A DNA stretch of 64,000 nucleotides from Halomonas sp. M20 (GTDB taxonomy: Bacteria; Pseudomonadota; Gammaproteobacteria; Pseudomonadales; Halomonadaceae), in contig NZ_JACNMQ010000002.1 of the NCBI RefSeq assembly GCF_020622265.1, positions 310,001 through 374,000 of the forward strand. The letters run 5' to 3'. The notes below the pieces were generated by a model. That model did not search any database. It saw only the letters and a program-made list of their open reading frames with translations, and was not told the DNA's origin. This document shows positions 1 through 64,000 of this stretch, in pieces. How positions within the stretch are numbered: position 1 is the first letter of the stretch; each line of letters starts with the position of its first letter. Both the position numbers and the translations under genes were made by a program.

Positions 1-684
1 TTATACAAACTGTCTGAACGCTTGAAGCACTCGACCTGAGGTATTCGATAGATTGCCAAAACTTAAACCTGATGCTAGCGCCTCCATTCCAGGCATATCT
101 TCGAGGCTATGCTGACAATCGCTTTAGTTTCTTGTGCTTCGCGAGTTGTTCATGCTTTCAATTTAGCATCGCCCCCAGAATCGAGATTTATAGAAGATTA
201 TTGGCGATTCAGCACGCTTTACATCACGCAAAAAAGCACCATTTCCTCGCATATAAATTCCATCCATTTAGCCTTAGAAAAATAACAAGACCGTTATTCA
301 GGATCAAAAAAGAACGAATAAATCGTGTCTACATCGATTCTTACGAAAAATATCGAACCAATCAATCGTTGAATTTATTTTCCCTTATTTATATTAATGA
401 GAAAGTTAATATCCAATCACCTGTTTCTGCATCGTTTTTTTTAATCATTCTGATCACTATTTTCGTATTGCGTACGAAATGCGTCATTCATCACACTTAC
501 GCCTTATTCGGTTCGGAAACTTCACCCAATGCCTGGATCGCATTACCCCGAGAATGAGGATTCTCTTCGAATCATCAACAATCATTGGTTTGCTTGGCAA
601 ACAATCTCCGCTGACCATGATGGAACCCAACATTTTTATTCTCCTATTCATGTCAATTACTCGACACTGAAAGGAAAAAATAAA
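1..684. other. AT-rich stretch without a convincing gene
   Basis: I see no gene I can support here. One open frame of 161 codons (72-557) exists, but its translation is rich in Arg, Ser, Phe and Ile without any domain pattern, has no Shine-Dalgarno sequence, and lies in DNA clearly richer in A+T than the coding sequence downstream. Runs of A and T around 290-460 fit non-coding or decayed DNA. No hairpin-plus-T-tract terminator, tRNA cloverleaf or repeat was noticed. Confidence 0.5.
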
Positions 685-966
685 TCATATTTTTTGCTCG
701 CCTTTACCAATGTGCTTTACCTGGATGGCGCTCAGGATTTCCATGTCGGCCTGAAAATCCTGCGTCACCATAAAGACGTCTTGGTCGCCGACCTTTTCAT
801 CGCCAACCGTGATGTCCGCAGTATTGCCATTGTCAGCCGCATCGATTTTGTCTGGATGCAACGACATTGCCAGCACGTTATCGATGCGTATCCACCCAGC
901 CTGTTCGGCCCCGAGGCGGAGCTGGATGTCGCGGCCTACCTAGACAGCGCTTTTCCCTACGTACAT
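685..966 (-). pseudogene. small gene remnant with in-frame amber stop
   Basis: On the minus strand an ATG at 966-964 sits a few bases behind an AGGTGA ribosome-binding sequence. It opens a frame of 94 codons ending in TGA at 685, but codon 9 is TAG (942-940). Past the stop the frame reads as ordinary acidic protein with fragments such as GAEQAGWIRIDNVL, HPDKIDAADNG and DVFMVTQDFQADMEIL, and the base composition is GC-rich, unlike the DNA at 1-684. A GTG at 876 could restart a 63-residue product. No family is recognised. The frame may be a recently inactivated small gene, or coding only from the internal start; the opposite strand is also open here (529-1008). Confidence 0.3.
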
Positions 967-1211
967 TCAGGGATCACCTCGCCCAAACAGTCCCCTCGCA
1001 AGGGATAGTCATAAAGTCGTTATCCCATGCGCTGTTCCAAGCCATGCAATGAGAGGTAAACGGGCCGGTTTTTGTTATGCTCTGACATGGTGATGGACCT
1101 ATTTGAAATATGCTCGTCCGTGCCGGATATTGTACGACGCTTGTTTCCTTGTTCCCGTGAGGATGCGAGCATGGTGTCGTAGCTACCATCGAACTTCAGG
1201 AGGGATCCCAC

Positions 1212-2312
1212 TTGAAACGTCCTTTTCGTATCGCTGTCACCGGCGCTGCTGGCAGCATCAGTAACTCATTGTTGTTCCGTATTGCCTCTGGCGACATGTT
1301 TGGCAAGGATCAGCCAGTAATCCTGCAGCTCATCGAGCGCCCCGAGGCCATGCAGGCCTTGCGTGGCGTTGCCATGGAGCTCGAGGACTGCGCCTTCCCG
1401 CTGTTGCTTGGCGTGCGTCTGCACGACAATGCGGAAGATGGCTTCCGCAACGTCAGCCATGCGCTGCTGGTCGGCGCCAAGCCGCGTGGCAAGGGCATGG
1501 AGCGCAAGGATCTGCTGGCGGAAAATGCCGAGATCTTCAGTCGTCAGGGCCGCGCCCTCAACGACAACGCCAACCCGGACGTGAAGATTCTGGTGGTGGG
1601 TAACCCCGCCAATACCAATGCCATGATCGCCAGCCGTAACGCACCGGATCTTTCCCCGGCGCAGTTCACCGCCATGAGCCGACTGGATCACAACCGTGCC
1701 AAGGGCATTCTGGGTAACCACATTGGTGCCAACACCCAGGACATCACCCATGTGGCCGTGTGGGGCAATCACAGCCCGACTCAATATCCCGACGTACGCA
1801 ATGCCAAAGCCTTCGGCGAGCCGATCATGCCGACACTGGACAAGAAGTGGGTCGAGGAAACTTTCATCCCGCGGGTGCAAAAGCGCGGTGGCGAGATCAT
1901 CGAGGCACGCGGTCTATCCAGTGCAGCATCCGCTGCCCAGGGCGCCATCGATCACATGCGCGATTGGGAACTAGGCACTCGAGACGGCGATTTCGTCAGC
2001 ATGGGCATCTTCTCCGATGGCAGCTACGGCATCGCCAAGGGAATCGTCTACTCCTTCCCGGTACGCTGTCGCTATGGGCGCTACGAGATCGTTCAAGGCC
2101 TGTCCATCGACGATGAAGCACGCAAGTACATGAAGGCGACGGAAGACGAATTGCTCGAAGAGAAATCCGCGATCGAGCATCTGCTGCCCAAGGAAACCGA
2201 AGAATCCAGCAACAACCTGGGTGTGACCCTGCGTTCCGGCGCCAAGCGCTACGCCGATCAGGACGCTCTGGACGATAGCGAGGCCAGCGCCCTGCGCACC
2301 GATCGCATCTGA
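1212..2312 (+). CDS. mdh: malate dehydrogenase
   Basis: Oxidises malate to oxaloacetate with NAD in the TCA cycle; cytoplasmic. The 366-residue protein belongs to the MDH type 2 family: the nucleotide-binding loop [18 protein letters not shown] lies at residues 10-27, followed by the family signature [11 protein letters not shown] (about residues 55-65), VGNPANTNA (about 129-137), and [10 protein letters not shown] holding the substrate-binding Arg region (about 156-165). Catalytic His lies in WGNHS (about 190). The start is TTG at 1212, preceded by a strong AGGAGGG at 1198-1204 with 7-base spacing; no better ATG fits. The last 35 or so residues (acidic, ending near LRTDRI) extend beyond the usual length of about 326-330. 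It stands alone, convergent with the membrane protein gene two bases downstream. Confidence 0.93.
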
Positions 2313-2313
2313 T

Positions 2314-3465
2314 TCATTCGAGTCTCAGCCGTTCCCGCTCCTCGGTGATCCACCGAGGAGCGAATAGGGTGCGAAGCATTCGCCACAGCGCCCATAAGGC
2401 TGCCAAGGGTAGCAACAAGGTCTCGAGTAGATAGACCACCAGCAGCTGAACGAAACGCTCCACCATGTCATCGGAGAACTGGCGTACGCTCAGGGTCATG
2501 TCCGCGGTGCGCTCGCGCAGATCATTCAGCCATTGTGTCAGCCCTTCCTCTTCCTCCAGCGTATCGACATCCGCCTGCTGCAGTTCCGCCGTTGCCACGT
2601 TCAAACTCTGCTGAGCCTGCTGTCGCCGCTCTTCCAGAAGGGCATCTGAGACGAACCCGACCCCGGTTATCATCAAGGGAAGTGCCAGACGGGCGACTAC
2701 GAGCACGATGACGACACCTCGTGCCAGTAGCACCAGACGCCGAGACAGCCCCGAAAACACCAGCGCCATCATCAATAGCACTGCGCTCAGGCTTCCAAGA
2801 ACCGTTATCGCCGCGCCCTCTCCCATCTCCAGCAGCACGCGCTGAATACCGATCGACGCCATGGCCACCACCATGACATCCGAATAACGTTCCGCCATAT
2901 CCTGCAGCGGCTTGAATACCTGCCCCGGCTTGACCGCGACACCGCCGATGAACGGTAACGTCAATTCTGCTTCGGCTGCCAGGGCGATACCGCGATCGAT
3001 CAACCGTGCCGAGGCATAGGAGGCCGCCGCCAGTGTCAAGGAGCGATCAAGCGTCGTGATTGCCGAGACCTGAGTTGGTGCCAATACCGGTCCAAGCACG
3101 CGCCGCTCGGCAAACTCGCTGACCGAGGCGAGCAATACCAACCCCAGCAGAACCAGCATCCCTAAACGCTTTTTGAAATCCCGTCGCGGCATGGGTTCCG
3201 ATTCGTCTGAGTCGCTGGAGCGCTCAGTTTCTATACGGTACGCCTTTAGCCAACTGGTAAAAGGCAACAGCAAGCTGATAGACAGCAGCACCGCCTGCCA
3301 TCCCGGCAATCCGGGCCTTTGCCACCAGCGCCATGCCGCGAATGCGCCCACCACCAGCCCTGACAAGACGACATAGCTCATTTCCGGCCAGCGTGGCGTA
3401 CTGACCAGCGCCCCGAGATACACGGCATCGAATAGCAAGGCGACGGCCAGGCTCAACATTGCCAT
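2314..3465 (-). CDS. conserved membrane protein of unknown function
   Basis: A 383-residue integral membrane protein that I do not assign to a named family. Hydrophobic segments by eye: residues 3-22, 30-46 and 58-72 as an N-terminal group; about 104-118; about 215-235 and 243-270 in the middle; and about 335-365 near the C-terminus. A soluble linker rich in Ser/Asp/Glu separates the first group (about residues 79-95), and a Gln/Glu-rich, probably coiled-coil stretch (about 280-330) precedes the last membrane segment. The start has GGGAG 8 bases upstream, reading from the minus strand. It ends one base from mdh, tail to tail. The layout of helices plus a coiled coil would suit a structural or mechanosensing role, but this is only a guess. 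Confidence 0.6.
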   Translation of the reverse strand: MAMLSLAVALLFDAVYLGALVSTPRWPEMSYVVLSGLVVGAFAAWRWWQRPGLPGWQAVLLSISLLLPFTSWLKAYRIETERSSDSDESEPMPRRDFKKRLGMLVLLGLVLLASVSEFAERRVLGPVLAPTQVSAITTLDRSLTLAAASYASARLIDRGIALAAEAELTLPFIGGVAVKPGQVFKPLQDMAERYSDVMVVAMASIGIQRVLLEMGEGAAITVLGSLSAVLLMMALVFSGLSRRLVLLARGVVIVLVVARLALPLMITGVGFVSDALLEERRQQAQQSLNVATAELQQADVDTLEEEEGLTQWLNDLRERTADMTLSVRQFSDDMVERFVQLLVVYLLETLLLPLAALWALWRMLRTLFAPRWITEERERLRLE

Positions 3466-3647
3466 TAAATAGCTCCCATGATGATGGATGCACTGATCGA
3501 GTGATTACGAACCAATCGAGATCACCGCGATAAAGGGCAGTCATACTAGGTCATTTTGATGATATCGCTCTATTGAATTTCCAAAGCCTACTTACCATGC
3601 TGTTCATACTGCCCCTGCTAAAAAACGGAACTGAAAAGGAGACAACA

Positions 3648-4334
3648 ATGAATGACCACGTCATGTTGATTACCGGCGCCTCGACGGGAATCGGTGCGGC
3701 CACTGCCCGCGCCGCGCATCGCGCGGACTACAGACTGGTATTGGCGGCCCGCTCCACGGACAAGCTGGACGCCCTGGCCAGGGAATTTGGTACCGACAAG
3801 ACATTGACCGTAGCCTGCGATGTCACCTCCATGGAAGATCAACAAGCCATGGTGGACAAGGCCATGGAACGCTTCGGGCGTATCGACGTCGTATTTGCCA
3901 ATGCTGGCCGTGGCGGTTCGCCGGGGGGCTTCAGCGAAGCCGATCACGAAAGCTGGCGCGACATGTTGATGACCAACGTCTACGGCGTCGGTCTGACCAT
4001 TCAGGCGTCCCTGCCCATGCTGCGCAAGACCCAGGGCCACATCCTGCTTACCGGGTCCGCTGCGGGTCGCGCTACCATTCCCGGATCAATGTACAGCGCC
4101 AGCAAATGGGCGGTCACCGGTATTGGCTACAATCTGCGTGAAGAACTTCGAGGCAGCGGCATACGGGTGACCCTGATCGAACCCGGCATGGTGGATACGC
4201 CTTTTTTCGACCAAGCACCAGATCATGCCCTGGAAGATCGCGACATCGCCAACGCGGTCATGTATGCGGTCAGCCAGCCCGCCCATGTGGACGTCAACGA
4301 GATACTCATACGGCCTACGCCATCTCGTGAATAA
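3648..4334 (+). CDS. SDR family NAD(P)-dependent oxidoreductase
   Basis: Classical short-chain dehydrogenase of 228 residues, a cytoplasmic oxidoreductase acting on an unknown alcohol/carbonyl pair. The coenzyme motif TGASTGIG (residues 9-16), NAG (about 87-89), the catalytic Ser in LLTGSAAG (about 134-141) and YSASKWA with catalytic Tyr and Lys (about 149-155) are all present. The ATG at 3648 is chosen over one 75 bases upstream because AAGGAG lies at 3636-3641 and the extra N-terminal residues do not fit a Rossmann fold start. It is close to the YdfG/serine-3-dehydrogenase-like subgroup by its NVYGVG and PGMVDTPFF segments. The substrate is not predictable; no operon partner is evident. Confidence 0.85.
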   Translation: MNDHVMLITGASTGIGAATARAAHRADYRLVLAARSTDKLDALAREFGTDKTLTVACDVTSMEDQQAMVDKAMERFGRIDVVFANAGRGGSPGGFSEADHESWRDMLMTNVYGVGLTIQASLPMLRKTQGHILLTGSAAGRATIPGSMYSASKWAVTGIGYNLREELRGSGIRVTLIEPGMVDTPFFDQAPDHALEDRDIANAVMYAVSQPAHVDVNEILIRPTPSRE

Positions 4335-4444
4335 GCACCTGAACAAATATTACAAAAAACATGCCCCGAATATGCTTTCGGGGCTGGCGAAATGCGCAAA
4401 AATTTCGCATGCTGAAGTCGTCAGTGGACAGGCAATGGAGCCTC

Positions 4445-4762
4445 ATGAACGCGGTAAGACAATTGAACGGCAGCGCCTCTTTGCACTCTTCGTCGAAAGG
4501 CAAGAGCAATCTTGATACAAGAGCCGATGCAAAGGACGATGTGCAAGATGACGTGAGAGACATGGAAAAACGCTCTCGCCTGATGCGGGTAGTCACGCGC
4601 CGCATCGCCTTCTCGGAGCTGGACAACCGGGAAATCGCCCGTCGTGCCGGCATTCCTTCCCAGCGCATCAGCGATCTGCTCGCCGGGCGCCTGGAACACT
4701 TCTCCATCGATCAACTTCAAGCTCTTCGCGAAACCGTGGAGGGTGAGACATCCAATTCCTGA
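4445..4762 (+). CDS. small XRE-type helix-turn-helix protein
   Basis: A 105-residue protein whose C-terminal half carries a helix-turn-helix of the XRE/HigA-like type: SELDNREIARRAGIPSQRIS followed by DLLAGRLEHFSIDQLQAL, the pattern seen in small regulators where NREIARRAGI is helix 2 and SQRISDLLAGR the recognition helix and turn. The N-terminal third is polar and probably disordered. An ATG at 4445 with GGAG at 4437-4440 is the likely start; an ATG at 4562 would leave only the DNA-binding part. The longer frame from 4361 would run through a GC-rich hairpin (4363-4384), so I did not use it. No toxin gene adjoins it, and its target is unknown. Confidence 0.6.
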   Translation: MNAVRQLNGSASLHSSSKGKSNLDTRADAKDDVQDDVRDMEKRSRLMRVVTRRIAFSELDNREIARRAGIPSQRISDLLAGRLEHFSIDQLQALRETVEGETSNS

Positions 4763-4862
4763 CGCGACCCTGGATGCGCTAGCATCTTCTCTCTTATTCG
4801 GTGCTGCAAGATACGGCACCGGATAAGCTCGTGGTCGACACCATTCAGTACGGTCTCCTGGT

Positions 4863-6878
4863 TCATGCAGCACCGGCTGCAGGCTGGCGTTTGCTGGCCA
4901 ACCAATTGCCCCCCAGCAGCACTGCAATGACCACGACACCGGCTATTTCACTCAATAAATCAGGATAGAATACCGCCGCAGACGCAAGGGCAATCAGCGC
5001 CCTTGAAATCACCGAGATGCGCATGAACAGATAACCTTCCAGCGCCGCGGCAAAGGCCAGAAGAGCGGCTATCGCGATGATCACGTTCCAGATGACCAGG
5101 GCTACCGGCCCTCCCATGATGATCTCCGGGTTGAACACCATGAACAGCGGGATCAGGTAGAGCCCCTTGGCAAACTTCCACGCCTGGAAGCTGGTCTCCA
5201 TGGGTTTGCTGCCGGCGATGGCCGCGCCGGCGAACCCCGCCAGGGCAATCGGCGGCGTCACGTTGGAATCCTGGGAGTACCAGAACACCACCAGATGCGC
5301 GATCAGAAGCGGCATGCCGAACTCCGTGGAAAGGGCCGGGCCCACCAGCACGATCAATACGATATAACTTGCCGTGACCGGCAATCCCATTCCCAGCACC
5401 AGGCTTGCCAGCAACACCATCAGCAGCGCCAACAGGATATTGCCGCCGGAGAACGCCATCATCATCGCCGAGAACTTGAGTCCCAATCCGGTCAAGCCGA
5501 CGATACCCACGATGATGCCGGCCACGGCACAAGCCATGCTCACCGCCACTGCATTGCGCGCCCCCAGCTCAAGCCCTTCGATCAGCCGTATGAAGCCCGT
5601 CTTAGCTATATCCTTCAAGCCAGCGGAAGTCACCGGCTGCCCCTGCTTTGGCGCAATGAATAGATACCAGATCAAGAAGCGCAGTACCGCCACGGCAATG
5701 ATGGTGAGGATGGCATAATAGCCGACCCGCATGGGGGACATGTTCATGACCAGCAGATAGACCAGCACCCCCAGGGGCAGCAAGAAGTGCCAACCGTCGC
5801 GCATGACCTGGCCCAACTGAGGCAGTTCAGAACGCACCATGCCCTTCATGCCCTGCTTGAGAGCGATGATATGCACGAACAGATAGACCGTGGCGAAATA
5901 CATCACCGCCGGCAGCACACTCACCTTGACGATCTCGAGATACGGTACGTTGGTATATTCGGCGATCAAGAAAGCACCGGCACCCATTAACGGGGGCGTG
6001 ATCTGGCCGCCGGTGCTTGCCGCGGCCTCGATGCCTCCAGCCTGAGCCGGCCGATAGCCCAGGCGTTTCATCAAGGGGATGGTGAAGGCACCGGTGGTGA
6101 CCACGTTGGCAATGGCGCTGCCCGAAATCGACCCCATGCCCGCGGAGGCCAACACTGCCGCCTTGGCCGGCCCCCCGCGCTGACGCCCGGTGGCAGCATA
6201 GGCCAGTTCGATGAAGAAACGCCCGGCGCCGGTACTTTCCAAAAAGGCGCCAAACAGTACGAAGATAAAGATGTAGGTGGCCGCCACACCCAATGGTAGG
6301 CCGAACAACCCTTCCTGACCCAGATAGAGCTGGCCGACGATGCGATCCAGGCTATAACCGCGATGGGCCATGATCCCCGGCATCCAGTCCGACAACCAGG
6401 GCAAGTCTCCCCTGGGGCCCGCAAAGGCATAGAGAATCGCCACCACGCCAATAATAGTCATGCCCAGCCCCACCGCCCGGCGGCTGGCCTCGAGCACCGT
6501 GACCACGGCGATACAGCCGACGAGGATATCAGTCTGGTTCCAGAACCCGGCGCGATCGATGATTGCGTCGAGATTGAAAGCCATGTAGAAACCGGTGATG
6601 AAGGCACCCGCCAGAAAGATGCAGTCGATGATCCAGCCCAGCACACCCCGCCGGCGCTGCGCGCCAAACACCGGGAACATCAGAAAGGCCAGGAACATGA
6701 TCAGCGCGATATGAATACTACGCTGATAGAACAGGCCGAGCGGTTCGATCCCCGCCGCATAGAGCTGGAACAGCGATAGCCCCACGCCCACCAGGGTAAT
6801 CAACCACAGCACCATCCGCGGCTGGATGGACTTGGGCGTGCCGGGATCGATGTCGGACTGTTCGGGAGCGTCGTTCAT
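4863..6878 (-). CDS. TRAP transporter fused permease (DctQM type, TAXI system)
   Basis: Membrane component of a tripartite ATP-independent periplasmic transporter, driven by an ion gradient. At 671 residues it joins the small four-helix DctQ-like part (about residues 20-160) to the large DctM-like part with 12 or more helices (about 170-640). Signature segments include ASAGMGSISGSAIANVVTTG and GGQITPPLMGAGAFL (about residues 245-300) and SNVTPPIALAGFAGAAIAGS (about 545-565), both repeat-type TRAP motifs. It is last in the operon TAXI binding protein, DUF1850 protein, permease, starting 10 bases after the DUF1850 gene. A fused permease with a TAXI receptor is the usual pairing. The substrate is unknown; C4-dicarboxylates or amino acids such as glutamate are typical. 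Confidence 0.9.
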   Translation of the reverse strand: MNDAPEQSDIDPGTPKSIQPRMVLWLITLVGVGLSLFQLYAAGIEPLGLFYQRSIHIALIMFLAFLMFPVFGAQRRRGVLGWIIDCIFLAGAFITGFYMAFNLDAIIDRAGFWNQTDILVGCIAVVTVLEASRRAVGLGMTIIGVVAILYAFAGPRGDLPWLSDWMPGIMAHRGYSLDRIVGQLYLGQEGLFGLPLGVAATYIFIFVLFGAFLESTGAGRFFIELAYAATGRQRGGPAKAAVLASAGMGSISGSAIANVVTTGAFTIPLMKRLGYRPAQAGGIEAAASTGGQITPPLMGAGAFLIAEYTNVPYLEIVKVSVLPAVMYFATVYLFVHIIALKQGMKGMVRSELPQLGQVMRDGWHFLLPLGVLVYLLVMNMSPMRVGYYAILTIIAVAVLRFLIWYLFIAPKQGQPVTSAGLKDIAKTGFIRLIEGLELGARNAVAVSMACAVAGIIVGIVGLTGLGLKFSAMMMAFSGGNILLALLMVLLASLVLGMGLPVTASYIVLIVLVGPALSTEFGMPLLIAHLVVFWYSQDSNVTPPIALAGFAGAAIAGSKPMETSFQAWKFAKGLYLIPLFMVFNPEIIMGGPVALVIWNVIIAIAALLAFAAALEGYLFMRISVISRALIALASAAVFYPDLLSEIAGVVVIAVLLGGNWLASKRQPAAGAA

Positions 6879-6888
6879 GGCATTCTCT

Positions 6889-7362
6889 TCAAGGAGTTGG
6901 GTTGCTTGTTTGCAGGTGGATCAGGACACGCTCACCCGCCGCCAGGGCGCTCAAACTGGTGATATTGCCGGCATGGGAAAGCCTGTGATTCACGGCCCTG
7001 CTACCGACTCGTAATAGATAACCGTTGCCGGGCACCGGCTCATCGATATGCTCGATCCAGTAGCCGCCTTCACCGTCGGAGGTCTGTACCCCGCGCCCGG
7101 GTATATGCCCGAGCCCTGCCGCGAAATCCGGTTGATGACTGCGCTCCAGCACCATTTTCCCCTGCCGATAACGATAGCAGTCCTCGACTTGAATCCCGGT
7201 CACGGAATGATTCCACACCAGACACCAGCGCTCACCAGGCTGGAGGGGAATATCGACCAGCGCGGTATTCGAGGACGACACCACCTGCAACCGAGCCGGC
7301 TCGTTTGCTGCCGCGCCTGATATCGCTACGAACCACGAGACCCACAGCAAAAGGACGAGCAT
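6889..7362 (-). CDS. DUF1850 domain-containing exported protein
   Basis: Small secreted protein of about 157 residues that regularly accompanies TAXI-type TRAP transporters; its molecular role is not established. A signal peptide is visible at the start (residues 1-20: hydrophobic LVLLLWVSWFVAI then GAAA), followed by the DUF1850 core with WCLVWNHSVTGIQVEDCYRY and the late segment GSRAVNHRLSHAGNITSL. I chose the ATG at 7362 because AAGGGG lies upstream and the signal peptide then begins correctly; an ATG at 7401 would add 13 residues. It sits between the binding protein (47 bases upstream) and the fused permease (10 bases downstream), so the three are almost certainly one transcript. Confidence 0.85.
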   Translation of the reverse strand: MLVLLLWVSWFVAISGAAANEPARLQVVSSSNTALVDIPLQPGERWCLVWNHSVTGIQVEDCYRYRQGKMVLERSHQPDFAAGLGHIPGRGVQTSDGEGGYWIEHIDEPVPGNGYLLRVGSRAVNHRLSHAGNITSLSALAAGERVLIHLQTSNPTP

Positions 7363-7409
7363 CGATGCTCGCCCCTTGGCTTCAAGTGTTAGGAGCCACA
7401 TCACAAGGC

Positions 7410-8372
7410 TCAGGGACGTAGCTTGTCGGGAACCTCGGCACCGACTTCCTCATAGTAGCGGATGGCGCCCGGATGCAGCGGTACCGGGGTGGAATCGAGA
7501 CTGAACTCCACCGTGGTATCGTTGGCCGCCGGATGAATGGCGATCAATTCGTCGGTTTTCTCGAACAATACCTTGGTGACCTCATAGGCCAGATCGTCGG
7601 GGAGGTCCGCATTGACGACCAGCACATTGGGAATGCTGATGGTCTGCACTGGCGCCTCCATGCCTTCATACAGCCCTTTCTTTAGCTCGTAGGCGGCAAA
7701 CACCGGCTCGGCTTCCTGAGCCTTGGCGATCTCCTCGTCACTTAAGCCGACCAGACGAATATCCCGGGTAGCGGCCAGGTTGAGGATCGAGCTGGTGGGC
7801 GGCCCGACACTCCAAAAACCTGCGTCGATGTCACCATCGCGCAACGCATCCGCGGTCTCGTTGAAGTTCAGGCGCAGAGTTTCCATGTCATCGTAGGTCA
7901 GGCCATTGGCTTCCATCAGCGCCTTGGCATTGAGCTCGGTGCCACTGCCCGGAGCCCCCACGGACACGCGCTTGTCTTTCAGATCCTGCAACGACGTGAT
8001 ATCCGAATCCGCCATGGTCACGATCTGCACCGCGTTGGGATAGATCGAGCCCAACGCCCGGGTGGCTTCGACCTGACGCCCGTCGAACGCCCCTTCCCCC
8101 TTGTAAGCCTGATAGGCGGTATCCGCCAGCACCAAGGCAAAATCCGAATCCCCCCGATAGATCAGCCCCATGTTCTCGACCGAGGCTCCGGTGACCTCGG
8201 CAACCGCGCTGTACCCTTCGAGATGATTATTGATCAGCTCCGCCAGACCACCGCCATAGGGATAATAGACCCCGCCGGTCCCCCCCGTGGCAATGGATAG
8301 ACGTTGCTGCGCGATAGCGGCGGGGGCAGCGATGATAAGCGAGGCTGCGAGAGCAGCGGATAGTAGGCGCAT
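7410..8372 (-). CDS. TAXI family TRAP transporter solute-binding protein
   Basis: Periplasmic receptor of the TRAP transporter encoded downstream. A 320-residue protein with a clear signal peptide (residues 1-21, AIAQ cleavage region), then LSIATGGTGGVYYPYGGGLAELIN, the hallmark start of TAXI proteins. Other family segments are SDFALVLADTAYQAYKG (about residues 76-92) and KRVSVGAPGSGTELNAKALM (about 134-153). The start ATG has AAGGAGA six bases upstream. It is first in the operon, and the upstream gene, the Ada/AlkA fusion, is divergent, so the operon promoter must lie within 8373-8595. The ligand cannot be told from the sequence. Confidence 0.9.
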   Translation of the reverse strand: MRLLSAALAASLIIAAPAAIAQQRLSIATGGTGGVYYPYGGGLAELINNHLEGYSAVAEVTGASVENMGLIYRGDSDFALVLADTAYQAYKGEGAFDGRQVEATRALGSIYPNAVQIVTMADSDITSLQDLKDKRVSVGAPGSGTELNAKALMEANGLTYDDMETLRLNFNETADALRDGDIDAGFWSVGPPTSSILNLAATRDIRLVGLSDEEIAKAQEAEPVFAAYELKKGLYEGMEAPVQTISIPNVLVVNADLPDDLAYEVTKVLFEKTDELIAIHPAANDTTVEFSLDSTPVPLHPGAIRYYEEVGAEVPDKLRP

Positions 8373-8595
8373 GAATCTCTCCTTGGATGATTGTTGTTGA
8401 TGATGCGTAGCTAAAAACTATCACGACCGGCAACTTGCCTGCCAGACAGATTGGCAACTCAACCACTTCTCTTTGGTAGGATTTCAAGGAATCAGGCGTG
8501 CCTGTGATAAGGCCGTTCAGTTCCGATTCCGGCTAGTCATTGCCGTGAGAGAGCTTACACTGGGCCTAACATCATGCAACTGGAAGAAGCCACAG

Positions 8596-9954
8596 GTGCT
8601 CAATAGAGAGACATGTCACCAGGCTCGCCTGGCCCGGGATGCCCGTTTCGATGGTCAGTTCTTCACTGCGGTGAAGACCACCGGCATCTACTGTCGCCCG
8701 GTGTGCCCGGCCACGCCGCCCCAGGAACACAATGTGACCTATTTCACCAGCGCTGTAGAAGCCGCCGAGGCCGGTTATCGGCCTTGCCTGCGCTGTCGAC
8801 CGGACAGCGCCCCGGGTTCGCCGGCCTGGAAAGGCGTGAACACCACACTGGAGCGTGCTCTGCGTTTGATCGACGAAGGCGCTCTACAGGAAGGCACCTT
8901 GAACCAACTTGGCGAGCGTCTGGGTATTAGCGATCGATACCTGCGCCAGCTGTTTCAAAAACGCTTCGGTGTTTCCCCGAAGACCTATTCGCTTTACCGA
9001 CAATGTCTGTTCGCCAAGCAGCTGTTGCATCAAACCCGCTTACCGATCACCGATGTAGCCTATGCCAGTGGCTTTCAAAGTCTTCGCCGCTTCAACGATT
9101 GCTTCAAGAGACGCATTGGGCTCAACCCCAGCCAACTGCGGCGCTATGCAAGCCCTGATCATGAGAAACTGATACTGACGCTCGCCTATCGACCACCGTT
9201 TGCCTGGGAACGCTTGCGCCATTTCCTGGCCCGTCGACTGATCGAAGGTCAGGAATGGCTGGGCGATGATTTCTACGGCCGCACTTTCACTTGGGGCAAG
9301 GCCAAGGGGCACTTTACGGCGACTCACGATCCGCGGCACCACTGCTTCAAGGTGGCGCTAACCATCGACGACCTGTCTGTCTTACAGGCGGTCGTCGGTA
9401 ACATCCGTCGCCTACTCGACCTTGATGCGGACACACGAGCCATCGAGGAACATCTGAATGCAACAGTTCCCGGGTTGCCTTTGGTTGCCGGGCTGCGTTT
9501 ACCCGGCATGTGGGATCTGTTCGAGGCCGGGGTGAGGGCGATTCTCGGTCAGCAGATATCGGAACTTGCCGCGCGCCATCTGGTCCAGAACCTGGTCAAT
9601 GCGCTTGGCGATCCTTTAGACGACCAGCGACGTTGCTTTCCCACCCCGGCCAGTATCGCCGCAAGCGACCTGAGTTTTCTCAAGATGATCGCAGCCCGCC
9701 GCGATACCCTGCGTCGTTATGCCGAGTGGTATCGAGACAGCGAAGCACCCCAGGATGTGGAGCAATGGCTGACGCTCAAAGGCATCGGCCGCTGGACCGT
9801 GGACTATGCTCAACTGCGCGGCATCAGCCATCCGGACATCTGGCTGAGCGGCGATCTGGTGGTGAAGAAGAAGCTGCACGCCCTAGACGACGCCGACCCG
9901 CACCAGGCCGCCCCTTGGCGTAGTTATCTCACCCTGCAACTCTGGAGCCACTGA
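8596..9954 (+). CDS. Ada N-terminal/AraC/AlkA fusion DNA glycosylase
   Basis: DNA alkylation repair protein of 452 residues. The Ada zinc-binding domain (residues 1-75) holds the four Cys of CRPVC and CLRCRP and resembles the part of Ada that takes methyl groups from phosphotriesters. An AraC-type double helix-turn-helix follows (about 90-185, with GISDRYLRQLFQKRFGVSPK), then an AlkA N-terminal domain (about 190-300) and a helix-hairpin-helix glycosylase core with ILGQQIS and LKGIGRWTVDYA (about 315-440) and a catalytic Asp in that region. The start is uncertain: GTG at 8596 with GGAAG 9 bases upstream fits the family N-terminus; the longer frame adds 41 unlikely residues. The methyltransferase follows one base later, so direct reversal and base excision are co-expressed. 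It probably regulates its own operon after methylation, by analogy with Ada. Confidence 0.87.
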   Translation: MLNRETCHQARLARDARFDGQFFTAVKTTGIYCRPVCPATPPQEHNVTYFTSAVEAAEAGYRPCLRCRPDSAPGSPAWKGVNTTLERALRLIDEGALQEGTLNQLGERLGISDRYLRQLFQKRFGVSPKTYSLYRQCLFAKQLLHQTRLPITDVAYASGFQSLRRFNDCFKRRIGLNPSQLRRYASPDHEKLILTLAYRPPFAWERLRHFLARRLIEGQEWLGDDFYGRTFTWGKAKGHFTATHDPRHHCFKVALTIDDLSVLQAVVGNIRRLLDLDADTRAIEEHLNATVPGLPLVAGLRLPGMWDLFEAGVRAILGQQISELAARHLVQNLVNALGDPLDDQRRCFPTPASIAASDLSFLKMIAARRDTLRRYAEWYRDSEAPQDVEQWLTLKGIGRWTVDYAQLRGISHPDIWLSGDLVVKKKLHALDDADPHQAAPWRSYLTLQLWSH

Positions 9955-9955
9955 C

Positions 9956-10441
9956 ATGTATATCGACTACCTGGCTACTCCCAGCGACTCATCGCTTGGT
10001 TTCTTGCAAATAGAGGCGACCGAAGCGGGCATCACCTACATCGACTTCGTCGACGAACGCAGCGAACCGATTAATCCCCATCCGCTAATCGAGCGCTGCA
10101 AGACCCAGCTCGAGGAGTATTTCCAAGGCCAACGCCAAGCCTTCGATGTGCCATTGGCGCCTGAAGGCACCGACTTTCAAAAACGCGTATGGATGCAGCT
10201 TCGTGCTATCCCGTTTGGTGAGACCTGCAGCTATGCAACTATTTCCCAGGGGATAGGAAGCCCAAATAGCCATCGCGCCGTGGGCGCCGCCAATGGCCGC
10301 AATCCGCTATCCATCATCGTGCCCTGCCACCGGGTGATCGGTAGCAACGGCCAGTTGACCGGCTATGCCGGCGGGCTGGAACGCAAACAATGGTTGCTGC
10401 GCCACGAGCAGGAACATCTTGAGTACGCTCTACAGCCGTGA
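9956..10441 (+). CDS. ogt: methylated-DNA--[protein]-cysteine S-methyltransferase
   Basis: Repairs O6-methylguanine by taking the methyl group onto its own cysteine; a suicide enzyme. The 161-residue protein has the N-terminal ribonuclease-like domain (1-75) and the C-terminal domain with the acceptor motif IVPCHRVIG (about residues 121-129), the preceding helix-turn-helix FQKRVWMQLRAIPFGET (about 75-91), and the asparagine hinge AVGAANGRNPLS. The ATG at 9956 follows GGAG in the end of the preceding gene, with one base between stop and start. Together with the Ada/AlkA fusion this forms a two-gene adaptive-response-like operon in which the Ada methyltransferase domain is encoded separately. 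Confidence 0.92.
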   Translation: MYIDYLATPSDSSLGFLQIEATEAGITYIDFVDERSEPINPHPLIERCKTQLEEYFQGQRQAFDVPLAPEGTDFQKRVWMQLRAIPFGETCSYATISQGIGSPNSHRAVGAANGRNPLSIIVPCHRVIGSNGQLTGYAGGLERKQWLLRHEQEHLEYALQP

Positions 10442-10471
10442 TGAGTTTTGTGCATTTTAGTTATTAACTAA

Positions 10472-12550
10472 TTACTTGCTTAACGTTACTTGAACGATAT
10501 CCAATCCATTCGTGCGGCGATGGATGTTTGGCTCGAAGAGGTCAGTCGCTGTTTCTGTCAACATATTGCCGTCATCAGTCTTGAAAACATCCGGCAGCGC
10601 TACCCTCAACTGCTTCTCGATATTTTCCCTGAGGAATCTGACGTAGGGCAGATGGACGTGATGATCGTCGCGATACATCAGATAACCCTTGAACCGCGTA
10701 GGGCAACGTGTCTCGGTGCATAGCAGATCCGACATGTCGATATTCGCAATAAGGTCTTCATATTTCACCGCTGGATTTTCCGCCTGGAAGACCTCGCTTC
10801 TATTCAGGGAGCAGGAATCGGCCGACGCCTGCTGGTGTTTGTAAAGGCAGTCGGGCACGTCGTATTCGAAACGCGGATTGTCCCGTATCCCCACCACCTT
10901 TATTCCTTGGGAAGCCAAGGCCTTCCAGCTCTCGACATATGACATCGGGAGATACTCCCCCTCATTCTCGGTGGTTCGAGTAGAGTTCGTTATCACGACC
11001 TGGGGTTGCATCTCGATGATGGCCGCCATGGCCTTTTCGTTCCACACGCGGCAGGACTTGTTGGAATCCTCCACCGCGCCGAGCGGACAACTGCTCTTGA
11101 TCATGTTGACGATTTCGAAATTGTTTTCCTTGGCAATGGCCCTGAGAGCGGTTAGCCATTGCAGAGCATGGGAGCCACCTGCCAGAACGACCTTTCTATC
11201 GGCCCCGATCGCTCCAAAACGGCACGTCTTGACCTCCGTGCCCTGAACACTTTGTTGGCAGTTGGTGTTGTATGGCTCTGGAAATACACCGCGAGCTGCA
11301 AAAAGCTCCTCTTTCTCGATAGCACTCGGCGTCTTTTCGGGAAAGATACGATTCTGATGATAGGGCTCGATATCTTGTCTTACCCATCGCTCGGTGGCTT
11401 TGTCATAGGTGGCGAGAATATCGGCTCGTATCAGGTAGGCGGAAGCCATGATTGGGGAAAAGAATAGAACGCCTACGGCGAAATTGACGAGCACTTTTTC
11501 CCTGGGAATTTTCCTAAATGGTGCTTCCACGGTCTTGCTGGTAGCAATCGCCAACAGGATGGCCAGTGCCATGATGGCAAGCCCAGGAACGATGGCAACG
11601 CTTTGGATATCGAAGTAGGTTTGATAAAAGACGTACAGCGGCCAGTGCCAAAGATAGATGGTGAAGGAAACGCCCCCTAGGTAGACCAAGCCTCTATTCG
11701 ACAGCAGCCTGTTGGCGAGCCCCGCACCCCTGCTCCCCGACACGAGAATGCAGGCAGCGCCCAGCACGGGTATCAATGAAACCATGCCAGCAAAACCTGC
11801 CCCCTTGGGGATGAGAAAAGCGCCCCCGATCACTAGGAGCAGACCCAGCAAGCCTAAAAGGCTTCGGTATTTAACGACGTTCAGGTTACAGACGACAAGA
11901 AAGACGAGCACACCGGTGAAAAACTCCCAGGTCCTGGCTAGGGGATCGAAGTAGTGCAGAGAGGGGTTTTTCGCCACGACGATAACAGCGTAGGCGAATG
12001 AAGCGACAATGATCAGCGGTACGCCGATAAACAAGGGCGCAGAAGTATTCAGCTTCCGTGAAGCCCATGCCAGAGAAAGCAAGATGAATGGGAGTACGGC
12101 ATAGAACTGCACCTGGATGGAGAGCGCCCAGAACTGCTGAACGGGACTGTCCGGGACATCGGTTGCCAGATAATCGACGGAATCCCTCATCAATTGCAGG
12201 TTTTCGATATGCAGCACGCTGGCAAGTATTTCGGTGATTGTCGCCATCAGAAAGGAGGGCGATATAAGCAGATAGCTGGCAAGCAGCGTCACACCCAGCA
12301 CCAGATAGGCCGAAGGCGCAACCCTTTTTACGATACCGCCCCAGAACACCAGAGGGTTTACCACCCCCTGCTTGAAAAAACCCTTGAGCAGCAAGGAAGA
12401 CATCATGAAGCCTGAAACGACGAAAAAGACATCGACGCCGCCCGACACCTTATGTAGCCATATGTGAAAGACCATTATTAAAATGGCGCCCAGTGCTCGA
12501 AGCCCCTGGATGTCTTTCCTGTATTCACCCGCACAATACTGGTCGAACAA
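10472..12550 (-). CDS. acyltransferase 3 family protein with C-terminal SGNH-like domain
   Basis: Membrane O-acyltransferase of the OafA/YrhL type, probably acetylating a surface polysaccharide (O-antigen, capsule or peptidoglycan-linked sugar). Of 692 residues, about 1-360 form 10 or so membrane helices starting with YRKDIQGLRALGAILIMVFH, the family start with catalytic His, and DVFFVVSGF. Residues 400-680 form an extracytoplasmic SGNH-hydrolase-like domain with GGSHALQW (about 456-463) as the GxSH-type block and a late DDHHVH (about 615). The start is TTG at 12550, with AGGTGAG upstream. No glycosyltransferase neighbours it, so the acceptor sugar is unknown. It stands alone, convergent with the methyltransferase gene. 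Confidence 0.85.
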   Translation of the reverse strand: MFDQYCAGEYRKDIQGLRALGAILIMVFHIWLHKVSGGVDVFFVVSGFMMSSLLLKGFFKQGVVNPLVFWGGIVKRVAPSAYLVLGVTLLASYLLISPSFLMATITEILASVLHIENLQLMRDSVDYLATDVPDSPVQQFWALSIQVQFYAVLPFILLSLAWASRKLNTSAPLFIGVPLIIVASFAYAVIVVAKNPSLHYFDPLARTWEFFTGVLVFLVVCNLNVVKYRSLLGLLGLLLVIGGAFLIPKGAGFAGMVSLIPVLGAACILVSGSRGAGLANRLLSNRGLVYLGGVSFTIYLWHWPLYVFYQTYFDIQSVAIVPGLAIMALAILLAIATSKTVEAPFRKIPREKVLVNFAVGVLFFSPIMASAYLIRADILATYDKATERWVRQDIEPYHQNRIFPEKTPSAIEKEELFAARGVFPEPYNTNCQQSVQGTEVKTCRFGAIGADRKVVLAGGSHALQWLTALRAIAKENNFEIVNMIKSSCPLGAVEDSNKSCRVWNEKAMAAIIEMQPQVVITNSTRTTENEGEYLPMSYVESWKALASQGIKVVGIRDNPRFEYDVPDCLYKHQQASADSCSLNRSEVFQAENPAVKYEDLIANIDMSDLLCTETRCPTRFKGYLMYRDDHHVHLPYVRFLRENIEKQLRVALPDVFKTDDGNMLTETATDLFEPNIHRRTNGLDIVQVTLSK

Positions 12551-12824
12551 TTTAAAGACTCACCTGCCTGACAATCGCCAGCGCTTTATATGTAAACATA
12601 AAATTTCTTAAATGTTACATTTTTAAACACGGCAAATACCACGTTTTAGTAAAGCCAAAAAACAAAATCAGGGGAATTGATCAGTAAAGTAGTGATGCCT
12701 CCTTAAAACGTTATAGTGGCTACTTGGAAGAACCGCCTTAGCCTTGAATATTACTGAGCATTAAAAAGCCGCCAACCCGAATCCCATACATGACCCAGAG
12801 CACGCCTCCTGAATCGCAGACTTT
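12551..12824. other. AT-rich intergenic region
   Basis: No gene is visible. The part at 12590-12720 is rich in A/T and must contain the promoter of the leftward acyltransferase gene, but no single -35/-10 pair stands out. On the plus strand the region runs into the duplicated block upstream of the YrhK pseudogene. Confidence 0.4.
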
Positions 12825-12838
12825 GCCATAATGATGGC
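12825..12838. promoter_or_regulatory. palindrome upstream of the YrhK pseudogene
   Basis: GCCAT and ATGGC surround four bases, 24 bases before the ATG of the broken YrhK copy. A closely similar palindrome precedes the intact gene at 13479-13491, at nearly the same distance from its start, so the duplication included the upstream control region. It could be an operator or simply the -10 area (CATAAT). Confidence 0.4.
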
Positions 12839-12862
12839 TTTCAACCCTTTGGCAGTTTCCCC

Positions 12863-13063
12863 ATGCCGCACCTGATTACCCACCGTTCCCACGTTTTCAA
12901 CCTGAGCTCGCAGAACCCGCACAGTCGCTTCCATGAGCTCTGGGAGACGGTCAACGCTTTCAGGCTACAAGCTGGCTGGGTTGGCTTTTCCTGGCGGGCT
13001 CGCTGCTTTATCTGATGGTCTCGGGGCACGACCTGCTCGAGGTGCTCAAGTACTGGCGCCAGT
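12863..13063 (+). pseudogene. broken copy of the YrhK-domain gene
   Basis: The translation from the ATG at 12863 (MPHLITHRSHVFNLSSQNPH...) matches the start of the intact gene at 13522 (MPHLITHRPRVSDLSSKDPH...) nearly residue by residue through HELWETVNAF. It then carries one extra base and lacks 65 bp relative to the intact copy. The gap falls between two TTGGC words present in the intact gene at 13639 and 13704, which fits loss by short-repeat slippage. After the gap homology resumes in another frame (LAGSLLYLMVSGHDLLEVLKYWR, 12991-13060) and stops abruptly. The original frame ends in TGA soon after the gap. This is a dead, truncated paralogue, not a functional gene. Confidence 0.8.
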
Positions 13064-13205
13064 GTGCGTCAAGAGCTTCCGATTCAGGTCAGTCGTGTGG
13101 CAGAAGCTTGAGGTCGTTACTGGCCAATGATGAACAGGCCTTCTAGGTTTACTAGACAGGCCCGATATAAATGATTGGTCTGCGCATGCCAAACAAGGAG
13201 GATTT

Positions 13206-13394
13206 ATGGCAACCGACAAACCCGAAGACGAGAAAACCAACATTCCCGAGCCCGGTGACGAAGCGGAACCGGGCACTCCGGGCACCGGAGAGGACGTTTG
13301 CCCAACCTGCGGAGGCACCGGCAAGATCAACGATGAGGAGTGTGTCGATTGCGGCGGGTCGGGTTACATTATCAAAGGTATTGGCGGCGCCTGA
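13206..13394 (+). CDS. 62-residue zinc-finger-like protein with two CxxCGGxG motifs
   Basis: Short acidic protein: residues 1-30 are charged and proline/glycine-rich, and residues 33-60 contain CPTCGGTGK and CVDCGGSGY. Two CxxCGGxG repeats are one half of the four-repeat zinc domain of DnaJ, enough to bind a single zinc ion. The ATG at 13206 has AAGGAGGA directly upstream with good spacing, and the reading frame matches the GC pattern of its surroundings. It lies between the two YrhK copies in the same orientation and is followed by an 11-bp perfect hairpin. Small proteins of this kind occur in Halomonas and Pseudomonas relatives as hypotheticals; a chaperone-like or RNA-binding role is only inferred. 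Confidence 0.75.
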   Translation: MATDKPEDEKTNIPEPGDEAEPGTPGTGEDVCPTCGGTGKINDEECVDCGGSGYIIKGIGGA

Positions 13395-13433
13395 TGGGAT
13401 CGATAGAAACAGGCCCGCCGACCAGGTCATGAT

Positions 13434-13464
13434 GCCGCTCGTACCTACGAGTACGAGCGGCTTT
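13434..13464 (+). terminator. hairpin terminator after the zinc-finger gene
   Basis: GCCGCTCGTAC at 13434-13444 pairs perfectly with GTACGAGCGGC at 13451-13461 across a six-base loop and is followed by TTT. It lies 40 bases after the stop codon of the zinc-finger gene. The T-tract is short, so the efficiency is uncertain. Confidence 0.6.
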
Positions 13465-13478
13465 ATAGCGTTGCGTTC

Positions 13479-13491
13479 TGCCATAATGGCA
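13479..13491. promoter_or_regulatory. palindrome upstream of the YrhK-domain gene
   Basis: TGCCAT-A-ATGGCA, a perfect 6-1-6 palindrome 30 bases before the ATG at 13522, shared in altered form with the pseudogene upstream region. It overlaps a CATAAT word that could act as a -10 element; no clear -35 was found. Confidence 0.4.
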
Positions 13492-13521
13492 GCATCAAGG
13501 CAATCAGCGACTTTTTAACCC

Positions 13522-14295
13522 ATGCCACATCTGATCACTCACCGTCCGCGTGTTTCCGATCTATCCTCGAAAGACCCGCACAGCCGTACCCATGAGATAT
13601 GGGAGACGGTCAACGCCTATAGCTATAAGCTAGGAGGGTTGGCCTTCGTCTTCGGTAGCATCTTTTTCTTTCCAGCGCTTTCGCAGTACCTGGTTATCGG
13701 CGATTGGCTCTTCTTCACCGGCTCGCTGGTCTATCTGCTGGTGACGGGCCATGACCTGCTCGAGGTGCTTAAATATTGGCGCATGCACAGCACGCGGTCC
13801 TTTGCCGATTATATCGAGTACGTGGCAGCTTGGTCCTATGTGCTTGGCTCGGCCCTGTTCACGGTGGGTAGCCTCTGCTTTCTTCCCTCGCTGGAAGCCG
13901 TCGCCATCGGCAGCTGGAGTTTTATTATCGGTTCTGTGCTATTCGTGATCGGCGGCTTCGCAAACCTCCTGCAGGTAGTCGAGGCGCCTTCGATGATCTA
14001 TATGCAGCTGTTCAACATCACCGTGGCCCAGTTCATCCTGGGCTCGGGATTGTTCACGATCGCCTCGATTCCCTATCTTTGGCATCTCGACGCTGCTGCA
14101 GAGCGCCAGGTGACGACACTTGCCGCGTCATCATTTCTGTTCGCCAGCGTGCTGTTCTTCCTGGGTGGCGTGTGCATCTACTATCGCAAGCTGGTAGGAG
14201 AAAAGCTCGCGGCTTTCTGCCATGCCAACGGGCTAGGCACCATGTTCATCAGCGCACTACGCAAGGAAGACGATGTGGCAAGGCATACCAGATGA
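13522..14295 (+). CDS. YrhK-domain membrane protein
   Basis: 257-residue membrane protein built of tandem YrhK-like units. Each unit is a pair of hydrophobic helices with a short turn: AFVFGSIFFFPALSQY plus LFFTGSLVYLLVTG (about residues 37-77), VLGSALFTVGSLCFLPSL plus SFIIGSVLFVIGGFANLLQ (about 108-152), and FILGSGLFTIASIPYL plus FLFASVLFFLGGVCIYY (about 170-220). So there are six helices in three repeats of the pattern G-S-x-hydrophobic-P-x-L. The role of this family is not known. A damaged paralogue lies 660 bp upstream with the same promoter-proximal palindrome. The stop is followed by a short stretch that may hold a further gene remnant. Confidence 0.75.
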   Translation: MPHLITHRPRVSDLSSKDPHSRTHEIWETVNAYSYKLGGLAFVFGSIFFFPALSQYLVIGDWLFFTGSLVYLLVTGHDLLEVLKYWRMHSTRSFADYIEYVAAWSYVLGSALFTVGSLCFLPSLEAVAIGSWSFIIGSVLFVIGGFANLLQVVEAPSMIYMQLFNITVAQFILGSGLFTIASIPYLWHLDAAAERQVTTLAASSFLFASVLFFLGGVCIYYRKLVGEKLAAFCHANGLGTMFISALRKEDDVARHTR

Positions 14296-14472
14296 CCCAT
14301 TGAGAGTTTTCGGCTGTAACGAGACTCTTCGACGCGAACTCGCAAAAGCGCTGCCAGAAGACCGAGTGGATATCGTCGCCTTGCACCTGCCGCGACCTGG
14401 AACACTGGATGTTGGAGAAACAATATGCGCCTTGAAGCGATTGAACTTGGCCAAGGCTTTGCCTCTATCGCG
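14296..14472 (+). other. possible coding remnant between YrhK and EamA genes
   Basis: In one plus frame the DNA reads as plausible protein (VFGCNETLRRELAKALPEDR, then VDIVALHLP), and a shifted frame continues as RDLEHWMLEKQYAP before a stop. A protein-like reading that changes frame suggests an old, decayed gene, but no family is recognised and no start with a Shine-Dalgarno is seen. It could equally be intergenic. Confidence 0.2.
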
Positions 14473-15363
14473 TCAAGAACCAGGTTTACGCCATAGGTTC
14501 CTATGCAAGCGCCCACTTCCTACCAGCATGCCCAAGGTAATAAGCCCCGCCGCCAGCGCTAGCAGTGGCGTCGGCTCAGCGTACCCGGTCAGAATCAATG
14601 CCACCGTAGATAGCAACGGAGTAAAGTAGGCGAGAAGCCCCAGCAAACGCAGGTCGCCATGCTTGACGCCCACATCCCAGGTGAAGAAGGCACTGCCCAC
14701 CGGCCCCAGACCCAGACCAAGCACCCCGAGCCAGCCGATGCCTACTGGTAAGCGAGTAGGTTCAAACAGCCAATGGCAGAGCGCGGCGAGCAGCGCCGTT
14801 ACCAGGCAGAAGCCGCCTACAGCTGCGGTAGGCACATTGCGGGTCGCCCGGGACAGCACCGAATAGCCACTCCATAGGAAGGCGCAGGCAAACGCTGCCG
14901 CATAGCCCAGCACACTGCCACCGGCATTCACGTCACCACCAACCAACAAGGCCGCCCCGGCAAAACCCAGCAGACTGCCGGCCACATGAATGATGCGCAG
15001 CCGCTCACCGGGTAGCAACGCGACGAAAAGCACGATCAACAGCGGCCATAGATAGCTGATCAACCCGGCGTTGGCCGGGGGCGCGTTCTGTTGGGCAACG
15101 AAGTAGAGCGCGTGATAGCCGAACAGCCCGCAGACTCCCAACATCCATACCGCAGGCGGTTGCTTTAGCGGAGTGAACAAGGATTCGCCACGCAACCCCA
15201 GCCAGAGTGCAAAACAAAGGAACGCAATACCGAAAGCCAAGGCGGTGAGAAGAAACGGTGGCACTGGCCCCGCCAGTTGGGTCAGCGCCGCCAGCAGCGC
15301 CCAGTTGAGGACCGTGGTGGCGCCGATGGCGGTGGCGCGATTGTCGGAGATGGATTGCGTCAT
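14473..15363 (-). CDS. DMT superfamily (EamA) exporter
   Basis: Inner-membrane transporter of the drug/metabolite superfamily, 296 residues with ten predicted helices in two five-helix EamA repeats (about residues 8-135 and 145-285). Typical pieces are YHALYFVAQQNAPPANAGLISYLWPLL (end of helix 3 into 4) and GPVGSAFFTWDVGVKHGDLRLLGLLAYFTPLLS in the second repeat. The ATG at 15363 is preferred to a TTG at 15438, which would add 25 polar residues before the first helix. It lies downstream of, and is probably co-transcribed with, the AraC regulator gene (75 bases apart), suggesting that the regulator controls an efflux step. Substrate unknown; aromatic amino acids or metabolites are typical. Confidence 0.85.
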   Translation of the reverse strand: MTQSISDNRATAIGATTVLNWALLAALTQLAGPVPPFLLTALAFGIAFLCFALWLGLRGESLFTPLKQPPAVWMLGVCGLFGYHALYFVAQQNAPPANAGLISYLWPLLIVLFVALLPGERLRIIHVAGSLLGFAGAALLVGGDVNAGGSVLGYAAAFACAFLWSGYSVLSRATRNVPTAAVGGFCLVTALLAALCHWLFEPTRLPVGIGWLGVLGLGLGPVGSAFFTWDVGVKHGDLRLLGLLAYFTPLLSTVALILTGYAEPTPLLALAAGLITLGMLVGSGRLHRNLWRKPGS

Positions 15364-15438
15364 GAGTCTTACCAACCAAGAATTCGCTACAAAGTCTGCC
15401 GCCAGTCGACGGGCATGACTTGTCGAATCCTGACCCAA

Positions 15439-16188
15439 TCACAACTCCTCATGAGCACGGCTCTTTTCCATAAAACGAGCGTTACCCCGCCATTCTTTTG
15501 GAGCACAGCCATACTGCCGCCGGAAGGTGCGCGAGAAATGCGCCGCATCGGCGAAACCGCAGGTCAATGCAATCTCTGTCATGGAGGCCGTAGATTCACT
15601 CATCAGGTGTCGTGCACGGTCAAGGCGCCGGGTAATCAGCCAGGTATGAGGCGTCTGCCCGGTCAGGGCGCGAAACTGCCGTGCGAACACCGCCTCGGCA
15701 AGGTGACAGCAAACGGCCATCTCGTTGACACGCCACGGATGGGCCAAATCGGCTTCGACGATCGATATCAACTGGATCAGCCGTAGGCGCGGCGCCGTCA
15801 CTTTGGTGCCGGTGTCACTCAAGGCTTCATTCAGCCAGCTCAGCAACGCGGTGGGGCTGGCAGCCGTGAGCTCAGAGGCGCTTGCGACTAGCGCCGAGGG
15901 TAAGCGACGTGGCACATGGATCATCGACACATCCAGCTCCAGCGCCTCGCACCAGGGCACCGGTAGATCCAGTGCCAGGCAATCGTTATCACGTAATGCC
16001 AGGTAATGGTGTTGTTCCCCGGCGATAATAGGCACCAATACACCGGCCACCACCCGCGCGCCCCGGCCATCGGTCTCGAGTTCGACGCTGCCGCTCAACC
16101 CCAGCAATAACTGATGGAAGTCGTGACGGTCGGTGAGTACGCGGTTCGGATAGGCACGCATTTCAACGACGGGCCGGGGGACAATCAT
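15439..16188 (-). CDS. AraC family transcriptional regulator
   Basis: 249-residue regulator with an N-terminal cupin-like sensing part (about 1-120: HDFHQLLLGLSGSVELETDGRG and AGEQHHYLA) and a C-terminal AraC/XylS double helix-turn-helix (about 150-245). The second motif is clear: SMTEIALTCGFADAAHFSRTFRRQYG. The ATG at 16188 overlaps the stop of the phosphoesterase gene (ATGA), which fixes the start better than the longer frame from 16332. The downstream EamA transporter gene on the same strand is its likely target, by analogy with AraC-EamA pairs that control efflux of a metabolite sensed by the cupin. Confidence 0.85.
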   Translation of the reverse strand: MIVPRPVVEMRAYPNRVLTDRHDFHQLLLGLSGSVELETDGRGARVVAGVLVPIIAGEQHHYLALRDNDCLALDLPVPWCEALELDVSMIHVPRRLPSALVASASELTAASPTALLSWLNEALSDTGTKVTAPRLRLIQLISIVEADLAHPWRVNEMAVCCHLAEAVFARQFRALTGQTPHTWLITRRLDRARHLMSESTASMTEIALTCGFADAAHFSRTFRRQYGCAPKEWRGNARFMEKSRAHEEL

Positions 16189-16676
16189 GACGACTTTACA
16201 TCGAGCGGCTGATGAATGATCGCGCCGCGTAACCCACGCTCGTCCGCCCATAGCTTGCCCAGCGTAATCGGCAGTTTGAAGCGTCGCCGGCCACCACCCC
16301 CGGGGTTGAACAGCAACCGACCGCCCAGCCATTCATTGCGCGGCTTATGGGAATGGCCATGGAGTACCGTATCGCAGGGCGTGCCGGGATCGAAATCGGC
16401 AATATCGTGTACCAGGTGCAACCGCCAACCATTGACGATCAGATCCTGGGTCCAGGGTATATCCTCGGCCCAATCTTGCGTATCGATATTGCCGCGCACG
16501 GTGTAAAGCGGCGCCAATTCGGCAAGCCGTTCGAGAATGAACGGCTTGCCGACGTCACCGAGATGCAGGATCAGCTCGCAATCCTTAAGCAGGGTAAGCG
16601 CTTCCTTACGCAGCGTGCCGTGGGTGTCAGCGATCACGCCTGTTGGTGAGGCAATATCAAACCGCGGCACGCACAT
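16185..16676 (-). CDS. metallophosphoesterase (YfcE/MJ0936 type)
   Basis: Small cytoplasmic phosphodiesterase of 163 residues with the full metal-binding set of the calcineurin-like family: GVIADTHG (residues 13-20), HLGDVG (about 38-43), GNID (about 61-64), LVHD (about 87-90) and LHGHSHKP (about 103-110), ending FNPGGGGRRR. These bind two Mn or Fe/Zn ions. The length matches the YfcE subfamily, whose members hydrolyse phosphodiesters such as bis-p-nitrophenyl phosphate in vitro; the natural substrate is unclear. It begins three bases after ilvD ends and overlaps the AraC gene by 4 bp, so it is probably translated from the ilvD transcript. Confidence 0.87.
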   Translation of the reverse strand: MCVPRFDIASPTGVIADTHGTLRKEALTLLKDCELILHLGDVGKPFILERLAELAPLYTVRGNIDTQDWAEDIPWTQDLIVNGWRLHLVHDIADFDPGTPCDTVLHGHSHKPRNEWLGGRLLFNPGGGGRRRFKLPITLGKLWADERGLRGAIIHQPLDVKSS

Positions 16677-16679
16677 CGG

Positions 16680-18368
16680 TTATTCCGGCAGGTCGGTGAC
16701 TGCACCCGTCGACGCCGAACTCACGGTTCGAGCGTACTTGGCCAGCACACCACGGGTATAGCGTGGTGCCGGCTGCTGCCAGTTGGCACGACGGCGTTCG
16801 AACTCCTGATCGTCGATATGCACGTCGATGGTATCCGCCTCGGCGTCGATAGTGATCTCGTCGCCATCTTCCACCAGCGCCAGCGGCCCGCCATTGAAGG
16901 CTTCGGGGCTCACGTGGCCGACCACGAAGCCATGACTGCCGCCGGAGAAACGCCCGTCGGTGATCAAGGCCACGTCGTTGCCCAGGCCCTGGCCCATGAT
17001 TGCGGAAGTGGGAGTAAGCATCTCGCGCATGCCCGGGCCGCCCTTGGGGCCTTCATAGCGAATCACCACCACGTCTCCGGCTACCACGTCGCCGGCGTTG
17101 ATACGCGCCTGAGCCTCCTCTTCGGACCCGAACACCTTGGCCCACCCGGAGAAGCGCGTGCCCTCCTTGCCGGTGATCTTGGCGACCGCTCCTTCCGGCG
17201 CCAGATTGCCATAGAGGATGCGAAGGTGGCTCTCGCCCTTGATTGGCTTGTCCAGCGGCCGGATGATCTGCTGATCGCTCGGGTAAGGTGCTACATCCGC
17301 CAGATTCTCCGCCAGCGTCTTGCCGGTGACGGTCATGCACTCGGCGTGCAAGAGCCCGGCATCGAGCAACATCTTCATCAGCGGCTGAATGCCGCCGATG
17401 GCGACCAGCTCGCTCATCATGTAGTGGCCGCTGGGGCGCAGATCGGCAACCACAGGTACTCGCCGGCCGATGCGGGTGAAGTCGTCCAGGGAAAGTTCAA
17501 CGTCGATGGCATTGGCCATTGCAATCAAGTGCAGCACCGCGTTGGTCGAGCCGCCGAGTGAAATCACCACGGTAATGGCGTTCTCGAAGGCTTCGCGAGT
17601 CATGATGTCGCTGGGTTTCAGGTCGCGATCCAGCAGGTCGAGCACCGCCGCCCCGGCGGCACGGCAATCGTCCCGCTTGTTCTGGGATACCGCGTTCTGG
17701 GCCGAGCTGTTGGGCAGGCTCATGCCCAATGCCTCGATGGCGGAAGCCATGGTGTTGGCGGTGTACATGCCGCCGCAGGAGCCCGGCCCGGGAATCGCCG
17801 TCTCCTCGATCTGCTTGAGCTCGATCAGCTCCATGTCGCCCTTGGCATGGGCGCCCATGGCCTCAAATACCGAAACCAGGTCGGTGTGATTGGCGCCGGG
17901 CATGATGGTGCCGCCATAGACGAACACGCTGGGGCGATCGAGCCGCGCCAGACCGATCAGGCAGCCGGGCATGTTCTTGTCGCAGCCACCGATCGCCACT
18001 ACGCCGTCGAAGCCCTCGCAACCTGCCACGGCCTCGATGGAATCGGCGATTATCTCCCGCGATGCCAAGGAGTACTTCATCCCCTCGGTACCGTTGGCGA
18101 TACCGTCCGATATGGTGATGGTGTTGAAGATCACCCCTTTGCCGCCGGCGGTGTCGGCGCCCTGGCGTGCATCCTCGGCCAACTCGTTGATGTGGCTGTT
18201 GCAGGGTGTGACCTGGCTCCAGGTCGAGGCGATGCCCACCTGGGGCTTCTTGAAGTCTTCATCATTGAATCCCACCGCCCGCAGCATGGACCGGCTGGCG
18301 GATTTGCCAATGCCATCGACGACTTGACTGGAATAACGACGACGCTTGTCCTGCTGTTGCTCGCTCAT
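16680..18368 (-). CDS. ilvD: dihydroxy-acid dehydratase
   Basis: Dehydrates 2,3-dihydroxy-isovalerate and -methylvalerate to the keto acids in valine and isoleucine synthesis; iron-sulphur enzyme of the cytoplasm. 562 residues, the length of the shorter IlvD class. Cluster and active-site motifs: [20 protein letters not shown] (about residues 120-140), [20 protein letters not shown] with the second cysteine, PNSSAQN, and [21 protein letters not shown] near the C-terminus. The ATG at 18368 ([12 protein letters not shown]) is selected, as the longer frame from 18524 runs back through the crtE end and lacks family sequence. The gene follows crtE on the same strand with 97 bp between and precedes the phosphoesterase gene by three bases. 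Confidence 0.93.
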
Positions 18369-18465
18369 GGCCCGGGCTCCGCGGTGGTATATGTTTGTGG
18401 GTATCGATTTTGGAAGCAAGCGCGAACGGTTGCAACATCCAGTGATACGAAGGTGAACCGCCTGG

Positions 18466-19365
18466 TTACCAGGAGCAGGGAAAAAGACTCCGCGTAAAGT
18501 TACCGAGCGCGGAGCAAGGCCCATAAACGAAGGTCAGCTGTCGATCGGCTTCTTCTAATTGCTCACTCAGCAGCCGACACACTTCCTCGGCCCCAAGCAG
18601 ATTGACCAGAGTGGCCTTGTCGCGATCCTGATCGGCATCTTTACCGTGAGCCGCACTGCAATCACCCAGGTCATCGCTTAACTGGTAGGCTTGCCCCAGC
18701 GCCAGGGCGAAACGCTCGAGCGAATCCGCAGCGGCCTTGTCGATCCCGGTAATAACCGCTACCAACTGCATGCTGGCCTGAAAGAGCACACCGGTCTTGT
18801 GCCGGTTGGTCGCCATCACATCCGCTACGGAACGAGGTTTCTGCGCCTCATGCAGATCTTCATACTGTCCTTTCACCAGCCCTTGAACATCGGCTGCCCG
18901 GCTAAGTTGCCCAATCATCCGTGTGCGTTGCTCCGCGGGCAGCGTCGACGCATCGGATACGACGCCAAGGGCACGGCTCAGCAAGGCCACTACCGCCAAC
19001 ATGGCCACGTCCTCCCCATACTGACGATGCACCGTCGGGCGCCCGCGGCGCATACTGGCGTTATCCATGCAAGGAAGGTCGTCCAGGATCAGAGAAGCGG
19101 TGTGGATCATCTCTATCGAAGCGCCCAGATCGAACAACGCAGGTTCTCGGCAATCCAGCTCTCGAGCGGCAAGCACCAGCAGCAAAGGGCGTATCCGTTT
19201 GCCCGGTGCCAGCACACTGCTGCGCATGGCCTGACTCACCGGATCGTCGCTTGCCTGCGTATCGGTAAGCAGCCCATCCAGGCGCCTTTCGACAGCCTGG
19301 CGGATCCCATCAAGGCTAGCGAAATCGTCGCTATCAAAAGCAACATTCGGAAAGGTTAAACTCAT
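18466..19365 (-). CDS. crtE: geranylgeranyl diphosphate synthase
   Basis: Extends allylic diphosphates with IPP to GGPP (C20), the first committed precursor of carotenoids. 299 residues with the first aspartate-rich motif [20 protein letters not shown] (about residues 91-110; DDLPCMD), the basic patch [10 protein letters not shown] (about 52-61), and the second aspartate motif [10 protein letters not shown] (about 220-230). AGGAGC lies upstream of the ATG at 19365. It diverges from fni; the 91 bp between hold overlapping promoters and a palindrome. The product has GGPP-synthase-like spacing in the first motif (DDLPCMD, two residues longer than DDxxD), but FPP synthases share this pattern. The cluster context decides for CrtE. 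Confidence 0.9.
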
Positions 19366-19391
19366 TGAGGACGCTCCTGGAGTTGTTCTTG

Positions 19392-19441
19392 ATAGTACGA
19401 CCCGTACAATTCTTGCACAACTTTAGGCGCAACCCTATACA
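19392..19441. promoter_or_regulatory. divergent crtE/fni promoters with overlapping -35 boxes and a palindrome
   Basis: For fni (rightward): TTGCAC at 19413-19418, 17 bp, TATACA at 19436-19441. For crtE (leftward): TTGTGC at 19420-19415 on the minus strand, 17 bp, TACTAT at 19397-19392. The two -35 boxes share bases 19415-19418. An inverted repeat GTACG-ACC-CGTAC, extendable to 8-base arms with one mismatch (19392-19410), covers the crtE -10 and spacer, a good position for a repressor or MerR-type activator. All are read by eye from the sequence. Confidence 0.6.
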
Positions 19442-19456
19442 ATGGAGTTCTAGCCA

Positions 19457-20542
19457 ATGCCCTCTGACAAGGAAACCGACATGAAAGGCGAAGGTCTGGT
19501 CGAGCGCAAGAACGATCATCTGGCTATTGTGCTGGACGCTCAGCGGGCACCCGGGCCCACTTCCTCTGGCCTTGCCGGCTATCGCTTCGAGCATTGCGCC
19601 CTGCCACAACTCAACCTCGACGATATCGATCTGCGTGCGCAGTTTCTGGGTAAACGGTTGAACGCTCCGTTTCTGATCAGTTCCATGACCGGCGGTGCGG
19701 CAAGGGCGCGTTTGATCAACCAGCATCTGGCCGAAGCCGCCCAGGCCTTGGGAATCGCCTTGGCCGTCGGCTCTCAACGGGTCGCCTTGCAGACCGATAA
19801 TGACCATGGCCTGACCCGGGAGCTGCGTCGACTCGCACCGGACATTGCGTTGCTCGGCAACATCGGCGCCGGCCAGCTTCGTGAAGCCCAGGGCATCGAG
19901 TGGGCGCGTCGTGCGGTAGACATGATCGACGCGGACGCCCTCATCGTTCATCTCAACCCCTTACAGGAAGCCGTGCAGTCCGGCGGCGACCGCGACTGGC
20001 GCAACGTTCGCCAGTCAATCGGTGCCTTGGTGAAGGCGCTCGAGGTACCGATAATCATCAAGGAAGTCGGCGCGGGCATTTCGCCTCAGGTCGCCCGGGC
20101 TCTGATCGAAGAAGGCGTAGCGGCAATCGACGTGGCAGGCGCCGGTGGCACCAGCTGGGCGGCGGTGGAAGCCGAACGCGCCGCAAGCGAGTCCCAGAAG
20201 CGCATCGCCTTGGCCTTCGCCGGTTGGGGCATCCCTACGGCTCAGGCCATTCAGGCGGTACGTCGCGAGTTACCGGATACGCCATTGATCGCCTCCGGCG
20301 GCATTCGCGACGGTGTCGATGCGGCCAAGGCCATTCGTCTGGGTGCCGATCTCGTGGGTCAGGCGGCGGCGGTGCTTGCAAGCGCCACCCAGTCGAGCGA
20401 GGCGGTCATAGAGCATTTCGAGATACTCATTGCGCAGCTACGCATCGCCTGTTTTTGTACCGGTAGCGCCGATCTGAGTGCGCTGCGTCAGGCAGTGCTG
20501 CTGGATGAAAACGGCACTGCCGTGCGAAACGCGCGGCGCTAG
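19457..20542 (+). CDS. fni: type 2 isopentenyl-diphosphate delta-isomerase
   Basis: Interconverts IPP and DMAPP using reduced FMN; unrelated in fold to type 1 Idi. 361 residues with a TIM-barrel: ERKNDHL near the start (residues 16-22), [14 protein letters not shown] (about 70-83), [13 protein letters not shown] (about 160-167), [10 protein letters not shown] with the flavin-site Lys, [14 protein letters not shown], and [24 protein letters not shown] (about 277-300). ATG at 19457 is used; an ATG at 19481 with AAGGAAA upstream is an alternative start. It leads the rightward carotenoid operon fni-crtY-crtI-crtB with 39 bp or less between genes, supplying DMAPP to CrtE from the same locus. Confidence 0.93.
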
Positions 20543-20581
20543 GCTCATGCATACTATCTTCACGCACAGGACGCCCCTGGC

Positions 20582-21784
20582 ATGCCACAGCATCATTACG
20601 ATCTGATTCTGGCCGGGGGCGGCCTGGCCAATGGCTTGATCGCTCTACGCCTGAAACGGGATCGCCCCGAGCTTCGCCTACTGATGCTAGAGCAGGAGAG
20701 CCGCCCCGGCGGCAACCATACCTGGTCGTTTCATGACAGCGACTTGAACACCGAGCAACATGCCTGGCTGGCCCCCCTGATAGGATGCCATTGGCCACGC
20801 CATCGGGTGATCTTTCCAGAGCGGGAGCGGCGGCTGCAGGGCGGCTATACCAGCCTGCTCTCCTCGACCTTCGCACAGGCACTCGAATGCGCTCTGGGTG
20901 ATGCGCTATGGGTCGATACAACAATCGCCGCCCTCGAACCTGACCGGGTCACGCTTGAAGACGGCACCCAACTGACGGCAAGCGCGGTGATCGATGGTCG
21001 CGGCCCGGCGCCGAGCCCGCATCTGTTCCTGGGCTATCAGGCCTTTCTCGGTCAGGAAATCAGACTTGCCGCGCCCCATGGGCTTCAAGAACCCATCCTG
21101 ATGGATGCAAGTCTGGCCCAGGGCGAAGGTTATCGTTTTGTCTATGTGCTGCCCTTCACCCGGGATACGCTGCTGATCGAGGATACCCACTACATCGATC
21201 AGCCAGTGGATGACGACGTCCAGCTGCGGCACAACATCAGCGCCTATGCCGAGGCCAAAGGCTGGCAGATCGATGAAGTGCTGCGGGAAGAGCGCGGTGT
21301 TTTGCCGATCACCCTGGCCGGGGATTTTGAGGCCTTTTGGAATGAAGCCGACGGGCAGCCACGTAGCGGCCTGCGGGCCGGGCTTTTTCATCCTACTACC
21401 GGCTATTCCCTGCCCCATGCGGTGCGCCTGGCAGAGCGGATCGCCAGTCTTGATGATTTAAGCTCTCCGACGCTATTCAGTGCGATCCGTGACGAAGCGC
21501 AGCGGGAATGGCGCCAGCAGGGCTATTTTCGTCTGCTCAACCGCATGCTGTTCCTGGCCGGCTCGCCGAGCCAGCGCTGGCAAGTCATGCAGCGCTTCTA
21601 CGGGCTATCTGAGAGCTTGATCGAACGCTTTTATGCGGGACGTCTGACTACCCTGGACAAGGCGCGCATTCTTGTCGGCAAGCCGCCGGTGCCGCTAGGC
21701 GAAGCCATTCGTGCCGCAAGATGCTCTAGCCCTGCTCGACTCCTCTCCTCTTATCGATACGATTCGACACCATCTAGGAACTAG
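20582..21784 (+). CDS. crtY: lycopene beta-cyclase
   Basis: Cyclises both ends of lycopene to form beta-carotene; flavin-dependent and membrane-associated. 400 residues with N-terminal dinucleotide motif LAGGGLANGLIALRL (about residues 10-24), the ARGINs-type NHTWSFH (about 44-50), the family segment GYQAFLGQEIRL (about 145-157) with FxGxE-like QAFLGQE, and YSLPHA (about 275-280) before the C-terminal helix. It is the bacterial CrtY type, not the plant or CrtL type. It lies 39 bp after fni and ends 2 bp before crtI. The presence of crtZ indicates the cyclic product is hydroxylated further. Confidence 0.92.
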   Translation: MPQHHYDLILAGGGLANGLIALRLKRDRPELRLLMLEQESRPGGNHTWSFHDSDLNTEQHAWLAPLIGCHWPRHRVIFPERERRLQGGYTSLLSSTFAQALECALGDALWVDTTIAALEPDRVTLEDGTQLTASAVIDGRGPAPSPHLFLGYQAFLGQEIRLAAPHGLQEPILMDASLAQGEGYRFVYVLPFTRDTLLIEDTHYIDQPVDDDVQLRHNISAYAEAKGWQIDEVLREERGVLPITLAGDFEAFWNEADGQPRSGLRAGLFHPTTGYSLPHAVRLAERIASLDDLSSPTLFSAIRDEAQREWRQQGYFRLLNRMLFLAGSPSQRWQVMQRFYGLSESLIERFYAGRLTTLDKARILVGKPPVPLGEAIRAARCSSPARLLSSYRYDSTPSRN

Positions 21785-21786
21785 CC

Positions 21787-23274
21787 ATGACGCAACAACA
21801 AGCCCTGGTGATTGGCGCCGGCTTCGGCGGTCTGGCCCTGGCCATTCGTCTGCAAGCCGGTGGCTATCGCACCACCCTACTAGAAAAACGCGACAAGCCC
21901 GGCGGTCGCGCCTATGTCTACGAAGACAAAGGGTTCATCTTCGATGCCGGCCCCACGGTCATCACCGACCCAGCGGCGCTGGAAGAACTCTTCACCCTGG
22001 CCGGCAGGCAGCTATCGGATTACGTGGCGCTACTGCCGGTTTCTCCTTTCTATCGGCTATGCTGGGAAGACGCGCCGTCGTTTGATTACGTCAATGATCA
22101 GCAGGAGCTGGAGCGCCAGATCGCCGAGCGCAACCCTAAGGACGTGGAGGGCTATCGGCGCTTCCTCGAGTATTCCAAGGCCGTTTATGAAGAGGGCTAT
22201 ATCAAACTGGGCGCGGTGCCCTTCCTGTCCTTTCGCGACATGATCAAGGCCGGACCGCAGCTGGCGCGGTTACAAGCCTGGCGCAGCGTCTATGCCATGG
22301 TGTCGCGATTTGTGGAGGACGAACACCTGCGCCAGGTGTTCTCCTTTCACTCCTTGCTGGTGGGGGGTAACCCCTTCGTCACCTCCTCGATCTATACCCT
22401 CATTCATGCGCTGGAGCGTCAGGGCGGCGTGTGGTTCCCGCGAGGAGGCACTGGTGCGCTGATTCAAGGCATGGTCAAGCTGTTCGAGGACATGGGGGGC
22501 AAGCTCGAACTCAACGCGGAAGTGGCGAATATCGAGACTCAAGATGATCGCATTACTGGCGTCACCCTCCAGGATGGCCGCCATTTCGAGACCGATGCGC
22601 TGGCCTCCAATGCAGATGTCATCCACACCTACGCGAAACTGCTGGGCAAGCATCCCCGCGGGGTCAGTCACGGCAATGCGCTCAAGAAGAAGCGCTACAG
22701 CATGTCGCTATTCGTGATCTATTTCGGCCTCGACATGCCATCAAAAGATCTTCAGCATCACACCATCTGCCTGGGGGCGCGCTACAAGGAGCTGATCGAC
22801 GAGATCTTCAACGCCGACACCTTGGCGGAGGATTTCTCGCTTTATCTACACTCGCCCTGCGTCACCGACCCTTCCCTGGCACCGCCGGGGTCCAGCGCCT
22901 ACTACGTGCTGGCACCGGTGCCGCATCTGGGCACCGCCCCCATCGACTGGGAAAGCCAGGGGCCGGTCTATCGCGATCGCATCCTCGACTACCTGGAGAA
23001 GCACTATATTCCCGGGCTACGGGAGCATCTGGTGACCTGCCGCCACTTCACGCCGCTGGATTTTCGCGATGAGCTCAATGCCCATCTGGGCTCGGCGTTC
23101 TCCCTGGAGCCGATTCTTACCCAGAGCGCCTGGTTCCGGCCTCATAACCGGGACCAGAAGATCGACAACCTCTACCTGGTTGGCGCCGGCACCCATCCCG
23201 GCGCCGGCGTGCCCGGGGTAGTGGGTTCCGCCAAGGCTACGGCGAAACTGATGCTGGAGCGCCTTGATGGTTGA
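21787..23274 (+). CDS. crtI: phytoene desaturase
   Basis: Inserts four double bonds into phytoene to make lycopene; FAD enzyme of 495 residues. The dinucleotide-binding motif VIGAGFGGLALAIRLQAGG (residues 8-26) and following EKRDKPGGRAYVYEDKGF (about 32-49) are typical, as is the C-terminal signature NLYLVGAGTHPGAGVPGVVGSAKAT (about 463-487). The bulk of the central region (SMSLFVIYFGLD and similar) fits the CrtI family. AGGAAC lies 5 bases before the ATG. The gene overlaps the start of crtB by 8 bp, implying translational coupling. Four-step desaturation is assumed because the next enzyme is a lycopene cyclase. Confidence 0.94.
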   Translation: MTQQQALVIGAGFGGLALAIRLQAGGYRTTLLEKRDKPGGRAYVYEDKGFIFDAGPTVITDPAALEELFTLAGRQLSDYVALLPVSPFYRLCWEDAPSFDYVNDQQELERQIAERNPKDVEGYRRFLEYSKAVYEEGYIKLGAVPFLSFRDMIKAGPQLARLQAWRSVYAMVSRFVEDEHLRQVFSFHSLLVGGNPFVTSSIYTLIHALERQGGVWFPRGGTGALIQGMVKLFEDMGGKLELNAEVANIETQDDRITGVTLQDGRHFETDALASNADVIHTYAKLLGKHPRGVSHGNALKKKRYSMSLFVIYFGLDMPSKDLQHHTICLGARYKELIDEIFNADTLAEDFSLYLHSPCVTDPSLAPPGSSAYYVLAPVPHLGTAPIDWESQGPVYRDRILDYLEKHYIPGLREHLVTCRHFTPLDFRDELNAHLGSAFSLEPILTQSAWFRPHNRDQKIDNLYLVGAGTHPGAGVPGVVGSAKATAKLMLERLDG

Positions 23275-24196
23275 TGCGCTCGACCGTCACGCCGCCGAGA
23301 CCATTCAGGTCGGATCAAAAAGCTTCGCCACCGCCGCGCGGCTTTTCGACCCCGCGACCCGGCGCAGCGTGCTGATGCTGTACGCTTGGTGTCGACACTG
23401 CGACGACGTGATCGATGAGCAGCATCTGGGCATGCCCTCTCGCGTTGAAGGCTCAACGGACAGCAGCGAACAGCGCATGGCCGGGCTTCGCCATATGACC
23501 CAGCAGGCCTATGCCGGCGAGCCGATGCAAAGCCCACCTTTCGCCGCTTTTCAGCAGGTGGCGCTGAATCATCGTCTTCCCGAGCGCTATCCCCTGGCGC
23601 ACCTGGAAGGCTTCGCCATGGACGTTCAGGAGCGCTGTTATGTCACTATCGACGACACTCTGAGCTACTGCTATCACGTCGCCGGGGTCGTGGGCATCAT
23701 GATGGCCTGGATCATGGGGGTGAGGGATGAGGCGACGCTGGATCGGGCCTGCGATCTGGGCCTGGCCTTCCAGCTTACCAACATCGCCCGGGACATCGTC
23801 GACGATGCGGAAATCGCGCGCTGCTACCTGCCTCAAACCTGGCTTGTCGAGGCGGGCATACCGCCGGAGGAGATCGCTGACCCACGCCACCGCGACGCGC
23901 TGGCCGGGGTAACGGCACGTCTGATCGATCTGGCGGAGCCTTATTATCAATCGGCTCGAGGTGGGCTTGGCGCACTCCCGCCTCGCAGCGCCTGGGCAAT
24001 CGCCACCGCCCACGGCGTTTATCGGGAAATCGGTATTCAGGTCAAGGCAAGAGGCGCGGGGGCCTGGGATCGGCGCGTATCCACTAGCAAGGCAGACAAG
24101 CTGCGCTTATTGGCCAAGGGATTGGGCCAGATGATGACTTCTCGCTGGCAAATGCCGGCGCCTAGGCCCGAGCATCTCTGGCAACGTCTCGAGTAG
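23267..24196 (+). CDS. crtB: phytoene synthase
   Basis: Condenses two GGPP into phytoene; membrane-associated. 309 residues of the squalene/phytoene synthase family: SKSFATAARLF (about 18-28), YAWCRHCDDVIDE with the first aspartate motif (about 43-55), YCYHVAGVVGIMMA (about 130-143), and LAFQLTNIARDIVDDAEIARCYLP with the second aspartate motif (about 167-190). The ATG at 23267 has GGAG at 8 bases; the codon before it is a TTG in frame. The start lies inside the end of crtI. Its 3' end overlaps that of crtZ, on the other strand, by 35 bp. Confidence 0.93.
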   Translation: MVDALDRHAAETIQVGSKSFATAARLFDPATRRSVLMLYAWCRHCDDVIDEQHLGMPSRVEGSTDSSEQRMAGLRHMTQQAYAGEPMQSPPFAAFQQVALNHRLPERYPLAHLEGFAMDVQERCYVTIDDTLSYCYHVAGVVGIMMAWIMGVRDEATLDRACDLGLAFQLTNIARDIVDDAEIARCYLPQTWLVEAGIPPEEIADPRHRDALAGVTARLIDLAEPYYQSARGGLGALPPRSAWAIATAHGVYREIGIQVKARGAGAWDRRVSTSKADKLRLLAKGLGQMMTSRWQMPAPRPEHLWQRLE

Positions 24197-24698
24197 ATGA
24201 ATTCTGCAAAGCGCCGCCATGCTTTTCTCGCAGCTGGCGCTTCAAGGTACTGACGGAAGGTGCAATTAAAAAGCCGAAGGAGACGCAGCCTTCCTTGCCA
24301 TTCACTGCGTGATGCATGCGATGGGCCTGGTACAGGCGCTTGAGATAGCCGTGACGCGGCACGTAGCGAAACGGCCAGCGCTGATGCACCAAGCCGTCAT
24401 GGGCAAGAAAGTACAGGAAGCCATAGGCGGTCATGCCCGCGCCGATCCACTGAAGCGGATACCAGCCCAATGTTCCCGCCGCGATCAGCACGATCGCCAC
24501 ACCGGCAAACACCACCGCATAGAGATCGTTCTTCTCGAACCAGCCATGTGCCTGGCGCACGGAGTGAGGCTCATGGTGGGAGCGATGCCACCCCCAGCCC
24601 CAACCATGCATCACGTACTTATGGGCAAACCAGGCGAACACCTCCATACCGGCGACCGTCAACAGCACAATCAACGTATTCGACAGAAGAATAGCCAT
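24162..24698 (-). CDS. crtZ: beta-carotene hydroxylase
   Basis: Adds 3-hydroxyl groups to beta-ionone rings, giving zeaxanthin by way of beta-cryptoxanthin; di-iron membrane enzyme. 178 residues with histidine clusters HKYVMHGWGWGWHRSHHEPH (about residues 27-46), HDGLVHQRWPF (about 109-119) and HRMHHA (about 136-141), and four hydrophobic helices. It lies on the minus strand, opposite the other crt genes, and the stop at 24162 lies inside crtB. GGAGA is 9 bases before the ATG. As the only crt gene on this strand next to crtB, it must have its own promoter or be transcribed from upstream of 24698. Confidence 0.93.
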   Translation of the reverse strand: MAILLSNTLIVLLTVAGMEVFAWFAHKYVMHGWGWGWHRSHHEPHSVRQAHGWFEKNDLYAVVFAGVAIVLIAAGTLGWYPLQWIGAGMTAYGFLYFLAHDGLVHQRWPFRYVPRHGYLKRLYQAHRMHHAVNGKEGCVSFGFLIAPSVSTLKRQLREKHGGALQNSSTRDVARDARA

Positions 24699-24862
24699 GG
24701 CAAGCGGATCTCCATAATTGCGCAGGTTGGCAAAACGGCATGCATGGCTCCACCCATATCAGGATCTCAAGAAACCACCACGACCCGCCGATAACATAGT
24801 CAATCAAGCATGATGTCTTTCACAAGAATTCAAACGATTATATTGCGCCGGGACCCAAATCG

Positions 24863-25540
24863 ATGCCATTCAATGAAGCCAAGGAACATGCGCCTGGGCG
24901 CCTGCATACTGTTTTTGCCGATCCTTATACCGCTTTCGACAACTCGGTAACCGAGCGTCGGCTGCATTTGAACATCGCCATTGAAGCACTTCTTGGTCAG
25001 GCGATGGCGGATAGCCAACTGACACTCGATGTTGTCCATGGTTGGGAAAACGGCGAGTGCGATCCTGGTGACTTGCAGCATAGCAGTCATCGGTTTGACT
25101 CTCTCGACGACCTGCGCCAGGTCGCTGAGCGCTACCGCAAAGCGGTCGAAGCGCAAGAAGCTCTGCCACAGGATGCTACCTCCTTGATCGCCGAGCCATT
25201 GGCCAAGGCGATTGCCGAAACGGTGGCGAACGGTCAGGCCCTCGACGAGGAGTCGCGCACCATTCCTGCCCGGTGGCCAGCCTTCGCCAATGGGCTCATC
25301 CTTTACACCTACTTCAAAATGTACCACCGCCTGACCTATGGCGAGGACGACCCTTATCGCTCCATACGTTGTGAAACAGTGGATGGTCTGCGAGAGATAC
25401 ACGAATTCCATGTAGAAGAAGGTAGATTCGCCGTCCTCTTGCCTGCCGAAGATGCCACCTTCGACACGGTTCTTACGCTACATGAGAGCCAGCTCGAGCC
25501 GGTGCTGCAGCTATTCGAGAAATTTCAGATAGGCGTCTAG
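24863..25540 (+). CDS. conserved hypothetical protein, 225 residues
   Basis: Soluble acidic protein of unknown function. No signal peptide or membrane segment. The reading is protein-like with good GC3 pattern: LHLNIAIEALLGQAMADSQL, then LDSLDDL and QVAERYRKAVEAQEALPQDAT helices, a mid-region NGLILYTYFKMYHRLTYGEDD and a C-terminal beta-rich stretch (FAVLLPAEDATFDTVLTL). A 193-codon frame on the other strand (24830-25411) has a less natural composition and is taken as a shadow. No Shine-Dalgarno stands out before the ATG. It lies convergent with the peroxidase-related gene and shares no visible operon. Confidence 0.55.
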   Translation: MPFNEAKEHAPGRLHTVFADPYTAFDNSVTERRLHLNIAIEALLGQAMADSQLTLDVVHGWENGECDPGDLQHSSHRFDSLDDLRQVAERYRKAVEAQEALPQDATSLIAEPLAKAIAETVANGQALDEESRTIPARWPAFANGLILYTYFKMYHRLTYGEDDPYRSIRCETVDGLREIHEFHVEEGRFAVLLPAEDATFDTVLTLHESQLEPVLQLFEKFQIGV

Positions 25541-25554
25541 CGGTTGCCTGTTCT

Positions 25555-26136
25555 TTATCTTGGCACCCGTCCCATCAGATAAAACTCCTCATTGGGCGGC
25601 GTGCCGGTAAGATTCACCAGCCGGTTGGACATACCGAAGAAGCCGGCAACCGCGCCGATGTCCCAGATATCTTCGAGGGTAAAGCCCACTTCGAATAGAC
25701 GACCCTGCCACTCGTCGTTGAGCTCACCCTGCTCGGTACCGATATAGAGCGCGAAATCCAGCATGAGACGATGGCGTTCGCTTATCGGCGCGGTGCGATG
25801 ATTGATCGCCACCTGATCGGCAAGCAGCGGATCCTTGCTGTAGATGCGCGCCAAGGCGCCATGGGCAACCACGCAATAGAGGCAACGGTTCCGCGCGCTG
25901 GTAGCCACCACTACCATTTCCTTCTCCGCCTTGGTCAGGGTGTCGGATTCACGTTCCATGAGCGCATCGTGATAGGCGAAAAAGGCACGAAATTCGTCAG
26001 GCCGATGGGCAAGTGTGAGAAAGACGTTGGGCACGAAGCCGGCCTTCTCCTGTACCGCCAAGATGACGTCGCGGATATCCTCGGGTAGCTCGTCGAGGGA
26101 TTCGGGAATGGGAAAACGGCTGAGGGATACACTCAT
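25555..26136 (-). CDS. peroxidase-related CMD/AhpD-like protein
   Basis: 193 residues of the carboxymuconolactone decarboxylase/AhpD-like family, in the subgroup annotated as uncharacterised peroxidase-related enzymes. The redox motif NRCLYCVVAHGALAR (CxxC then H; about residues 85-99) is complete. AAGGAAAA precedes the ATG. It begins 75 bp after mmsA ends, on the same strand but separated from it by a hairpin with a T-tract (26159-26185), so it may be a separate transcript. A role in disposing of peroxides or in thiol redox is plausible; no substrate is known. Confidence 0.82.
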   Translation of the reverse strand: MSVSLSRFPIPESLDELPEDIRDVILAVQEKAGFVPNVFLTLAHRPDEFRAFFAYHDALMERESDTLTKAEKEMVVVATSARNRCLYCVVAHGALARIYSKDPLLADQVAINHRTAPISERHRLMLDFALYIGTEQGELNDEWQGRLFEVGFTLEDIWDIGAVAGFFGMSNRLVNLTGTPPNEEFYLMGRVPR

Positions 26137-26151
26137 GATTTTTCCTTAAGA

Positions 26152-26185
26152 TCAGAAAAACACCGCCATTGATCCTGGCGGTGTT
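26152..26185 (-). terminator. intrinsic terminator after mmsA (minus strand)
   Basis: AACACCGCCA at 26159-26168 pairs with TGGCGGTGTT at 26176-26185 around a 7-base loop, a 10-bp stem. Read from the minus strand the stem is followed by TTTTTCTGAT. It lies 27 bases beyond the mmsA stop codon. Confidence 0.8.
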
Positions 26186-26211
26186 CAAGAGCCTTTCTAT
26201 TGTTGCACCTA

Positions 26212-27705
26212 TCACATCGAAATGGTGCTGTTGATGCCGCCGGAGACGTTTTCCGGCTCGAACCAGCGCGACGTTACGGTCTTGGTCTGGGTCCAGAACT
26301 GGATCGCCTGCTTGCCGTTGGGGCCAAGATCGCCAAGCTTGGACGCCCGGGAGCCGGTGAAGCTGAAGTAGGCCACCGGCACTGGAATCGGCACGTTGAT
26401 ACCCACCTGGCCGACATCGATATCGCTCTCGAAGCGCCGCCCGGCCCAGCCCGAATTGGTGAAGATCGAGGTGCCATTGCCGTTGGGATTGGCATTGATG
26501 AAGGCGATGGCGTCATCCAGGGTTTCAACCCCTACCACGCACAGCACCGGGCCGAAGATCTCTTCCTTGTAGATGGTCATGTCAGCAGTGACGTCACTAA
26601 AGATCGTCGGACCCACGAAGTTGCCATCCGGGTAGCCCTCGACGCTGATGCCACGGCCATCCAGTGCCAGGGTCGCTTCGGATTCGCCGGTATCGATCAG
26701 CTTGAGCACCCGATCCCGCGCCGCCGGTGACACCAACGGCCCCAGGTCCGCATCGCGCTGGGTGCCGGGGCCCACCTTCATTTCCCGGGACTTCTCGACG
26801 ATCTCCTCCAGCCACTGGCGTGCCTCGCCCACCAGCACCAGTACCGAGTTGGCCATGCAACGTTGGCCGGCGGCACCAAAGGCGGAGCCCAGCACGTTGT
26901 TGATCGCCTGACTACGATTGGCATCCGGCATGATCACACAGTGATTCTTGGCCCCCATCATCGACTGCACTCGCTTGCCCGCAGCACCGGCGCGCTCATA
27001 GATATGGGTGCCGATGGCGGTGGAGCCGATGAACGAGAGCGCCTTGATGTCCGGATGGTCGCAGATGTGGTTGGCAACATCCGGCCCGCCGTGCACCACG
27101 TTGAGCACCCCATTGGGCACGCCGGCTTCATGGGCCAGTTCGACCAGGCGCATGGTGGAAGATGGGTCCTGTTCCGAAGGCTTCAGCACGAAAGTATTGC
27201 CGGTGGCGATGGCCAAGGGGAACATGAAGCAAGGCAGCATGATGGGGAAGTTGAAGGCAGTGATGCCGGCGCCGACGCCCAGGGGCTGGTGCAAGGAGTA
27301 GACGTTAACGTCGCTGGCTGCGTTCTCGGCAATCTCGCCAAGCTGTAGCGAGGTGATCGAGCAGGCGTGCTCGATGACTTCCAGGCCGCGGCCCACTTCG
27401 CCTTCGGCATCTGGCAGCGTCTTGCCGTGCTCCTCGGTGATCAGTGCCGCCAGCTCTTCGGTGTGCTCGCGCACCAGCGCCTGAAACCTGAGCATGATGC
27501 GCATGCGCTTGGCCAAGGGCATCTTGCGCCAGCTGACAAAGGCCTGCTTGGCGCTGGCGACGGCCTGATCGACTTCCTCGCGGGTGGCAAAAGGCACCCG
27601 TGCCACTACTTCCTGGGTTGCCGGATTGACCACATCGCGCCACTGCTCGGCCTTCGATGGGATGGGTTGGCCGTCGATATAAAGGGCGATCTCGCGGACG
27701 GACAT
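26212..27705 (-). CDS. mmsA: CoA-acylating methylmalonate/malonate-semialdehyde dehydrogenase
   Basis: NAD- and CoA-dependent: converts malonate semialdehyde to acetyl-CoA and methylmalonate semialdehyde to propionyl-CoA. 497 residues, full ALDH length. Motifs: GAGITAFNFPIMLPCFMFPLAI (about residues 140-160), FVLKPSEQDPSS (about 170), FIGSTAIGTHIYERA (about 223-237), catalytic Cys in GAAGQRCMANS (about 283), and FSFTGSRASKLGDLGPNGKQAIQFWT with the family's C-terminal signature. ATG at 27705 has AAGGAGAAG upstream. It lies downstream of the GntR gene on the same strand and may be co-transcribed. In a malonate-use region the malonate semialdehyde role fits better than valine or inositol catabolism, though both are possible. 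Confidence 0.9.
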   Translation of the reverse strand: MSVREIALYIDGQPIPSKAEQWRDVVNPATQEVVARVPFATREEVDQAVASAKQAFVSWRKMPLAKRMRIMLRFQALVREHTEELAALITEEHGKTLPDAEGEVGRGLEVIEHACSITSLQLGEIAENAASDVNVYSLHQPLGVGAGITAFNFPIMLPCFMFPLAIATGNTFVLKPSEQDPSSTMRLVELAHEAGVPNGVLNVVHGGPDVANHICDHPDIKALSFIGSTAIGTHIYERAGAAGKRVQSMMGAKNHCVIMPDANRSQAINNVLGSAFGAAGQRCMANSVLVLVGEARQWLEEIVEKSREMKVGPGTQRDADLGPLVSPAARDRVLKLIDTGESEATLALDGRGISVEGYPDGNFVGPTIFSDVTADMTIYKEEIFGPVLCVVGVETLDDAIAFINANPNGNGTSIFTNSGWAGRRFESDIDVGQVGINVPIPVPVAYFSFTGSRASKLGDLGPNGKQAIQFWTQTKTVTSRWFEPENVSGGINSTISM

Positions 27706-27794
27706 GGTGGCTTCTCCTTGGTGATTTGTCATCTTGTCTCAACGAGTCTAGTTGGAGACACCGCTGGCGAACAATTGTTGATCCGGCATTCGAC

Positions 27795-28541
27795 TCAATC
27801 GGTGGATACTTTATCTACGACCAAGCCGGCAGCAACGCCCGCCTTGGCACTGAACCGCCGAACGCTGGCCACGAAGTCGCTGAAACGCTCGCCCTGAATC
27901 AGCACATGATCACGCAGAGCCTGCTCCGCGCCAATGGAATCCCCCGTCTCGAGCATGCGTACGACTTCCCGGTGCTCGGCCAGCGAACTCTGCATGCGAT
28001 GACGCACCTGCAATTGCAGGCGGCGATAGGGCTTGAGACGCTGCTTCAACTGACGCGCCTCAGTGGCCAGGAAGGTGTTGTGGCTGGACGCATAGATGCA
28101 ATCGTGAAAGCACTCGTTCTCGTAATAATAATCATCGGTATTACCCGAGCCGGCCGCTTCTTCACAGCGCTTTAGCGCCCTGCGCAAGGCAGCGATTTCC
28201 TCCGGGGTAATACGCCGCGCGGCCAGACGCCCGCACATGCCCTCCAATTCGGCCATGACCTCGAACATCTCGATCAGCTCCTCGATTCCCACCTGGGCCA
28301 CGAAGGTACCCTTCTTGGGCACCACCGTTACGAGCCCGCTGGCGACCAGTTGCTGTATGGCTTCCCTTACCGGTGTACGGGAGACCTGAAAGGTCTTGCC
28401 GAGCGTTTCGGGATCGAGCCGCTCCCCGGGAGCCATCCGGCCATTAAGAATGTCATCTTCCAGCGCGTCCTTGAGTCGCTGGGTATTCGATCGCTTCGCG
28501 CTGCTCACGGCTGCGTCCTGTGCTGTTCGTTTTTTATTCAC
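27795..28541 (-). CDS. GntR family (FCD) transcriptional regulator
   Basis: 248-residue repressor-type regulator. The N-terminal winged helix-turn-helix (about residues 20-85: LDPETLGKTFQVSRTPVREAIQQLVASGLV) is typical of GntR, and the C-terminal FCD domain (about 95-220) is all-helical with metal-coordinating residues in MAELEGMCGRLAARR and ENECFHDCIYASSHN. It begins with GTG at 28541 and diverges from dctP. Two matching 14-bp AT-rich palindromes (28609 and 30630-style copies at 28609-28622 and 28630-28643) lie in front of dctP and are its likely operators. It resembles MatR of malonate operons in position and size. Confidence 0.85.
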   Translation of the reverse strand: MNKKRTAQDAAVSSAKRSNTQRLKDALEDDILNGRMAPGERLDPETLGKTFQVSRTPVREAIQQLVASGLVTVVPKKGTFVAQVGIEELIEMFEVMAELEGMCGRLAARRITPEEIAALRRALKRCEEAAGSGNTDDYYYENECFHDCIYASSHNTFLATEARQLKQRLKPYRRLQLQVRHRMQSSLAEHREVVRMLETGDSIGAEQALRDHVLIQGERFSDFVASVRRFSAKAGVAAGLVVDKVSTD

Positions 28542-28582
28542 TCAACGGCCATCCCTTACGACGTTTGTCTAGTTTCGCGGGT

Positions 28583-28643
28583 TTGACACATTGGTGTGTA
28601 CTAACTATTGATATATATATCATAGCCCATGATACATATTTCA
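28583..28643 (+). promoter_or_regulatory. dctP promoter with paired GntR-type operator candidates
   Basis: TTGACA at 28583-28588, then 17 bp, then TATTGA at 28606-28611 give a sigma-70-like promoter. A perfect palindrome TGATATATATATCA lies at 28609-28622, and a near copy (12 of 14 identical) at 28630-28643, 21 bp apart start to start, that is two helical turns. A third inverted repeat ACACA-TTGG-TGTGT (28586-28599) overlaps the -35 box. The spacing suits cooperative binding of the divergently encoded GntR regulator. Confidence 0.6.
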
Positions 28644-28670
28644 CAAAAACAAGATCCATGGAGACACCTA

Positions 28671-29669
28671 ATGAAACGCCAGCTCACCACCGCCATTACC
28701 GCCACTGCCCTCACCATTGCCGTCAGCGGTGCCGCCAATGCTGAAACCGTCCTACGCGCCTCTCACCAGTTCCCCGGTGGTCAGGGCGACGTACGCGATG
28801 AAATGGTTCAATTGATGGCCGAGTCGGTCGATGAGGCGAATGTCGACCTAAAGATTCAGGTCTATCCCGGACAGTCGTTGCTCAAGGCCAAGGAGCAATG
28901 GGGCGCCCTGGTGCGGGGCCGCCTGGACATGACGTCACTCCCTCTGGATTATGCCAGTGGCCGTCACCCCGAGTTCTCGGCCACGCTGATGCCCGGCTTG
29001 GTGCGCAGTCATGAACGGGCCCAGCGGCTCAACGACTCCGAGTTCATGGACATGATCAAGGAGGTCATCAACGAAGCCGGTGCTCGGGTACTGGCGGATG
29101 CCTGGTTGGCAGGCGGGTTTGCCTCGAACATGCGTTGCGTTACCGCCCCGGATACGGTCGATGGCCAGACCATGCGCGCCGCCGGCCCGGCCTTCGATGA
29201 GATGCTCGCCGAGGCCGGTGCCTCGATCGCCTCGATGCCCTCCTCGGAGATCTACACCGCCATGCAGACCGGCGTACTGGACGGCGCCAATACCTCCTCC
29301 GGGTCATTCATCTCCTATCGCATCTACGAGCAGGTGAAATGCCTGACCGCCCCCGGCGAAAATGCCCTGTGGTTCATGTACGAGCCCATCCTGATTTCCG
29401 AACAGAGCTGGAATGGACTCAATGAGGAGCAGCAAAAGGCACTCACCGAGGCCGGCAAGAAGGCCGAGGAGTTCTTTGCTGGCGAGGCCGCGGCACTCGA
29501 CCAGAAGCTGGTGGATGTCTACAAGGAAAACGGAGTCGAGGTGGTGACCATGACCCCCGAGAACTACCAGGCCTGGCTGGATATTGCCAAGCAGAGTTCA
29601 TACAAGACCTTTGCCGAGAACGTGCCCAACGGCCAGGCCTTGATCGACGCGGCCCTAGCCGTCGAGTGA
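28671..29669 (+). CDS. TRAP transporter substrate-binding protein (DctP type)
   Basis: Periplasmic receptor of the TRAP transporter for the malonate cluster. 332 residues; signal peptide at 1-23 (ALTIAVSGAANA), then VLRASHQFPGGQGD and the Arg-containing dicarboxylate-binding segment MRAAGPAFDEML (about residues 164-175) followed by SEIYTAMQTGVLDGANT (about 192-208). GGAG sits 7 bases before the ATG at 28671, chosen over a start 42 bases upstream. First gene in an operon with the two permeases, malonyl-CoA decarboxylase and synthetase. Malonate is the probable ligand by context, but maleate or another small dicarboxylate cannot be excluded, given the maleate-isomerase-like gene further on. Confidence 0.9.
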   Translation: MKRQLTTAITATALTIAVSGAANAETVLRASHQFPGGQGDVRDEMVQLMAESVDEANVDLKIQVYPGQSLLKAKEQWGALVRGRLDMTSLPLDYASGRHPEFSATLMPGLVRSHERAQRLNDSEFMDMIKEVINEAGARVLADAWLAGGFASNMRCVTAPDTVDGQTMRAAGPAFDEMLAEAGASIASMPSSEIYTAMQTGVLDGANTSSGSFISYRIYEQVKCLTAPGENALWFMYEPILISEQSWNGLNEEQQKALTEAGKKAEEFFAGEAAALDQKLVDVYKENGVEVVTMTPENYQAWLDIAKQSSYKTFAENVPNGQALIDAALAVE

Positions 29670-29679
29670 GGAAGCGTTC

Positions 29680-30201
29680 ATGGCTCAAAACTCGAATCGT
29701 CCGCTGACGGCTAGTCGGGGTCTGTCGGGTTTCTATATTCGCCTGATGGACATCGTATCGAGCAGCGTCGCCGTCATCGCCGGCGCTCTGCTGCTGGCTG
29801 GCGTACTCGCCGTCTGTCACATGATCTTCATGCGCTACGTGCTGGGCCAGAGCACCATCTGGCAAACTGAGTTCGCGATTTATTCCGTCACCGGGGCGAT
29901 GCTGCTCGGTGCCCCTTACGTACTTCGAAATGGTGGGCATGTCGCGGTCACCGTGCTGCCCGATGCGCTCGGAGGCTGGGCCAAAAAGATCATGTACCTC
30001 CTCTCTGCGCTAGTTGGGCTCGCCTTCTGTAGCGCCCTGGCCTATAGCGGCTGGCACTACTTCCTCGAGGCCTATCGCATGGACTGGACCACCGGCACGG
30101 TCTGGAATCCGCCCTTGTGGCCGGCGCTGTTACCACTCGCCATCGGCATCAGTCTACTTTCGCTGCAGTACGTGGCGGAAATTCTTCGCGGGGAATCCTG
30201 A
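29680..30201 (+). CDS. TRAP transporter small permease (DctQ type)
   Basis: Small four-helix membrane subunit that pairs with the large permease. 173 residues with helices at about 24-46, 55-75, 90-115 and 135-160; typical pieces are RYVLGQSTIWQTEFAIYSVTG and VLRNGGHVAVTVL (DctQ signature region). It follows dctP by 10 bp with GAGGAAG before its ATG, and its stop lies two bases before the large permease start, so the three are translated together. Confidence 0.88.
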   Translation: MAQNSNRPLTASRGLSGFYIRLMDIVSSSVAVIAGALLLAGVLAVCHMIFMRYVLGQSTIWQTEFAIYSVTGAMLLGAPYVLRNGGHVAVTVLPDALGGWAKKIMYLLSALVGLAFCSALAYSGWHYFLEAYRMDWTTGTVWNPPLWPALLPLAIGISLLSLQYVAEILRGES

Positions 30202-30203
30202 GT

Positions 30204-31529
30204 ATGGATCCAGTCACCAGTGGCATCCTCATCGTCGTCGCCCTGTTCGTATTGATGGCCATTGGCACGCCCATTGCCTTTGCCCTGGGCGGCGTATCGC
30301 TCGCTGCCCTGGTGCTCGATCGCGGCATGGGCGAGCTGACCTACTTCGGCGAGACCTTCTTCGGCAACATTGCGTCTTTTGGTTTCGTGGCCATTCCAAT
30401 GTTCATCCTGATGGGCGCGGCGGTGGCCTCGTCCCCTACCGGGCGAGACCTGTATCGCTCCCTGGATCTATGGCTCGGCAGAATGCCCGGCGGGCTAGCG
30501 ATTTCTAACATCGGTGCCTGCTCGATATTCGCTGCTTTATCCGGTTCATCCCCGGCTACCAGCGCGGCTATCGGTAAACTGGGCATCCCTGAGATGCGCA
30601 AGCGTGGCTATCCGGATGGCGTCGCCGCAGGCTGTATCGCCGCCGGCGGCACCCTGGGCATCCTCATTCCGCCGTCGGTGACCATGATCGTCTACGGTAT
30701 TTCCACCGAGACCTCCATCGGACGCTTGTTCATCGCCGGTGCCCTGCCCGGGCTGATGCTGGCCGGCTTGTTCATGGCCTGGACATTGATTGCCTGCAAG
30801 TTGTCTGGCGGCTACGGCAATCCGCTGGCGGACGCCGCGGCCAGCGCCAAGGAGAACGTCGAGGGCAACCTCAAGGCGCTGGTGCGGGTACTGCCTTTCA
30901 TTCTGGTGGTCACGGCCATTCTGTTCGCCCTCTACGGCGGGGTCGCCACGCCGTCCGAGGCCGCCGGCGCGGGGGCCTTTCTATGTCTGGCGCTGGCCAT
31001 TATCGTCTATCGCATGTGGCAGGTGAAACCGCTCAAGACCATCCTGCGCGATGCGCTGAGCGAGAGCGTGATGATCATGCTGATCATCGCGGCCGCGGAG
31101 GTATTCGCCTTCGCTCTCTCTTCGCTGTTCGTCACCCAGACCGTCGCCGGGGGGATTGCCGACCTGGAGGTGAATCGCTGGGTCCTGATGGGCATCATCA
31201 ACGTATTCCTGCTGGTCGCCGGCTTCTTCCTGCCGCCGGTGGCGGTGATCGTGATGGCCGCACCGATCCTGATGCCGATCATTCTGGCGGCAAATTTCGA
31301 CCCTTACTGGTTCGCGGTGGTACTCACCATCAACCTGGAAATCGGCCTGATCACCCCGCCCGTCGGGTTGAATCTTTTCATCATCAAAGGGATTGCCCCG
31401 GATATCGCCCTGCGGGACATTCTGCTCGGTAGCCTTCCCTATGCCCTGTGCATGGTGCTGGGCATCGTGCTGCTGTGCTTTTTCCCGGGCATCGCCACCT
31501 GGCTACCCGATCTGATTATCGATAGCTGA
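30204..31529 (+). CDS. TRAP transporter large permease (DctM type)
   Basis: Ion-coupled membrane subunit of 441 residues with about 11-12 helices. Typical DctM signatures: SSPATSAAIGKLGIPEMRKRGYPD (about residues 113-137), AAGGTLGILIPPSVTMIVYG (about 144-165), and the mirrored late motif ITPPVGLNLFIIKGIAPD (about 385-402). The ATG at 30204 follows the small permease stop by two bases; the longer frame upstream reads through that gene. The operon continues with malonyl-CoA decarboxylase after 37 bp. Confidence 0.92.
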   Translation: MDPVTSGILIVVALFVLMAIGTPIAFALGGVSLAALVLDRGMGELTYFGETFFGNIASFGFVAIPMFILMGAAVASSPTGRDLYRSLDLWLGRMPGGLAISNIGACSIFAALSGSSPATSAAIGKLGIPEMRKRGYPDGVAAGCIAAGGTLGILIPPSVTMIVYGISTETSIGRLFIAGALPGLMLAGLFMAWTLIACKLSGGYGNPLADAAASAKENVEGNLKALVRVLPFILVVTAILFALYGGVATPSEAAGAGAFLCLALAIIVYRMWQVKPLKTILRDALSESVMIMLIIAAAEVFAFALSSLFVTQTVAGGIADLEVNRWVLMGIINVFLLVAGFFLPPVAVIVMAAPILMPIILAANFDPYWFAVVLTINLEIGLITPPVGLNLFIIKGIAPDIALRDILLGSLPYALCMVLGIVLLCFFPGIATWLPDLIIDS

Positions 31530-31566
31530 TCATCAACGACTGAACACCAACGCTCAGGTCATCAAA

Positions 31567-32928
31567 ATGAACATGAGTTTTTTGCAGGAGCTATTCAGCA
31601 CGATTACCCAGCGTGATGCCCTGCTTAGGCGCCGCGCGGGTGTAGATACCCATGTCAGTCATCGTCAATTGATCGCGGCCTGTGAAGCATTGCTGGCAAG
31701 TGACGGCGAGGCCTCGAGCATCGCCCTTGCCAGCCGTGCGCTGGAGATCTATGCGCGCCTGGCGTCTGAGGAAAAACAGCACTTTTTCGAACTGTTGGCG
31801 ACGGATTTTTCCGCCGATCCCGAGCATATCGATCAGGCTTATGCAGCCTATCGCGAGTCCCGGGAGAACCAGGATCTCAACACCCTGTTCGATGCCTGCG
31901 AGCCCCGGCGCCAGGAACTGTTGCGCCGACTAAACCTACCCAGTGGCGGCACCCATGATCTGGTCGACATGCGCGAAGACCTGCTGGCCCTGATGCGTGA
32001 TAGACCACGACTCAAGGCCATCGATGCGGATTTCGCCCATCTGTTCGGCTCCTGGTTCAATCGCGGTTTCCTGGTCTTGAAGCGCATCGACTGGAATACC
32101 CCGGCGGTGATTCTGGAGAAGATCATTCGCTACGAAGCGGTACACGAGATCCGTGATTGGGACGACCTACGCCGGCGCCTGGATGCCCGTGATCGGCGTT
32201 GCTTCGCGTTCTTTCACCCGGCGATCGGCGACGAGCCGCTGATCTTCGTCGAAGTCGCCCTCTGCCAAGGGTTACCGGATCAGATTCAAGCCATCCTTGC
32301 GAGCGATCATTACGAGATCGACGATCCAGACGCCGCGGATACTGCGGCCTTTTTCGGTATCAGTAATTGTCAGACCGGGCTACGCGGTATCTCGTTCGGC
32401 AACTTCCTGATCAAACAGGTCGTCCAGGAACTCAAACAGGAGCTTCCCAGCCTACGACACTTCGTCACCCTATCGCCGGTCCCTGGTTTTCGCGAATGGC
32501 TGGACGCTCTTTACAAGAATAGCGACGATCTTCTGGAGGCGGATGCCGCCAAGACCCTCGAACATCTCGAGGCGCCGGATTGGCAAGAAGACCCCGCCCT
32601 CACCGAACAGCTCAAGAGCGTGATCAAACCCCTTGCGGCCCATTATCTGCTCAAGGAAAAAAATGCGCAGGGCTTACCACTGAACCCCGTGTCGCGTTTT
32701 CATCTTGGCAATGGCGCCCAACTGCATCGCATCAATTGGCTGGGGGATGTCTCAGCCAAGGGATTGCGCCAAGCAACCGGCCTGATGGTCAACTATCTCT
32801 ACGTGCTCGACGATATCGAACGCAATCACGAGCGGTACACGACCAACGCCACGATTGCCTGCTCATCGAATGTGCGCGATCTCGGCAAGCGCGCCCGCAA
32901 ACTACTCAAGGGAGAGACGGTGAAATGA
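31567..32928 (+). CDS. matA: malonyl-CoA decarboxylase
   Basis: Releases CO2 from malonyl-CoA to give acetyl-CoA; cytoplasmic. 453 residues of the malonyl-CoA decarboxylase family: an N-terminal helical domain (about 1-170) and a GNAT-like catalytic domain (about 180-445) with FGISNCQTGLRGISFGNFLIKQV (about 260-282), SPVPGFREW (about 300-308), and the late block SRFHLGNGAQLHRINWLGD (about 377-395) plus GLMVNYLYVLDDIERNHE. The His and Ser/Tyr residues expected at the active site lie in these blocks. Its stop overlaps the malonyl-CoA synthetase start (ATGA), giving tight coupling of activation and decarboxylation. Confidence 0.92.
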   Translation: MNMSFLQELFSTITQRDALLRRRAGVDTHVSHRQLIAACEALLASDGEASSIALASRALEIYARLASEEKQHFFELLATDFSADPEHIDQAYAAYRESRENQDLNTLFDACEPRRQELLRRLNLPSGGTHDLVDMREDLLALMRDRPRLKAIDADFAHLFGSWFNRGFLVLKRIDWNTPAVILEKIIRYEAVHEIRDWDDLRRRLDARDRRCFAFFHPAIGDEPLIFVEVALCQGLPDQIQAILASDHYEIDDPDAADTAAFFGISNCQTGLRGISFGNFLIKQVVQELKQELPSLRHFVTLSPVPGFREWLDALYKNSDDLLEADAAKTLEHLEAPDWQEDPALTEQLKSVIKPLAAHYLLKEKNAQGLPLNPVSRFHLGNGAQLHRINWLGDVSAKGLRQATGLMVNYLYVLDDIERNHERYTTNATIACSSNVRDLGKRARKLLKGETVK

Positions 32929-34448
32929 ATCACAACCTGTTCGACATCTTTGCAGAGCGCATGCGGGCGCGGGGTGACGCCGATTTCATCACGACCCGAG
33001 AAGGCCAGGGTTATTCCTACGCCGAGGCCCTGGATATGAGCGCCCGCCTGGCAGGCGCTCTGATCGGCCTGGGGGTGGCACCGGGAGACCGCGTCGCCGC
33101 ACAGGTCGACAAGAGCCCCGAGGCCATCCTGCTCTATCTTGCCTGCCTGCGCATGGGGGGCGTCTATCTACCGCTCAATACCGGCTACACCGCCGAGGAG
33201 ATTCGATATTTCCTCGAGAATGCCGAACCGGCCCTGTTCGTATGTCGTCCCACCAATCTGGAGGACGCTCAAGAAGTCGCCGGCTCGGCCGGCTGCCCTC
33301 GAGTGACCACTCTGGGCGCAGACAGCGATGGCGAACTGATGGACCTCGCCCGCAGCGCTGACCCCTGGGAAGACATCGAACCCCGGGAGGCGGATGACCT
33401 TGCGGCTATTCTTTATACGTCCGGCACGACGGGGCGCTCCAAGGGCGCCATGCTCACCCACCGAAACCTGGGGTCCAACGCCGAGGCGCTAATGAACGTC
33501 TGGCGCTTCACCGAAACCGACCGGCTGATCCACGCCCTACCGATCTTCCACACTCATGGCCTGTTCGTGGCCTGCAACGTCGTGTTGCTGGCCGGTGCCA
33601 GCATGCTATTCCTGCCGCGCTTCGATATCGACACCCTCATCGAAGAACTGCCCCACGGCACCACCATGATGGCAGTACCCACATTCTATACTCGCCTGTT
33701 ACAGGATGAACGGCTCACGTCAGAGCTGACCGCCAACATGCGTCTGTTCACCTCCGGCTCCGCTCCTCTTACCGCCGAGACGCATCAGGCCTTCGAGCAG
33801 CGCACTGGTCACGCCATTCTCGAACGCTACGGCATGACCGAAACCAACATGAATACCTCGAACCCCTACGAAGGCGAGCGTATCGCCGGCACCGTGGGCA
33901 TGCCGCTGCCCGGGGTCGAGGCTCGGGTCGTCGAGCGGGAAACCCGTGAAATTCTGCCTCAGGGTGAGATCGGCATTCTCGAGGTGCGCGGCCCCAATGT
34001 GTTCATCGGCTATTGGAGAATGCCGGACAAGACCCGGGAAGAGCTTCTCGATGACGGCTTCTTCATTACCGGGGATCTGGCCATGATCGATGAGAAGGGC
34101 TACATCCATATCGTCGGACGCGACAAGGACCTGGTGATCTCCGGCGGCTACAACGTCTACCCCAAGGAGATCGAGCAGGTCATCGATGAAATGGACGAGG
34201 TAGCCGAGTCCGCCGTCATCGGCGTGACGCATCCGGATTTCGGCGAGGGCGTCACCGCCGTAGTGGTGGCCCAGCCCGAGACGCAGATCGATGAAGCCAA
34301 GGTGCTCGAATTCCTCGATGGCCGGCTGGCGCGATACAAACAGCCCAAGCGCGTGGTCTTCGCCGATGACCTACCCCGCAATACCATGGGCAAGGTGCAG
34401 AAGAACCAGTTGCGTGAACGGTTCCAGGATCTCTACACCCCTGCCTGA
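32925..34448 (+). CDS. matB: malonyl-CoA synthetase
   Basis: Joins malonate and CoA with ATP, forming malonyl-CoA and AMP. 507 residues of the acyl-CoA synthetase superfamily: phosphate loop LYTSGTTGRSKGAMLTH (about residues 158-174), adenine/acid block HTHGLFVACN (about 207-216), FTSGSAPL, ERYGMTETNM (about 301-310), TGDLA (about 384-388), VIGVTHPDFGEG and the C-terminal catalytic Lys in RNTMGKVQKN (about 484-493). The ATG at 32925 overlaps the matA stop. The size and context of decarboxylase plus TRAP fit MatB; a wider short-chain dicarboxylate synthetase function is possible. Confidence 0.9.
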   Translation: MNHNLFDIFAERMRARGDADFITTREGQGYSYAEALDMSARLAGALIGLGVAPGDRVAAQVDKSPEAILLYLACLRMGGVYLPLNTGYTAEEIRYFLENAEPALFVCRPTNLEDAQEVAGSAGCPRVTTLGADSDGELMDLARSADPWEDIEPREADDLAAILYTSGTTGRSKGAMLTHRNLGSNAEALMNVWRFTETDRLIHALPIFHTHGLFVACNVVLLAGASMLFLPRFDIDTLIEELPHGTTMMAVPTFYTRLLQDERLTSELTANMRLFTSGSAPLTAETHQAFEQRTGHAILERYGMTETNMNTSNPYEGERIAGTVGMPLPGVEARVVERETREILPQGEIGILEVRGPNVFIGYWRMPDKTREELLDDGFFITGDLAMIDEKGYIHIVGRDKDLVISGGYNVYPKEIEQVIDEMDEVAESAVIGVTHPDFGEGVTAVVVAQPETQIDEAKVLEFLDGRLARYKQPKRVVFADDLPRNTMGKVQKNQLRERFQDLYTPA

Positions 34449-34473
34449 TGACATACTCTCGAGACTTGCACAC

Positions 34474-35226
34474 ATGACTCAAAAAACCTATCGCATCGGC
34501 CAGATCGTTCCCAGCTCCAACACCACCATGGAAACCGAAATTCCGGCCTTGCTGCGTGCCCGGGAAGCCATCGCCCCGGAGCGCTTCACTTTCCATTCCA
34601 GCCGTATGCGCATGAAACAAGTGACCCAGGAAGAACTCGCCACCATGGACGTGGAATCCGATCGCTGTGCGCAGGAGCTTTCCGACGCCGAGGTGGATGT
34701 CATGGGCTATGCCTGCCTGGTCGCCATCATGAGTCACGGCCCGGGCTATCATCGCGAGTCGCAGCATCGCCTGCACGAGGTCACCCGGGGTAATGGTTTC
34801 CCGACACCGATCGTCAGCAGCGCCGGTGCCCTCGTACAGGGGCTCGAGACGTTAGAGGCCCGTCGGGTCGCCATCATTACACCCTATATGAAGCCCCTGA
34901 CTCGGCTAGTGATCGACTACATCGAAGGAGAAGGCATCGAGGTCAGAGACAGTATCTCTCTGGAGATCGCCGACAACCTTGAGGTAGGGCGACGCGACCC
35001 TCTGGCCCTGGTGGATATCGTCAAACGCCTCGACTATCGCGACGTCGATGCCGTGGTGCTGTCGGCCTGTGTACAGATGCCCTCGCTCGCTGCTATTCAG
35101 CCGGTGGAAGACGCTATTGGCCTGCCGGTAGTATCCGCCGCCACCTGCACCACTTACCAAATGCTCAAGGCGCTGAATCTGGCCCCGCAGGTACCCAATG
35201 CAGGACGACTCTTGCAGAAGCCTTGA
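34474..35226 (+). CDS. maleate isomerase/arylmalonate decarboxylase family enzyme
   Basis: 250-residue enzyme of the Asp/Glu racemase superfamily. Two cysteines at the maleate cis-trans isomerase positions are present: Cys81 (GYACLVAIMSHGPG) and Cys199 (LSACVQMPS), with PSSNTTMETEIPALLRAR at the N-terminus as in maleate isomerase. Maleate isomerase turns maleate into fumarate through a Cys-succinyl intermediate. In arylmalonate decarboxylase, the other branch of the family, only the second Cys is kept, so isomerase is the better call here. It is the last gene of the malonate operon, 25 bp after matB. Its role there is unclear: maleate may be a second substrate of the transporter, or the enzyme may act on a malonate-like compound. 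Confidence 0.82.
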   Translation: MTQKTYRIGQIVPSSNTTMETEIPALLRAREAIAPERFTFHSSRMRMKQVTQEELATMDVESDRCAQELSDAEVDVMGYACLVAIMSHGPGYHRESQHRLHEVTRGNGFPTPIVSSAGALVQGLETLEARRVAIITPYMKPLTRLVIDYIEGEGIEVRDSISLEIADNLEVGRRDPLALVDIVKRLDYRDVDAVVLSACVQMPSLAAIQPVEDAIGLPVVSAATCTTYQMLKALNLAPQVPNAGRLLQKP

Positions 35227-35232
35227 GAGCCA

Positions 35233-36381
35233 TCAATTATCCGGGTAGCTCTCGCGCAATTCGTCATCGTGAGCGCCGTAGCCGCGACCCAGATACACCT
35301 TGGGCAGCCACTGTAGATCATGCCCCAGTCGGTAAAGCCAGTCGCGTAACTCGAGATCCTCGACCCATTCGACAGGAATATCCGATAGGCCAAAGCGCAG
35401 TCCCAATAGATTGCCCGCCAGCAGGCCGATACTGTCGCTTTTACCGCTATGGTTGACCGCCCAGAGTACACCCTGGCGATAGTCGCCGGCAGATAATGCG
35501 CACCATACTGCGATGGCTAGCGCCTCTTCGGCAGACTCACCTCGCCCCAGGGAATCGATACCTTCCGGGCTCGGCGCCATGCCTTGTCTGTGAAAGTCGA
35601 GCACCGTCTCGAGCAGGAATCGAATGTGCGCCTGACTGCGGGGTACGGCCTCACGCTCTTCCGCAAGCTCAATGAAGAAATCGAGCCAGGCGCCGCTGTC
35701 CATGAAATCGAGAGCCGCAGGAATCAACGACGCCAGTGGACGCCCGTTATCACTCATACCGTTGACCAGGTAGGCAAAGAGCCCGGCGCTGAGGTAGGCA
35801 CAGGGATGACCGTGAGTGCAGCGTGTCAATTCGCAGGCAACGGAGAAAGCACGATCGCGATGATGCAGCAGGAAGTCACCCCAGGGAAACAGGCCGATGG
35901 GGGCTACACGCACCAGGCCGTCACACTGTTTACTGTCATTTCGTGCTTCCGAGCCGAACGCGCGGGCCTGAGCCAGCGCTTCGAGACTTGTCGTGGCGGG
36001 AGAACGTCGAGCGTGCAATCGAGGGTCGCTGATCAGGCCGATCTTCGTATCGACCTGGGCTTGGTTCGGCTGCTCTCCTTGAGTGACTAACCATCGGATA
36101 AGTGCATGATGGAGTACCACGATCGGGGCGTAGACTTCGCACTCCTGGATACGCACATAGGAACGCAGTGCCCCTTCGGCGGTGAAAAGCATCATCTGAG
36201 TATCATCAGTGATGCGCCCTACACCACCATGGGCAGTCGCGTAAGTTACCAGCCCTTCATCGCCAAACTGCTTGCGAATGGTCTGCCAATCCAACGTCTC
36301 CAACGGCGCGCCTAGTGCATCACCAATAGCGCCTCCGTACAGGCAAGCCTGCGAACGCTCAATCCGTTGTACGTTTTTCAT
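35233..36381 (-). CDS. ADP-ribosylglycohydrolase family protein
   Basis: 382 residues of the DraG/ARH family, all-helical enzymes with two Mg or Mn ions that remove ADP-ribose from protein or related molecules. Metal motifs: QACLYGGAIGDALGAPLE (about residues 10-27), ITDDTQM (about 58-64) near the N-terminus, and SGKSDSIGLLAGNLLGL (about 327-343), the DxD/S-type C-terminal block. The ATG at 36381 follows AAGGAGG; the longer frame from 36465 adds 28 residues without family sequence. It is convergent with the maleate isomerase-like gene, 6 bp apart. The target is unknown; no partner ADP-ribosyltransferase lies next to it, though an FRG-domain protein is encoded 10 kb away. Confidence 0.85.
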   Translation of the reverse strand: MKNVQRIERSQACLYGGAIGDALGAPLETLDWQTIRKQFGDEGLVTYATAHGGVGRITDDTQMMLFTAEGALRSYVRIQECEVYAPIVVLHHALIRWLVTQGEQPNQAQVDTKIGLISDPRLHARRSPATTSLEALAQARAFGSEARNDSKQCDGLVRVAPIGLFPWGDFLLHHRDRAFSVACELTRCTHGHPCAYLSAGLFAYLVNGMSDNGRPLASLIPAALDFMDSGAWLDFFIELAEEREAVPRSQAHIRFLLETVLDFHRQGMAPSPEGIDSLGRGESAEEALAIAVWCALSAGDYRQGVLWAVNHSGKSDSIGLLAGNLLGLRFGLSDIPVEWVEDLELRDWLYRLGHDLQWLPKVYLGRGYGAHDDELRESYPDN

Positions 36382-36841
36382 GCGCCCTCCTTGCCCAGGC
36401 CCAGCTTTCTGCTCCGGGTAAGAAAGAGCATACGGCAATGTTGTCGTCAGGCCATGCCTGACCATGATTATTTATGCTGTGGGAATTGCTCTGACGGACG
36501 TCTTTATGTAACAGAAAACGAATATATTGAGCAGAATTTATTAAATAATTATATATTTTTATTCATTCATATCAATAGCATGTCGTTCTTGCTGTCCTGC
36601 CCGGGGTAGTACAACTATTGTTGCATTTATCCCGAACCTGATGATTACCACTACCATTTCTTGATCGTTGACTCGAGCAATCACTTGAACCGTCATGCCC
36701 CGTAAATTTACCTGCCATGATCACTTTCGATCGTTTGTAAAAGCTATCTTCACGACCGCTCTTCTTGCTTTCCTACTGCCCATCACTCGGGCACCATAGG
36801 ACGCTATTTGTCCTCGCATTCCTCCTGCTGCATAAGGAAAC
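36382..36841. other. intergenic region, AT-rich in part
   Basis: No gene seen. Around 36530-36590 there is a strongly A/T-rich run suited to promoter activity, and GGTAGTACAACTATTG and neighbouring sequence at about 36604 may be a second promoter region. It must carry the promoter of recCBD on the right and of the ADP-ribosylglycohydrolase gene on the left. No palindrome of note was found. Confidence 0.35.
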
Positions 36842-39800
36842 ATGATGCCGTTTGCCAGCACTGCCCCTCTTCAACCCGGTTTCATGGTCATTCACGGCAA
36901 CCGTCTGGAGGATCTGCGTGGCGTGGCGATGGAATGGATGAAGCGTCATCCATTGGCGCCGCTGGAAAGCGAGACGATCCTGGTGCAGAGCAACGGCATC
37001 AGCCAGTGGATGAAACTGGCCCTGGCCGCGGACACGGATGAGAGCGGGACAGGCGGCATGGGCATCGCCGCGGCGCTGGACGTGACGCTACCGGCACGGT
37101 TCCTGTGGCAGGCTTATCGCACGGTGCTGACCCATGTTGAAACAAAGAGCGAGAACGACTCGCAGGCGGTGCCCGCGACCTCGCCCTTCGACAAGTCGCG
37201 GCTGATCTGGCGGCTGCTGCGCTTGCTGCCGGAACTGCTTGAAGAGGACACCTTCGCGCCCCTCAGGCAGTTCCTGGAAAGCGACAACGACCTGCGCAAG
37301 CACTATCAATTGGCAGAGCGACTGGCCGACCTGTTCGATCAGTATCAGGTCTACCGCGCCGACTGGTTGGAGGCCTGGGGACGTGGCAAGGATGTGCTGA
37401 TTGGTGGCCATGGCGAAACCATCCCACTGGACACCGAGCAGTACTGGCAACCGGCTCTCTGGCGTGTCCTACGCGAGGACGTCGGCAGCGACGGCATAGA
37501 CTCCAGCCGGGCCATGGTGCATCAGCGCTTCCTCGCCGCTGCCGAGCATCTGAATTCTGATAATCGTCCGCCTGGCCTGCCACGCCGAGTGATGGTGTTT
37601 GGCATCTCCTCGCTGCCCCAACAAGCCCTCGAAGCGTTGGCCGCCCTCGCCCGCTGTTGCCAGGTCGTACTGTGCGTGCATAACCCCTGCCAGTATTACT
37701 GGGCCGATATCATCGAACACCGCGATTTACTGCGCTCCCGGCGCTATCGCCAGGCGCGCAAGGCGGGAATGCCAGAGCGTCTGGATGTGTTGGGCGACGG
37801 TGACGGCGAGGCCGACCTGCACCTGCACGCTCAGCCGCTGCTCGCCGCCTGGGGCAAGCAGGGCCGGGACTACCTGCGTCTACTCGATGAACACGACGAA
37901 CGCCAACAATACGAAGGTCTGTTCGCCGCCGAATCGCTGCGCATCGACCTATTCGAAGCGCATGGTGGGGATTGCCTACTGCGTCAACTGCAGGATGACA
38001 TCCTCGAGCTGCGCCCGCTGCCCGAGACCCGGGACCACTGGCCGGCCGTGGACGTCGAACGCGACGGCTCCATCGTCTTTCACGTCGCCCACAGCCCGCA
38101 GCGCGAGGTCGAGATTCTCCACGATCAACTGCTTGCGGCCTTTAGCGCAGACCCGGAACTGCGCCCGCGCGACATCATCGTCATGGTGCCGGACATCGAT
38201 CGCTATGCGCCGCATATTCAGGCGGTCTTCGGTCAGTTTGGGCGGGGGCAATCACATCACGACGACCCACGCCATATCCCCTTTACCCTCTCGGATCAGG
38301 GCCGACGCCACCGCCTGCCGCTGCTGATCGCCCTGGAAAAATTGCTGCGACTGCCGGAGCTGCGCCTCTCGGTCAGCGACCTGCTCGATCTGCTGGAAGT
38401 GCCCGCCCTGCGCGCTCGCTTTGGCATCGAGGAGGATCATCTACCGACCTTGCGGCGCTGGATCGAAGGGGCAGGCATTCGCTGGGGTTTGAATGGCGCA
38501 CAACGCCAGAGCCTCGACTTGCCCGGTGGCCTGGAGCAGAACACCTGGCAATTCGGTTTGCGTCGACTGCTGCTGGGCTATGCGGTAGGGGGTGCCGCCG
38601 AGAGCGCCTGGCAAGGCATCGAGCCCTTCGATGACATCGGCGGCCTAGAGGCGCAACTGGCGGGGCCGTTGATGGCACTGCTCGAAGCCCTGGAGCGCCA
38701 GTGGCGTCTTCTGCGTGAAGACACCGACGCTAGCGACTGGGCCAGGCGTTTTCGCGAACTGCTCGACGATTGCTTTCTGGCTGAAGACGCTCAGGACAGC
38801 CTGGTACTCTCGCAGCTCGAACTCGCCTTGCAGGCCTGGCAGGAGAGCACCGAGGAAGCGGGTCTGATCCGCGACCTGCCGCTGTCCATCGTGCGGGAAC
38901 ACTGGCTGGCCCAGATCGATGAGCAAGGCCTGTCCCAGCGTTTCCTCGCCGGGGCAGTCAACTTCGCCACCCTGATGCCGATGCGCGCGATCCCTTTCAA
39001 GCGGGTCTGCCTGCTGGGCATGAACGACGGCGACTACCCGCGCAGTCATCCACCGATGGATTTCGACCTGATGGGCAACGACTACCGCCCCGGGGATCGC
39101 TCACGCCGCGAGGACGACCGCTACCTGTTCCTCGAAGCCCTGCTCTCCGCCCGGCAGCAGCTTTATATCAGCTGGGTCGGTCGCAGCATCATCGACAACA
39201 ACGAACGGCCGCCCTCGGTGCTGGTGGGTCAATTGCGCGATCATCTTGAGGCCGGCTGGCGGCTGGCTTCTAGTGATGACACCGAGCGCGATGCCACCCT
39301 ACTCGCCGAACTCACCAGCGTGCATCCGCTGCAGCCGTTCAGCCGCATCTACTTCCCCACGCGCGAACAGCTCGCCTCTCGCGCCGTGCCCGACAAGCGC
39401 CTGGTGACCTATGCTCACGAATGGCGTGAGGTGCATGCCGATGCTCGGCCTGCTTCGCCCATTGGCGAACTCGACGAGTTCGTGCAGGACATCGCCTTGA
39501 CCTTGCCTCAACTGGGCAGCTTTCTGCGCGATCCCGCCAAGGCGTTCTTCAATACTCGCCTCAAGATCTTTCTCGAACAGGAAGACGTGACCAGCCTCGA
39601 TCACGAACCCTTCACCTTGAACGGCCTTGAAAACTGGCAGCTGCAGGACGCTCTAATCCAGGCCCAACGCCGCGCCGTGGATGAGGGTCATCCTCGTGAA
39701 GACGCCCTGCACGCCACTCTGGAACGGCTGCAAGGCCAGGGCGTGCTCGCCATCGGCGCCTTCGGTGAGCGCATGCGCGAGGCATTGATCGAGCCCATGG

Positions 39801-40453
39801 ACAAATTGTTCGAGGTTTATTGCGAGGCGCTAGTGCAGTGGCCCTACGCCATCGAGGAGCCGGAGCCGATACGCCTGGCGCTGCCGGGCCTGCCCCCCCT
39901 GGAAGACTGGCTGGACAATCTGCGCATCAACGAGGCCGGTGAACGCTGCCGTTTGCTGCTCACCAGCAGCAGCTTGATCAAGAACAAAAAATATCAATGG
40001 CATCATCTGCTGCGCCCCTGGGTGACGCATCTGGCGGGACATCTGGAAGGGAGCCCGCTGACCACACGGCTGCTCTCCAAGGCCGGGCATGTGACGCTGC
40101 CACCACTGGACCCGGAAACTGCCCGGCATCATCTGCGCGAGCTGATCAGCGCCTGGCAGAATGGCATGCGCGCGCCTCTGCCGCTGGCGATCACCACCGC
40201 TTTCGCCTGGCTGGGCAAGAACGGCACGCCGGCAAGCGAGACGGACAGCGACGCCTGGAAAGCCGCTACCAGCACCTATGAAGGCGATGGCTTCACTGTC
40301 GGCGAATGGGGCCGCAACCCGTATCTGGCACATCACTGGTCGAGTTTCGAGATACTTTTTCGAGTCAATCAAGACACCGACAACGACTTCGCCTCGTTGA
40401 CTGATCGCCTGCTGGGGCCGGTGCATCAAGCGGTGAAAGGAGGCGGAAAATGA
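36842..40453 (+). CDS. recC: exodeoxyribonuclease V subunit gamma (RecC)
   Basis: Scaffold and Chi-recognition subunit of RecBCD, the helicase-nuclease that processes double-strand ends and destroys foreign linear DNA. 1203 residues, near the E. coli length of 1122. Inactive SF1-helicase-like fold: QSNGISQWMKLALA (about residues 51-64), RVMVFGISSLPQQALEAL (about 249-266), and GAVNFATLMPMRAIPFKRVCLLGMNDGDYPR (about 710-740) with the degenerate helicase motifs, the last being the C-terminal block typical of RecC. ATG at 36842 or 36845 follows AAGGAAAC. Its stop overlaps the recB start (ATGA). The order recC-recB-recD lacks the ptrA gene found between recC and recB in E. coli. Confidence 0.95.
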   Translation: MMPFASTAPLQPGFMVIHGNRLEDLRGVAMEWMKRHPLAPLESETILVQSNGISQWMKLALAADTDESGTGGMGIAAALDVTLPARFLWQAYRTVLTHVETKSENDSQAVPATSPFDKSRLIWRLLRLLPELLEEDTFAPLRQFLESDNDLRKHYQLAERLADLFDQYQVYRADWLEAWGRGKDVLIGGHGETIPLDTEQYWQPALWRVLREDVGSDGIDSSRAMVHQRFLAAAEHLNSDNRPPGLPRRVMVFGISSLPQQALEALAALARCCQVVLCVHNPCQYYWADIIEHRDLLRSRRYRQARKAGMPERLDVLGDGDGEADLHLHAQPLLAAWGKQGRDYLRLLDEHDERQQYEGLFAAESLRIDLFEAHGGDCLLRQLQDDILELRPLPETRDHWPAVDVERDGSIVFHVAHSPQREVEILHDQLLAAFSADPELRPRDIIVMVPDIDRYAPHIQAVFGQFGRGQSHHDDPRHIPFTLSDQGRRHRLPLLIALEKLLRLPELRLSVSDLLDLLEVPALRARFGIEEDHLPTLRRWIEGAGIRWGLNGAQRQSLDLPGGLEQNTWQFGLRRLLLGYAVGGAAESAWQGIEPFDDIGGLEAQLAGPLMALLEALERQWRLLREDTDASDWARRFRELLDDCFLAEDAQDSLVLSQLELALQAWQESTEEAGLIRDLPLSIVREHWLAQIDEQGLSQRFLAGAVNFATLMPMRAIPFKRVCLLGMNDGDYPRSHPPMDFDLMGNDYRPGDRSRREDDRYLFLEALLSARQQLYISWVGRSIIDNNERPPSVLVGQLRDHLEAGWRLASSDDTERDATLLAELTSVHPLQPFSRIYFPTREQLASRAVPDKRLVTYAHEWREVHADARPASPIGELDEFVQDIALTLPQLGSFLRDPAKAFFNTRLKIFLEQEDVTSLDHEPFTLNGLENWQLQDALIQAQRRAVDEGHPREDALHATLERLQGQGVLAIGAFGERMREALIEPMDKLFEVYCEALVQWPYAIEEPEPIRLALPGLPPLEDWLDNLRINEAGERCRLLLTSSSLIKNKKYQWHHLLRPWVTHLAGHLEGSPLTTRLLSKAGHVTLPPLDPETARHHLRELISAWQNGMRAPLPLAITTAFAWLGKNGTPASETDSDAWKAATSTYEGDGFTVGEWGRNPYLAHHWSSFEILFRVNQDTDNDFASLTDRLLGPVHQAVKGGGK

Positions 40454-43400
40454 GTACCGCGCAACACAATGATTCGGTCGCGCAGCCAGTTGAGCTCGAT
40501 CCGCTGGTATTTCCGCTCCATGGCACACGTCTGATCGAAGCCAGCGCCGGCACCGGCAAGACGTTTACCATCGCCCTGCTCTACGTGCGGCTGGTCCTGG
40601 GGCCACGCTCGGAAAGCGACGACGTGGCCTTCTCTCGGCCACTGACACCGCCGGAGATTCTGGTAGTCACCTTCACCAATGCCGCCACCGAGGAGTTGCG
40701 TGACCGGATTCGCAGGCGGCTGGTCGAAGCGGCAGAAGTTTTCCTCCAGCCAAGAGAGAACGCCCCCGGCGATGACCTACTGCTCCAGCTACGCGATGAC
40801 TATCCCGAAGCAAGCTGGCCCGCCTGTGCGCGACGCCTTCAACTTGCCGCCGAATGGATGGACGAGGCCGCCGTCTCGACCATCCATAGCTGGTGCTACC
40901 GCATGCTGCGCGAGCACGCCTTCGACAGCGGCAGCCTGTTCTCACTCAATCTTGAAACCGATCAGACCGAAATCGAAAACGAAGTGGTGCGCGACTACTG
41001 GCGCTGCTTCTACTACCCGATGAGACTCGACGAACTGGCCATCGTCACTCGCTACTGGGAATCGCCCGACGCTCTGCACGGTCAGGTTCAGCGTTTGCTG
41101 TCGGAGTGTTCGGCGTTGAACCGGGACGTCCCGCCGCCAGAAGAAACCCTGCAACAGACCCAGTCCGCCATCGATGCACGCCTGGAAGAACTCAAGGCAC
41201 CCTGGCCGCAGTGGGTCGACGAGCTTCAGGCGCTGTTCGACGAAGGGCAGAAAGCCAAGGCCTTCAATGGCAGCAAGCTCAGGAAACCGAATCGCGATAG
41301 CTGGCTGCAAAAGATTCATGCCTGGGCCATTGGCGATCAGACTTGGCCCGATCTAGATAAGAAAGCAACGGTTTGGCATCGCCTGACACCTGCAGGCATA
41401 GTCGATGCTTGGAAAGAAGCACCGCCAGCGCATCCGGCATTCGAGGCCTTCGCCAGTCTTCCTGAAGAACTCGACGCCCTGCCCGACCCCCGCGCCGACC
41501 TGTTGACCCACGCCGTGCATTGGTGCCGGTCGCGACTAGATCGCGAACAGGAGCGCCGCGCCGAGATGGGGCCCAATGAGCTGTTGACGCATCTCGACCG
41601 GGCCCTTGCTGGCGCCAACTGCGAGGCACTGGGCGCACAGATTCGTCGTCAGTTTCCGGTCGCCATGGTCGATGAATTCCAGGATACCGACCCGGTGCAG
41701 TACCGCATCTTCGACTGCGTCTATCGCATCAAGCAGAACCGTCCCGATACCGGGCTGTTTCTGATCGGTGATCCCAAGCAGGCGATCTACGCCTTTCGTG
41801 GCGCCGACATTTATACCTATCTGCAAGCGCGCCAGGCCACCGAAGGTCGGCATGTCACCCTGGGCACCAATTTCCGCTCCGCCGAATCCATGGTCGAAGC
41901 CGTCAACCGTGTTTTCGACTTTGCCGAGGCGCACCCGCCCGGAACGTTTCTGTTCAAGCAAGACGATGGCACGAATCCCGTGCCTTTCCAGGAAGTTAGG
42001 GCCAAAGGCCGAAAAGACGCTTTTGCTCTGGACGGCCAGCCGCTGCCCGCGATGACCCTATGGCAACTCGACGCTGACGAGCCCCTTTCCAAAAGCGCCT
42101 ACCACGCGGAAATGGCGGAACGCTGCGCCTCCGCCATGGTCGAGCTGCTGGAACAGGGGCAATGCGGCCGCGCCGGGTTTATGAATAGCGGCCGCGCCGG
42201 GTTTGTAGACAGCAGTGGCAGCCTCGACCCGGTATCGCCTTCGGACATGGCGGTGCTGGTCAACGGCCTCGGCGAGGCCCGGGCGATTCGCCAGGCGCTG
42301 GCCCGGCGCGGGGTAAAGAGCGTCTATCTCTCCGACAAGGACAAGGTGTTCGCCTCCCCCATGGCTGGCCAGCTCGAGGCCTGGCTTAGAGCCTGCGCCG
42401 ATCCCGACGATGACCGCGTACTGCGCACCGCCCTGGCCATGCCGGCGTTGGGGCTGGATATCGCTGCGCTGGATGCTTTGAACGAGAACGAACTGGCCTG
42501 GGAAGACCGGGTCATGCAGTTCCGCGACTATCACCGCCTATGGCAGACCCAGGGAGTGTTGCCGCTGGTGCGCCGACTGATGAACGACTTCGCGGTACCC
42601 ACCCGGCTGCTGGCCGGCGGTCCGGCAAGTGAGGGCGAACGATGGCTGACCGATTTGCTGCATCTCGGCGAACTCCTGCAGCAGGCCAGCCAGGAACTCG
42701 ACGGCGAACACGCGCTGATCCGTTTTCTCGCCGAGTCTCGCGCCAACCCGGATGATCAGAGTGATACCCACAAGCTGCGTCTGGAAAGTGACGCCGATCT
42801 GGTGCAGGTGATCACCATCCACAAGTCCAAGGGACTCGAATATCCGCTAGTGTTCCTGCCCTTCATCTGTAGCCATCGCCCGCAAAAGAAAAGCGACTCG
42901 CCGCTGCGTTGGCACGACGAACAAGGTCGGCTGCGCATCAGCCTGGAAGCCGACGACGCGACTCTAGGCATCGCCGACCGCGAACGCCTGGGTGAAGACC
43001 TGCGCAAGCTCTACGTCGCCCTGACCCGCGCCCGCCACGCCACCTGGCTTGGCATGGCGCCGCTCAAGGATGGCGAGAACAGCGCCATCGGCCAGTTGCT
43101 CGCCAACGGCAAACGCCTCGATCCATATGCCTTCGCCGAAGCGCTGGCCACTCTCAAGGGCGACTGCGAGGCGATCACCCTCGCCCCGGCGCCGCCTATC
43201 GAATCGCGCACGATCGTTCTGACCGAACACGACGCCGCCCTCGGCGAAGCGATGACGCCTGTACGCTCAGCTCGGGAGCACTGGTGGATCGCCAGCTACT
43301 CGGCATTAAGCTTCTCGGGGGAGGCGCTTGCTCCGGTTCTCGATCCCGCTTCCGGCGCTATATCTGACTCTACATTCGGGATGGCAACCGAATCGCCGAT

Positions 43401-44280
43401 CGTGAATCCGAACGAAGCACCACTTTTACCCGAACCAGCCACGCCGCTTGAAGCCACCGCCTTCGAGGTGCTCACGGAACCACGCGATAGCGCCTCTCCC
43501 AACCAGCCCGCGCCATCGTTGCACCGTTTCCCGAGGGGCCCCGGTCCCGGCACCTTCCTGCACGGCTTGCTGGAATGGGTCGGCCAGCAAGGCTTTGCCA
43601 GCGTGCTCGACCATCCGGCAGCACTGGAAGATACCCTGGCGCGGCGCTGCAATCTGCGCGGCTGGACTCAATGGATCCCCGTGCTGCAGGCATGGATCAC
43701 GGCGCTTCTAAGCACACCGCTGCCCTTGCCCGAGGCAATGCCATCCGCCGCGGTGTGCCTGGATGGGCTCACGGTCTATCAAGTTGAATTGGAGTTCTGG
43801 TTCGCCGCCCATCAGGTCGAGGCTCAGCGGCTTGACGATCTGGTCTGTCGATATACCCTGGGCAACACGCCACGCCCCCGCGCCGACCGCGACCGCATCA
43901 ACGGCATGCTCAAGGGCTTCATCGATCTGGTATTCGAGTTCGAGGGGCGCTATTACGTCGCCGACTGGAAATCCAATCATCTCGGACCGGATGACGACGC
44001 CTACACCCCCGAGGCCATGCGTTTGGCAGTGGCGGAAAAGCGCTACGACCTGCAATACGCCCTTTATCTGCTGGCATTGCATCGTCTGCTCAAGTCGCGA
44101 CTGCCGGACTACAACTATGACCGCCATATCGGCGGCTCACTGACCGTTTTCCTGCGCGGTGCGAATGCTGAAAGCCGTGGCGTGCATGCCGAACGCCCAC
44201 CTCGGGAACTGATCGAAGGGCTGGACGCGCTGTTCCAAGGCGTCGATGCTGCCAGCCCCGCCACGGAGGCCGCCTCATGA
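40450..44280 (+). CDS. recB: exodeoxyribonuclease V subunit beta (RecB)
   Basis: 3'-5' helicase and the only nuclease of RecBCD. 1276 residues, some 95 more than E. coli. SF1 motifs: ASAGTGKTFTIALLYVRL (Walker A, about residues 33-50), VVTFTNAATEELRDRI (Ia, about 74-89), VAMVDEFQDTDPVQYRIF (II, about 406-423), LIGDPKQAIYAFRGADIYTY (III), ITIHKSKGLEYPLVFLPF (V), and LYVALTRARHATWLG (VI). The nuclease domain holds LKGFIDLVFEFEGRYYVADWKSNHLG, with the Asp and Lys of the active site. Insertions are present: a 24-bp tandem repeat (residues about 572-587) and a Pro/Ala-rich linker (about 955-1035). ATGA overlaps join it to recC and recD. Confidence 0.95.
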   Translation: MSTAQHNDSVAQPVELDPLVFPLHGTRLIEASAGTGKTFTIALLYVRLVLGPRSESDDVAFSRPLTPPEILVVTFTNAATEELRDRIRRRLVEAAEVFLQPRENAPGDDLLLQLRDDYPEASWPACARRLQLAAEWMDEAAVSTIHSWCYRMLREHAFDSGSLFSLNLETDQTEIENEVVRDYWRCFYYPMRLDELAIVTRYWESPDALHGQVQRLLSECSALNRDVPPPEETLQQTQSAIDARLEELKAPWPQWVDELQALFDEGQKAKAFNGSKLRKPNRDSWLQKIHAWAIGDQTWPDLDKKATVWHRLTPAGIVDAWKEAPPAHPAFEAFASLPEELDALPDPRADLLTHAVHWCRSRLDREQERRAEMGPNELLTHLDRALAGANCEALGAQIRRQFPVAMVDEFQDTDPVQYRIFDCVYRIKQNRPDTGLFLIGDPKQAIYAFRGADIYTYLQARQATEGRHVTLGTNFRSAESMVEAVNRVFDFAEAHPPGTFLFKQDDGTNPVPFQEVRAKGRKDAFALDGQPLPAMTLWQLDADEPLSKSAYHAEMAERCASAMVELLEQGQCGRAGFMNSGRAGFVDSSGSLDPVSPSDMAVLVNGLGEARAIRQALARRGVKSVYLSDKDKVFASPMAGQLEAWLRACADPDDDRVLRTALAMPALGLDIAALDALNENELAWEDRVMQFRDYHRLWQTQGVLPLVRRLMNDFAVPTRLLAGGPASEGERWLTDLLHLGELLQQASQELDGEHALIRFLAESRANPDDQSDTHKLRLESDADLVQVITIHKSKGLEYPLVFLPFICSHRPQKKSDSPLRWHDEQGRLRISLEADDATLGIADRERLGEDLRKLYVALTRARHATWLGMAPLKDGENSAIGQLLANGKRLDPYAFAEALATLKGDCEAITLAPAPPIESRTIVLTEHDAALGEAMTPVRSAREHWWIASYSALSFSGEALAPVLDPASGAISDSTFGMATESPIVNPNEAPLLPEPATPLEATAFEVLTEPRDSASPNQPAPSLHRFPRGPGPGTFLHGLLEWVGQQGFASVLDHPAALEDTLARRCNLRGWTQWIPVLQAWITALLSTPLPLPEAMPSAAVCLDGLTVYQVELEFWFAAHQVEAQRLDDLVCRYTLGNTPRPRADRDRINGMLKGFIDLVFEFEGRYYVADWKSNHLGPDDDAYTPEAMRLAVAEKRYDLQYALYLLALHRLLKSRLPDYNYDRHIGGSLTVFLRGANAESRGVHAERPPRELIEGLDALFQGVDAASPATEAAS
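42164..42211 (+). repeat. 24-bp tandem repeat inside recB
   Basis: GCGGCCGCGCCGGGTTT occurs at 42164-42180 and 42188-42204, each followed by seven variable bases, two 24-bp units in frame. They encode CGRAGFMN-S-GRAGFVDS-like octapeptides in a loop of RecB between helicase motifs. This is an in-frame expansion of a surface loop, by slippage or duplication. Confidence 0.75.
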
Positions 44281-46547
44281 GGGATCTATTCTCGGATCTG
44301 GAAGACGACGCCCGCGAGGCTACCCAGGACGACACGTTGGGCACTTTCGGTGACGCTTTAGGCAGTATCGATACGCTGCTTGCTCTGCTTGAACGCTGGG
44401 TGAAGCGCGGCTGGCTGCGCGCCCTGGACCGGGCGCTGGTGGTCTTCCTGCATCGCGAGGTGCCCGATGCCCCGCCGCTGTTACTGCTCGCCGCTGCCTT
44501 GGCCAGCCATCAGCTTGGCCGGGGGCATGTATGTCTCGATCTGGGCATGACGTTGAAAGCCCCTGACCTGGCGCTTTCACTACCCCCGGAAGGCGATGAC
44601 TTGAGCGACCCGCCGCCGCTGCCCAGCCAGGTGCTGGCAAATGTGACACTCGATGATTGGCGAGCCGCCCTGGAATACCCGGTGTTGGTCGGCGATGGCC
44701 TCGGCAACACGCCGCTGGTGAAATCCGAGACCGGCGACAATACCCGCCTGTATCTGCGCCGCTATTGGCAGTACGAGCAGGATATTCGTCATGTCCTCGC
44801 CGACCGCCTTGCCAGCACGAATATCGACGCACCCGCCATCGAACCATTGCGCCATGCGCTCGAGGCATTGTTCGGCGGTTCTAATGATATTCAGAATGAC
44901 ATTCCGAATGACAACCCGGCATCCCTCGACTGGCAGAAACTCGCCTGCGCTCTTGCCGCCCGTTCGCGTTTCGCGGTGATCACCGGCGGCCCCGGCACCG
45001 GCAAAACCACCACCGTGGTCAAGCTGCTTGCCTTACTTCAGGCGCTACAGCTGGGTCAAAGCGAGAACCAGGGTGAGAACAAGAGCGGCGAACGAGCGCT
45101 GCGTATTCGCCTCGCCGCCCCCACCGGCAAGGCCGCCGCGCGCCTGAATGAATCCATCGCCAAACAGGTCGAAAATCTCTCGCTGATCGAACTGGCTGGC
45201 ATCGCCGGCGATAAAGGTAATGGCATCGACCTCACCACCCTGCGCGAGGCCATTCCTACGGAAGTCACCACGCTCCATCGGCTGCTCGGATCACGCCCGG
45301 ATACCCGGCATTTTCGCCACAATGCGGACAACCGCCTGGCGCTGGACGTGCTGGTAATCGATGAAGCCTCCATGGTGGATATCGAAATGATGGCTAGCCT
45401 GCTCGCTGCCCTGCCGCCCCGCGCCCGATTGATCCTGCTGGGTGACAAGGACCAGCTCGCCTCGGTGGAAGCCGGCGCCGTACTTGGTGACCTGTGCCAG
45501 CGCGCGGAAGGCGCCCACTACACACCGGCGATCGCCGCCCAGTTAAATGATGCCACCGGCAACACGCTGCCCGAGCGCTATATCGACGCCGATGGCCAAC
45601 CGCTCGATCAGGCTATTGCCATGCTGCGGGTAAGCCACCGTTTTGATGCCGCCAGCGGCATCGGCCAGCTCGCCCAGGCAGTGAACGCGCCCCTTGGCAA
45701 CAACCTGCAACCCAAGGACAAGCGCCGCGCCGTGCGTCAGATATTTGATCAAGGCTATGCGGATATCAGCCGACTGAAACTGAACGATAGCGACGACCCG
45801 GCACTGGACAGGCTCGTGATCGACGGCAACCCGGTAGGCTTCCGCAATGAGGGGCGCGGGCGCCGATCTCGCGATGGCGAACTGCCACAACCCACCGGCT
45901 ACCGACATTATCTTGAGGTGCTCAAACAACAGCGCCCACCCGCAAATGCTGACTTGGAAAACGACCGCGATGTTTTTGATAACTGGGCCCGCGCCGTCCT
46001 CGACGCCCACGGCCGCTTCCAAGTGCTATGCGCCCTGCGCAAAGGCTCCTGGGGCGTGGAAGGTTTGAATCAGCGCATCGCCAGCGCCCTCAAACGCCAC
46101 AAGCTGATTCCTTTCGATTACGGCTGGTACCCCGGCCGGCCGGTGCTCGTCACCCGTAACGACTACAGCCTCGGTCTGATGAACGGCGATATCGGCATCA
46201 CCCTCGCCATGCCCAACGCCCGGGAGCCCGAAAAACCCTGGCTGCCCCGGGTCGCCTTTCCCAGCAACGACGGCAGCGGTCGCATCAAATGGGTACTCCC
46301 TAGCCGCCTGCAAGCGGTAGAAACCGTATTCGCCATGACCGTGCACAAATCCCAGGGTTCGGAATTCACCCACACCGCCCTGGTACTGCCGGACGCGCCC
46401 AACCCGATACTGACGAGGGAATTGGTTTACACGGGGATCACCCGCGCCAAGAACTGGTTTACATTAGTGGAAAGCGGACGCGGGATATTGGATGAAGCGG
46501 TGCTGCGAGAAGTGACGCGGGTGAGTGGGTTGGGAGTTATTGAATGA
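44277..46547 (+). CDS. recD: exodeoxyribonuclease V subunit alpha (RecD)
   Basis: 5'-3' helicase of RecBCD. 756 residues, about 150 longer than E. coli RecD. Helicase motifs: FAVITGGPGTGKTTTVVKLLALL (Walker A, about residues 232-254), RLAAPTGKAAARLNESI (Ia, about 278-294), LVIDEASMVDIEMMA (II, about 358-372), ILLGDKDQLASVEAGAVLGD (III, about 385-404) and VHKSQGSEFTHTALVLP (about 688-704), ending in TRELVYTGITRAKNWFTLVES. Extra length comes from loops, e.g. residues 200-217 encoded by a 12-bp tandem repeat and an insertion SENQGENKSGER around 260. The ATG overlaps the recB stop. The cassette region begins 80 bp after its stop. Confidence 0.95.
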   Translation: MRDLFSDLEDDAREATQDDTLGTFGDALGSIDTLLALLERWVKRGWLRALDRALVVFLHREVPDAPPLLLLAAALASHQLGRGHVCLDLGMTLKAPDLALSLPPEGDDLSDPPPLPSQVLANVTLDDWRAALEYPVLVGDGLGNTPLVKSETGDNTRLYLRRYWQYEQDIRHVLADRLASTNIDAPAIEPLRHALEALFGGSNDIQNDIPNDNPASLDWQKLACALAARSRFAVITGGPGTGKTTTVVKLLALLQALQLGQSENQGENKSGERALRIRLAAPTGKAAARLNESIAKQVENLSLIELAGIAGDKGNGIDLTTLREAIPTEVTTLHRLLGSRPDTRHFRHNADNRLALDVLVIDEASMVDIEMMASLLAALPPRARLILLGDKDQLASVEAGAVLGDLCQRAEGAHYTPAIAAQLNDATGNTLPERYIDADGQPLDQAIAMLRVSHRFDAASGIGQLAQAVNAPLGNNLQPKDKRRAVRQIFDQGYADISRLKLNDSDDPALDRLVIDGNPVGFRNEGRGRRSRDGELPQPTGYRHYLEVLKQQRPPANADLENDRDVFDNWARAVLDAHGRFQVLCALRKGSWGVEGLNQRIASALKRHKLIPFDYGWYPGRPVLVTRNDYSLGLMNGDIGITLAMPNAREPEKPWLPRVAFPSNDGSGRIKWVLPSRLQAVETVFAMTVHKSQGSEFTHTALVLPDAPNPILTRELVYTGITRAKNWFTLVESGRGILDEAVLREVTRVSGLGVIE
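44883..44918 (+). repeat. 12-bp tandem repeat inside recD
   Basis: Three units starting AATGA at 44883, 44895 and 44907 (12 bp each) encode NDIQ-NDIP-NDNP, in frame. The unit sequences differ at a few bases. The repeat lengthens a loop before the helicase core. Confidence 0.7.
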
Positions 46548-46693
46548 CTGGTAACGACCCAAAGCGGCTATGGCGGCAAAGGCAGCAAGCATGTTCATTG
46601 AGGATATGCAGCATGCACGATGATTGGTGTTATGTAGCCGAGCTATACGTAATTCTTTATATTTCAGTTCCTTAGGAGCTCTGCGTGCGAGCG

Positions 46694-46763
46694 GCATAAC
46701 ATTCTTGAACACGCGTGCTCGTTCAGGTCAATAAACGAGCGCGCTGTCTAATACCTGTTAAAC
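46694..46763 (+). other. attC-like site 0 (end of the ORF-less cassette)
   Basis: Box GCATAAC at 46694-46700 and box GTTAAAC at 46757-46763 bound 70 bp that fold into an imperfect hairpin: the stem ACACGCGTGCTCGTT around 46709-46723 pairs with AACGAGCGCGCTGT around 46733-46746, with a bulged base. The outer AAC/GTT pair and the inner stem are clear, the middle is less so. An 11-bp direct repeat CCTTAGGAGCT (46669 and 46764) flanks it. Less certain than the other two sites. Confidence 0.6.
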
Positions 46764-46784
46764 CCTTAGGAGCTACCTCTTAGA

Positions 46785-48092
46785 ATGTACAACCTTTTAG
46801 TTACTGCAAAACGAGGTGCTTGGGACCAGCCTTTCTATGAGTTCGATAAAAGTCGCTTTCTGGAATATACAACAGAGTCAGTTGCGGAGGCCTTTAAGTC
46901 TCTTAGCCCTAACCTTATAGACATTTTGAAGGGGTATCCTTGCATATTTGCATATGAAGGTGAAGACCAAGATCTGCGTATCGGAAAACTTACGTCAATT
47001 AAAGAAAGGGGAAGAAAACTGCTCATAGAATTTGAGCTTGATCAGAACATACCCCCAATACCTTTTGCTGACATTGAGCCAATAGGGCCACTTCTTGATA
47101 TACGTAATTGGGAGATAAACAGGACACACTGGGCGGTTAAGGATGAAGATCTTTTTGAGCGTCTTGTAACTGCTGAATTGCTAAATAAAGAGCAAATACA
47201 GGGGGCAGAAAAGCAAGAGAAACCGCCAACTAAAAGTTCGACATCCCCGAAAGTGGCGTCTGTAAAAGGCTTCATTGGGAAAGTACTTTCTTCTGAAAGA
47301 GAAAGTGGTTCAGAATTTTTTTACAGAGGTCATTCAAATAAAAATAAGTATAAGCTAGAGCCATCTTTATCTAGGAAAGATGATGATGGCAATTATCTTT
47401 ATTTAGAAAATGAGCATATATTATACAGAGAACTTTTAGTATCAAATTCGGCGGATTTTCAATCTGATGAATATACCTTAGATAAGCTGGTTCGAATGCA
47501 ACATTATTCGTTGCCAACTAGACTATTGGATATTACCTCAAACCCACTAATCGCCCTGTATTTTGCATGCAAGTCGGCTCCTAACGAAGATGGTGAGGTG
47601 ATTGTTTTTTCTATGCCAAGGAAGGAAGTTAAGTATTTTGATTCAGATGTTGCTAGTTGTATAGCCAATTTAGTCAGGCTGCCAAAAGAGGAAAAAGACA
47701 AAATTAGCTTTGAGATAGAAAATTTTAATGGTCAAACTCCCATAAAAAGATTAATTCATTTTATAAGAGAAGAAAAGCCATACTTCGAACCTAAGATAAT
47801 GCCCGATGACTTGAGAAAAATTATCTGTGTGAAAGGGAAGCAAAGCAATGATCGAATATCCTCTCAATCTGGTGCATTTCTACTATACGGGCTTGATGCC
47901 GTTATGGACGAAGAAGGAACTCCCGAAATAACTGTCACTCGTATTACCGTCGACAATAAGGAAAAAATACTAAAAGAGCTTGATCTTCTTAATATCAATG
48001 AAAGTACAGTATTTCCATATATTGAGAACTCTGCTAGGTATGTTGCTGATAAATATAAATTTAACAAAGCATTGCAGCGGACAAGCCGCTGA
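46785..48092 (+). CDS. FRG-domain protein (cassette gene)
   Basis: 435 residues, AT-rich. Residues 1-130 form a novel N-terminal domain of alternating strand and helix (MYNLLVTAKRGAWDQPFYEF and IGKLTSIKERGRKLLIEFEL). After a polar linker (about 140-158) comes the FRG domain: EFFYRGHSN (Arg181-Gly182), LEPSLSR, and LVRMQHYSLPTRLLDITSNP (about 236-254), then LIALYFACK, and SSQSGAFLLYG late. FRG proteins are often seen in accessory or defence-linked loci; an ADP-ribosyltransferase-like activity has been suggested for the fold but is not proven. The stop codon lies inside the attC site, so the tail KALQRTSR is attC-encoded. Shine-Dalgarno AGGAG is 13 bases before the ATG. Confidence 0.8.
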   Translation: MYNLLVTAKRGAWDQPFYEFDKSRFLEYTTESVAEAFKSLSPNLIDILKGYPCIFAYEGEDQDLRIGKLTSIKERGRKLLIEFELDQNIPPIPFADIEPIGPLLDIRNWEINRTHWAVKDEDLFERLVTAELLNKEQIQGAEKQEKPPTKSSTSPKVASVKGFIGKVLSSERESGSEFFYRGHSNKNKYKLEPSLSRKDDDGNYLYLENEHILYRELLVSNSADFQSDEYTLDKLVRMQHYSLPTRLLDITSNPLIALYFACKSAPNEDGEVIVFSMPRKEVKYFDSDVASCIANLVRLPKEEKDKISFEIENFNGQTPIKRLIHFIREEKPYFEPKIMPDDLRKIICVKGKQSNDRISSQSGAFLLYGLDAVMDEEGTPEITVTRITVDNKEKILKELDLLNINESTVFPYIENSARYVADKYKFNKALQRTSR

Positions 48093-48106
48093 ATGCGGCG
48101 TTAGTG
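48059..48106 (+). other. attC site 1
   Basis: 48 bp from ATTTAAC (48059-48065, a full RYYYAAC box) to GTTAGTG (48100-48106). The arms AACAAAGCATTGCAGCGG and CCGCTGAATGCGGCGTT pair around ACAAG, leaving AAA/GGC unpaired beside the outer boxes and one extruded G in the left arm. These are the unpaired spacer and extrahelical base that integron integrases recognise in attC. It shares 38 of 42 core positions with site 2. Confidence 0.85.
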
Positions 48107-48135
48107 ATCGTCGCATGAATAGGGAGTTTTAGTTA

Positions 48136-48777
48136 ATGCTAGGCCTTAGTGATTTAGAGGACAATGGTGTTGCTATAATTGATGACATTCATTCTCGTGC
48201 TGAAGTAATCAACTTGGCAAAGTCCGTTGGAGTAATAAGGCCACACCCTAACGGTGAGGATATATCCACATTAAAATCTAGCGATGGGAAAAACTCCCTT
48301 CCTGGAACATTAAGTAATATTTATGGTTTGTCAGCATTTCCTTTTCATACCGACACTGCTTTTTGGGGAGTTCCTGCTAGGTATGTAGTAATGGGAATGT
48401 TCAGAAAGAGCCAGTGCACTACTAACTATATTTCATTTTGTGATATTGCTGGAGTTATTTCTAGCGATTTTCGTAGCATGGCAGAAAAATCGATTTACCT
48501 AGTTGAAACCTTTGAAGGATGTAAATATACATCACCAATTTTTTGTAGAAATGGGGTTTTAGGGTTTCGATTCGATCCAAATGTCATGAAGCCAGCAAAT
48601 GGTCATGCCAAAAAGCTTCATGGTGAGTTGTTGGCGGCTATGGGCGCTATCGAGCCGAAAAAGATTCACTGGAATGGAAACAAAGCTGTTGTTTTTGATA
48701 ATTGGAAAAATTTACATAGCCGATCCGCAGTGAAGAATGAGCGGCGTGAGTTATTTAGAATTTATTTGGAGGGGTAA
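48136..48777 (+). CDS. TauD/TfdA-like Fe(II)/2-oxoglutarate dioxygenase (cassette gene)
   Basis: 213 residues. The iron site is His71-Asp73 (FHTDTAFW, HxD) and His194 (NLHSRS), with Arg208 in the last strand (LFRIYLEG) suited to bind the 2-oxoglutarate carboxylate, 14 residues after the distal His as in TauD. It fits oxygenases of the TauD superfamily that hydroxylate small molecules or amino-acid side chains. The gene is AT-rich, follows attC site 1, and GGGAG precedes its ATG at 48136. The next gene starts directly after its stop codon. Substrate unknown; no amino-acid or siderophore biosynthetic genes are nearby. Confidence 0.8.
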   Translation: MLGLSDLEDNGVAIIDDIHSRAEVINLAKSVGVIRPHPNGEDISTLKSSDGKNSLPGTLSNIYGLSAFPFHTDTAFWGVPARYVVMGMFRKSQCTTNYISFCDIAGVISSDFRSMAEKSIYLVETFEGCKYTSPIFCRNGVLGFRFDPNVMKPANGHAKKLHGELLAAMGAIEPKKIHWNGNKAVVFDNWKNLHSRSAVKNERRELFRIYLEG

Positions 48778-49731
48778 ATGAGCTGGGATAAAGACTCGCT
48801 ATGGGCAAAGTCAAAATTATATTTTGAGCGTTCATTTGAAGTAGATAGAACGGATGACGTTTTTGGGTTGTGGTGTGCCATGGGTTTGGAGTTGTTGTCA
48901 CGGTCAACGGTGGCTCATTTTAGCCCCGTGCTTTTGGCCGAGCCCGACAAGGATCAGCGCCATGTTCTATCAGTCCTAGGGCTAGCATCATCGACATCTC
49001 AGCGCAAGTCAATAGCCACAAGCCAAGTACTTCGCCTTTGCAAAGAATTGATCCCGCAGTTCACAGATGACGAACTTTCCATTGCATTAGCTCTAGCAGG
49101 AAGGAGAAATGAAGAACTGCATTCCGGTACGGCGGCATTTGTAGAATATAAACATCAAAAGTGGATTGGCGGGTTCTATAAATGCTGCAAAGTCCTGACT
49201 GAAGCTCAGGGTGAGAGCTTAACCAGCTTGCTAGGTGAAGACGAGGCACAAACGGCAGAGAAGATAATTGAAGAAGTTAAAAGTGAAGTGACAAGTAAAG
49301 TCAGAAGTAAAATTTCTGCTTTTGCAAAGGTCTTTGGTGAAAAAGATCCTAATGAACAGGCTAGACTAAAACAGGAATCGGAAGCTCAAGGTAAAGCACT
49401 TAGCCATCAACAGCATCATAGAGTCGAATGCCCTGCTTGTAGTTGTGTAGCAACAGTTCAAGGAGATACATACGGGCGTGAGCAAATTGAGAACACAGAA
49501 GATGAAGTAATTGTCAGACAGTCTGTTATCCCAACAAAATTCTCATGCAAAGCATGCGGCCTAAATTTAAATGGATACCGCGAGTTAATGGCTGCAAATG
49601 TTGCCGACCATTTCACCCATCGGGTGCACTATACACCAGAAGAGTTTTATGAACTTGTGGACCCGAACGACAGAGAGACTATGGATTCATATGCTGAAGA
49701 TCATGGTTACTTTCATTTCAGCAATGACTAG
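48778..49731 (+). CDS. zinc-ribbon protein of unknown function (cassette gene)
   Basis: 317 residues, AT-rich. No recognised family. Residues 1-150 are helical and look like a four-helix or HEPN-like arrangement (e.g. LWCAMGLELLSRSTVAHF, RRNEELHSG near 110-118). Residues about 155-210 form a charged, likely coiled-coil segment (TAEKIIEEVKSEVTSKVRSK, KQESEAQGKALSHQQHH). A zinc ribbon follows: Cys218 and Cys221 (ECPACSC) and Cys257 and Cys260 (SCKACGL) with a 35-residue insert. The C-terminus is acidic. The start codon follows the dioxygenase stop with no gap, so the two are coupled and share one cassette. The RxxxxH word RRNEELH hints at, but does not prove, a HEPN nuclease motif (RxxxxH form). 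Confidence 0.7.
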   Translation: MSWDKDSLWAKSKLYFERSFEVDRTDDVFGLWCAMGLELLSRSTVAHFSPVLLAEPDKDQRHVLSVLGLASSTSQRKSIATSQVLRLCKELIPQFTDDELSIALALAGRRNEELHSGTAAFVEYKHQKWIGGFYKCCKVLTEAQGESLTSLLGEDEAQTAEKIIEEVKSEVTSKVRSKISAFAKVFGEKDPNEQARLKQESEAQGKALSHQQHHRVECPACSCVATVQGDTYGREQIENTEDEVIVRQSVIPTKFSCKACGLNLNGYRELMAANVADHFTHRVHYTPEEFYELVDPNDRETMDSYAEDHGYFHFSND

Positions 49732-49744
49732 GAATGAAACTAGG

Positions 49745-49792
49745 TACTAACAAAGCATTGCAACGGACAAACCGGTGAACGCGGCGTTATAT
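49745..49792 (+). other. attC site 2
   Basis: 48 bp from TACTAAC (49745-49751) to GTTATAT (49786-49792). Left arm AACAAAGCATTGCAACGG and right arm CCGGTGAACGCGGCGTT pair around ACAAA with two mismatches and the same extruded G as site 1. It closes the two-gene cassette. Any cassette that followed is missing or truncated, since no matching 3' box (ATATAAC-like) is found downstream. Confidence 0.83.
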
Positions 49793-49950
49793 GAGGGCAG
49801 ACTGAAGGACCGTTTCTGGCCGAAAGTTGTCACCGCTTAAATTGGAAGCGAATGACATCCATGCCATGCACGATACCTCGAACGCACTGCGACCAAGAAA
49901 CACGCTAATTGACGCCGCCCTACGAACTTTGGAGCAAGGCGATCGCATTA
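49793..49950 (+). other. unassigned DNA after the last attC site
   Basis: A plus-strand frame opens at 49827 (MSPLKLEANDIHAM) and runs to 50090, but its second half reads antisense through the HTH gene, so only the first 40 or so codons could be genuine. The DNA may be the left end of a lost cassette or the old chromosomal flank. No family recognised. Confidence 0.25.
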
Positions 49951-50295
49951 CTACCCCCGCTGCGCCATGGCTTGTCGAAATTCTTCCCGATGAGCCTCGG
50001 TCTGCCGCGCCGGGTCGGGGGGAAAGCGGCCCAGCTCCACGGCAAGTTCGAAGAACCCTTGGGCGGGCAAGCCTTCTCCCCTGCGGCTGACGACCAGGGC
50101 GGCAATAAAGGGCCGGCCCTGCGCGGCGTCCTCGCGCATCAGCACTTCCAGTGCCTGCGCGACGCGCTGGATGGTGCGCGGCGGGCGCAGCGACAGCGCC
50201 TCGGCGAGTTGCTGGTAGGTCATCGGCAGCGCCTCGCGGGGTGCCGTTTCGAGAATATGGCGGGCCTGGGCGGCAAGCGGTTGGCTGTCTGTCAT
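49951..50295 (-). CDS. small winged-helix-like protein
   Basis: 114 residues, GC-rich like the chromosome. AQARHILETAPREALPMTYQQLAEALSLRPPRTIQRVAQALEVLM reads as a helix-turn-helix with a Thr-Ile-Gln recognition helix (about residues 10-55), followed by DAAQGRPFIAALVVSRRGEGLPAQGFFELA, a wing-like beta part. The ATG at 50295 is taken in place of one at 50376, which lies in LysE. It follows lysE on the same strand at 50 bp and may be in that operon. The family is known as a conserved hypothetical in related bacteria; the function is unknown. Confidence 0.55.
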   Translation of the reverse strand: MTDSQPLAAQARHILETAPREALPMTYQQLAEALSLRPPRTIQRVAQALEVLMREDAAQGRPFIAALVVSRRGEGLPAQGFFELAVELGRFPPDPARQTEAHREEFRQAMAQRG

Positions 50296-50345
50296 GATTG
50301 TGGTCGAGCACTCGGCCTGCTTGGGAGTGGGTGGATTATGGCCCC

Positions 50346-50960
50346 TTAAATTACCCGCGACGAGAGGGGCAGCCATACGTGCTCGTAACCGATCGACAAG
50401 GAAACGCCCGCCAGCAATACCGCCATCGCGAGACTAAACCCCTTGAGGATCCTTGGGTTCTCGATGCGTTTACCGAGCAAGGCGCCGATCAGCGCATAGC
50501 TGCCGGGTGCGCCAACCGCCAACATCGCCAGGCCGAACGACCAGAGCATCAAGCTGACGCCGTGAATCCCCACGGCGGGAAACTGAATCGTGGCGATCGG
50601 CAGTGTCGCAACAATGCCCTTGGGATTGCACAGCTGCATGATCAGGCCATCACTAAAGCGCATTAAACGCGGCGCTTGGCGCACGCCGCCTATGTCGATG
50701 CTCGACCGGGCGATCTTGATGGCAAGATAAAAAATATAGCCGCATCCCAACGCTGCCAACACAATAAGCGCATTACCTTGCACCCAGGCGGCGCCGGCCC
50801 AGCCAAACAACAAGAACAGGATGAGCATGGCGAGCCCTACCCCGAGATAGAACCCAAGTGAGGCCTTGGCCTGCCCATTCAGCCCCGCATTCAGGCCGAG
50901 CAGATTCACTGGCCCAGGCGAGTACATGACGCCCAGGGCATAGGCGATGATCGCTAACAT
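50346..50960 (-). CDS. LysE family translocator
   Basis: Amino-acid or small-molecule exporter of the LysE/RhtB superfamily: 204 residues and six helices. It starts MLAIIAYALGVMYSPGPVNLLGLNAGLNGQ, the family's SPGP motif (residues 14-17), followed by helices at about 35-60, 65-85, 110-135, 140-165 and 180-200. The gene lies 13 bp after the AraC regulator gene on the same strand, the usual regulator-exporter arrangement. The substrate cannot be read from the sequence; lysine, threonine, homoserine or cysteine-type compounds are typical. Confidence 0.87.
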   Translation of the reverse strand: MLAIIAYALGVMYSPGPVNLLGLNAGLNGQAKASLGFYLGVGLAMLILFLLFGWAGAAWVQGNALIVLAALGCGYIFYLAIKIARSSIDIGGVRQAPRLMRFSDGLIMQLCNPKGIVATLPIATIQFPAVGIHGVSLMLWSFGLAMLAVGAPGSYALIGALLGKRIENPRILKGFSLAMAVLLAGVSLSIGYEHVWLPLSSRVI

Positions 50961-50973
50961 GACGAAGTCTCAG

Positions 50974-51810
50974 TTAATTAGTGACGTTGCGCTGGTATTG
51001 GTGCGGCGTCATGCCGTAGATGCGCTTGAAACGGCGATTGAAGTGGCTGAGATCGGCAAAGCCGTAGCGAAAGGCGACTTCATTGGGCAGCGCGCCATTA
51101 TCCAGCGCATGGCGTGCGGCGTTGATGCGGCAATTGAGGACGTACTGGTGTGGCGTCATGGTGAACTGCTGACGGAACAGGCGCAGGAAATGGTATTTCG
51201 AGAGATGGGCCGCCTGGCTGAGATCGTCCAGCGACACATCCTCTTCCAGATGCGCGAAGATGTAGTCCTTGGCGCGCCTCAGCAGTGCATCGGGGCGACT
51301 GATACTAGCCGCGTTCGACTGAAACGCGCCTTCGCGCTGCACGAGCCGAGTGGCGATCCGGTAGAGGGCATGTTCCTGGTCGATGCGGCTACCGACCTGA
51401 TGCGTCACCAGGCGGGCCAGTTCTAGAATGGCGGCGCGTAGCGCATGGTCCTGGATCAGGGTGTCGGCACTTCTGAAATGGCCGGCGTCCTCACGCCCCG
51501 CCGCATTGGCAAACAGCGCCTCGAGCTGAGCCGGCGGTACATAGACCATCACGTACCCCAGAGTGCTGTCGCCACCCGAGTGCCCATCGTGGACTTCTTC
51601 AGGGTTGAGCTGTACGACGTTGCCCGGCGTGCTGCGGTGGAATTGGCCACCGCTGAAGAAGTCCTGGCGTCCGGCGAGGGTGACGCCAAAGGCATATTCT
51701 TCGTGGGCGTGGCGATCGTAGTGGAAATCATCCATCGCCGCATGCAGCACCGTGACCTCGGCAACATGCCGACTCTTCAAGAACCGAAATTGGCCAGGCT
51801 GCTTTGACAT
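50974..51810 (-). CDS. AraC family transcriptional regulator (cupin sensor)
   Basis: 278 residues. The N-terminal arm and cupin (about 5-120: HYDRHAHEEYAFGVTLAGRQDFFSGG with the metal-free HxHxE-like pattern) and two C-terminal helix-turn-helix motifs (about 180-275: VSLDDLSQAAHLSKYHFLRLFRQQF and LPNEVAFRYGFADLSHFNRRFKRIYGMTPHQY). ATG at 51810 has GGGGAGG upstream. It lies directly upstream of lysE on the same strand and presumably activates that exporter in response to its substrate. Divergent from the Xre-RES pair 166 bp away. Confidence 0.88.
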   Translation of the reverse strand: MSKQPGQFRFLKSRHVAEVTVLHAAMDDFHYDRHAHEEYAFGVTLAGRQDFFSGGQFHRSTPGNVVQLNPEEVHDGHSGGDSTLGYVMVYVPPAQLEALFANAAGREDAGHFRSADTLIQDHALRAAILELARLVTHQVGSRIDQEHALYRIATRLVQREGAFQSNAASISRPDALLRRAKDYIFAHLEEDVSLDDLSQAAHLSKYHFLRLFRQQFTMTPHQYVLNCRINAARHALDNGALPNEVAFRYGFADLSHFNRRFKRIYGMTPHQYQRNVTN

Positions 51811-51901
51811 GCCACACCTCCCCGAACGCTGATTCATCTAGCGTAGATCGATCATCATGCCTGCGGCTTGGACGTTATTGCTCAAAAAGAGCAAATACAT
51901 C

Positions 51902-51947
51902 AAAATGATGGTATATGATTTTCAAATCGACGACATCGCTCTATAAT
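51902..51947 (+). promoter_or_regulatory. promoter and operator candidate for the Xre-RES operon
   Basis: A perfect TATAAT at 51942-51947 with TTTTCA 17 bp upstream (51919-51924). An imperfect inverted repeat AAAATGAT-GGTAT-ATGATTTT (51902-51922, one mismatch in 8-base arms) overlaps the -35 box, the expected position for autoregulation by the antitoxin. Confidence 0.6.
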
Positions 51948-51976
51948 GGGCTTGCTATCTGCCCCAGGAGGCTCAT

Positions 51977-52402
51977 ATGGATACTCAAGCGACCGGTATT
52001 GAGGGGGTCAGCGTTCCCGCCGAGGTGTTTACTGATCAGAGCGCCTATCTGGATACCGTCTACGAGGGTATTTCCGGCGAGGTCATTCGACAGGCGATAA
52101 AAGCGATGGGCAACAATCGCGCGCTATTTCTGCGCTTGCTGGAGGTCGATTCCGCCAACCTCAGTCGTGTCTTCAAGAAGAAGCATCTGGGTCGCACCGA
52201 TACTGAAGAGGTGCTCGATACCCTGCGGATCTACCGTGAGGCGGTACGTATCTTCGAAAGTCATGAAGTGGCCCGGGATTGGCTCAGCTCCCCTATTCGA
52301 GCACTCTCGGACCGCACGCCGGAAGAACTCTGCGATACCTTCGAGGGCCGCTCCCTGGTACGCGCCACGCTGCGCAAGATCGAGCAAGGTGACTTCTCCT
52401 GA
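51977..52402 (+). CDS. Xre/MbcA/ParS-type antitoxin
   Basis: 141 residues. The N-terminal half carries an Xre-like helix-turn-helix (VIRQAIKAMGNNRALFLRLLEVDSANLSRVFKKKHL, about 36-70), and the C-terminal half is the DUF2384 toxin-binding domain (LDTLRIYREAVRIFESHEVARDWLSSPIRALSDRTPEEL, then TFEGRSLVRATLRKIEQGDFS at the end). This family neutralises RES-domain toxins and represses its own operon. Its stop TGA overlaps the ATG of the toxin by one base, so they are translationally coupled. The perfect TATAAT with a palindrome upstream fits autoregulation. Confidence 0.88.
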   Translation: MDTQATGIEGVSVPAEVFTDQSAYLDTVYEGISGEVIRQAIKAMGNNRALFLRLLEVDSANLSRVFKKKHLGRTDTEEVLDTLRIYREAVRIFESHEVARDWLSSPIRALSDRTPEELCDTFEGRSLVRATLRKIEQGDFS

Positions 52403-52884
52403 TGTATTTGTACCGCGTCGGCCCCAAGACGTTTCTGGAAACCTTCGATGGCTTGGATGGGAGCTACCAGTATGGAGGGCGCTGGAATGAAATCGGCTCA
52501 CCGATGATCTACTTCGCCAGCTCCCCCGCTATCGCTCTGCTAGAGATGGCCAATTACCTGCACACCCCCCGGCACGTACCGCCGAGCTACAGGATGGGCG
52601 TCTACGAGCTACCGGATGCGGTCACCGTCGAGACATTGCCTGTGAACTCACTTCCCGAGGATTGGGACGATTTTCCCTACCCTGCTTCGACTCAGGCCAT
52701 CGGCTCCAAGTGGATGGCGTCCATGTCCGCACTGTGCTTGTTGGTGCCGAGCTGCACGGTACCCATCGTCAAGGCAGGTGAAGGGGTCATCGTCGTCAAT
52801 ACTCGTCATCTCGATATCTCCAGCATCACGCTGGTCGATGTGACCGAAAAGCTCTACAGCAAACGCCTGTTCTCCGGAAAGTAA
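52402..52884 (+). CDS. RES-domain toxin (NAD+-degrading family)
   Basis: 160 residues of the RES domain family, toxins that deplete NAD+ in the cell. Conserved features: YRVG with Arg5 near the N-terminus, YGGRWNEIGSPMIYFASSPAIALLEMANYL with Gly-Gly-Arg-Trp-Asn, Tyr37 and Glu48, and the late block VPSCTVPIVKAGEGVIVVNTRHLD. The RES toxin uses Arg, Tyr and Glu as its central active residues. The gene starts one base inside the antitoxin stop. Such pairs are addiction modules and may act against phage; no mobile-element end is seen next to them. Confidence 0.88.
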   Translation: MYLYRVGPKTFLETFDGLDGSYQYGGRWNEIGSPMIYFASSPAIALLEMANYLHTPRHVPPSYRMGVYELPDAVTVETLPVNSLPEDWDDFPYPASTQAIGSKWMASMSALCLLVPSCTVPIVKAGEGVIVVNTRHLDISSITLVDVTEKLYSKRLFSGK

Positions 52885-52987
52885 GCGAATCAGATTCATG
52901 GCCTTGGCGATCTCGACCGCTCTATGGATGTTCCTTGAATGATCGGTATGCTGAATCAATAGCATGTTAAACGGAGCGCATATATTT

Positions 52988-53755
52988 ATGACGAACTCTT
53001 CACGGACACGGACACGACTTCGGGGCGGGCGCTGGCCACGATTATTGGCCTGGCTGAGCGTACTGGCGGTGATTGCGGCGGCGCTGTTGATGGGCGGTGC
53101 GGGGTTGGCCCATCGCCTGGAAATGACGGACCTGAGTACGGCGTTTGGTTTATTGCGCCAAGGGGCTTACCTAGCCATTGGTGCGGCGGCTCTTGGATTG
53201 ATCACGCTGATTCTGGCGAGTCTGTGCAAACGTTTCAAGCCAGCGTTGGCGGGCGCTCTGGCGGTTGTCGCGGTCGCGGCGATGATGATCGTTCCCTGGC
53301 AGATGCAGCAGCGCGCTCAAGAGGTACCGGCGATTCACGACATCACCACCGACATGCAGAATCCTCCTGCCTTCGTTGCGCTGGCATCCGCCCGGGAGGC
53401 CGCACCCAACGAGGTGGCCTACCCTGGCGAGAGCACCGCACGTCAGCAGCGCGAGGCCTATCCGGATATTCAGCCGATCATTCTTGAGCTACCGCTGATT
53501 GATGCGATGAACATCGTCGAGGCGACTGCACAAGATCAAGGCTGGGAGATAGCCGACGTCGGCGACACCAAGCTGGAAGCCACGGCAACCACCCTCTGGT
53601 TCGGCTTCAAGGATGATGTGGTGATTCGCCTGAGCGAAGTGGAGGATGGCGTAAAGGTGGATATGCGCTCGGCATCGAGGGTTGGGCGCAGCGATGTGGG
53701 CGCCAACGCCGAACGTATCCGTGACTATCTGGAAGCGCTACGCCATGAACCCTGA
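52988..53755 (+). CDS. DUF1499 domain-containing membrane protein
   Basis: 255 residues. Two or three hydrophobic helices at the N-terminus (about 16-40, 55-75 and 80-105), then the DUF1499 domain (about 110-250), with IHDITTDMQNPPAFVAL, YPGESTARQQREAYPDI, and WFGFKDDVVIRLSEVEDGVKVDMRSASRVGRSDVGANAERIRDYL. The ATG at 52988 is taken with GGAG 10 bases upstream; an ATG 24 bases earlier lacks a Shine-Dalgarno. The family function is unknown, although plant relatives occur in chloroplasts. The 3' end overlaps the next gene by 11 bp. Confidence 0.82.
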   Translation: MTNSSRTRTRLRGGRWPRLLAWLSVLAVIAAALLMGGAGLAHRLEMTDLSTAFGLLRQGAYLAIGAAALGLITLILASLCKRFKPALAGALAVVAVAAMMIVPWQMQQRAQEVPAIHDITTDMQNPPAFVALASAREAAPNEVAYPGESTARQQREAYPDIQPIILELPLIDAMNIVEATAQDQGWEIADVGDTKLEATATTLWFGFKDDVVIRLSEVEDGVKVDMRSASRVGRSDVGANAERIRDYLEALRHEP

Positions 53756-53966
53756 AGACCTGGAGCGACTCGTCACCCTACGCATGCCCTTTGGCAAGTA
53801 TGAAGGCACGCTGATTGCCGATCTGCCCGGCCCTTACCTTAATTGGTTTGCGCGAAAGGGCTTTCCTGAAGGTCAGATCGGGCGATTGCTGCAGCTCATG
53901 CAGGAAATCGATCACAACGGCCTGAGCCCGCTGCTCGATCCCTTGCGCCAGAGCCAGACGGAGTGA
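53745..53966 (+). CDS. DUF3820 family protein
   Basis: 73-residue protein with the family core MPFGKYEGTLIADLPGPYLNWFARKGFPEGQIGRLLQLM (about residues 14-52) starting from the conserved PFGK(Y/H). Related to the putative quorum-sensing-regulated or exonuclease-associated small proteins of gammaproteobacteria, with no proven function. The start overlaps the end of the DUF1499 gene, so it is probably co-translated with it. Confidence 0.8.
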   Translation: MNPEDLERLVTLRMPFGKYEGTLIADLPGPYLNWFARKGFPEGQIGRLLQLMQEIDHNGLSPLLDPLRQSQTE

Positions 53967-54029
53967 CACTTCGCTGTAAGGCGGGGCGTTGTCATGCCCT
54001 GCACGAGCATCACTACCGTCAACAAGCGC

Positions 54030-54440
54030 TTATTCCCCGCCCAGATGCACATCGCTGCCCGCGTACTTCCCGCTCGGGTACTTGTCGCCCACCGCGCGAT
54101 GGGCGTCGATGCGAAGCGTCACGTCGGTAGGCGTCGTGCCGTACAGGGTTTCGATTTCGGCGAACGCCATCTGCATGTGCTTGTCGACGATCGCCGCCAT
54201 GGCTTCCTTGGTAGCCAGATAGTCGGCGATGGTGCTGTCGAGGCCGGTTCGTCGGGAATCTCCGGGCTGCTCAGCTTTTGTTGAGGCGGCCTCGCCCTCG
54301 AAGGTATCGGCCTTTTCGCCAACGTAAGCCCGCAGGGAGCCGATGAGATCATCGATCGCCTGTTTATCGCCTTGTCTTGCTCGGGCTGCCAGACCGCCGG
54401 CTCGAGAAAGATTGCGGATCAATCTGTCAAAATCACTCAT
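54030..54440 (-). CDS. hypothetical protein, 136 residues
   Basis: Soluble, mostly helical protein with no recognised domain. Helices at about residues 1-20 (SDFDRLIRNLSRAGGLAARARQGDK), 22-40 and 65-95 (LDSTIADYLATKEAMAAIVDKHMQMAFAEIETLYG), and a short acidic tail. GGAGTAC precedes the ATG. The composition and GC3 match the chromosome. It stands alone, between the DUF3820 gene and the DUF427 gene. Function unknown. Confidence 0.6.
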   Translation of the reverse strand: MSDFDRLIRNLSRAGGLAARARQGDKQAIDDLIGSLRAYVGEKADTFEGEAASTKAEQPGDSRRTGLDSTIADYLATKEAMAAIVDKHMQMAFAEIETLYGTTPTDVTLRIDAHRAVGDKYPSGKYAGSDVHLGGE

Positions 54441-54517
54441 GATGTACTCCCGTCGTTGCCCCGAGGGCGTTTTGCCAGTGCAATGGCTAATAAGGCGCTA
54501 GCGACGTGCGCTATCAG

Positions 54518-54886
54518 TCATTGGTCAACTTTCTCTTCCATTTTCTCCTCCACCACCTGCGTGTCGAAGGCCAGGTAGCCGGCAATATCGGTCATGGCAT
54601 CGAACGGCTGTTCGTAGCTCCAGACGGCATCGGTGAGATTTTCGCTTTTCCCTTCAATGCTGTAGTAAGTGGCATCGCCCTTGAAAGGGCAATGGGTGAC
54701 CTTTTCAGAGGAGGCCAAGCGCGACATGTCGACGTCCTGGCGCGGGATGTACTGACGCGGCGGATAGCCTTGTTCGCGCAGTTCGATGGCGCCCTGGGTG
54801 TCGGCGATCACTGTCTCCCCTATCAGAACGCGCACGCGCCGTGAATGAGGATGCAGGCTGATATGGCCTTTGGGATCGTGGATCAT
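54518..54886 (-). CDS. DUF427 family protein
   Basis: 122 residues of a small beta-rich family with the pattern ISLHPHSRRVRVLIGETVIADTQGAIELREQGYPPRQYIPRQDVDM (about residues 9-55), then THCPFKGDATYYSI (about 63-76) and AVWSYEQPFD (about 87-96). Members are widespread, function unknown; the CPFKG and WSYEQP words are diagnostic. GGGAG lies upstream of the ATG. No operon link. Confidence 0.87.
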   Translation of the reverse strand: MIHDPKGHISLHPHSRRVRVLIGETVIADTQGAIELREQGYPPRQYIPRQDVDMSRLASSEKVTHCPFKGDATYYSIEGKSENLTDAVWSYEQPFDAMTDIAGYLAFDTQVVEEKMEEKVDQ

Positions 54887-54968
54887 GAGAGTGGGCTCCC
54901 GGGTCGGTTCACATTTACTCTACTCGACCGTTTCGTCATGGAAAACGCCTGGTCGAACTTGTTTGGCC

Positions 54969-55493
54969 TCAATACGAGCCACAAAGCAACACATCGCGCC
55001 GGAGACGCCGTATCGTGATCGCGTTGGTCACGAAGATCAGCGACTCGGCGAGCAGGCCGCCTATGGAGCCGGCCAACAGGTTACTCGCTATCCAGCAAAG
55101 GGCGGCGGCGGCCAGTATCACCCGCATGGGAATCCCGCGCAGCATGAACATGCCGTAGGTGCCTAGCAGCCCCGCCGCCAGAGCAGGCATATCGCGGGGC
55201 CCGCTCCAGGTCAGCGCGGCAATCGCCAGGATGGCGATCAGCATCATGAGCATGACGGCAAGATTACCGGGGAAGCGGCGTGCCAGGGCGATGCGTAGGA
55301 CGATCAGCGCAGAGATGCCTGCCGCCACCCAACTCTGGAAAAGGGCGAACTGGGCGGCAAAGGCGACATTAGCAAACAGCAGCAGCACGAATAGGCGGTC
55401 ATCGCGCTTACTGGCGAAGGCGATGACACACAATGCCAACGCTATGAAACTGACACCCTGGCCCGCAAGCCATCTCAGGCTTGGCTCATCCAT
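54969..55493 (-). CDS. YgjV-type inner membrane protein
   Basis: 174 residues with six to seven hydrophobic helices; it resembles the YgjV family (FLFVLLLFANVAFAAQFALF and LRIALARRFPGNLAVMLMMLIAILAIAALTW). The last part (LLCWIASNLLAGSIGGLLAESLIFVTNAITIRRLRRD) is the family's C-terminal block. GGAG precedes the ATG. The deaminase gene lies 13 bp before it on the same strand, so the two may be co-transcribed. Function unknown. Confidence 0.75.
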   Translation of the reverse strand: MDEPSLRWLAGQGVSFIALALCVIAFASKRDDRLFVLLLFANVAFAAQFALFQSWVAAGISALIVLRIALARRFPGNLAVMLMMLIAILAIAALTWSGPRDMPALAAGLLGTYGMFMLRGIPMRVILAAAALCWIASNLLAGSIGGLLAESLIFVTNAITIRRLRRDVLLCGSY

Positions 55494-55506
55494 TTACGGC
55501 TCCGGC

Positions 55507-55983
55507 TCATGCCCCTGCGTGTAACCGCCGGTGCAACTCATGCACCTCTTCATCCAGTCCGGCGACAGGGCCCTCGACGGGAACGTCCAGAGCGATGTCC
55601 TGGATGGGCAGCGATCGCACCGGCGGTAGCGCGACGCCCAACTCGGTCAGCCAAACCGTCAGTTGTTCGGAAGAGCTCACATAGACGATGCGCCCCAGCC
55701 TCACCCAGCCATGGGCGGCGGCACACATCGGGCAGTGTTCGCCCGAGGTGTAGACGGTAGCCTTGGCGCGCTCCTCTGGCGGCATGTTTTCCGCTGCCCA
55801 GCGCGCCAGCGCGAATTCGGGGTGGCGGGTCGAATCCCCACTGGCAATACGGTTGCGATCTTCCGCCAATACCTTCCCATCAGCACTGACCAGAACGCTA
55901 CCGAAAGGCTCATCACCGGCTTCAAGGGCTTCGGTTGCCAATTCGATGCAGCGGCGCAGGTGTTGCATATCGCTATCGTTCAT
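55507..55983 (-). CDS. nucleoside deaminase
   Basis: 158 residues of the cytidine/deoxycytidylate deaminase superfamily. Zinc motif: HPEFALARWA (in place of the usual HAE) and EHCPMCAAAHGW (PCxxC-type). A Glu acts as the proton shuttle within HPE. The long C-terminal part is unlike tRNA adenosine deaminase TadA, and fits guanine or cytosine deaminase-like proteins. The start is set at 55983 (second of two adjacent ATG codons) because GGGAG sits 5 bases upstream. It precedes the YgjV gene on the minus strand and diverges from the HIT gene. Confidence 0.85.
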   Translation of the reverse strand: MNDSDMQHLRRCIELATEALEAGDEPFGSVLVSADGKVLAEDRNRIASGDSTRHPEFALARWAAENMPPEERAKATVYTSGEHCPMCAAAHGWVRLGRIVYVSSSEQLTVWLTELGVALPPVRSLPIQDIALDVPVEGPVAGLDEEVHELHRRLHAGA

Positions 55984-56057
55984 CATTGCTCCCATGGTGC
56001 GGGTGAATCGATCTGTTACTGTAGTACACCACCGTTTCAAGAAAACACGAGCCGATC

Positions 56058-56516
56058 ATGAACTGCACCTTCTGCGACATCGTCAGTGGCAAGTCGCCCT
56101 GCCATCACATCTGGGAAGACGATGACCACTTGGCTTTTCTCTCGATTTTTCCCAATACTCTCGGCTTTTCCGTGGTGATTCCCAAGATGCATTACTCGAG
56201 CTACGCCTTCGATCAAGACGATGACGTTCTGACCAAGCTGGTACTGGCGACCAGGCAGGTAGCGCTACTACTCGACCGTTCTCTCCAGGGTGTGGCGCGG
56301 ACCGGTATGTTCTTCGAAGGTTATGGCGTGGATCACTTACATGCCAAGCTCTTTCCCATGCATGGCACTGGTGACAACTCACAATTCCAGCCAATTGCAT
56401 CAAGCCTGGATAAGTATTTCGACCGCTACGAAGGCTATATTTCCTCGCATAGCTACCAACGCGCCGATGATGCTGAACTCGCAGCACTGGCTGCCAATAT
56501 CAGAAGCCACTTATAG
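56058..56516 (+). CDS. HIT family protein with altered triad
   Basis: 152 residues of the histidine-triad superfamily of nucleotide hydrolases/transferases. N-terminal zinc site CTFCDIVSGKSPCHHIWEDDDHLAFLS, then the HIT block VDHLHAKLFPMHG (about residues 94-106). The canonical HxHxHxx is HLHAK here, so the third His of the triad is Lys while the nucleophile-region pair is kept. This variation is seen in some bacterial HIT proteins, where activity is uncertain. No Shine-Dalgarno stronger than CGAG is visible. Its 5' end faces the deaminase gene. Confidence 0.85.
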   Translation: MNCTFCDIVSGKSPCHHIWEDDDHLAFLSIFPNTLGFSVVIPKMHYSSYAFDQDDDVLTKLVLATRQVALLLDRSLQGVARTGMFFEGYGVDHLHAKLFPMHGTGDNSQFQPIASSLDKYFDRYEGYISSHSYQRADDAELAALAANIRSHL

Positions 56517-56543
56517 CCCCTGCATGGCAGCCCTTCTCACAGG

Positions 56544-57479
56544 CTAGGCAGTGTCTGACGTGGACTTGCCCTTTAGTCTCTTGAACCCTTCGATAATTCC
56601 CAGTATCACCGCCCCGACGATCAGGCCAAACACCATGTTGAACAACGTTGATCCCAATGGTTGCAGAACGGCGCCCGCGGCGGGAATCTCGCCGGCAACT
56701 TCGACAAGGTCTTCTATGGCGTGCTCGACGAGGGGCAGACCGTGGGTCAGGATGCCGCCACCGACCATGAACATGGCAGCGGTACCGACGAAGGATAGCG
56801 TCTTCATCAGGTACGGTGCAGCGGTGACGATGCCATTGCCGACGCTTTGCGCGAAGGAACTGCTCTTTTCGCTGAGATAGATTCCCAGGTCATCGAGCTT
56901 AACGATACCGGCCACCAACCCATAAACCCCTGCGGTCATGAACAATGCGATACCGGACACCACGAGAATCTGCAGCATCAGATCGGCGCCGGCTACGGTA
57001 CCCAGGGTGATGGCGATGATTTCCGCGGAGAGGATGAAGTCGGTACGAATGGCGCCCTTGATCTTCTTCTGCTCGAATTGACGCGGATCGACATTGGGAT
57101 CGGTCAACGCCTTCCTGGCGTTCTCTGCGTCCTTATCCTCCGGATGCAGAAACTTGTGGGCCAGTTTTTCCGTGCCCTCAAAACACAGGAAGGCCCCCCC
57201 CAGCATCAGCAGCACGGTGACCATCCAGGGAATGAAGGCACTGATCAACAGCGCCGCGGGCACGAGAATGAACTTGTTGCGAAACGAGCCCTTGGCCACC
57301 GCCCAAACCACCGGCAACTCTCGGGCAGCCTTGACGCCGGTAACCTGCTGCGCATTCAACGCCAGATCGTCACCCAGCACACCGGCGGTCTTCTTGGCAG
57401 CGACCTTGGTCATCACCGATACGTCATCGAGGATTGCCGCAATATCATCTAGCAGAGTAAGTAGGCTGGCTCCTGCCAT
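56544..57479 (-). CDS. DUF808/YedI family inner membrane protein
   Basis: 311 residues. The start [46 protein letters not shown] is diagnostic of DUF808 (YedI). Five to six helices follow (about 80-110, 145-175, 185-205, 215-260, 275-300). Conserved pieces are [17 protein letters not shown] (about 93-109) and [17 protein letters not shown] (about 140-156). AAGGATG precedes the ATG. The function is unknown; the protein is abundant in proteobacteria, often as a stand-alone gene. Confidence 0.9.
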
Positions 57480-57545
57480 TGGTCATCCTTAACTGAGAGT
57501 GGGCATACGTTTCACTATACAGGCATTTCACTATAGTGCGCCTAT

Positions 57546-58148
57546 CTACAGGTTATCGCGCTCTTGATTAAGCCGATGAATTTTCCCATCCGCCTCTTCT
57601 TGTAACGCATGTCGGGAACGACGCATCTGGGCCCGATACGTTTCATCCTCGATACTCGCCAGATTGGCATCGACGGTCAGCAAGACCGCACTCAAACCCG
57701 CGTGGAGCAGTACGCCGCCGGCAATCGCATCGCTTTTCAGATTGGAATTCGTGTATGTCAGCGAGGAAACGGTCACCTTCAACGCCTCACAGCAGGTTTC
57801 TGCCATGGCCAGGGGCACTCGATTGATCCTCTGCGTCGCTTCGTCTAGTCCAGCTTGCTCGTCCTTATCATTATGGCGTTGTTTCAGCGCATCCTGATAA
57901 GCCTCGAATGCCTGGATATCTTCATCCGCATGACCGCTGAGCCTTTCCAGCAATGTCTCACCTTCATCGATCAGCGCCGCTCGCTTGTCATCGGGATGCT
58001 TTGATTCGCTGATTCTCAACCCCTTGAGTATCAATGCCAGACCGTGAGTGGCGGTTACCGCTGCGACGGCGCCGCACCCTGGCGTCGCGTGCTTGATCGT
58101 GGTATTTCGAAAGGACTCCAATGACATGGTCCATACCTGAGAACCCAT
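57546..58148 (-). CDS. cyclodeaminase/cyclohydrolase family protein
   Basis: 200 residues, related to the FTCD C-terminal domain, formiminotetrahydrofolate cyclodeaminase or methenyl-THF cyclohydrolase. The pattern ATPGCGAVAAVTATHGLALILKGL (about residues 21-44) and PLAMAETCCEALKV (about 117-130) are the folate-site and helix features; ATPGGGS is the usual motif, here GCG. AAGGAGTAA directly precedes the ATG at 58148, which settles the start. It follows rnz by 7 bp on the same strand, so they are probably co-transcribed. One-carbon metabolism is assumed from the family only. Confidence 0.8.
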   Translation of the reverse strand: MGSQVWTMSLESFRNTTIKHATPGCGAVAAVTATHGLALILKGLRISESKHPDDKRAALIDEGETLLERLSGHADEDIQAFEAYQDALKQRHNDKDEQAGLDEATQRINRVPLAMAETCCEALKVTVSSLTYTNSNLKSDAIAGGVLLHAGLSAVLLTVDANLASIEDETYRAQMRRSRHALQEEADGKIHRLNQERDNL

Positions 58149-58154
58149 GAACGC

Positions 58155-59120
58155 TTACTCCTTTTTGCTCAACTCGCCTTCCCGGGAGAGTTGGTAACGG
58201 GAAAAGTCATCCGCGAGGAACAACCGCCCCTGATAATAGTGACAAGCCTCGTTTTCGATCTCCGCGATCGACGGTGAGGCACGGCGATCGTATTGATAGC
58301 GCGGGCTGAAATGAGTCAGCACCAGATTTGCCACATCGGTACGTTGAGCGAAGATCGCTACATCACCTGCGGTGCTATGCCGGTTGTTGGTGCCCAAACG
58401 CTCGACGACATCCCGAGTATAAGTGGCTTCGTGCACCAGCACATCGGCGCCTTCACACAAATGCTCGAGTAGCGCTGGCGTATCATTGTCGCCGGCGATC
58501 ACGACTTTCCTCGGCCGCCGCCCCGGCAATAGTACGTCGTCACGTGTCACCCGAGCGCCGTCTTGCAGAACGACATCCTCGCCCCGGTGAAGACGACCCC
58601 AGTCTGGACCTCGCGCCACGCCCAGCGCTTCAAGCCGCCGGATATCGAGCTTGCGCTCAATACCCGTCTCGATGAAAGCATAAGCGTAGGAAGCGACGCC
58701 ATGAGATAGCGCCGCGGCCTCAATCTTGAAATCGAGAGTCGCGAAGGGAACGCAGAGCGATTCGACATCGACGAACTCGATGGGAAAGGTCAGGTGCAGC
58801 CCGGTCGTCGCCTGCACGGCCTCGAGAAAGGCCTTGATCGGTGGCGGGCCAATGATTGTAAGCGACTCTTTTCGGCCCATCATGGAGGCGCTGGAGAGCA
58901 ATCCCGGCAGGCCATAGCAATGGTCGCCATGCACATGAGTAATCAGAATGGTGTTCAGGCTATTCAGGGATAGCGGCGTGCGCAGCACCTGCTGCTGAGT
59001 GCCCTCACCGCAGTCGATCAGCACCCAGGACTTGGCCTTGGCCTTCTTGATCGCAGCGGCGGTGACATTGCGCGCCTTGGTCGGCACACCAGCGGACGTG
59101 CCAAGAAAAAGGATCTCCAT
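58155..59120 (-). CDS. rnz: ribonuclease Z
   Basis: tRNA 3'-processing endonuclease (or RNase BN/ElaC-like) of the metallo-beta-lactamase fold; cytoplasmic with two zinc ions. 321 residues. Motifs: FLGTSAGVPTKARN (about residues 5-18), LIDCGEGTQQQVL (about 34-46), ILITHVHGDHCYGLPGLL (about 58-75; HxHGDH), the exosite arm region at about 170-200 (GVARGPDWGRLHRGEDVVLQDG), GDND for the zinc site, and VLTHFSPRY. The ATG at 59120 is clear, although the Shine-Dalgarno is weak. The cyclodeaminase gene follows. Confidence 0.92.
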   Translation of the reverse strand: MEILFLGTSAGVPTKARNVTAAAIKKAKAKSWVLIDCGEGTQQQVLRTPLSLNSLNTILITHVHGDHCYGLPGLLSSASMMGRKESLTIIGPPPIKAFLEAVQATTGLHLTFPIEFVDVESLCVPFATLDFKIEAAALSHGVASYAYAFIETGIERKLDIRRLEALGVARGPDWGRLHRGEDVVLQDGARVTRDDVLLPGRRPRKVVIAGDNDTPALLEHLCEGADVLVHEATYTRDVVERLGTNNRHSTAGDVAIFAQRTDVANLVLTHFSPRYQYDRRASPSIAEIENEACHYYQGRLFLADDFSRYQLSREGELSKKE

Positions 59121-59274
59121 GGGTATTCACAGGTGCTCAAGGTTCGGAAGTACCAAGCATCGCTTCTCGAAAATTACCACAAACTCCATGCCAGCCTCCT
59201 TTAAAAGCACTATGCGTACAGCTCATCCAGAACCCGCTGAGTGAACGAATATCGACAATAATTAGATATTTCTC

Positions 59275-59301
59275 TACATAAAAAGATAAACAAGCCGATA
59301 T
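59275..59301 (+). promoter_or_regulatory. sigma-28 (FliA) type promoter of the chemotaxis receptor gene
   Basis: TACA at 59275-59278, then 15 bp, then GCCGATAT at 59294-59301, against a consensus of TAAA-N15-GCCGATAA; 10 of 12 conserved positions match and the spacing is exact. It ends 36 bp before the GTG start. Chemoreceptor genes commonly use sigma-28. Confidence 0.6.
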
Positions 59302-59337
59302 TTCAGCCATTACTAAAATGCTTCAAAGGAGAGCCCA

Positions 59338-61431
59338 GTGCATTCGTTCAAATCGTCGCTTCGTAGGCTTAATGTTGGCACCAAGCTATCGCTGCTCATA
59401 GTTGTGCTACAACTCGTGGGGTTCGTTGGATTGAGTATGTTTCTGTCTCAAGCCGCTATCCAACAACTTCAGCAAGAGGTTTCTCAGAGTATTACCCGAC
59501 AGCAGACACAGGTAGCGGACATGGTGTCACTGTTTGATGAGACTCTACAGGAGGAAGTCAGTAATTTTCTAAATATCTTCCTGGCGGATCTAGCACCTGA
59601 CTTTACTCTCGATCCACAGCAAAGAGTTGACGTAGTCGGGCGTGATACACCGACGTTGAGTAATGGCGAAGAGTTACTCAACGGTGTTTTCGACCTCCCC
59701 GACGCCTTCACCGCCAAGACAGGCGCGCCCGTCACCATGTTTGCACGAGATGGGGACGACTTCGTACGGGTGACCACGTCACTCAAAAAGGCAAATGGCG
59801 AACGTGCGGTAGGCACTTTGTTGAATCGTGACAGCCACAGCTACGCGCGATTGATGAGCGCAGAGTCCTATACCGGCATCGCCGAGCTTTTCGGCACGAC
59901 CTATATCACCAAGTATCAACCCATTCGCGATAGCCGCGGCGAGGTCATCGGCGCATCGTTCATCGGAATCGATATCACCCAAGAACTGGCAATGCTCAAG
60001 AGTCGGGTACGTGGCATGACGCATGACGAGAGTGGCTACACAATGCTCGTCAACGCCAGCGGCGCCAAGCGGGGTCATGTCATTGCCGGCGGCCCTCATG
60101 AAGAGAAGTCACTTGCGGAATTGACTACGCCGACGGGCGAACCAGCTTATGCAACGATGTTTTCCTCCACCTCGGGTCGCATCGATTACGCTTTGGCCGG
60201 AAGCGATACCCGAGAGCGCAACACTTACTTCATTAGCTATCCTGATTGGAACTGGATCATTGCCAGCACCGTGTTCCCTGCCGAAGTTCAAGGGGAAGTA
60301 GTAGCTCTGCGCAACTGGTCACTATTGGCGGCGCTGTTATTAGCTCTGTGTTTTGCTGGATTGATGTACTTCTTTCAACGCAGGCTCATCAGTGCGCCTC
60401 TAGCCCAAGTGGTAACTATGGGGCAAGGTTTGGCCAAGGGCGATCTGTCACAGCGATACGAGTCAAGCCGCCAGGATGAGATCGGCAAACTGATCACTTC
60501 CATGAACGGTATCGGTGAAGGACTCACTCATACCGTCGGGCGCGCCAGGGCCAGTGGCAATAGCGTGAACGATGCCGCTGCTAACATCGCTCAAAGCAGT
60601 CAGGATCTAGCATCGCGTACCGAACAGTCTGCTGCAAATCTGCAAGAGACCTCTGCGTCCATGGAGCAAATCACAGCCACAATCAAGAACACCGCGCATT
60701 CCGCGCAAGAAGCCAGCCAGCTGGTTCATGCCACGGCGGATATCGCCAAGCAAGGCAATACGGCCATGGGCGAGGCCCAAAACACGATGGAAGATATCAA
60801 CACCTCGGCCACCAAGATCAGCGAAATCACTACTCTTATCGACGGGATAGCCTTTCAAACCAATATACTGGCTCTAAATGCCTCCGTAGAAGCCGCCCGT
60901 GCCGGCGAGCACGGTCGAGGTTTCGCCGTGGTTGCTCAGGAAGTACGTACCTTGGCAACTCGCTCTAGCGACGCCTCCAAGGAAATTCGCGAACTCATTG
61001 ATGCATCGCTAAGACATACTGAATCAGGCGCCAAAATGGTCAAGGGCGCTGCACAGACCATGCAGGACATACTCAAGGGCATCGAGCGTGTCTCGGACAT
61101 GATCAGCGAAATCAGTGCTGGCACCAAGGAGCAGAGCGAAGGCATCAGCCAGATCAATCTTGCTGTTACGGAATTGGATACCATCACGCAGCAGAATGCT
61201 TCCATGGTACAGCAGTCCAATACAGCGGCAGAGATGATGAGCGATGAGTCCAGGCAACTCAGCGAATTACTGGCGTCCTTCAAACTTGGCTTCGAACAGA
61301 AAACAACGCCTGCCCCATTGCACTCGCTGCTACCAGGCGAGAGTCCAACCCTTTCAACAGCCCCACCGAAAAAGATCATCGAATCGCGCAGGTTAGCTGA
61401 GCACAATGACGATGATTGGAGCTCGTTCTAA
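59338..61431 (+). CDS. methyl-accepting chemotaxis protein
   Basis: Transmembrane chemoreceptor of 697 residues. Helix 1 about residues 17-40, an extracytoplasmic Cache-type sensor about 41-318 (with GVFDLPDAFTAKTGAPVTMFARDGDDFVRVTTSL and GDSRGEVIGASFIGIDI-like segments), helix 2 about 323-343, a HAMP domain about 345-400, and a long coiled-coil signalling domain about 410-660 with the conserved tip IDGIAFQTNILALNASVEAARAGEHGRGFAVVAQEVR (about 501-537). Methylation helices flank it. The C-terminus ends in DDDWSSF, a WxxF-type tether for CheR/CheB. Starts with GTG at 59338 after AAAGGAG. A sigma-28-like promoter and a downstream terminator bracket the gene. Confidence 0.93.
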   Translation: MHSFKSSLRRLNVGTKLSLLIVVLQLVGFVGLSMFLSQAAIQQLQQEVSQSITRQQTQVADMVSLFDETLQEEVSNFLNIFLADLAPDFTLDPQQRVDVVGRDTPTLSNGEELLNGVFDLPDAFTAKTGAPVTMFARDGDDFVRVTTSLKKANGERAVGTLLNRDSHSYARLMSAESYTGIAELFGTTYITKYQPIRDSRGEVIGASFIGIDITQELAMLKSRVRGMTHDESGYTMLVNASGAKRGHVIAGGPHEEKSLAELTTPTGEPAYATMFSSTSGRIDYALAGSDTRERNTYFISYPDWNWIIASTVFPAEVQGEVVALRNWSLLAALLLALCFAGLMYFFQRRLISAPLAQVVTMGQGLAKGDLSQRYESSRQDEIGKLITSMNGIGEGLTHTVGRARASGNSVNDAAANIAQSSQDLASRTEQSAANLQETSASMEQITATIKNTAHSAQEASQLVHATADIAKQGNTAMGEAQNTMEDINTSATKISEITTLIDGIAFQTNILALNASVEAARAGEHGRGFAVVAQEVRTLATRSSDASKEIRELIDASLRHTESGAKMVKGAAQTMQDILKGIERVSDMISEISAGTKEQSEGISQINLAVTELDTITQQNASMVQQSNTAAEMMSDESRQLSELLASFKLGFEQKTTPAPLHSLLPGESPTLSTAPPKKIIESRRLAEHNDDDWSSF

Positions 61432-61471
61432 GGGGAATACCCTTATGCATGAAAATGTATGAGCAAAATGA

Positions 61472-61505
61472 AAAGGGCCCGTTCTGGATAACGGGCCCTT
61501 TTTCA
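61472..61505 (+). terminator. intrinsic terminator after the chemotaxis receptor gene
   Basis: GGGCCCGTT pairs with AACGGGCCC around a short loop (stem from 61475 to 61498), preceded by AAAA and followed by TTTTTC. It lies about 40 bases after the stop codon. The A-run before and the T-run after make it usable from both strands, including for the leftward lipoprotein gene. Confidence 0.9.
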
Positions 61506-61547
61506 TTTCATTTCGGGGGTATCTTAGGCTATGGAAGTAGAAAGAGT

Positions 61548-62342
<795 letters not shown>

Positions 62343-62405
62343 TCCTTGATCTCCTGTCGTTTTCCTGGAACCTATTTATTGATAGCTCTTTTTTACAGGT
62401 AACGT

Positions 62406-62861
62406 TTACAGATAGCGTCCTGCGGAGCCGATCACCGTGACCAGCAAGCCCAGCGCCAGATTGATGGCGATCATCATGCGAATCTTGTTGAGCTGGGTGC
62501 CGCCCTCGGACCAGGTCTGCTCGCTCACCGCCTTTTTCAAACGCTTGAAAGGGGCAAAATAGAGATGAGCGAAGATCAGCATCATCACGATGCCCAGGGC
62601 CAGCATTGAATGCACATGCCCCCCGACATTAGCCATGCCGCCAAAACCGACGAAGATCAGCCAGAAGCCAGTCGCCAGCAGCACCGCAATCGACACCCAT
62701 ACCCAAGGAAAGAAACGGCGAAATACCTGGCTCCACAGCGTCAAGCGCATGGGGCGTTCGAGCAGGCTACCTGCCACTGGGCGCAGCGCCACATAGGCGA
62801 AGAACATGCCACCTACCCAAACCATCGCAGCCAGCAGGTGTAACGCGATTGCAATTGCCAT
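62406..62861 (-). CDS. CopD-like membrane protein
   Basis: 151 residues with four helices: about 1-22, 40-65, 75-100 and 120-145. The opening ALHLLAAMVWVGGMFFAYVALRPVA with His-x6-Trp/Gly and the later HVHSMLALGIVMMLIFAHLYFAPFKRL resemble the CopD/copper-resistance family and its haem-binding relatives. GAGGAAGGT precedes the ATG. Function uncertain: copper handling or a membrane cytochrome-like role. The DUF1264 gene follows on the same strand. Confidence 0.75.
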   Translation of the reverse strand: MAIAIALHLLAAMVWVGGMFFAYVALRPVAGSLLERPMRLTLWSQVFRRFFPWVWVSIAVLLATGFWLIFVGFGGMANVGGHVHSMLALGIVMMLIFAHLYFAPFKRLKKAVSEQTWSEGGTQLNKIRMMIAINLALGLLVTVIGSAGRYL

Positions 62862-62910
62862 ACCTTCCTCTCGACATCAGTCTGTTTGTTCACTCAATTA
62901 ACTTGCTTGC

Positions 62911-63624
62911 TCAATCCATTTGCTCGCAGAGCACCTTGCGCCGCTCGAAATCATCGACGAACTCATCCATGACCGTTGCATCGTAGGCGCGAAGACCACT
63001 GACCACCAGCTTCTTCGAACCCTGGCCGACTGTCTCGTCTTGGCTGACCATCTTGAATTCCAGATGGGCATCGCCTCGCTTGCCGTTGACTTCAAAAGTG
63101 GAGCCGGCAAATTCGACCTCGAGCGAAGCGATATCCAATGAGTTCAACGTGAAGCCCATGCTGTCATAGATCACCAGTGGACGCTGAGGGTTGAACATGA
63201 CGCCCTGCTGTTCCATCAGCGGCTTAAGATAGTGTGGAAAGTTGTGCCCAGAAAAGGCGATATAGCGACACGTAAAGGCTTCGATTACCGCTGGGTCGAC
63301 GCTTGCCTCACCACTGCGCTCGACGAACAACACCTCCTTGCCGGACACATCGTTCATACTCAACGTGTTATCGGCCAGCTCACGAATTTCTAGAGGCATA
63401 TCAGCGCCCACCATGCCGCGAAAATGAAAGGTCATTTGCGCAGATAGCCCATGGCGCGCCAGTATTAGAGCAAACAATAGATCACCTGGAACACAGAAAC
63501 GCCGCGCATCTGGATCATGGATCGGGTTGTAATCACCTGCCATCTGCTTGGCAAAATGACTGGCCTGTTCGGCGGAAATGCAAAAACGTCCATCCCTGAC
63601 CGTATAGAAATCATCAAGAAACAT
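62911..63624 (-). CDS. DUF3581 family protein
   Basis: 237 residues, a gammaproteobacterial family without assigned function. The N-terminal block FYTVRDGRFCISAEQASHFAKQMAGDYNPIHDPDARRFCVPGDLLFALIL (about residues 5-54) is like a hot-dog-fold dehydratase (MaoC) start; GDYNPIHDPDARRFCVPGDLLFAL resembles the hydratase motif. The rest is beta-rich. The ATG at 63624 is chosen, although no good Shine-Dalgarno exists; a TTG at 63657 is the alternative. It precedes the CopD-like gene on the same strand. Confidence 0.82.
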   Translation of the reverse strand: MFLDDFYTVRDGRFCISAEQASHFAKQMAGDYNPIHDPDARRFCVPGDLLFALILARHGLSAQMTFHFRGMVGADMPLEIRELADNTLSMNDVSGKEVLFVERSGEASVDPAVIEAFTCRYIAFSGHNFPHYLKPLMEQQGVMFNPQRPLVIYDSMGFTLNSLDIASLEVEFAGSTFEVNGKRGDAHLEFKMVSQDETVGQGSKKLVVSGLRAYDATVMDEFVDDFERRKVLCEQMD

Positions 63625-63826
63625 ACAATCTGTCCATGGATTGGGAATCAAGACCAACGAGCTCTTGTCTGTCGTATCATGAAACTGGAGGGGGCTGCCA
63701 CAACATGCCTGATAAATTTGCTATATAAGGGACGTAGTCGCACTGCTTGGTGCAGGCATGGAATTACGTGACATTCTGATTATAGGAGCCTTAGACCGCA
63801 ATCACGCCTTTTGAGGAAGTATTATC

Positions 63827-64000
63827 ATGAATGAACCTTGTAATGCCAAACGCTCAACGCTGCTGCTCGTCGATCTGCAGGAACGCCTCATGCCGGTGAT
63901 CCACGAAGCCGAAAGCGTCGTCGCCCACGCCCGGGTACTCATCGATGCGGCCCGACTGCTCGAGATTCCAATCATCGGAACCGAACAGAATCCGCTCAGC
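63827..64000 (+). CDS. isochorismatase/cysteine hydrolase family protein, 5' part only
   Basis: The frame runs off the end of the window. Its 58 visible residues contain STLLLVDLQERLMPVI (about residues 10-25), the catalytic Asp of the family's DLQ motif, and RLLEIPIIGTEQNPLS, matching the beta-strand 2 region of isochorismatase-like hydrolases, which is usual for bacterial proteins such as YcaC. GAGGAAG lies upstream of the ATG. Substrate not predictable from this part. Confidence 0.82.
   Translation, partial: MNEPCNAKRSTLLLVDLQERLMPVIHEAESVVAHARVLIDAARLLEIPIIGTEQNPLS

What the first reader, a model, noticed from the sequence alone, without database searches (positions are those of the whole stretch)
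48136..49731. Coupled TauD-like dioxygenase and zinc-ribbon protein: candidate undescribed system
Two genes fill one cassette with no gap between stop and start. One has the full HxD...H...R site of Fe(II)/2-oxoglutarate oxygenases; the other combines a helical N-terminal part with an RxxxxH word (RRNEELH), a coiled coil and a C4 zinc ribbon. Cassettes usually carry one gene, so a kept pair suggests joint function. A role in defence or in modifying a nucleotide, tRNA or peptide is possible. The combination is not one I recognise.
Basis: inference. Interest (0 to 1): 0.8.

Follow-up and report, generated by a model that had tools for sequence, protein, structure and literature searches.

The report
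Oxygenase paired with tail-bearing HEPN RNase
A small mobile two-gene unit, found side by side in very different bacteria and often among anti-virus genes, joins an oxygen-using modifying enzyme to a likely RNA-cutting protein whose extreme tail looks like the enzyme's target.

Summary
Gene A (213 aa) is an Fe(II)/2-oxoglutarate oxygenase of the clavaminate-synthase/TauD fold. Gene B (317 aa) is a HEPN domain with RNxxxH and Ex3[KR], helices, a C4 zinc ribbon and an acidic, poorly ordered tail. The pair is one integron cassette. A directly precedes B in 56 of 59 genome loci, and all 46 plasmid records matching A also match B. Neighbouring genes are rich in defence models (342 and 289 PADLOC families for 106 and 98 neighbours; 42 for 100 control genes). 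Unexpectedly, 54 of 54 aligned B proteins end in Asn-Asp/Glu. A lineage whose A lost the predicted 2OG-binding arginine ends in Gln-Asp-Glu (3 of 3). Of B homologues lacking A, 13 of 13 full-length ones examined lack the motif; two A-less B fragments keep it. Best reading: A hydroxylates or engages B's C-terminal Asn, gating an RNase used in defence or as a toxin, like HepT/MntA with other chemistry. Function is inferred; nothing was assayed. No description was found in the papers and libraries searched.

The parts
48100..49789 (+). integron gene cassette holding both genes
   Evidence: attC-like repeats at both ends; homology to L020 starts and stops at the attC ends
48062..48103 (+). attC-like site of the preceding (FRG-protein) cassette; left boundary
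   Evidence: 42-nt repeat, 90% identical to the right site; bottom strand folds, z -2.7 and -3.0 in two cut-outs
48136..48777 (+). gene A: Fe(II)/2OG oxygenase, TauD / clavaminate-synthase-like, 213 aa
   Evidence: Pfam TauD 1.3e-9; model pLDDT 93.4; Foldseek to KDO1, clavaminate synthase, AsnO, E about 1e-12
48346..48354 (+). H71-T-D73 of A, predicted iron ligands
   Evidence: H and D 53 of 53
48715..48759 (+). H194 (iron), R204 (predicted 2OG arginine) and R208 of A
   Evidence: 53 of 53 each; profile aligned to clavaminate synthase; R204 replaced by G in the Q-tail lineage
48778..49731 (+). gene B: HEPN domain + helical linker + C4 zinc ribbon + acidic tail, 317 aa
   Evidence: model pLDDT 88.5; best VIA rows are HEPN-type chains, Z 11.7 to 6.7 over 16 rows
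48889..48903 (+). E38-x3-R42 of B, HEPN Ex3[KR] element in helix 2
   Evidence: E 54 of 54; R 48 and K 6 of 54
49105..49122 (+). R110-N-E-E-L-H115 of B, HEPN Rx4H RNase motif
   Evidence: R, N, H 54 of 54; at the end of helix 97-116
49429..49557 (+). C4 zinc ribbon of B (C218, C221, C257, C260)
   Evidence: 54 of 54 each; beta region in the model
49723..49728 (+). N316-D317, C-terminal Asn-Asp of B: proposed target or docking site of A
   Evidence: N[DE] within the last 5 residues in 54 of 54; lowest-confidence block of the model; absent in 13 of 13 full-length solo B examined
49748..49789 (+). attC-like site of this cassette; right boundary
   Evidence: fold weak, z -0.9, 36 of 200 shuffles fold as well; a 93% match (44 nt) lies at C8:464953-464996, near an integrase gene at C8:466243

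Best explanation
The pair is a mobile two-gene conflict module. SHOWN by sequence: A and B are inherited together, A first and usually overlapping B by 4 nt; A has a complete 2OG-oxygenase active site; B has the HEPN RNase signature, a C4 ribbon and a conserved, poorly ordered acidic C-terminus ending in Asn-Asp/Glu. INFERRED: B is a metal-independent RNase toxin/effector whose ribbon and linker recognise RNA or a partner. A is its dedicated regulator and hydroxylates (or at least engages) the C-terminal Asn, so that B's activity depends on A and therefore on O2, Fe(II) and 2-oxoglutarate. Most likely the modified form is held inactive, and phage infection or stress releases active B, stopping translation and phage growth (abortive infection); the direction of the switch is the least certain step. 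It works like HepT/MntA, where an upstream-encoded enzyme modifies and silences a HEPN toxin, but with oxygenase chemistry on a C-terminal tail.
For: Coupling: 56 of 59 genome loci; all 46 plasmid records with A also have B (19 of the 46 are near-identical pAt plasmids); A profile rings once in 28 of 29 genomes; distance correlation 0.956, n=53, best of 999 permutations 0.26; 33 of 53 pairs overlap by exactly 4 nt with the start codons my script chose. HEPN: motifs and helix positions agree with PMC3710099. Oxygenase. Tail: 54 of 54; full-length solo B 0 of 13; the one Streptomyces plasmid pair read (L083) keeps YGND; the Q-tail lineage 3 of 3 has G in place of A's R204. A has five invariant arginines and B's last 14 residues carry net charge -2 to -8. 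Defence neighbourhood. Precedent for an upstream enzyme modifying a HEPN toxin: PMC7641770 (passages).
Against: No activity, toxicity, modification or phage protection was measured. Tail type and A type change on only two branches of the tree, so the association rests on two evolutionary events, although kept over great divergence. Two A-less B fragments (L077, L078) still end in N[DE]; they may be remnants of pairs. The tail motif is partly a matter of composition: shuffling the last 25 residues gives it in 11%. Foldseek alone gave no PDB match for B under E 0.001; the HEPN call rests on VIA and motifs, and Z under about 13 can be common for helical bundles. One paired B (L085) has QNAELH, without the motif arginine. 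Five of ten neighbours tested singly had no PADLOC match.
Confidence: 0.5

Rival explanations
1. A is a binding antitoxin or assembly partner: B's tail docks in A's substrate cleft and the complex masks B; hydroxylation itself is not what matters.
For: Tail co-varies with A; the lineage lacking the predicted 2OG arginine still keeps the pair and a conserved tail, YQDE, in 3 of 3.
Against: The iron ligands and both arginines are invariant in 53 of 53 A proteins, more than a pure binder would need.
Confidence: 0.2
2. A modifies an RNA (tRNA or other) or a nucleotide, and B cuts RNA that lacks or carries the mark: a restriction-modification logic at the RNA level.
For: HEPN nucleases such as PrrC and RloC are RNases (PMC3710099, passages); the B zinc ribbon could bind nucleic acid (inference).
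Against: The listed relatives of A by profile and fold are mostly amino-acid and small-molecule oxygenases; this does not explain the tail pattern.
Confidence: 0.12
3. A makes a small hydroxylated metabolite that switches B on or off, a signal-and-effector pair.
For: Clavaminate synthase, AsnO, KDO1 and GBB hydroxylase relatives act on free small molecules (recalled).
Against: No export or biosynthesis gene stood out among the neighbour clusters shared by two or more loci (clusters were only partly annotated); the tail stays unexplained.
Confidence: 0.1
4. The pair is not defence but a cassette- or plasmid-borne addiction or stress-dormancy module; its place among defence genes is hitch-hiking on mobile elements.
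For: Found on plasmids, in an integron array and near integrases and transposases; HEPN integron cassettes were proposed to serve stress dormancy (PMC3710099, passages).
Against: More defence models near the scanned copies than in stretches of the same contigs at least 40 kb away.
Confidence: 0.25

Closest known systems
HepT/MntA (HEPN/MNT) toxin-antitoxin, type VII as proposed in PMC7641770
   Same: Two-gene unit, modifying-enzyme gene upstream, HEPN toxin with Rx4H; HepT chains are among the best structural matches to B.
   Different: The partner is an Fe/2OG oxygenase, not a nucleotidyltransferase; B has no Tyr two residues after the His (G in 53 of 54); B carries a C4 ribbon and a conserved C-terminal tail.
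AbiV and other two-component HEPN abortive-infection RNases
   Same: HEPN fold match (9bj6, Z 5.6, rmsd 3.7, 129 aligned; titled an RNase of a two-component antiphage system); defence context.
   Different: No oxygenase partner is known to me (recalled); AbiV is reported typically to lack the H of the Rx4-6H motif (PMC3710099, passages).
Clavaminate synthase, AsnO, L-lysine hydroxylase KDO1, GBB hydroxylase (TauD-fold 2OG oxygenases)
   Same: Same fold and active-site layout as A.
   Different: A is 100 or more residues shorter than these, forms its own subfamily and occurs with B; its substrate is proposed to be B's tail rather than a free metabolite.
FIH, the asparaginyl hydroxylase of HIF (recalled)
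   Same: Idea of an oxygen-dependent hydroxylation of an Asn in a disordered C-terminal region that switches an effector.
   Different: Eukaryotic JmjC-type enzyme acting on transcription factors; no homology tested.

Membership tests
HEPN superfamily (features from PMC3710099) | Rx4-6H motif at the end of helix 3, polar residue after R | tested here: met
   R110, N111, H115 in 54 of 54 aligned B; motif ends helix 97-116. Outside the alignment one paired B (L085) has Q for R
HEPN superfamily (features from PMC3710099) | Acidic residue in helix 2 as Ex3[KR] | tested here: met
   E38 54 of 54; position 42 R 48, K 6; helix 27-48
HEPN superfamily (features from PMC3710099) | HEPN helical fold | tested here: met
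   Best VIA row 2hsb Z 11.7, rmsd 3.3, 122 aligned, residues 1-150; rows 1-16 HEPN-type by title, by PMC3710099 (1wwp, 1ylm) or by recall (1ufb, 1wty, 1jog). Foldseek alone weak
HEPN superfamily (features from PMC3710099) | RNase activity | not testable with these tools
   needs an assay
HepT/MntA toxin-antitoxin | RX4HXY with the AMP-accepting Tyr in the HEPN protein | tested here: not met
   residue two after H115 is G in 53 of 54, A in 1
HepT/MntA toxin-antitoxin | Partner is an MNT nucleotidyltransferase | tested here: not met
   A matches only TauD in Pfam and oxygenase folds
Type VII toxin-antitoxin in the wide sense (enzyme modifies toxin) | Antitoxin chemically modifies and neutralises the toxin | not testable with these tools
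   tail pattern is indirect support
Fe(II)/2OG oxygenase, TauD / clavaminate-synthase group | HxD/E...H iron triad and 2OG-binding arginine on a double-stranded beta-helix (definition recalled) | tested here: met
   53 of 53 for H71, D73, H194, R204, R208; Foldseek E about 1e-12; alignment to clavaminate synthase
Integron gene cassette | attC sites bounding a mobile unit | tested here: met
Complete integron at this site | Integrase gene next to the array | tested here: not met
   nearest gene over cut-off on the contig is about 107 kb away; so an array apart from its integrase
Known defence system in PADLOC-DB 2.0.0 | Match of A or B to a model | tested here: not met
   0 families for each up to E 5

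The most novel reading that the evidence does not exclude
A is a dedicated protein-asparaginyl hydroxylase for its operon partner, making B a hydroxylation-gated RNase: a bacterial immune or toxin switch that reads oxygen, iron and 2-oxoglutarate through Asn oxidation at an RNase's C-terminus, with lineages that changed the chemistry (Q tail, arginine lost) or that have neither the enzyme nor the tail motif.
Probability: 0.35. Interest if true: 0.95.

Novelty: new variant of a known kind. Interest (0 to 1): 0.82.

Why it matters
A two-gene unit kept together across several phyla, on plasmids and in an integron, with no matching model in the libraries searched, is a strong candidate for an undescribed defence or toxin system. 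If A modifies B's tail it would add 2OG-oxygenase chemistry to the ways bacteria control toxic RNases and tie abortive infection to oxygen, iron and central metabolism. The prediction is sharp: one invariant Asn at the extreme C-terminus.

Tried and rejected
Pfam, NCBIfam and PADLOC gave no family for B above cut-off; sub-threshold names (FnI_RECK, ZNF512, ResT, IS66, a selenoprotein ribbon) were judged chance. A sequence search of solved structures found nothing credible for B. No A or B match at E 1e-3 was found in the annotated phage records, and no similar DNA in E. coli genomes; two viral-collection contigs carry the pair (L079, L080). The downstream 679-aa HATPase gene recurs in only 7 loci, all alphaproteobacterial by title, so it was not taken as a core part. 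TrlF + A + B + GIY-YIG is seen on A. vitis and Paracoccus plasmids and was also judged optional. I first took the A. tumefaciens pAt copy of A for a degraded gene, since it is unannotated and has a shorter open frame. Two relatives with longer A frames and the same changes made me read it as a distinct lineage. The 81%-identical B on an Acaryochloris MAG contig (L022) may be a mis-binned fragment and carries no weight. Paper searches joining oxygenase or TauD terms with HEPN, antitoxin or defence terms gave no relevant paper among those listed: one search listed 1, one search listed 3, searches found 0, one search listed 12 of 444 with no TauD in any of the 12. Only open-licence full texts were searched and no supplements were read, so a description elsewhere is possible.

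Full report
WHAT IS THERE. The window holds two attC-like repeats. Between them lie gene A (48136-48777) and gene B (48778-49731), stop codon next to start codon. The preceding cassette carries an FRG-domain protein of PADLOC candidate PDC-S15. That the pair moves as one cassette is shown by Halomonas sp. 328 (L020): an 88% match over window 48099-49789 that begins and ends at the attC ends, with no other DNA match to that locus but 24 nt. In the window's genus 1 of 14 genomes has B, the window's own. In a class-wide sample 2 of 369 have it, one being the window's own. In two samples around other loci, 8 of 297 (4 of them already known holders) and 6 of 397 (1 already known) have it. It is a sporadic accessory element. 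The site lies beside a RecD-like gene (44277-46547, my reading); in relatives its two flanks lie at other distances, about 1 kb apart in G370 and 8-9 kb in G372 and G373.

THE PAIR IS REAL AND OLD. A scan of the 84,980-species genome collection with two peptide patterns from a six-protein B alignment gave 59 loci; this is a lower bound and favours B proteins with either pattern. In 56 of 59 a match to the A profile lies directly upstream on the same strand. The exceptions are L022 (contig end inside B) and two partial B fragments, L077 and L078; in L024 A is in two pieces and in L065 B is. By record title most loci are Pseudomonadota; single loci or pairs of loci come from Acidobacteriota, Verrucomicrobiota, Gemmatimonadota, Bacillota (Paenibacillus) and a delta-proteobacterium, mostly MAGs (phylum names recalled). 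In 72,556 plasmid records, 46 match A and 49 match B at E 1e-3. Comparing the full lists, all 46 with A are among the 49 with B, next to it by the coordinates. Of the 46, 19 are near-identical pAt plasmids. The three B-only records are Streptomyces. In 29 genomes holding the pair the A profile (E up to 1e-6) hits once in 28 and twice in one, the second hit far weaker, so A is a subfamily of its own. Distances in A and B correlate at 0.956 (n=53; best of 999 permutations 0.26), and 33 of 53 pairs overlap by exactly 4 nt with the starts my script chose.

WHAT A IS. Pfam TauD. The model (pLDDT 93.4) matches L-lysine hydroxylase KDO1, clavaminate synthase, AsnO and GBB hydroxylase at 12-16% identity, as does the sequence profile. 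Twelve residues are invariant in 53 of 53, among them H71, D73, H194 and five arginines. The profile alignment to clavaminate synthase puts R204 and R208 on two of its arginines; that the first binds 2OG and the second the substrate carboxylate is recalled from the literature on these enzymes. Two plasmid A proteins (L084, L086) have HxE instead of HxD.

WHAT B IS. The model (pLDDT 88.5) has a helical N-terminal half, more helices to residue 209, a beta ribbon with the four cysteines, and a weakly predicted end (mean 54 in the last block). Among the chains that VIA re-aligned, rows 1-16 are HEPN-type structures covering about residues 1-150: by title, by PMC3710099 (1wwp, 1ylm) or by recall (1ufb, 1wty, 1jog). 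Csm6, Cas13bt3 and AbiV follow, with AadA between them. Foldseek by itself is weak. The three sequence features given for HEPN in PMC3710099 (passages read) are present: Rx4H at the end of helix 3, a polar residue after R, and Ex3[KR] in helix 2. The terms dioxygenase, oxygenase, 2OG and hydroxylase occur 0 times in that paper's main text.

THE TAIL. Lengths and sequences between the ribbon and the C-terminus vary, yet 54 of 54 aligned B proteins have Asn followed by Asp or Glu within the last five residues; shuffling the last 25 residues gives this in 11%. The last 14 residues are always acidic (net -2 to -8). The paired B proteins outside the alignment that I looked at agree (L011-L015, L017, L019, L032, L065, L083-L086; L118, L119; L122, L125, L127; L132-L135), with one exception group. 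In these three, 40-71% identical to each other in B, A has GWLWR where the others have the first arginine of the pair, so R204 is G. Two searches with A-less Streptomyces B proteins matched 37 and 29 plasmid records, 4 of the 37 being P. aeruginosa plasmids with the pair. I read 13 A-less copies in all, with no A match in the fetched stretch (about 2.5-4 kb each side); they keep an RNxxxH motif and two CxxC, and 0 of 13 have the N[DE] end. The one paired Streptomyces plasmid copy I read (L083) ends YGND and has A. Against the pattern, the partial B genes L077 and L078 have no A nearby but keep N[DE] ends; they may be remnants of pairs. In a midpoint-rooted tree of 79 B proteins built without the last 20 residues, the three kinds form three clades (63 N, 3 Q, 13 solo; support 0.74-1.0). 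The association therefore reflects two changes, not many; its weight comes from being kept over deep divergence.

NEIGHBOURHOOD. Of 13 plasmid stretches with the pair that I read, 9 have a toxin-antitoxin or defence-type neighbour by my reading: BrnTA, AbiV, AbiH and VapBC, an ATP-dependent endonuclease plus UvrD, VapBC, an MkoA-like helicase, TrlF and UvrD with an AAA ATPase. Four have none that I recognise. Nearest neighbours of 54 scanned loci (genome and viral contigs; 7 fragments or near-duplicates dropped) match 342 PADLOC families (106 proteins) and second neighbours 289 (98 proteins), against 42 for 100 proteins from 20 control stretches at least 40 kb away on the same contigs. Family counts are inflated by redundant models and are not counts of proteins; a few neighbour loci are close relatives (two near-identical Gabija-type loci). 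Of ten neighbours tested singly, five had PADLOC matches, among them MkoA, a partial LmuB and PDC-S18, and five had none. Transposases and integrases are also present, so mobile-element hitch-hiking is a live rival.

MECHANISM. The closest precedent is HepT/MntA, where an upstream enzyme adds AMPs to a HEPN toxin and silences it (passages of PMC7641770). Here the partner is an oxygenase from a fold group that includes an asparagine oxygenase, and the HEPN protein carries an invariant C-terminal Asn that is missing in the full-length A-less copies read and changed where the oxygenase's predicted 2OG arginine is changed. I therefore commit to: A modifies, or at least engages, B's tail and so controls an RNase used in defence or as a toxin (0.5 for the whole statement; about 0.97 that the pair is a real unit, 0.85 that B is a HEPN RNase, 0.7 for a conflict role, all judgement). 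Whether modification switches B off or on is not settled; off is favoured by analogy, while the survival of A-less B genes speaks against a simple obligatory antitoxin.

KNOWN OR NOT. PADLOC 2.0.0, Pfam and NCBIfam hold no model above cut-off for B, and the paper searches found no description. Later defence catalogues, preprints and supplements were not searched.

Noticed in passing
window 46785-48092: Preceding cassette encodes a 435-aa FRG-domain protein matching PADLOC candidate PDC-S15 at E 5e-106: two defence-candidate cassettes in a row.
   Followed up: partly
window 46555-46760: A stretch between the RecD-like gene and the array recurs in many places in same-genus genomes, the 65-nt part 46696-46760 most often; attC-like or another repeated element.
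   Followed up: no
own genome C7:1055309, C11:271339, C8:466243: Three integron-integrase matches over the family cut-off in one genome; a 93% copy of this cassette's attC lies near the one at C8:466 kb.
   Followed up: no
L040, L044, L046, L047, L048, L051, L057, just downstream of B: A 665-694-aa protein family follows B in seven alphaproteobacterial loci; the copy tested (L047) is HATPase_c_3 with no PADLOC match: possible optional third gene.
   Followed up: partly
L084 1322-6448, L086 2304-7448: Four-gene run TrlF-like AAA ATPase, A, B, GIY-YIG nuclease on Paracoccus and A. vitis plasmids; TrlF also follows the pair in a P. aeruginosa plasmid (L017).
   Followed up: partly
L081, L082, L107-L117: A-less B homologues (HEPN with RNGxxH plus two CxxC) on Streptomyces plasmids form a separate clade.
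   Followed up: partly
L022 51-626: A MAG contig labelled Acaryochloris carries a B 81% identical to the window's; possible mis-binning or recent transfer.
   Followed up: no
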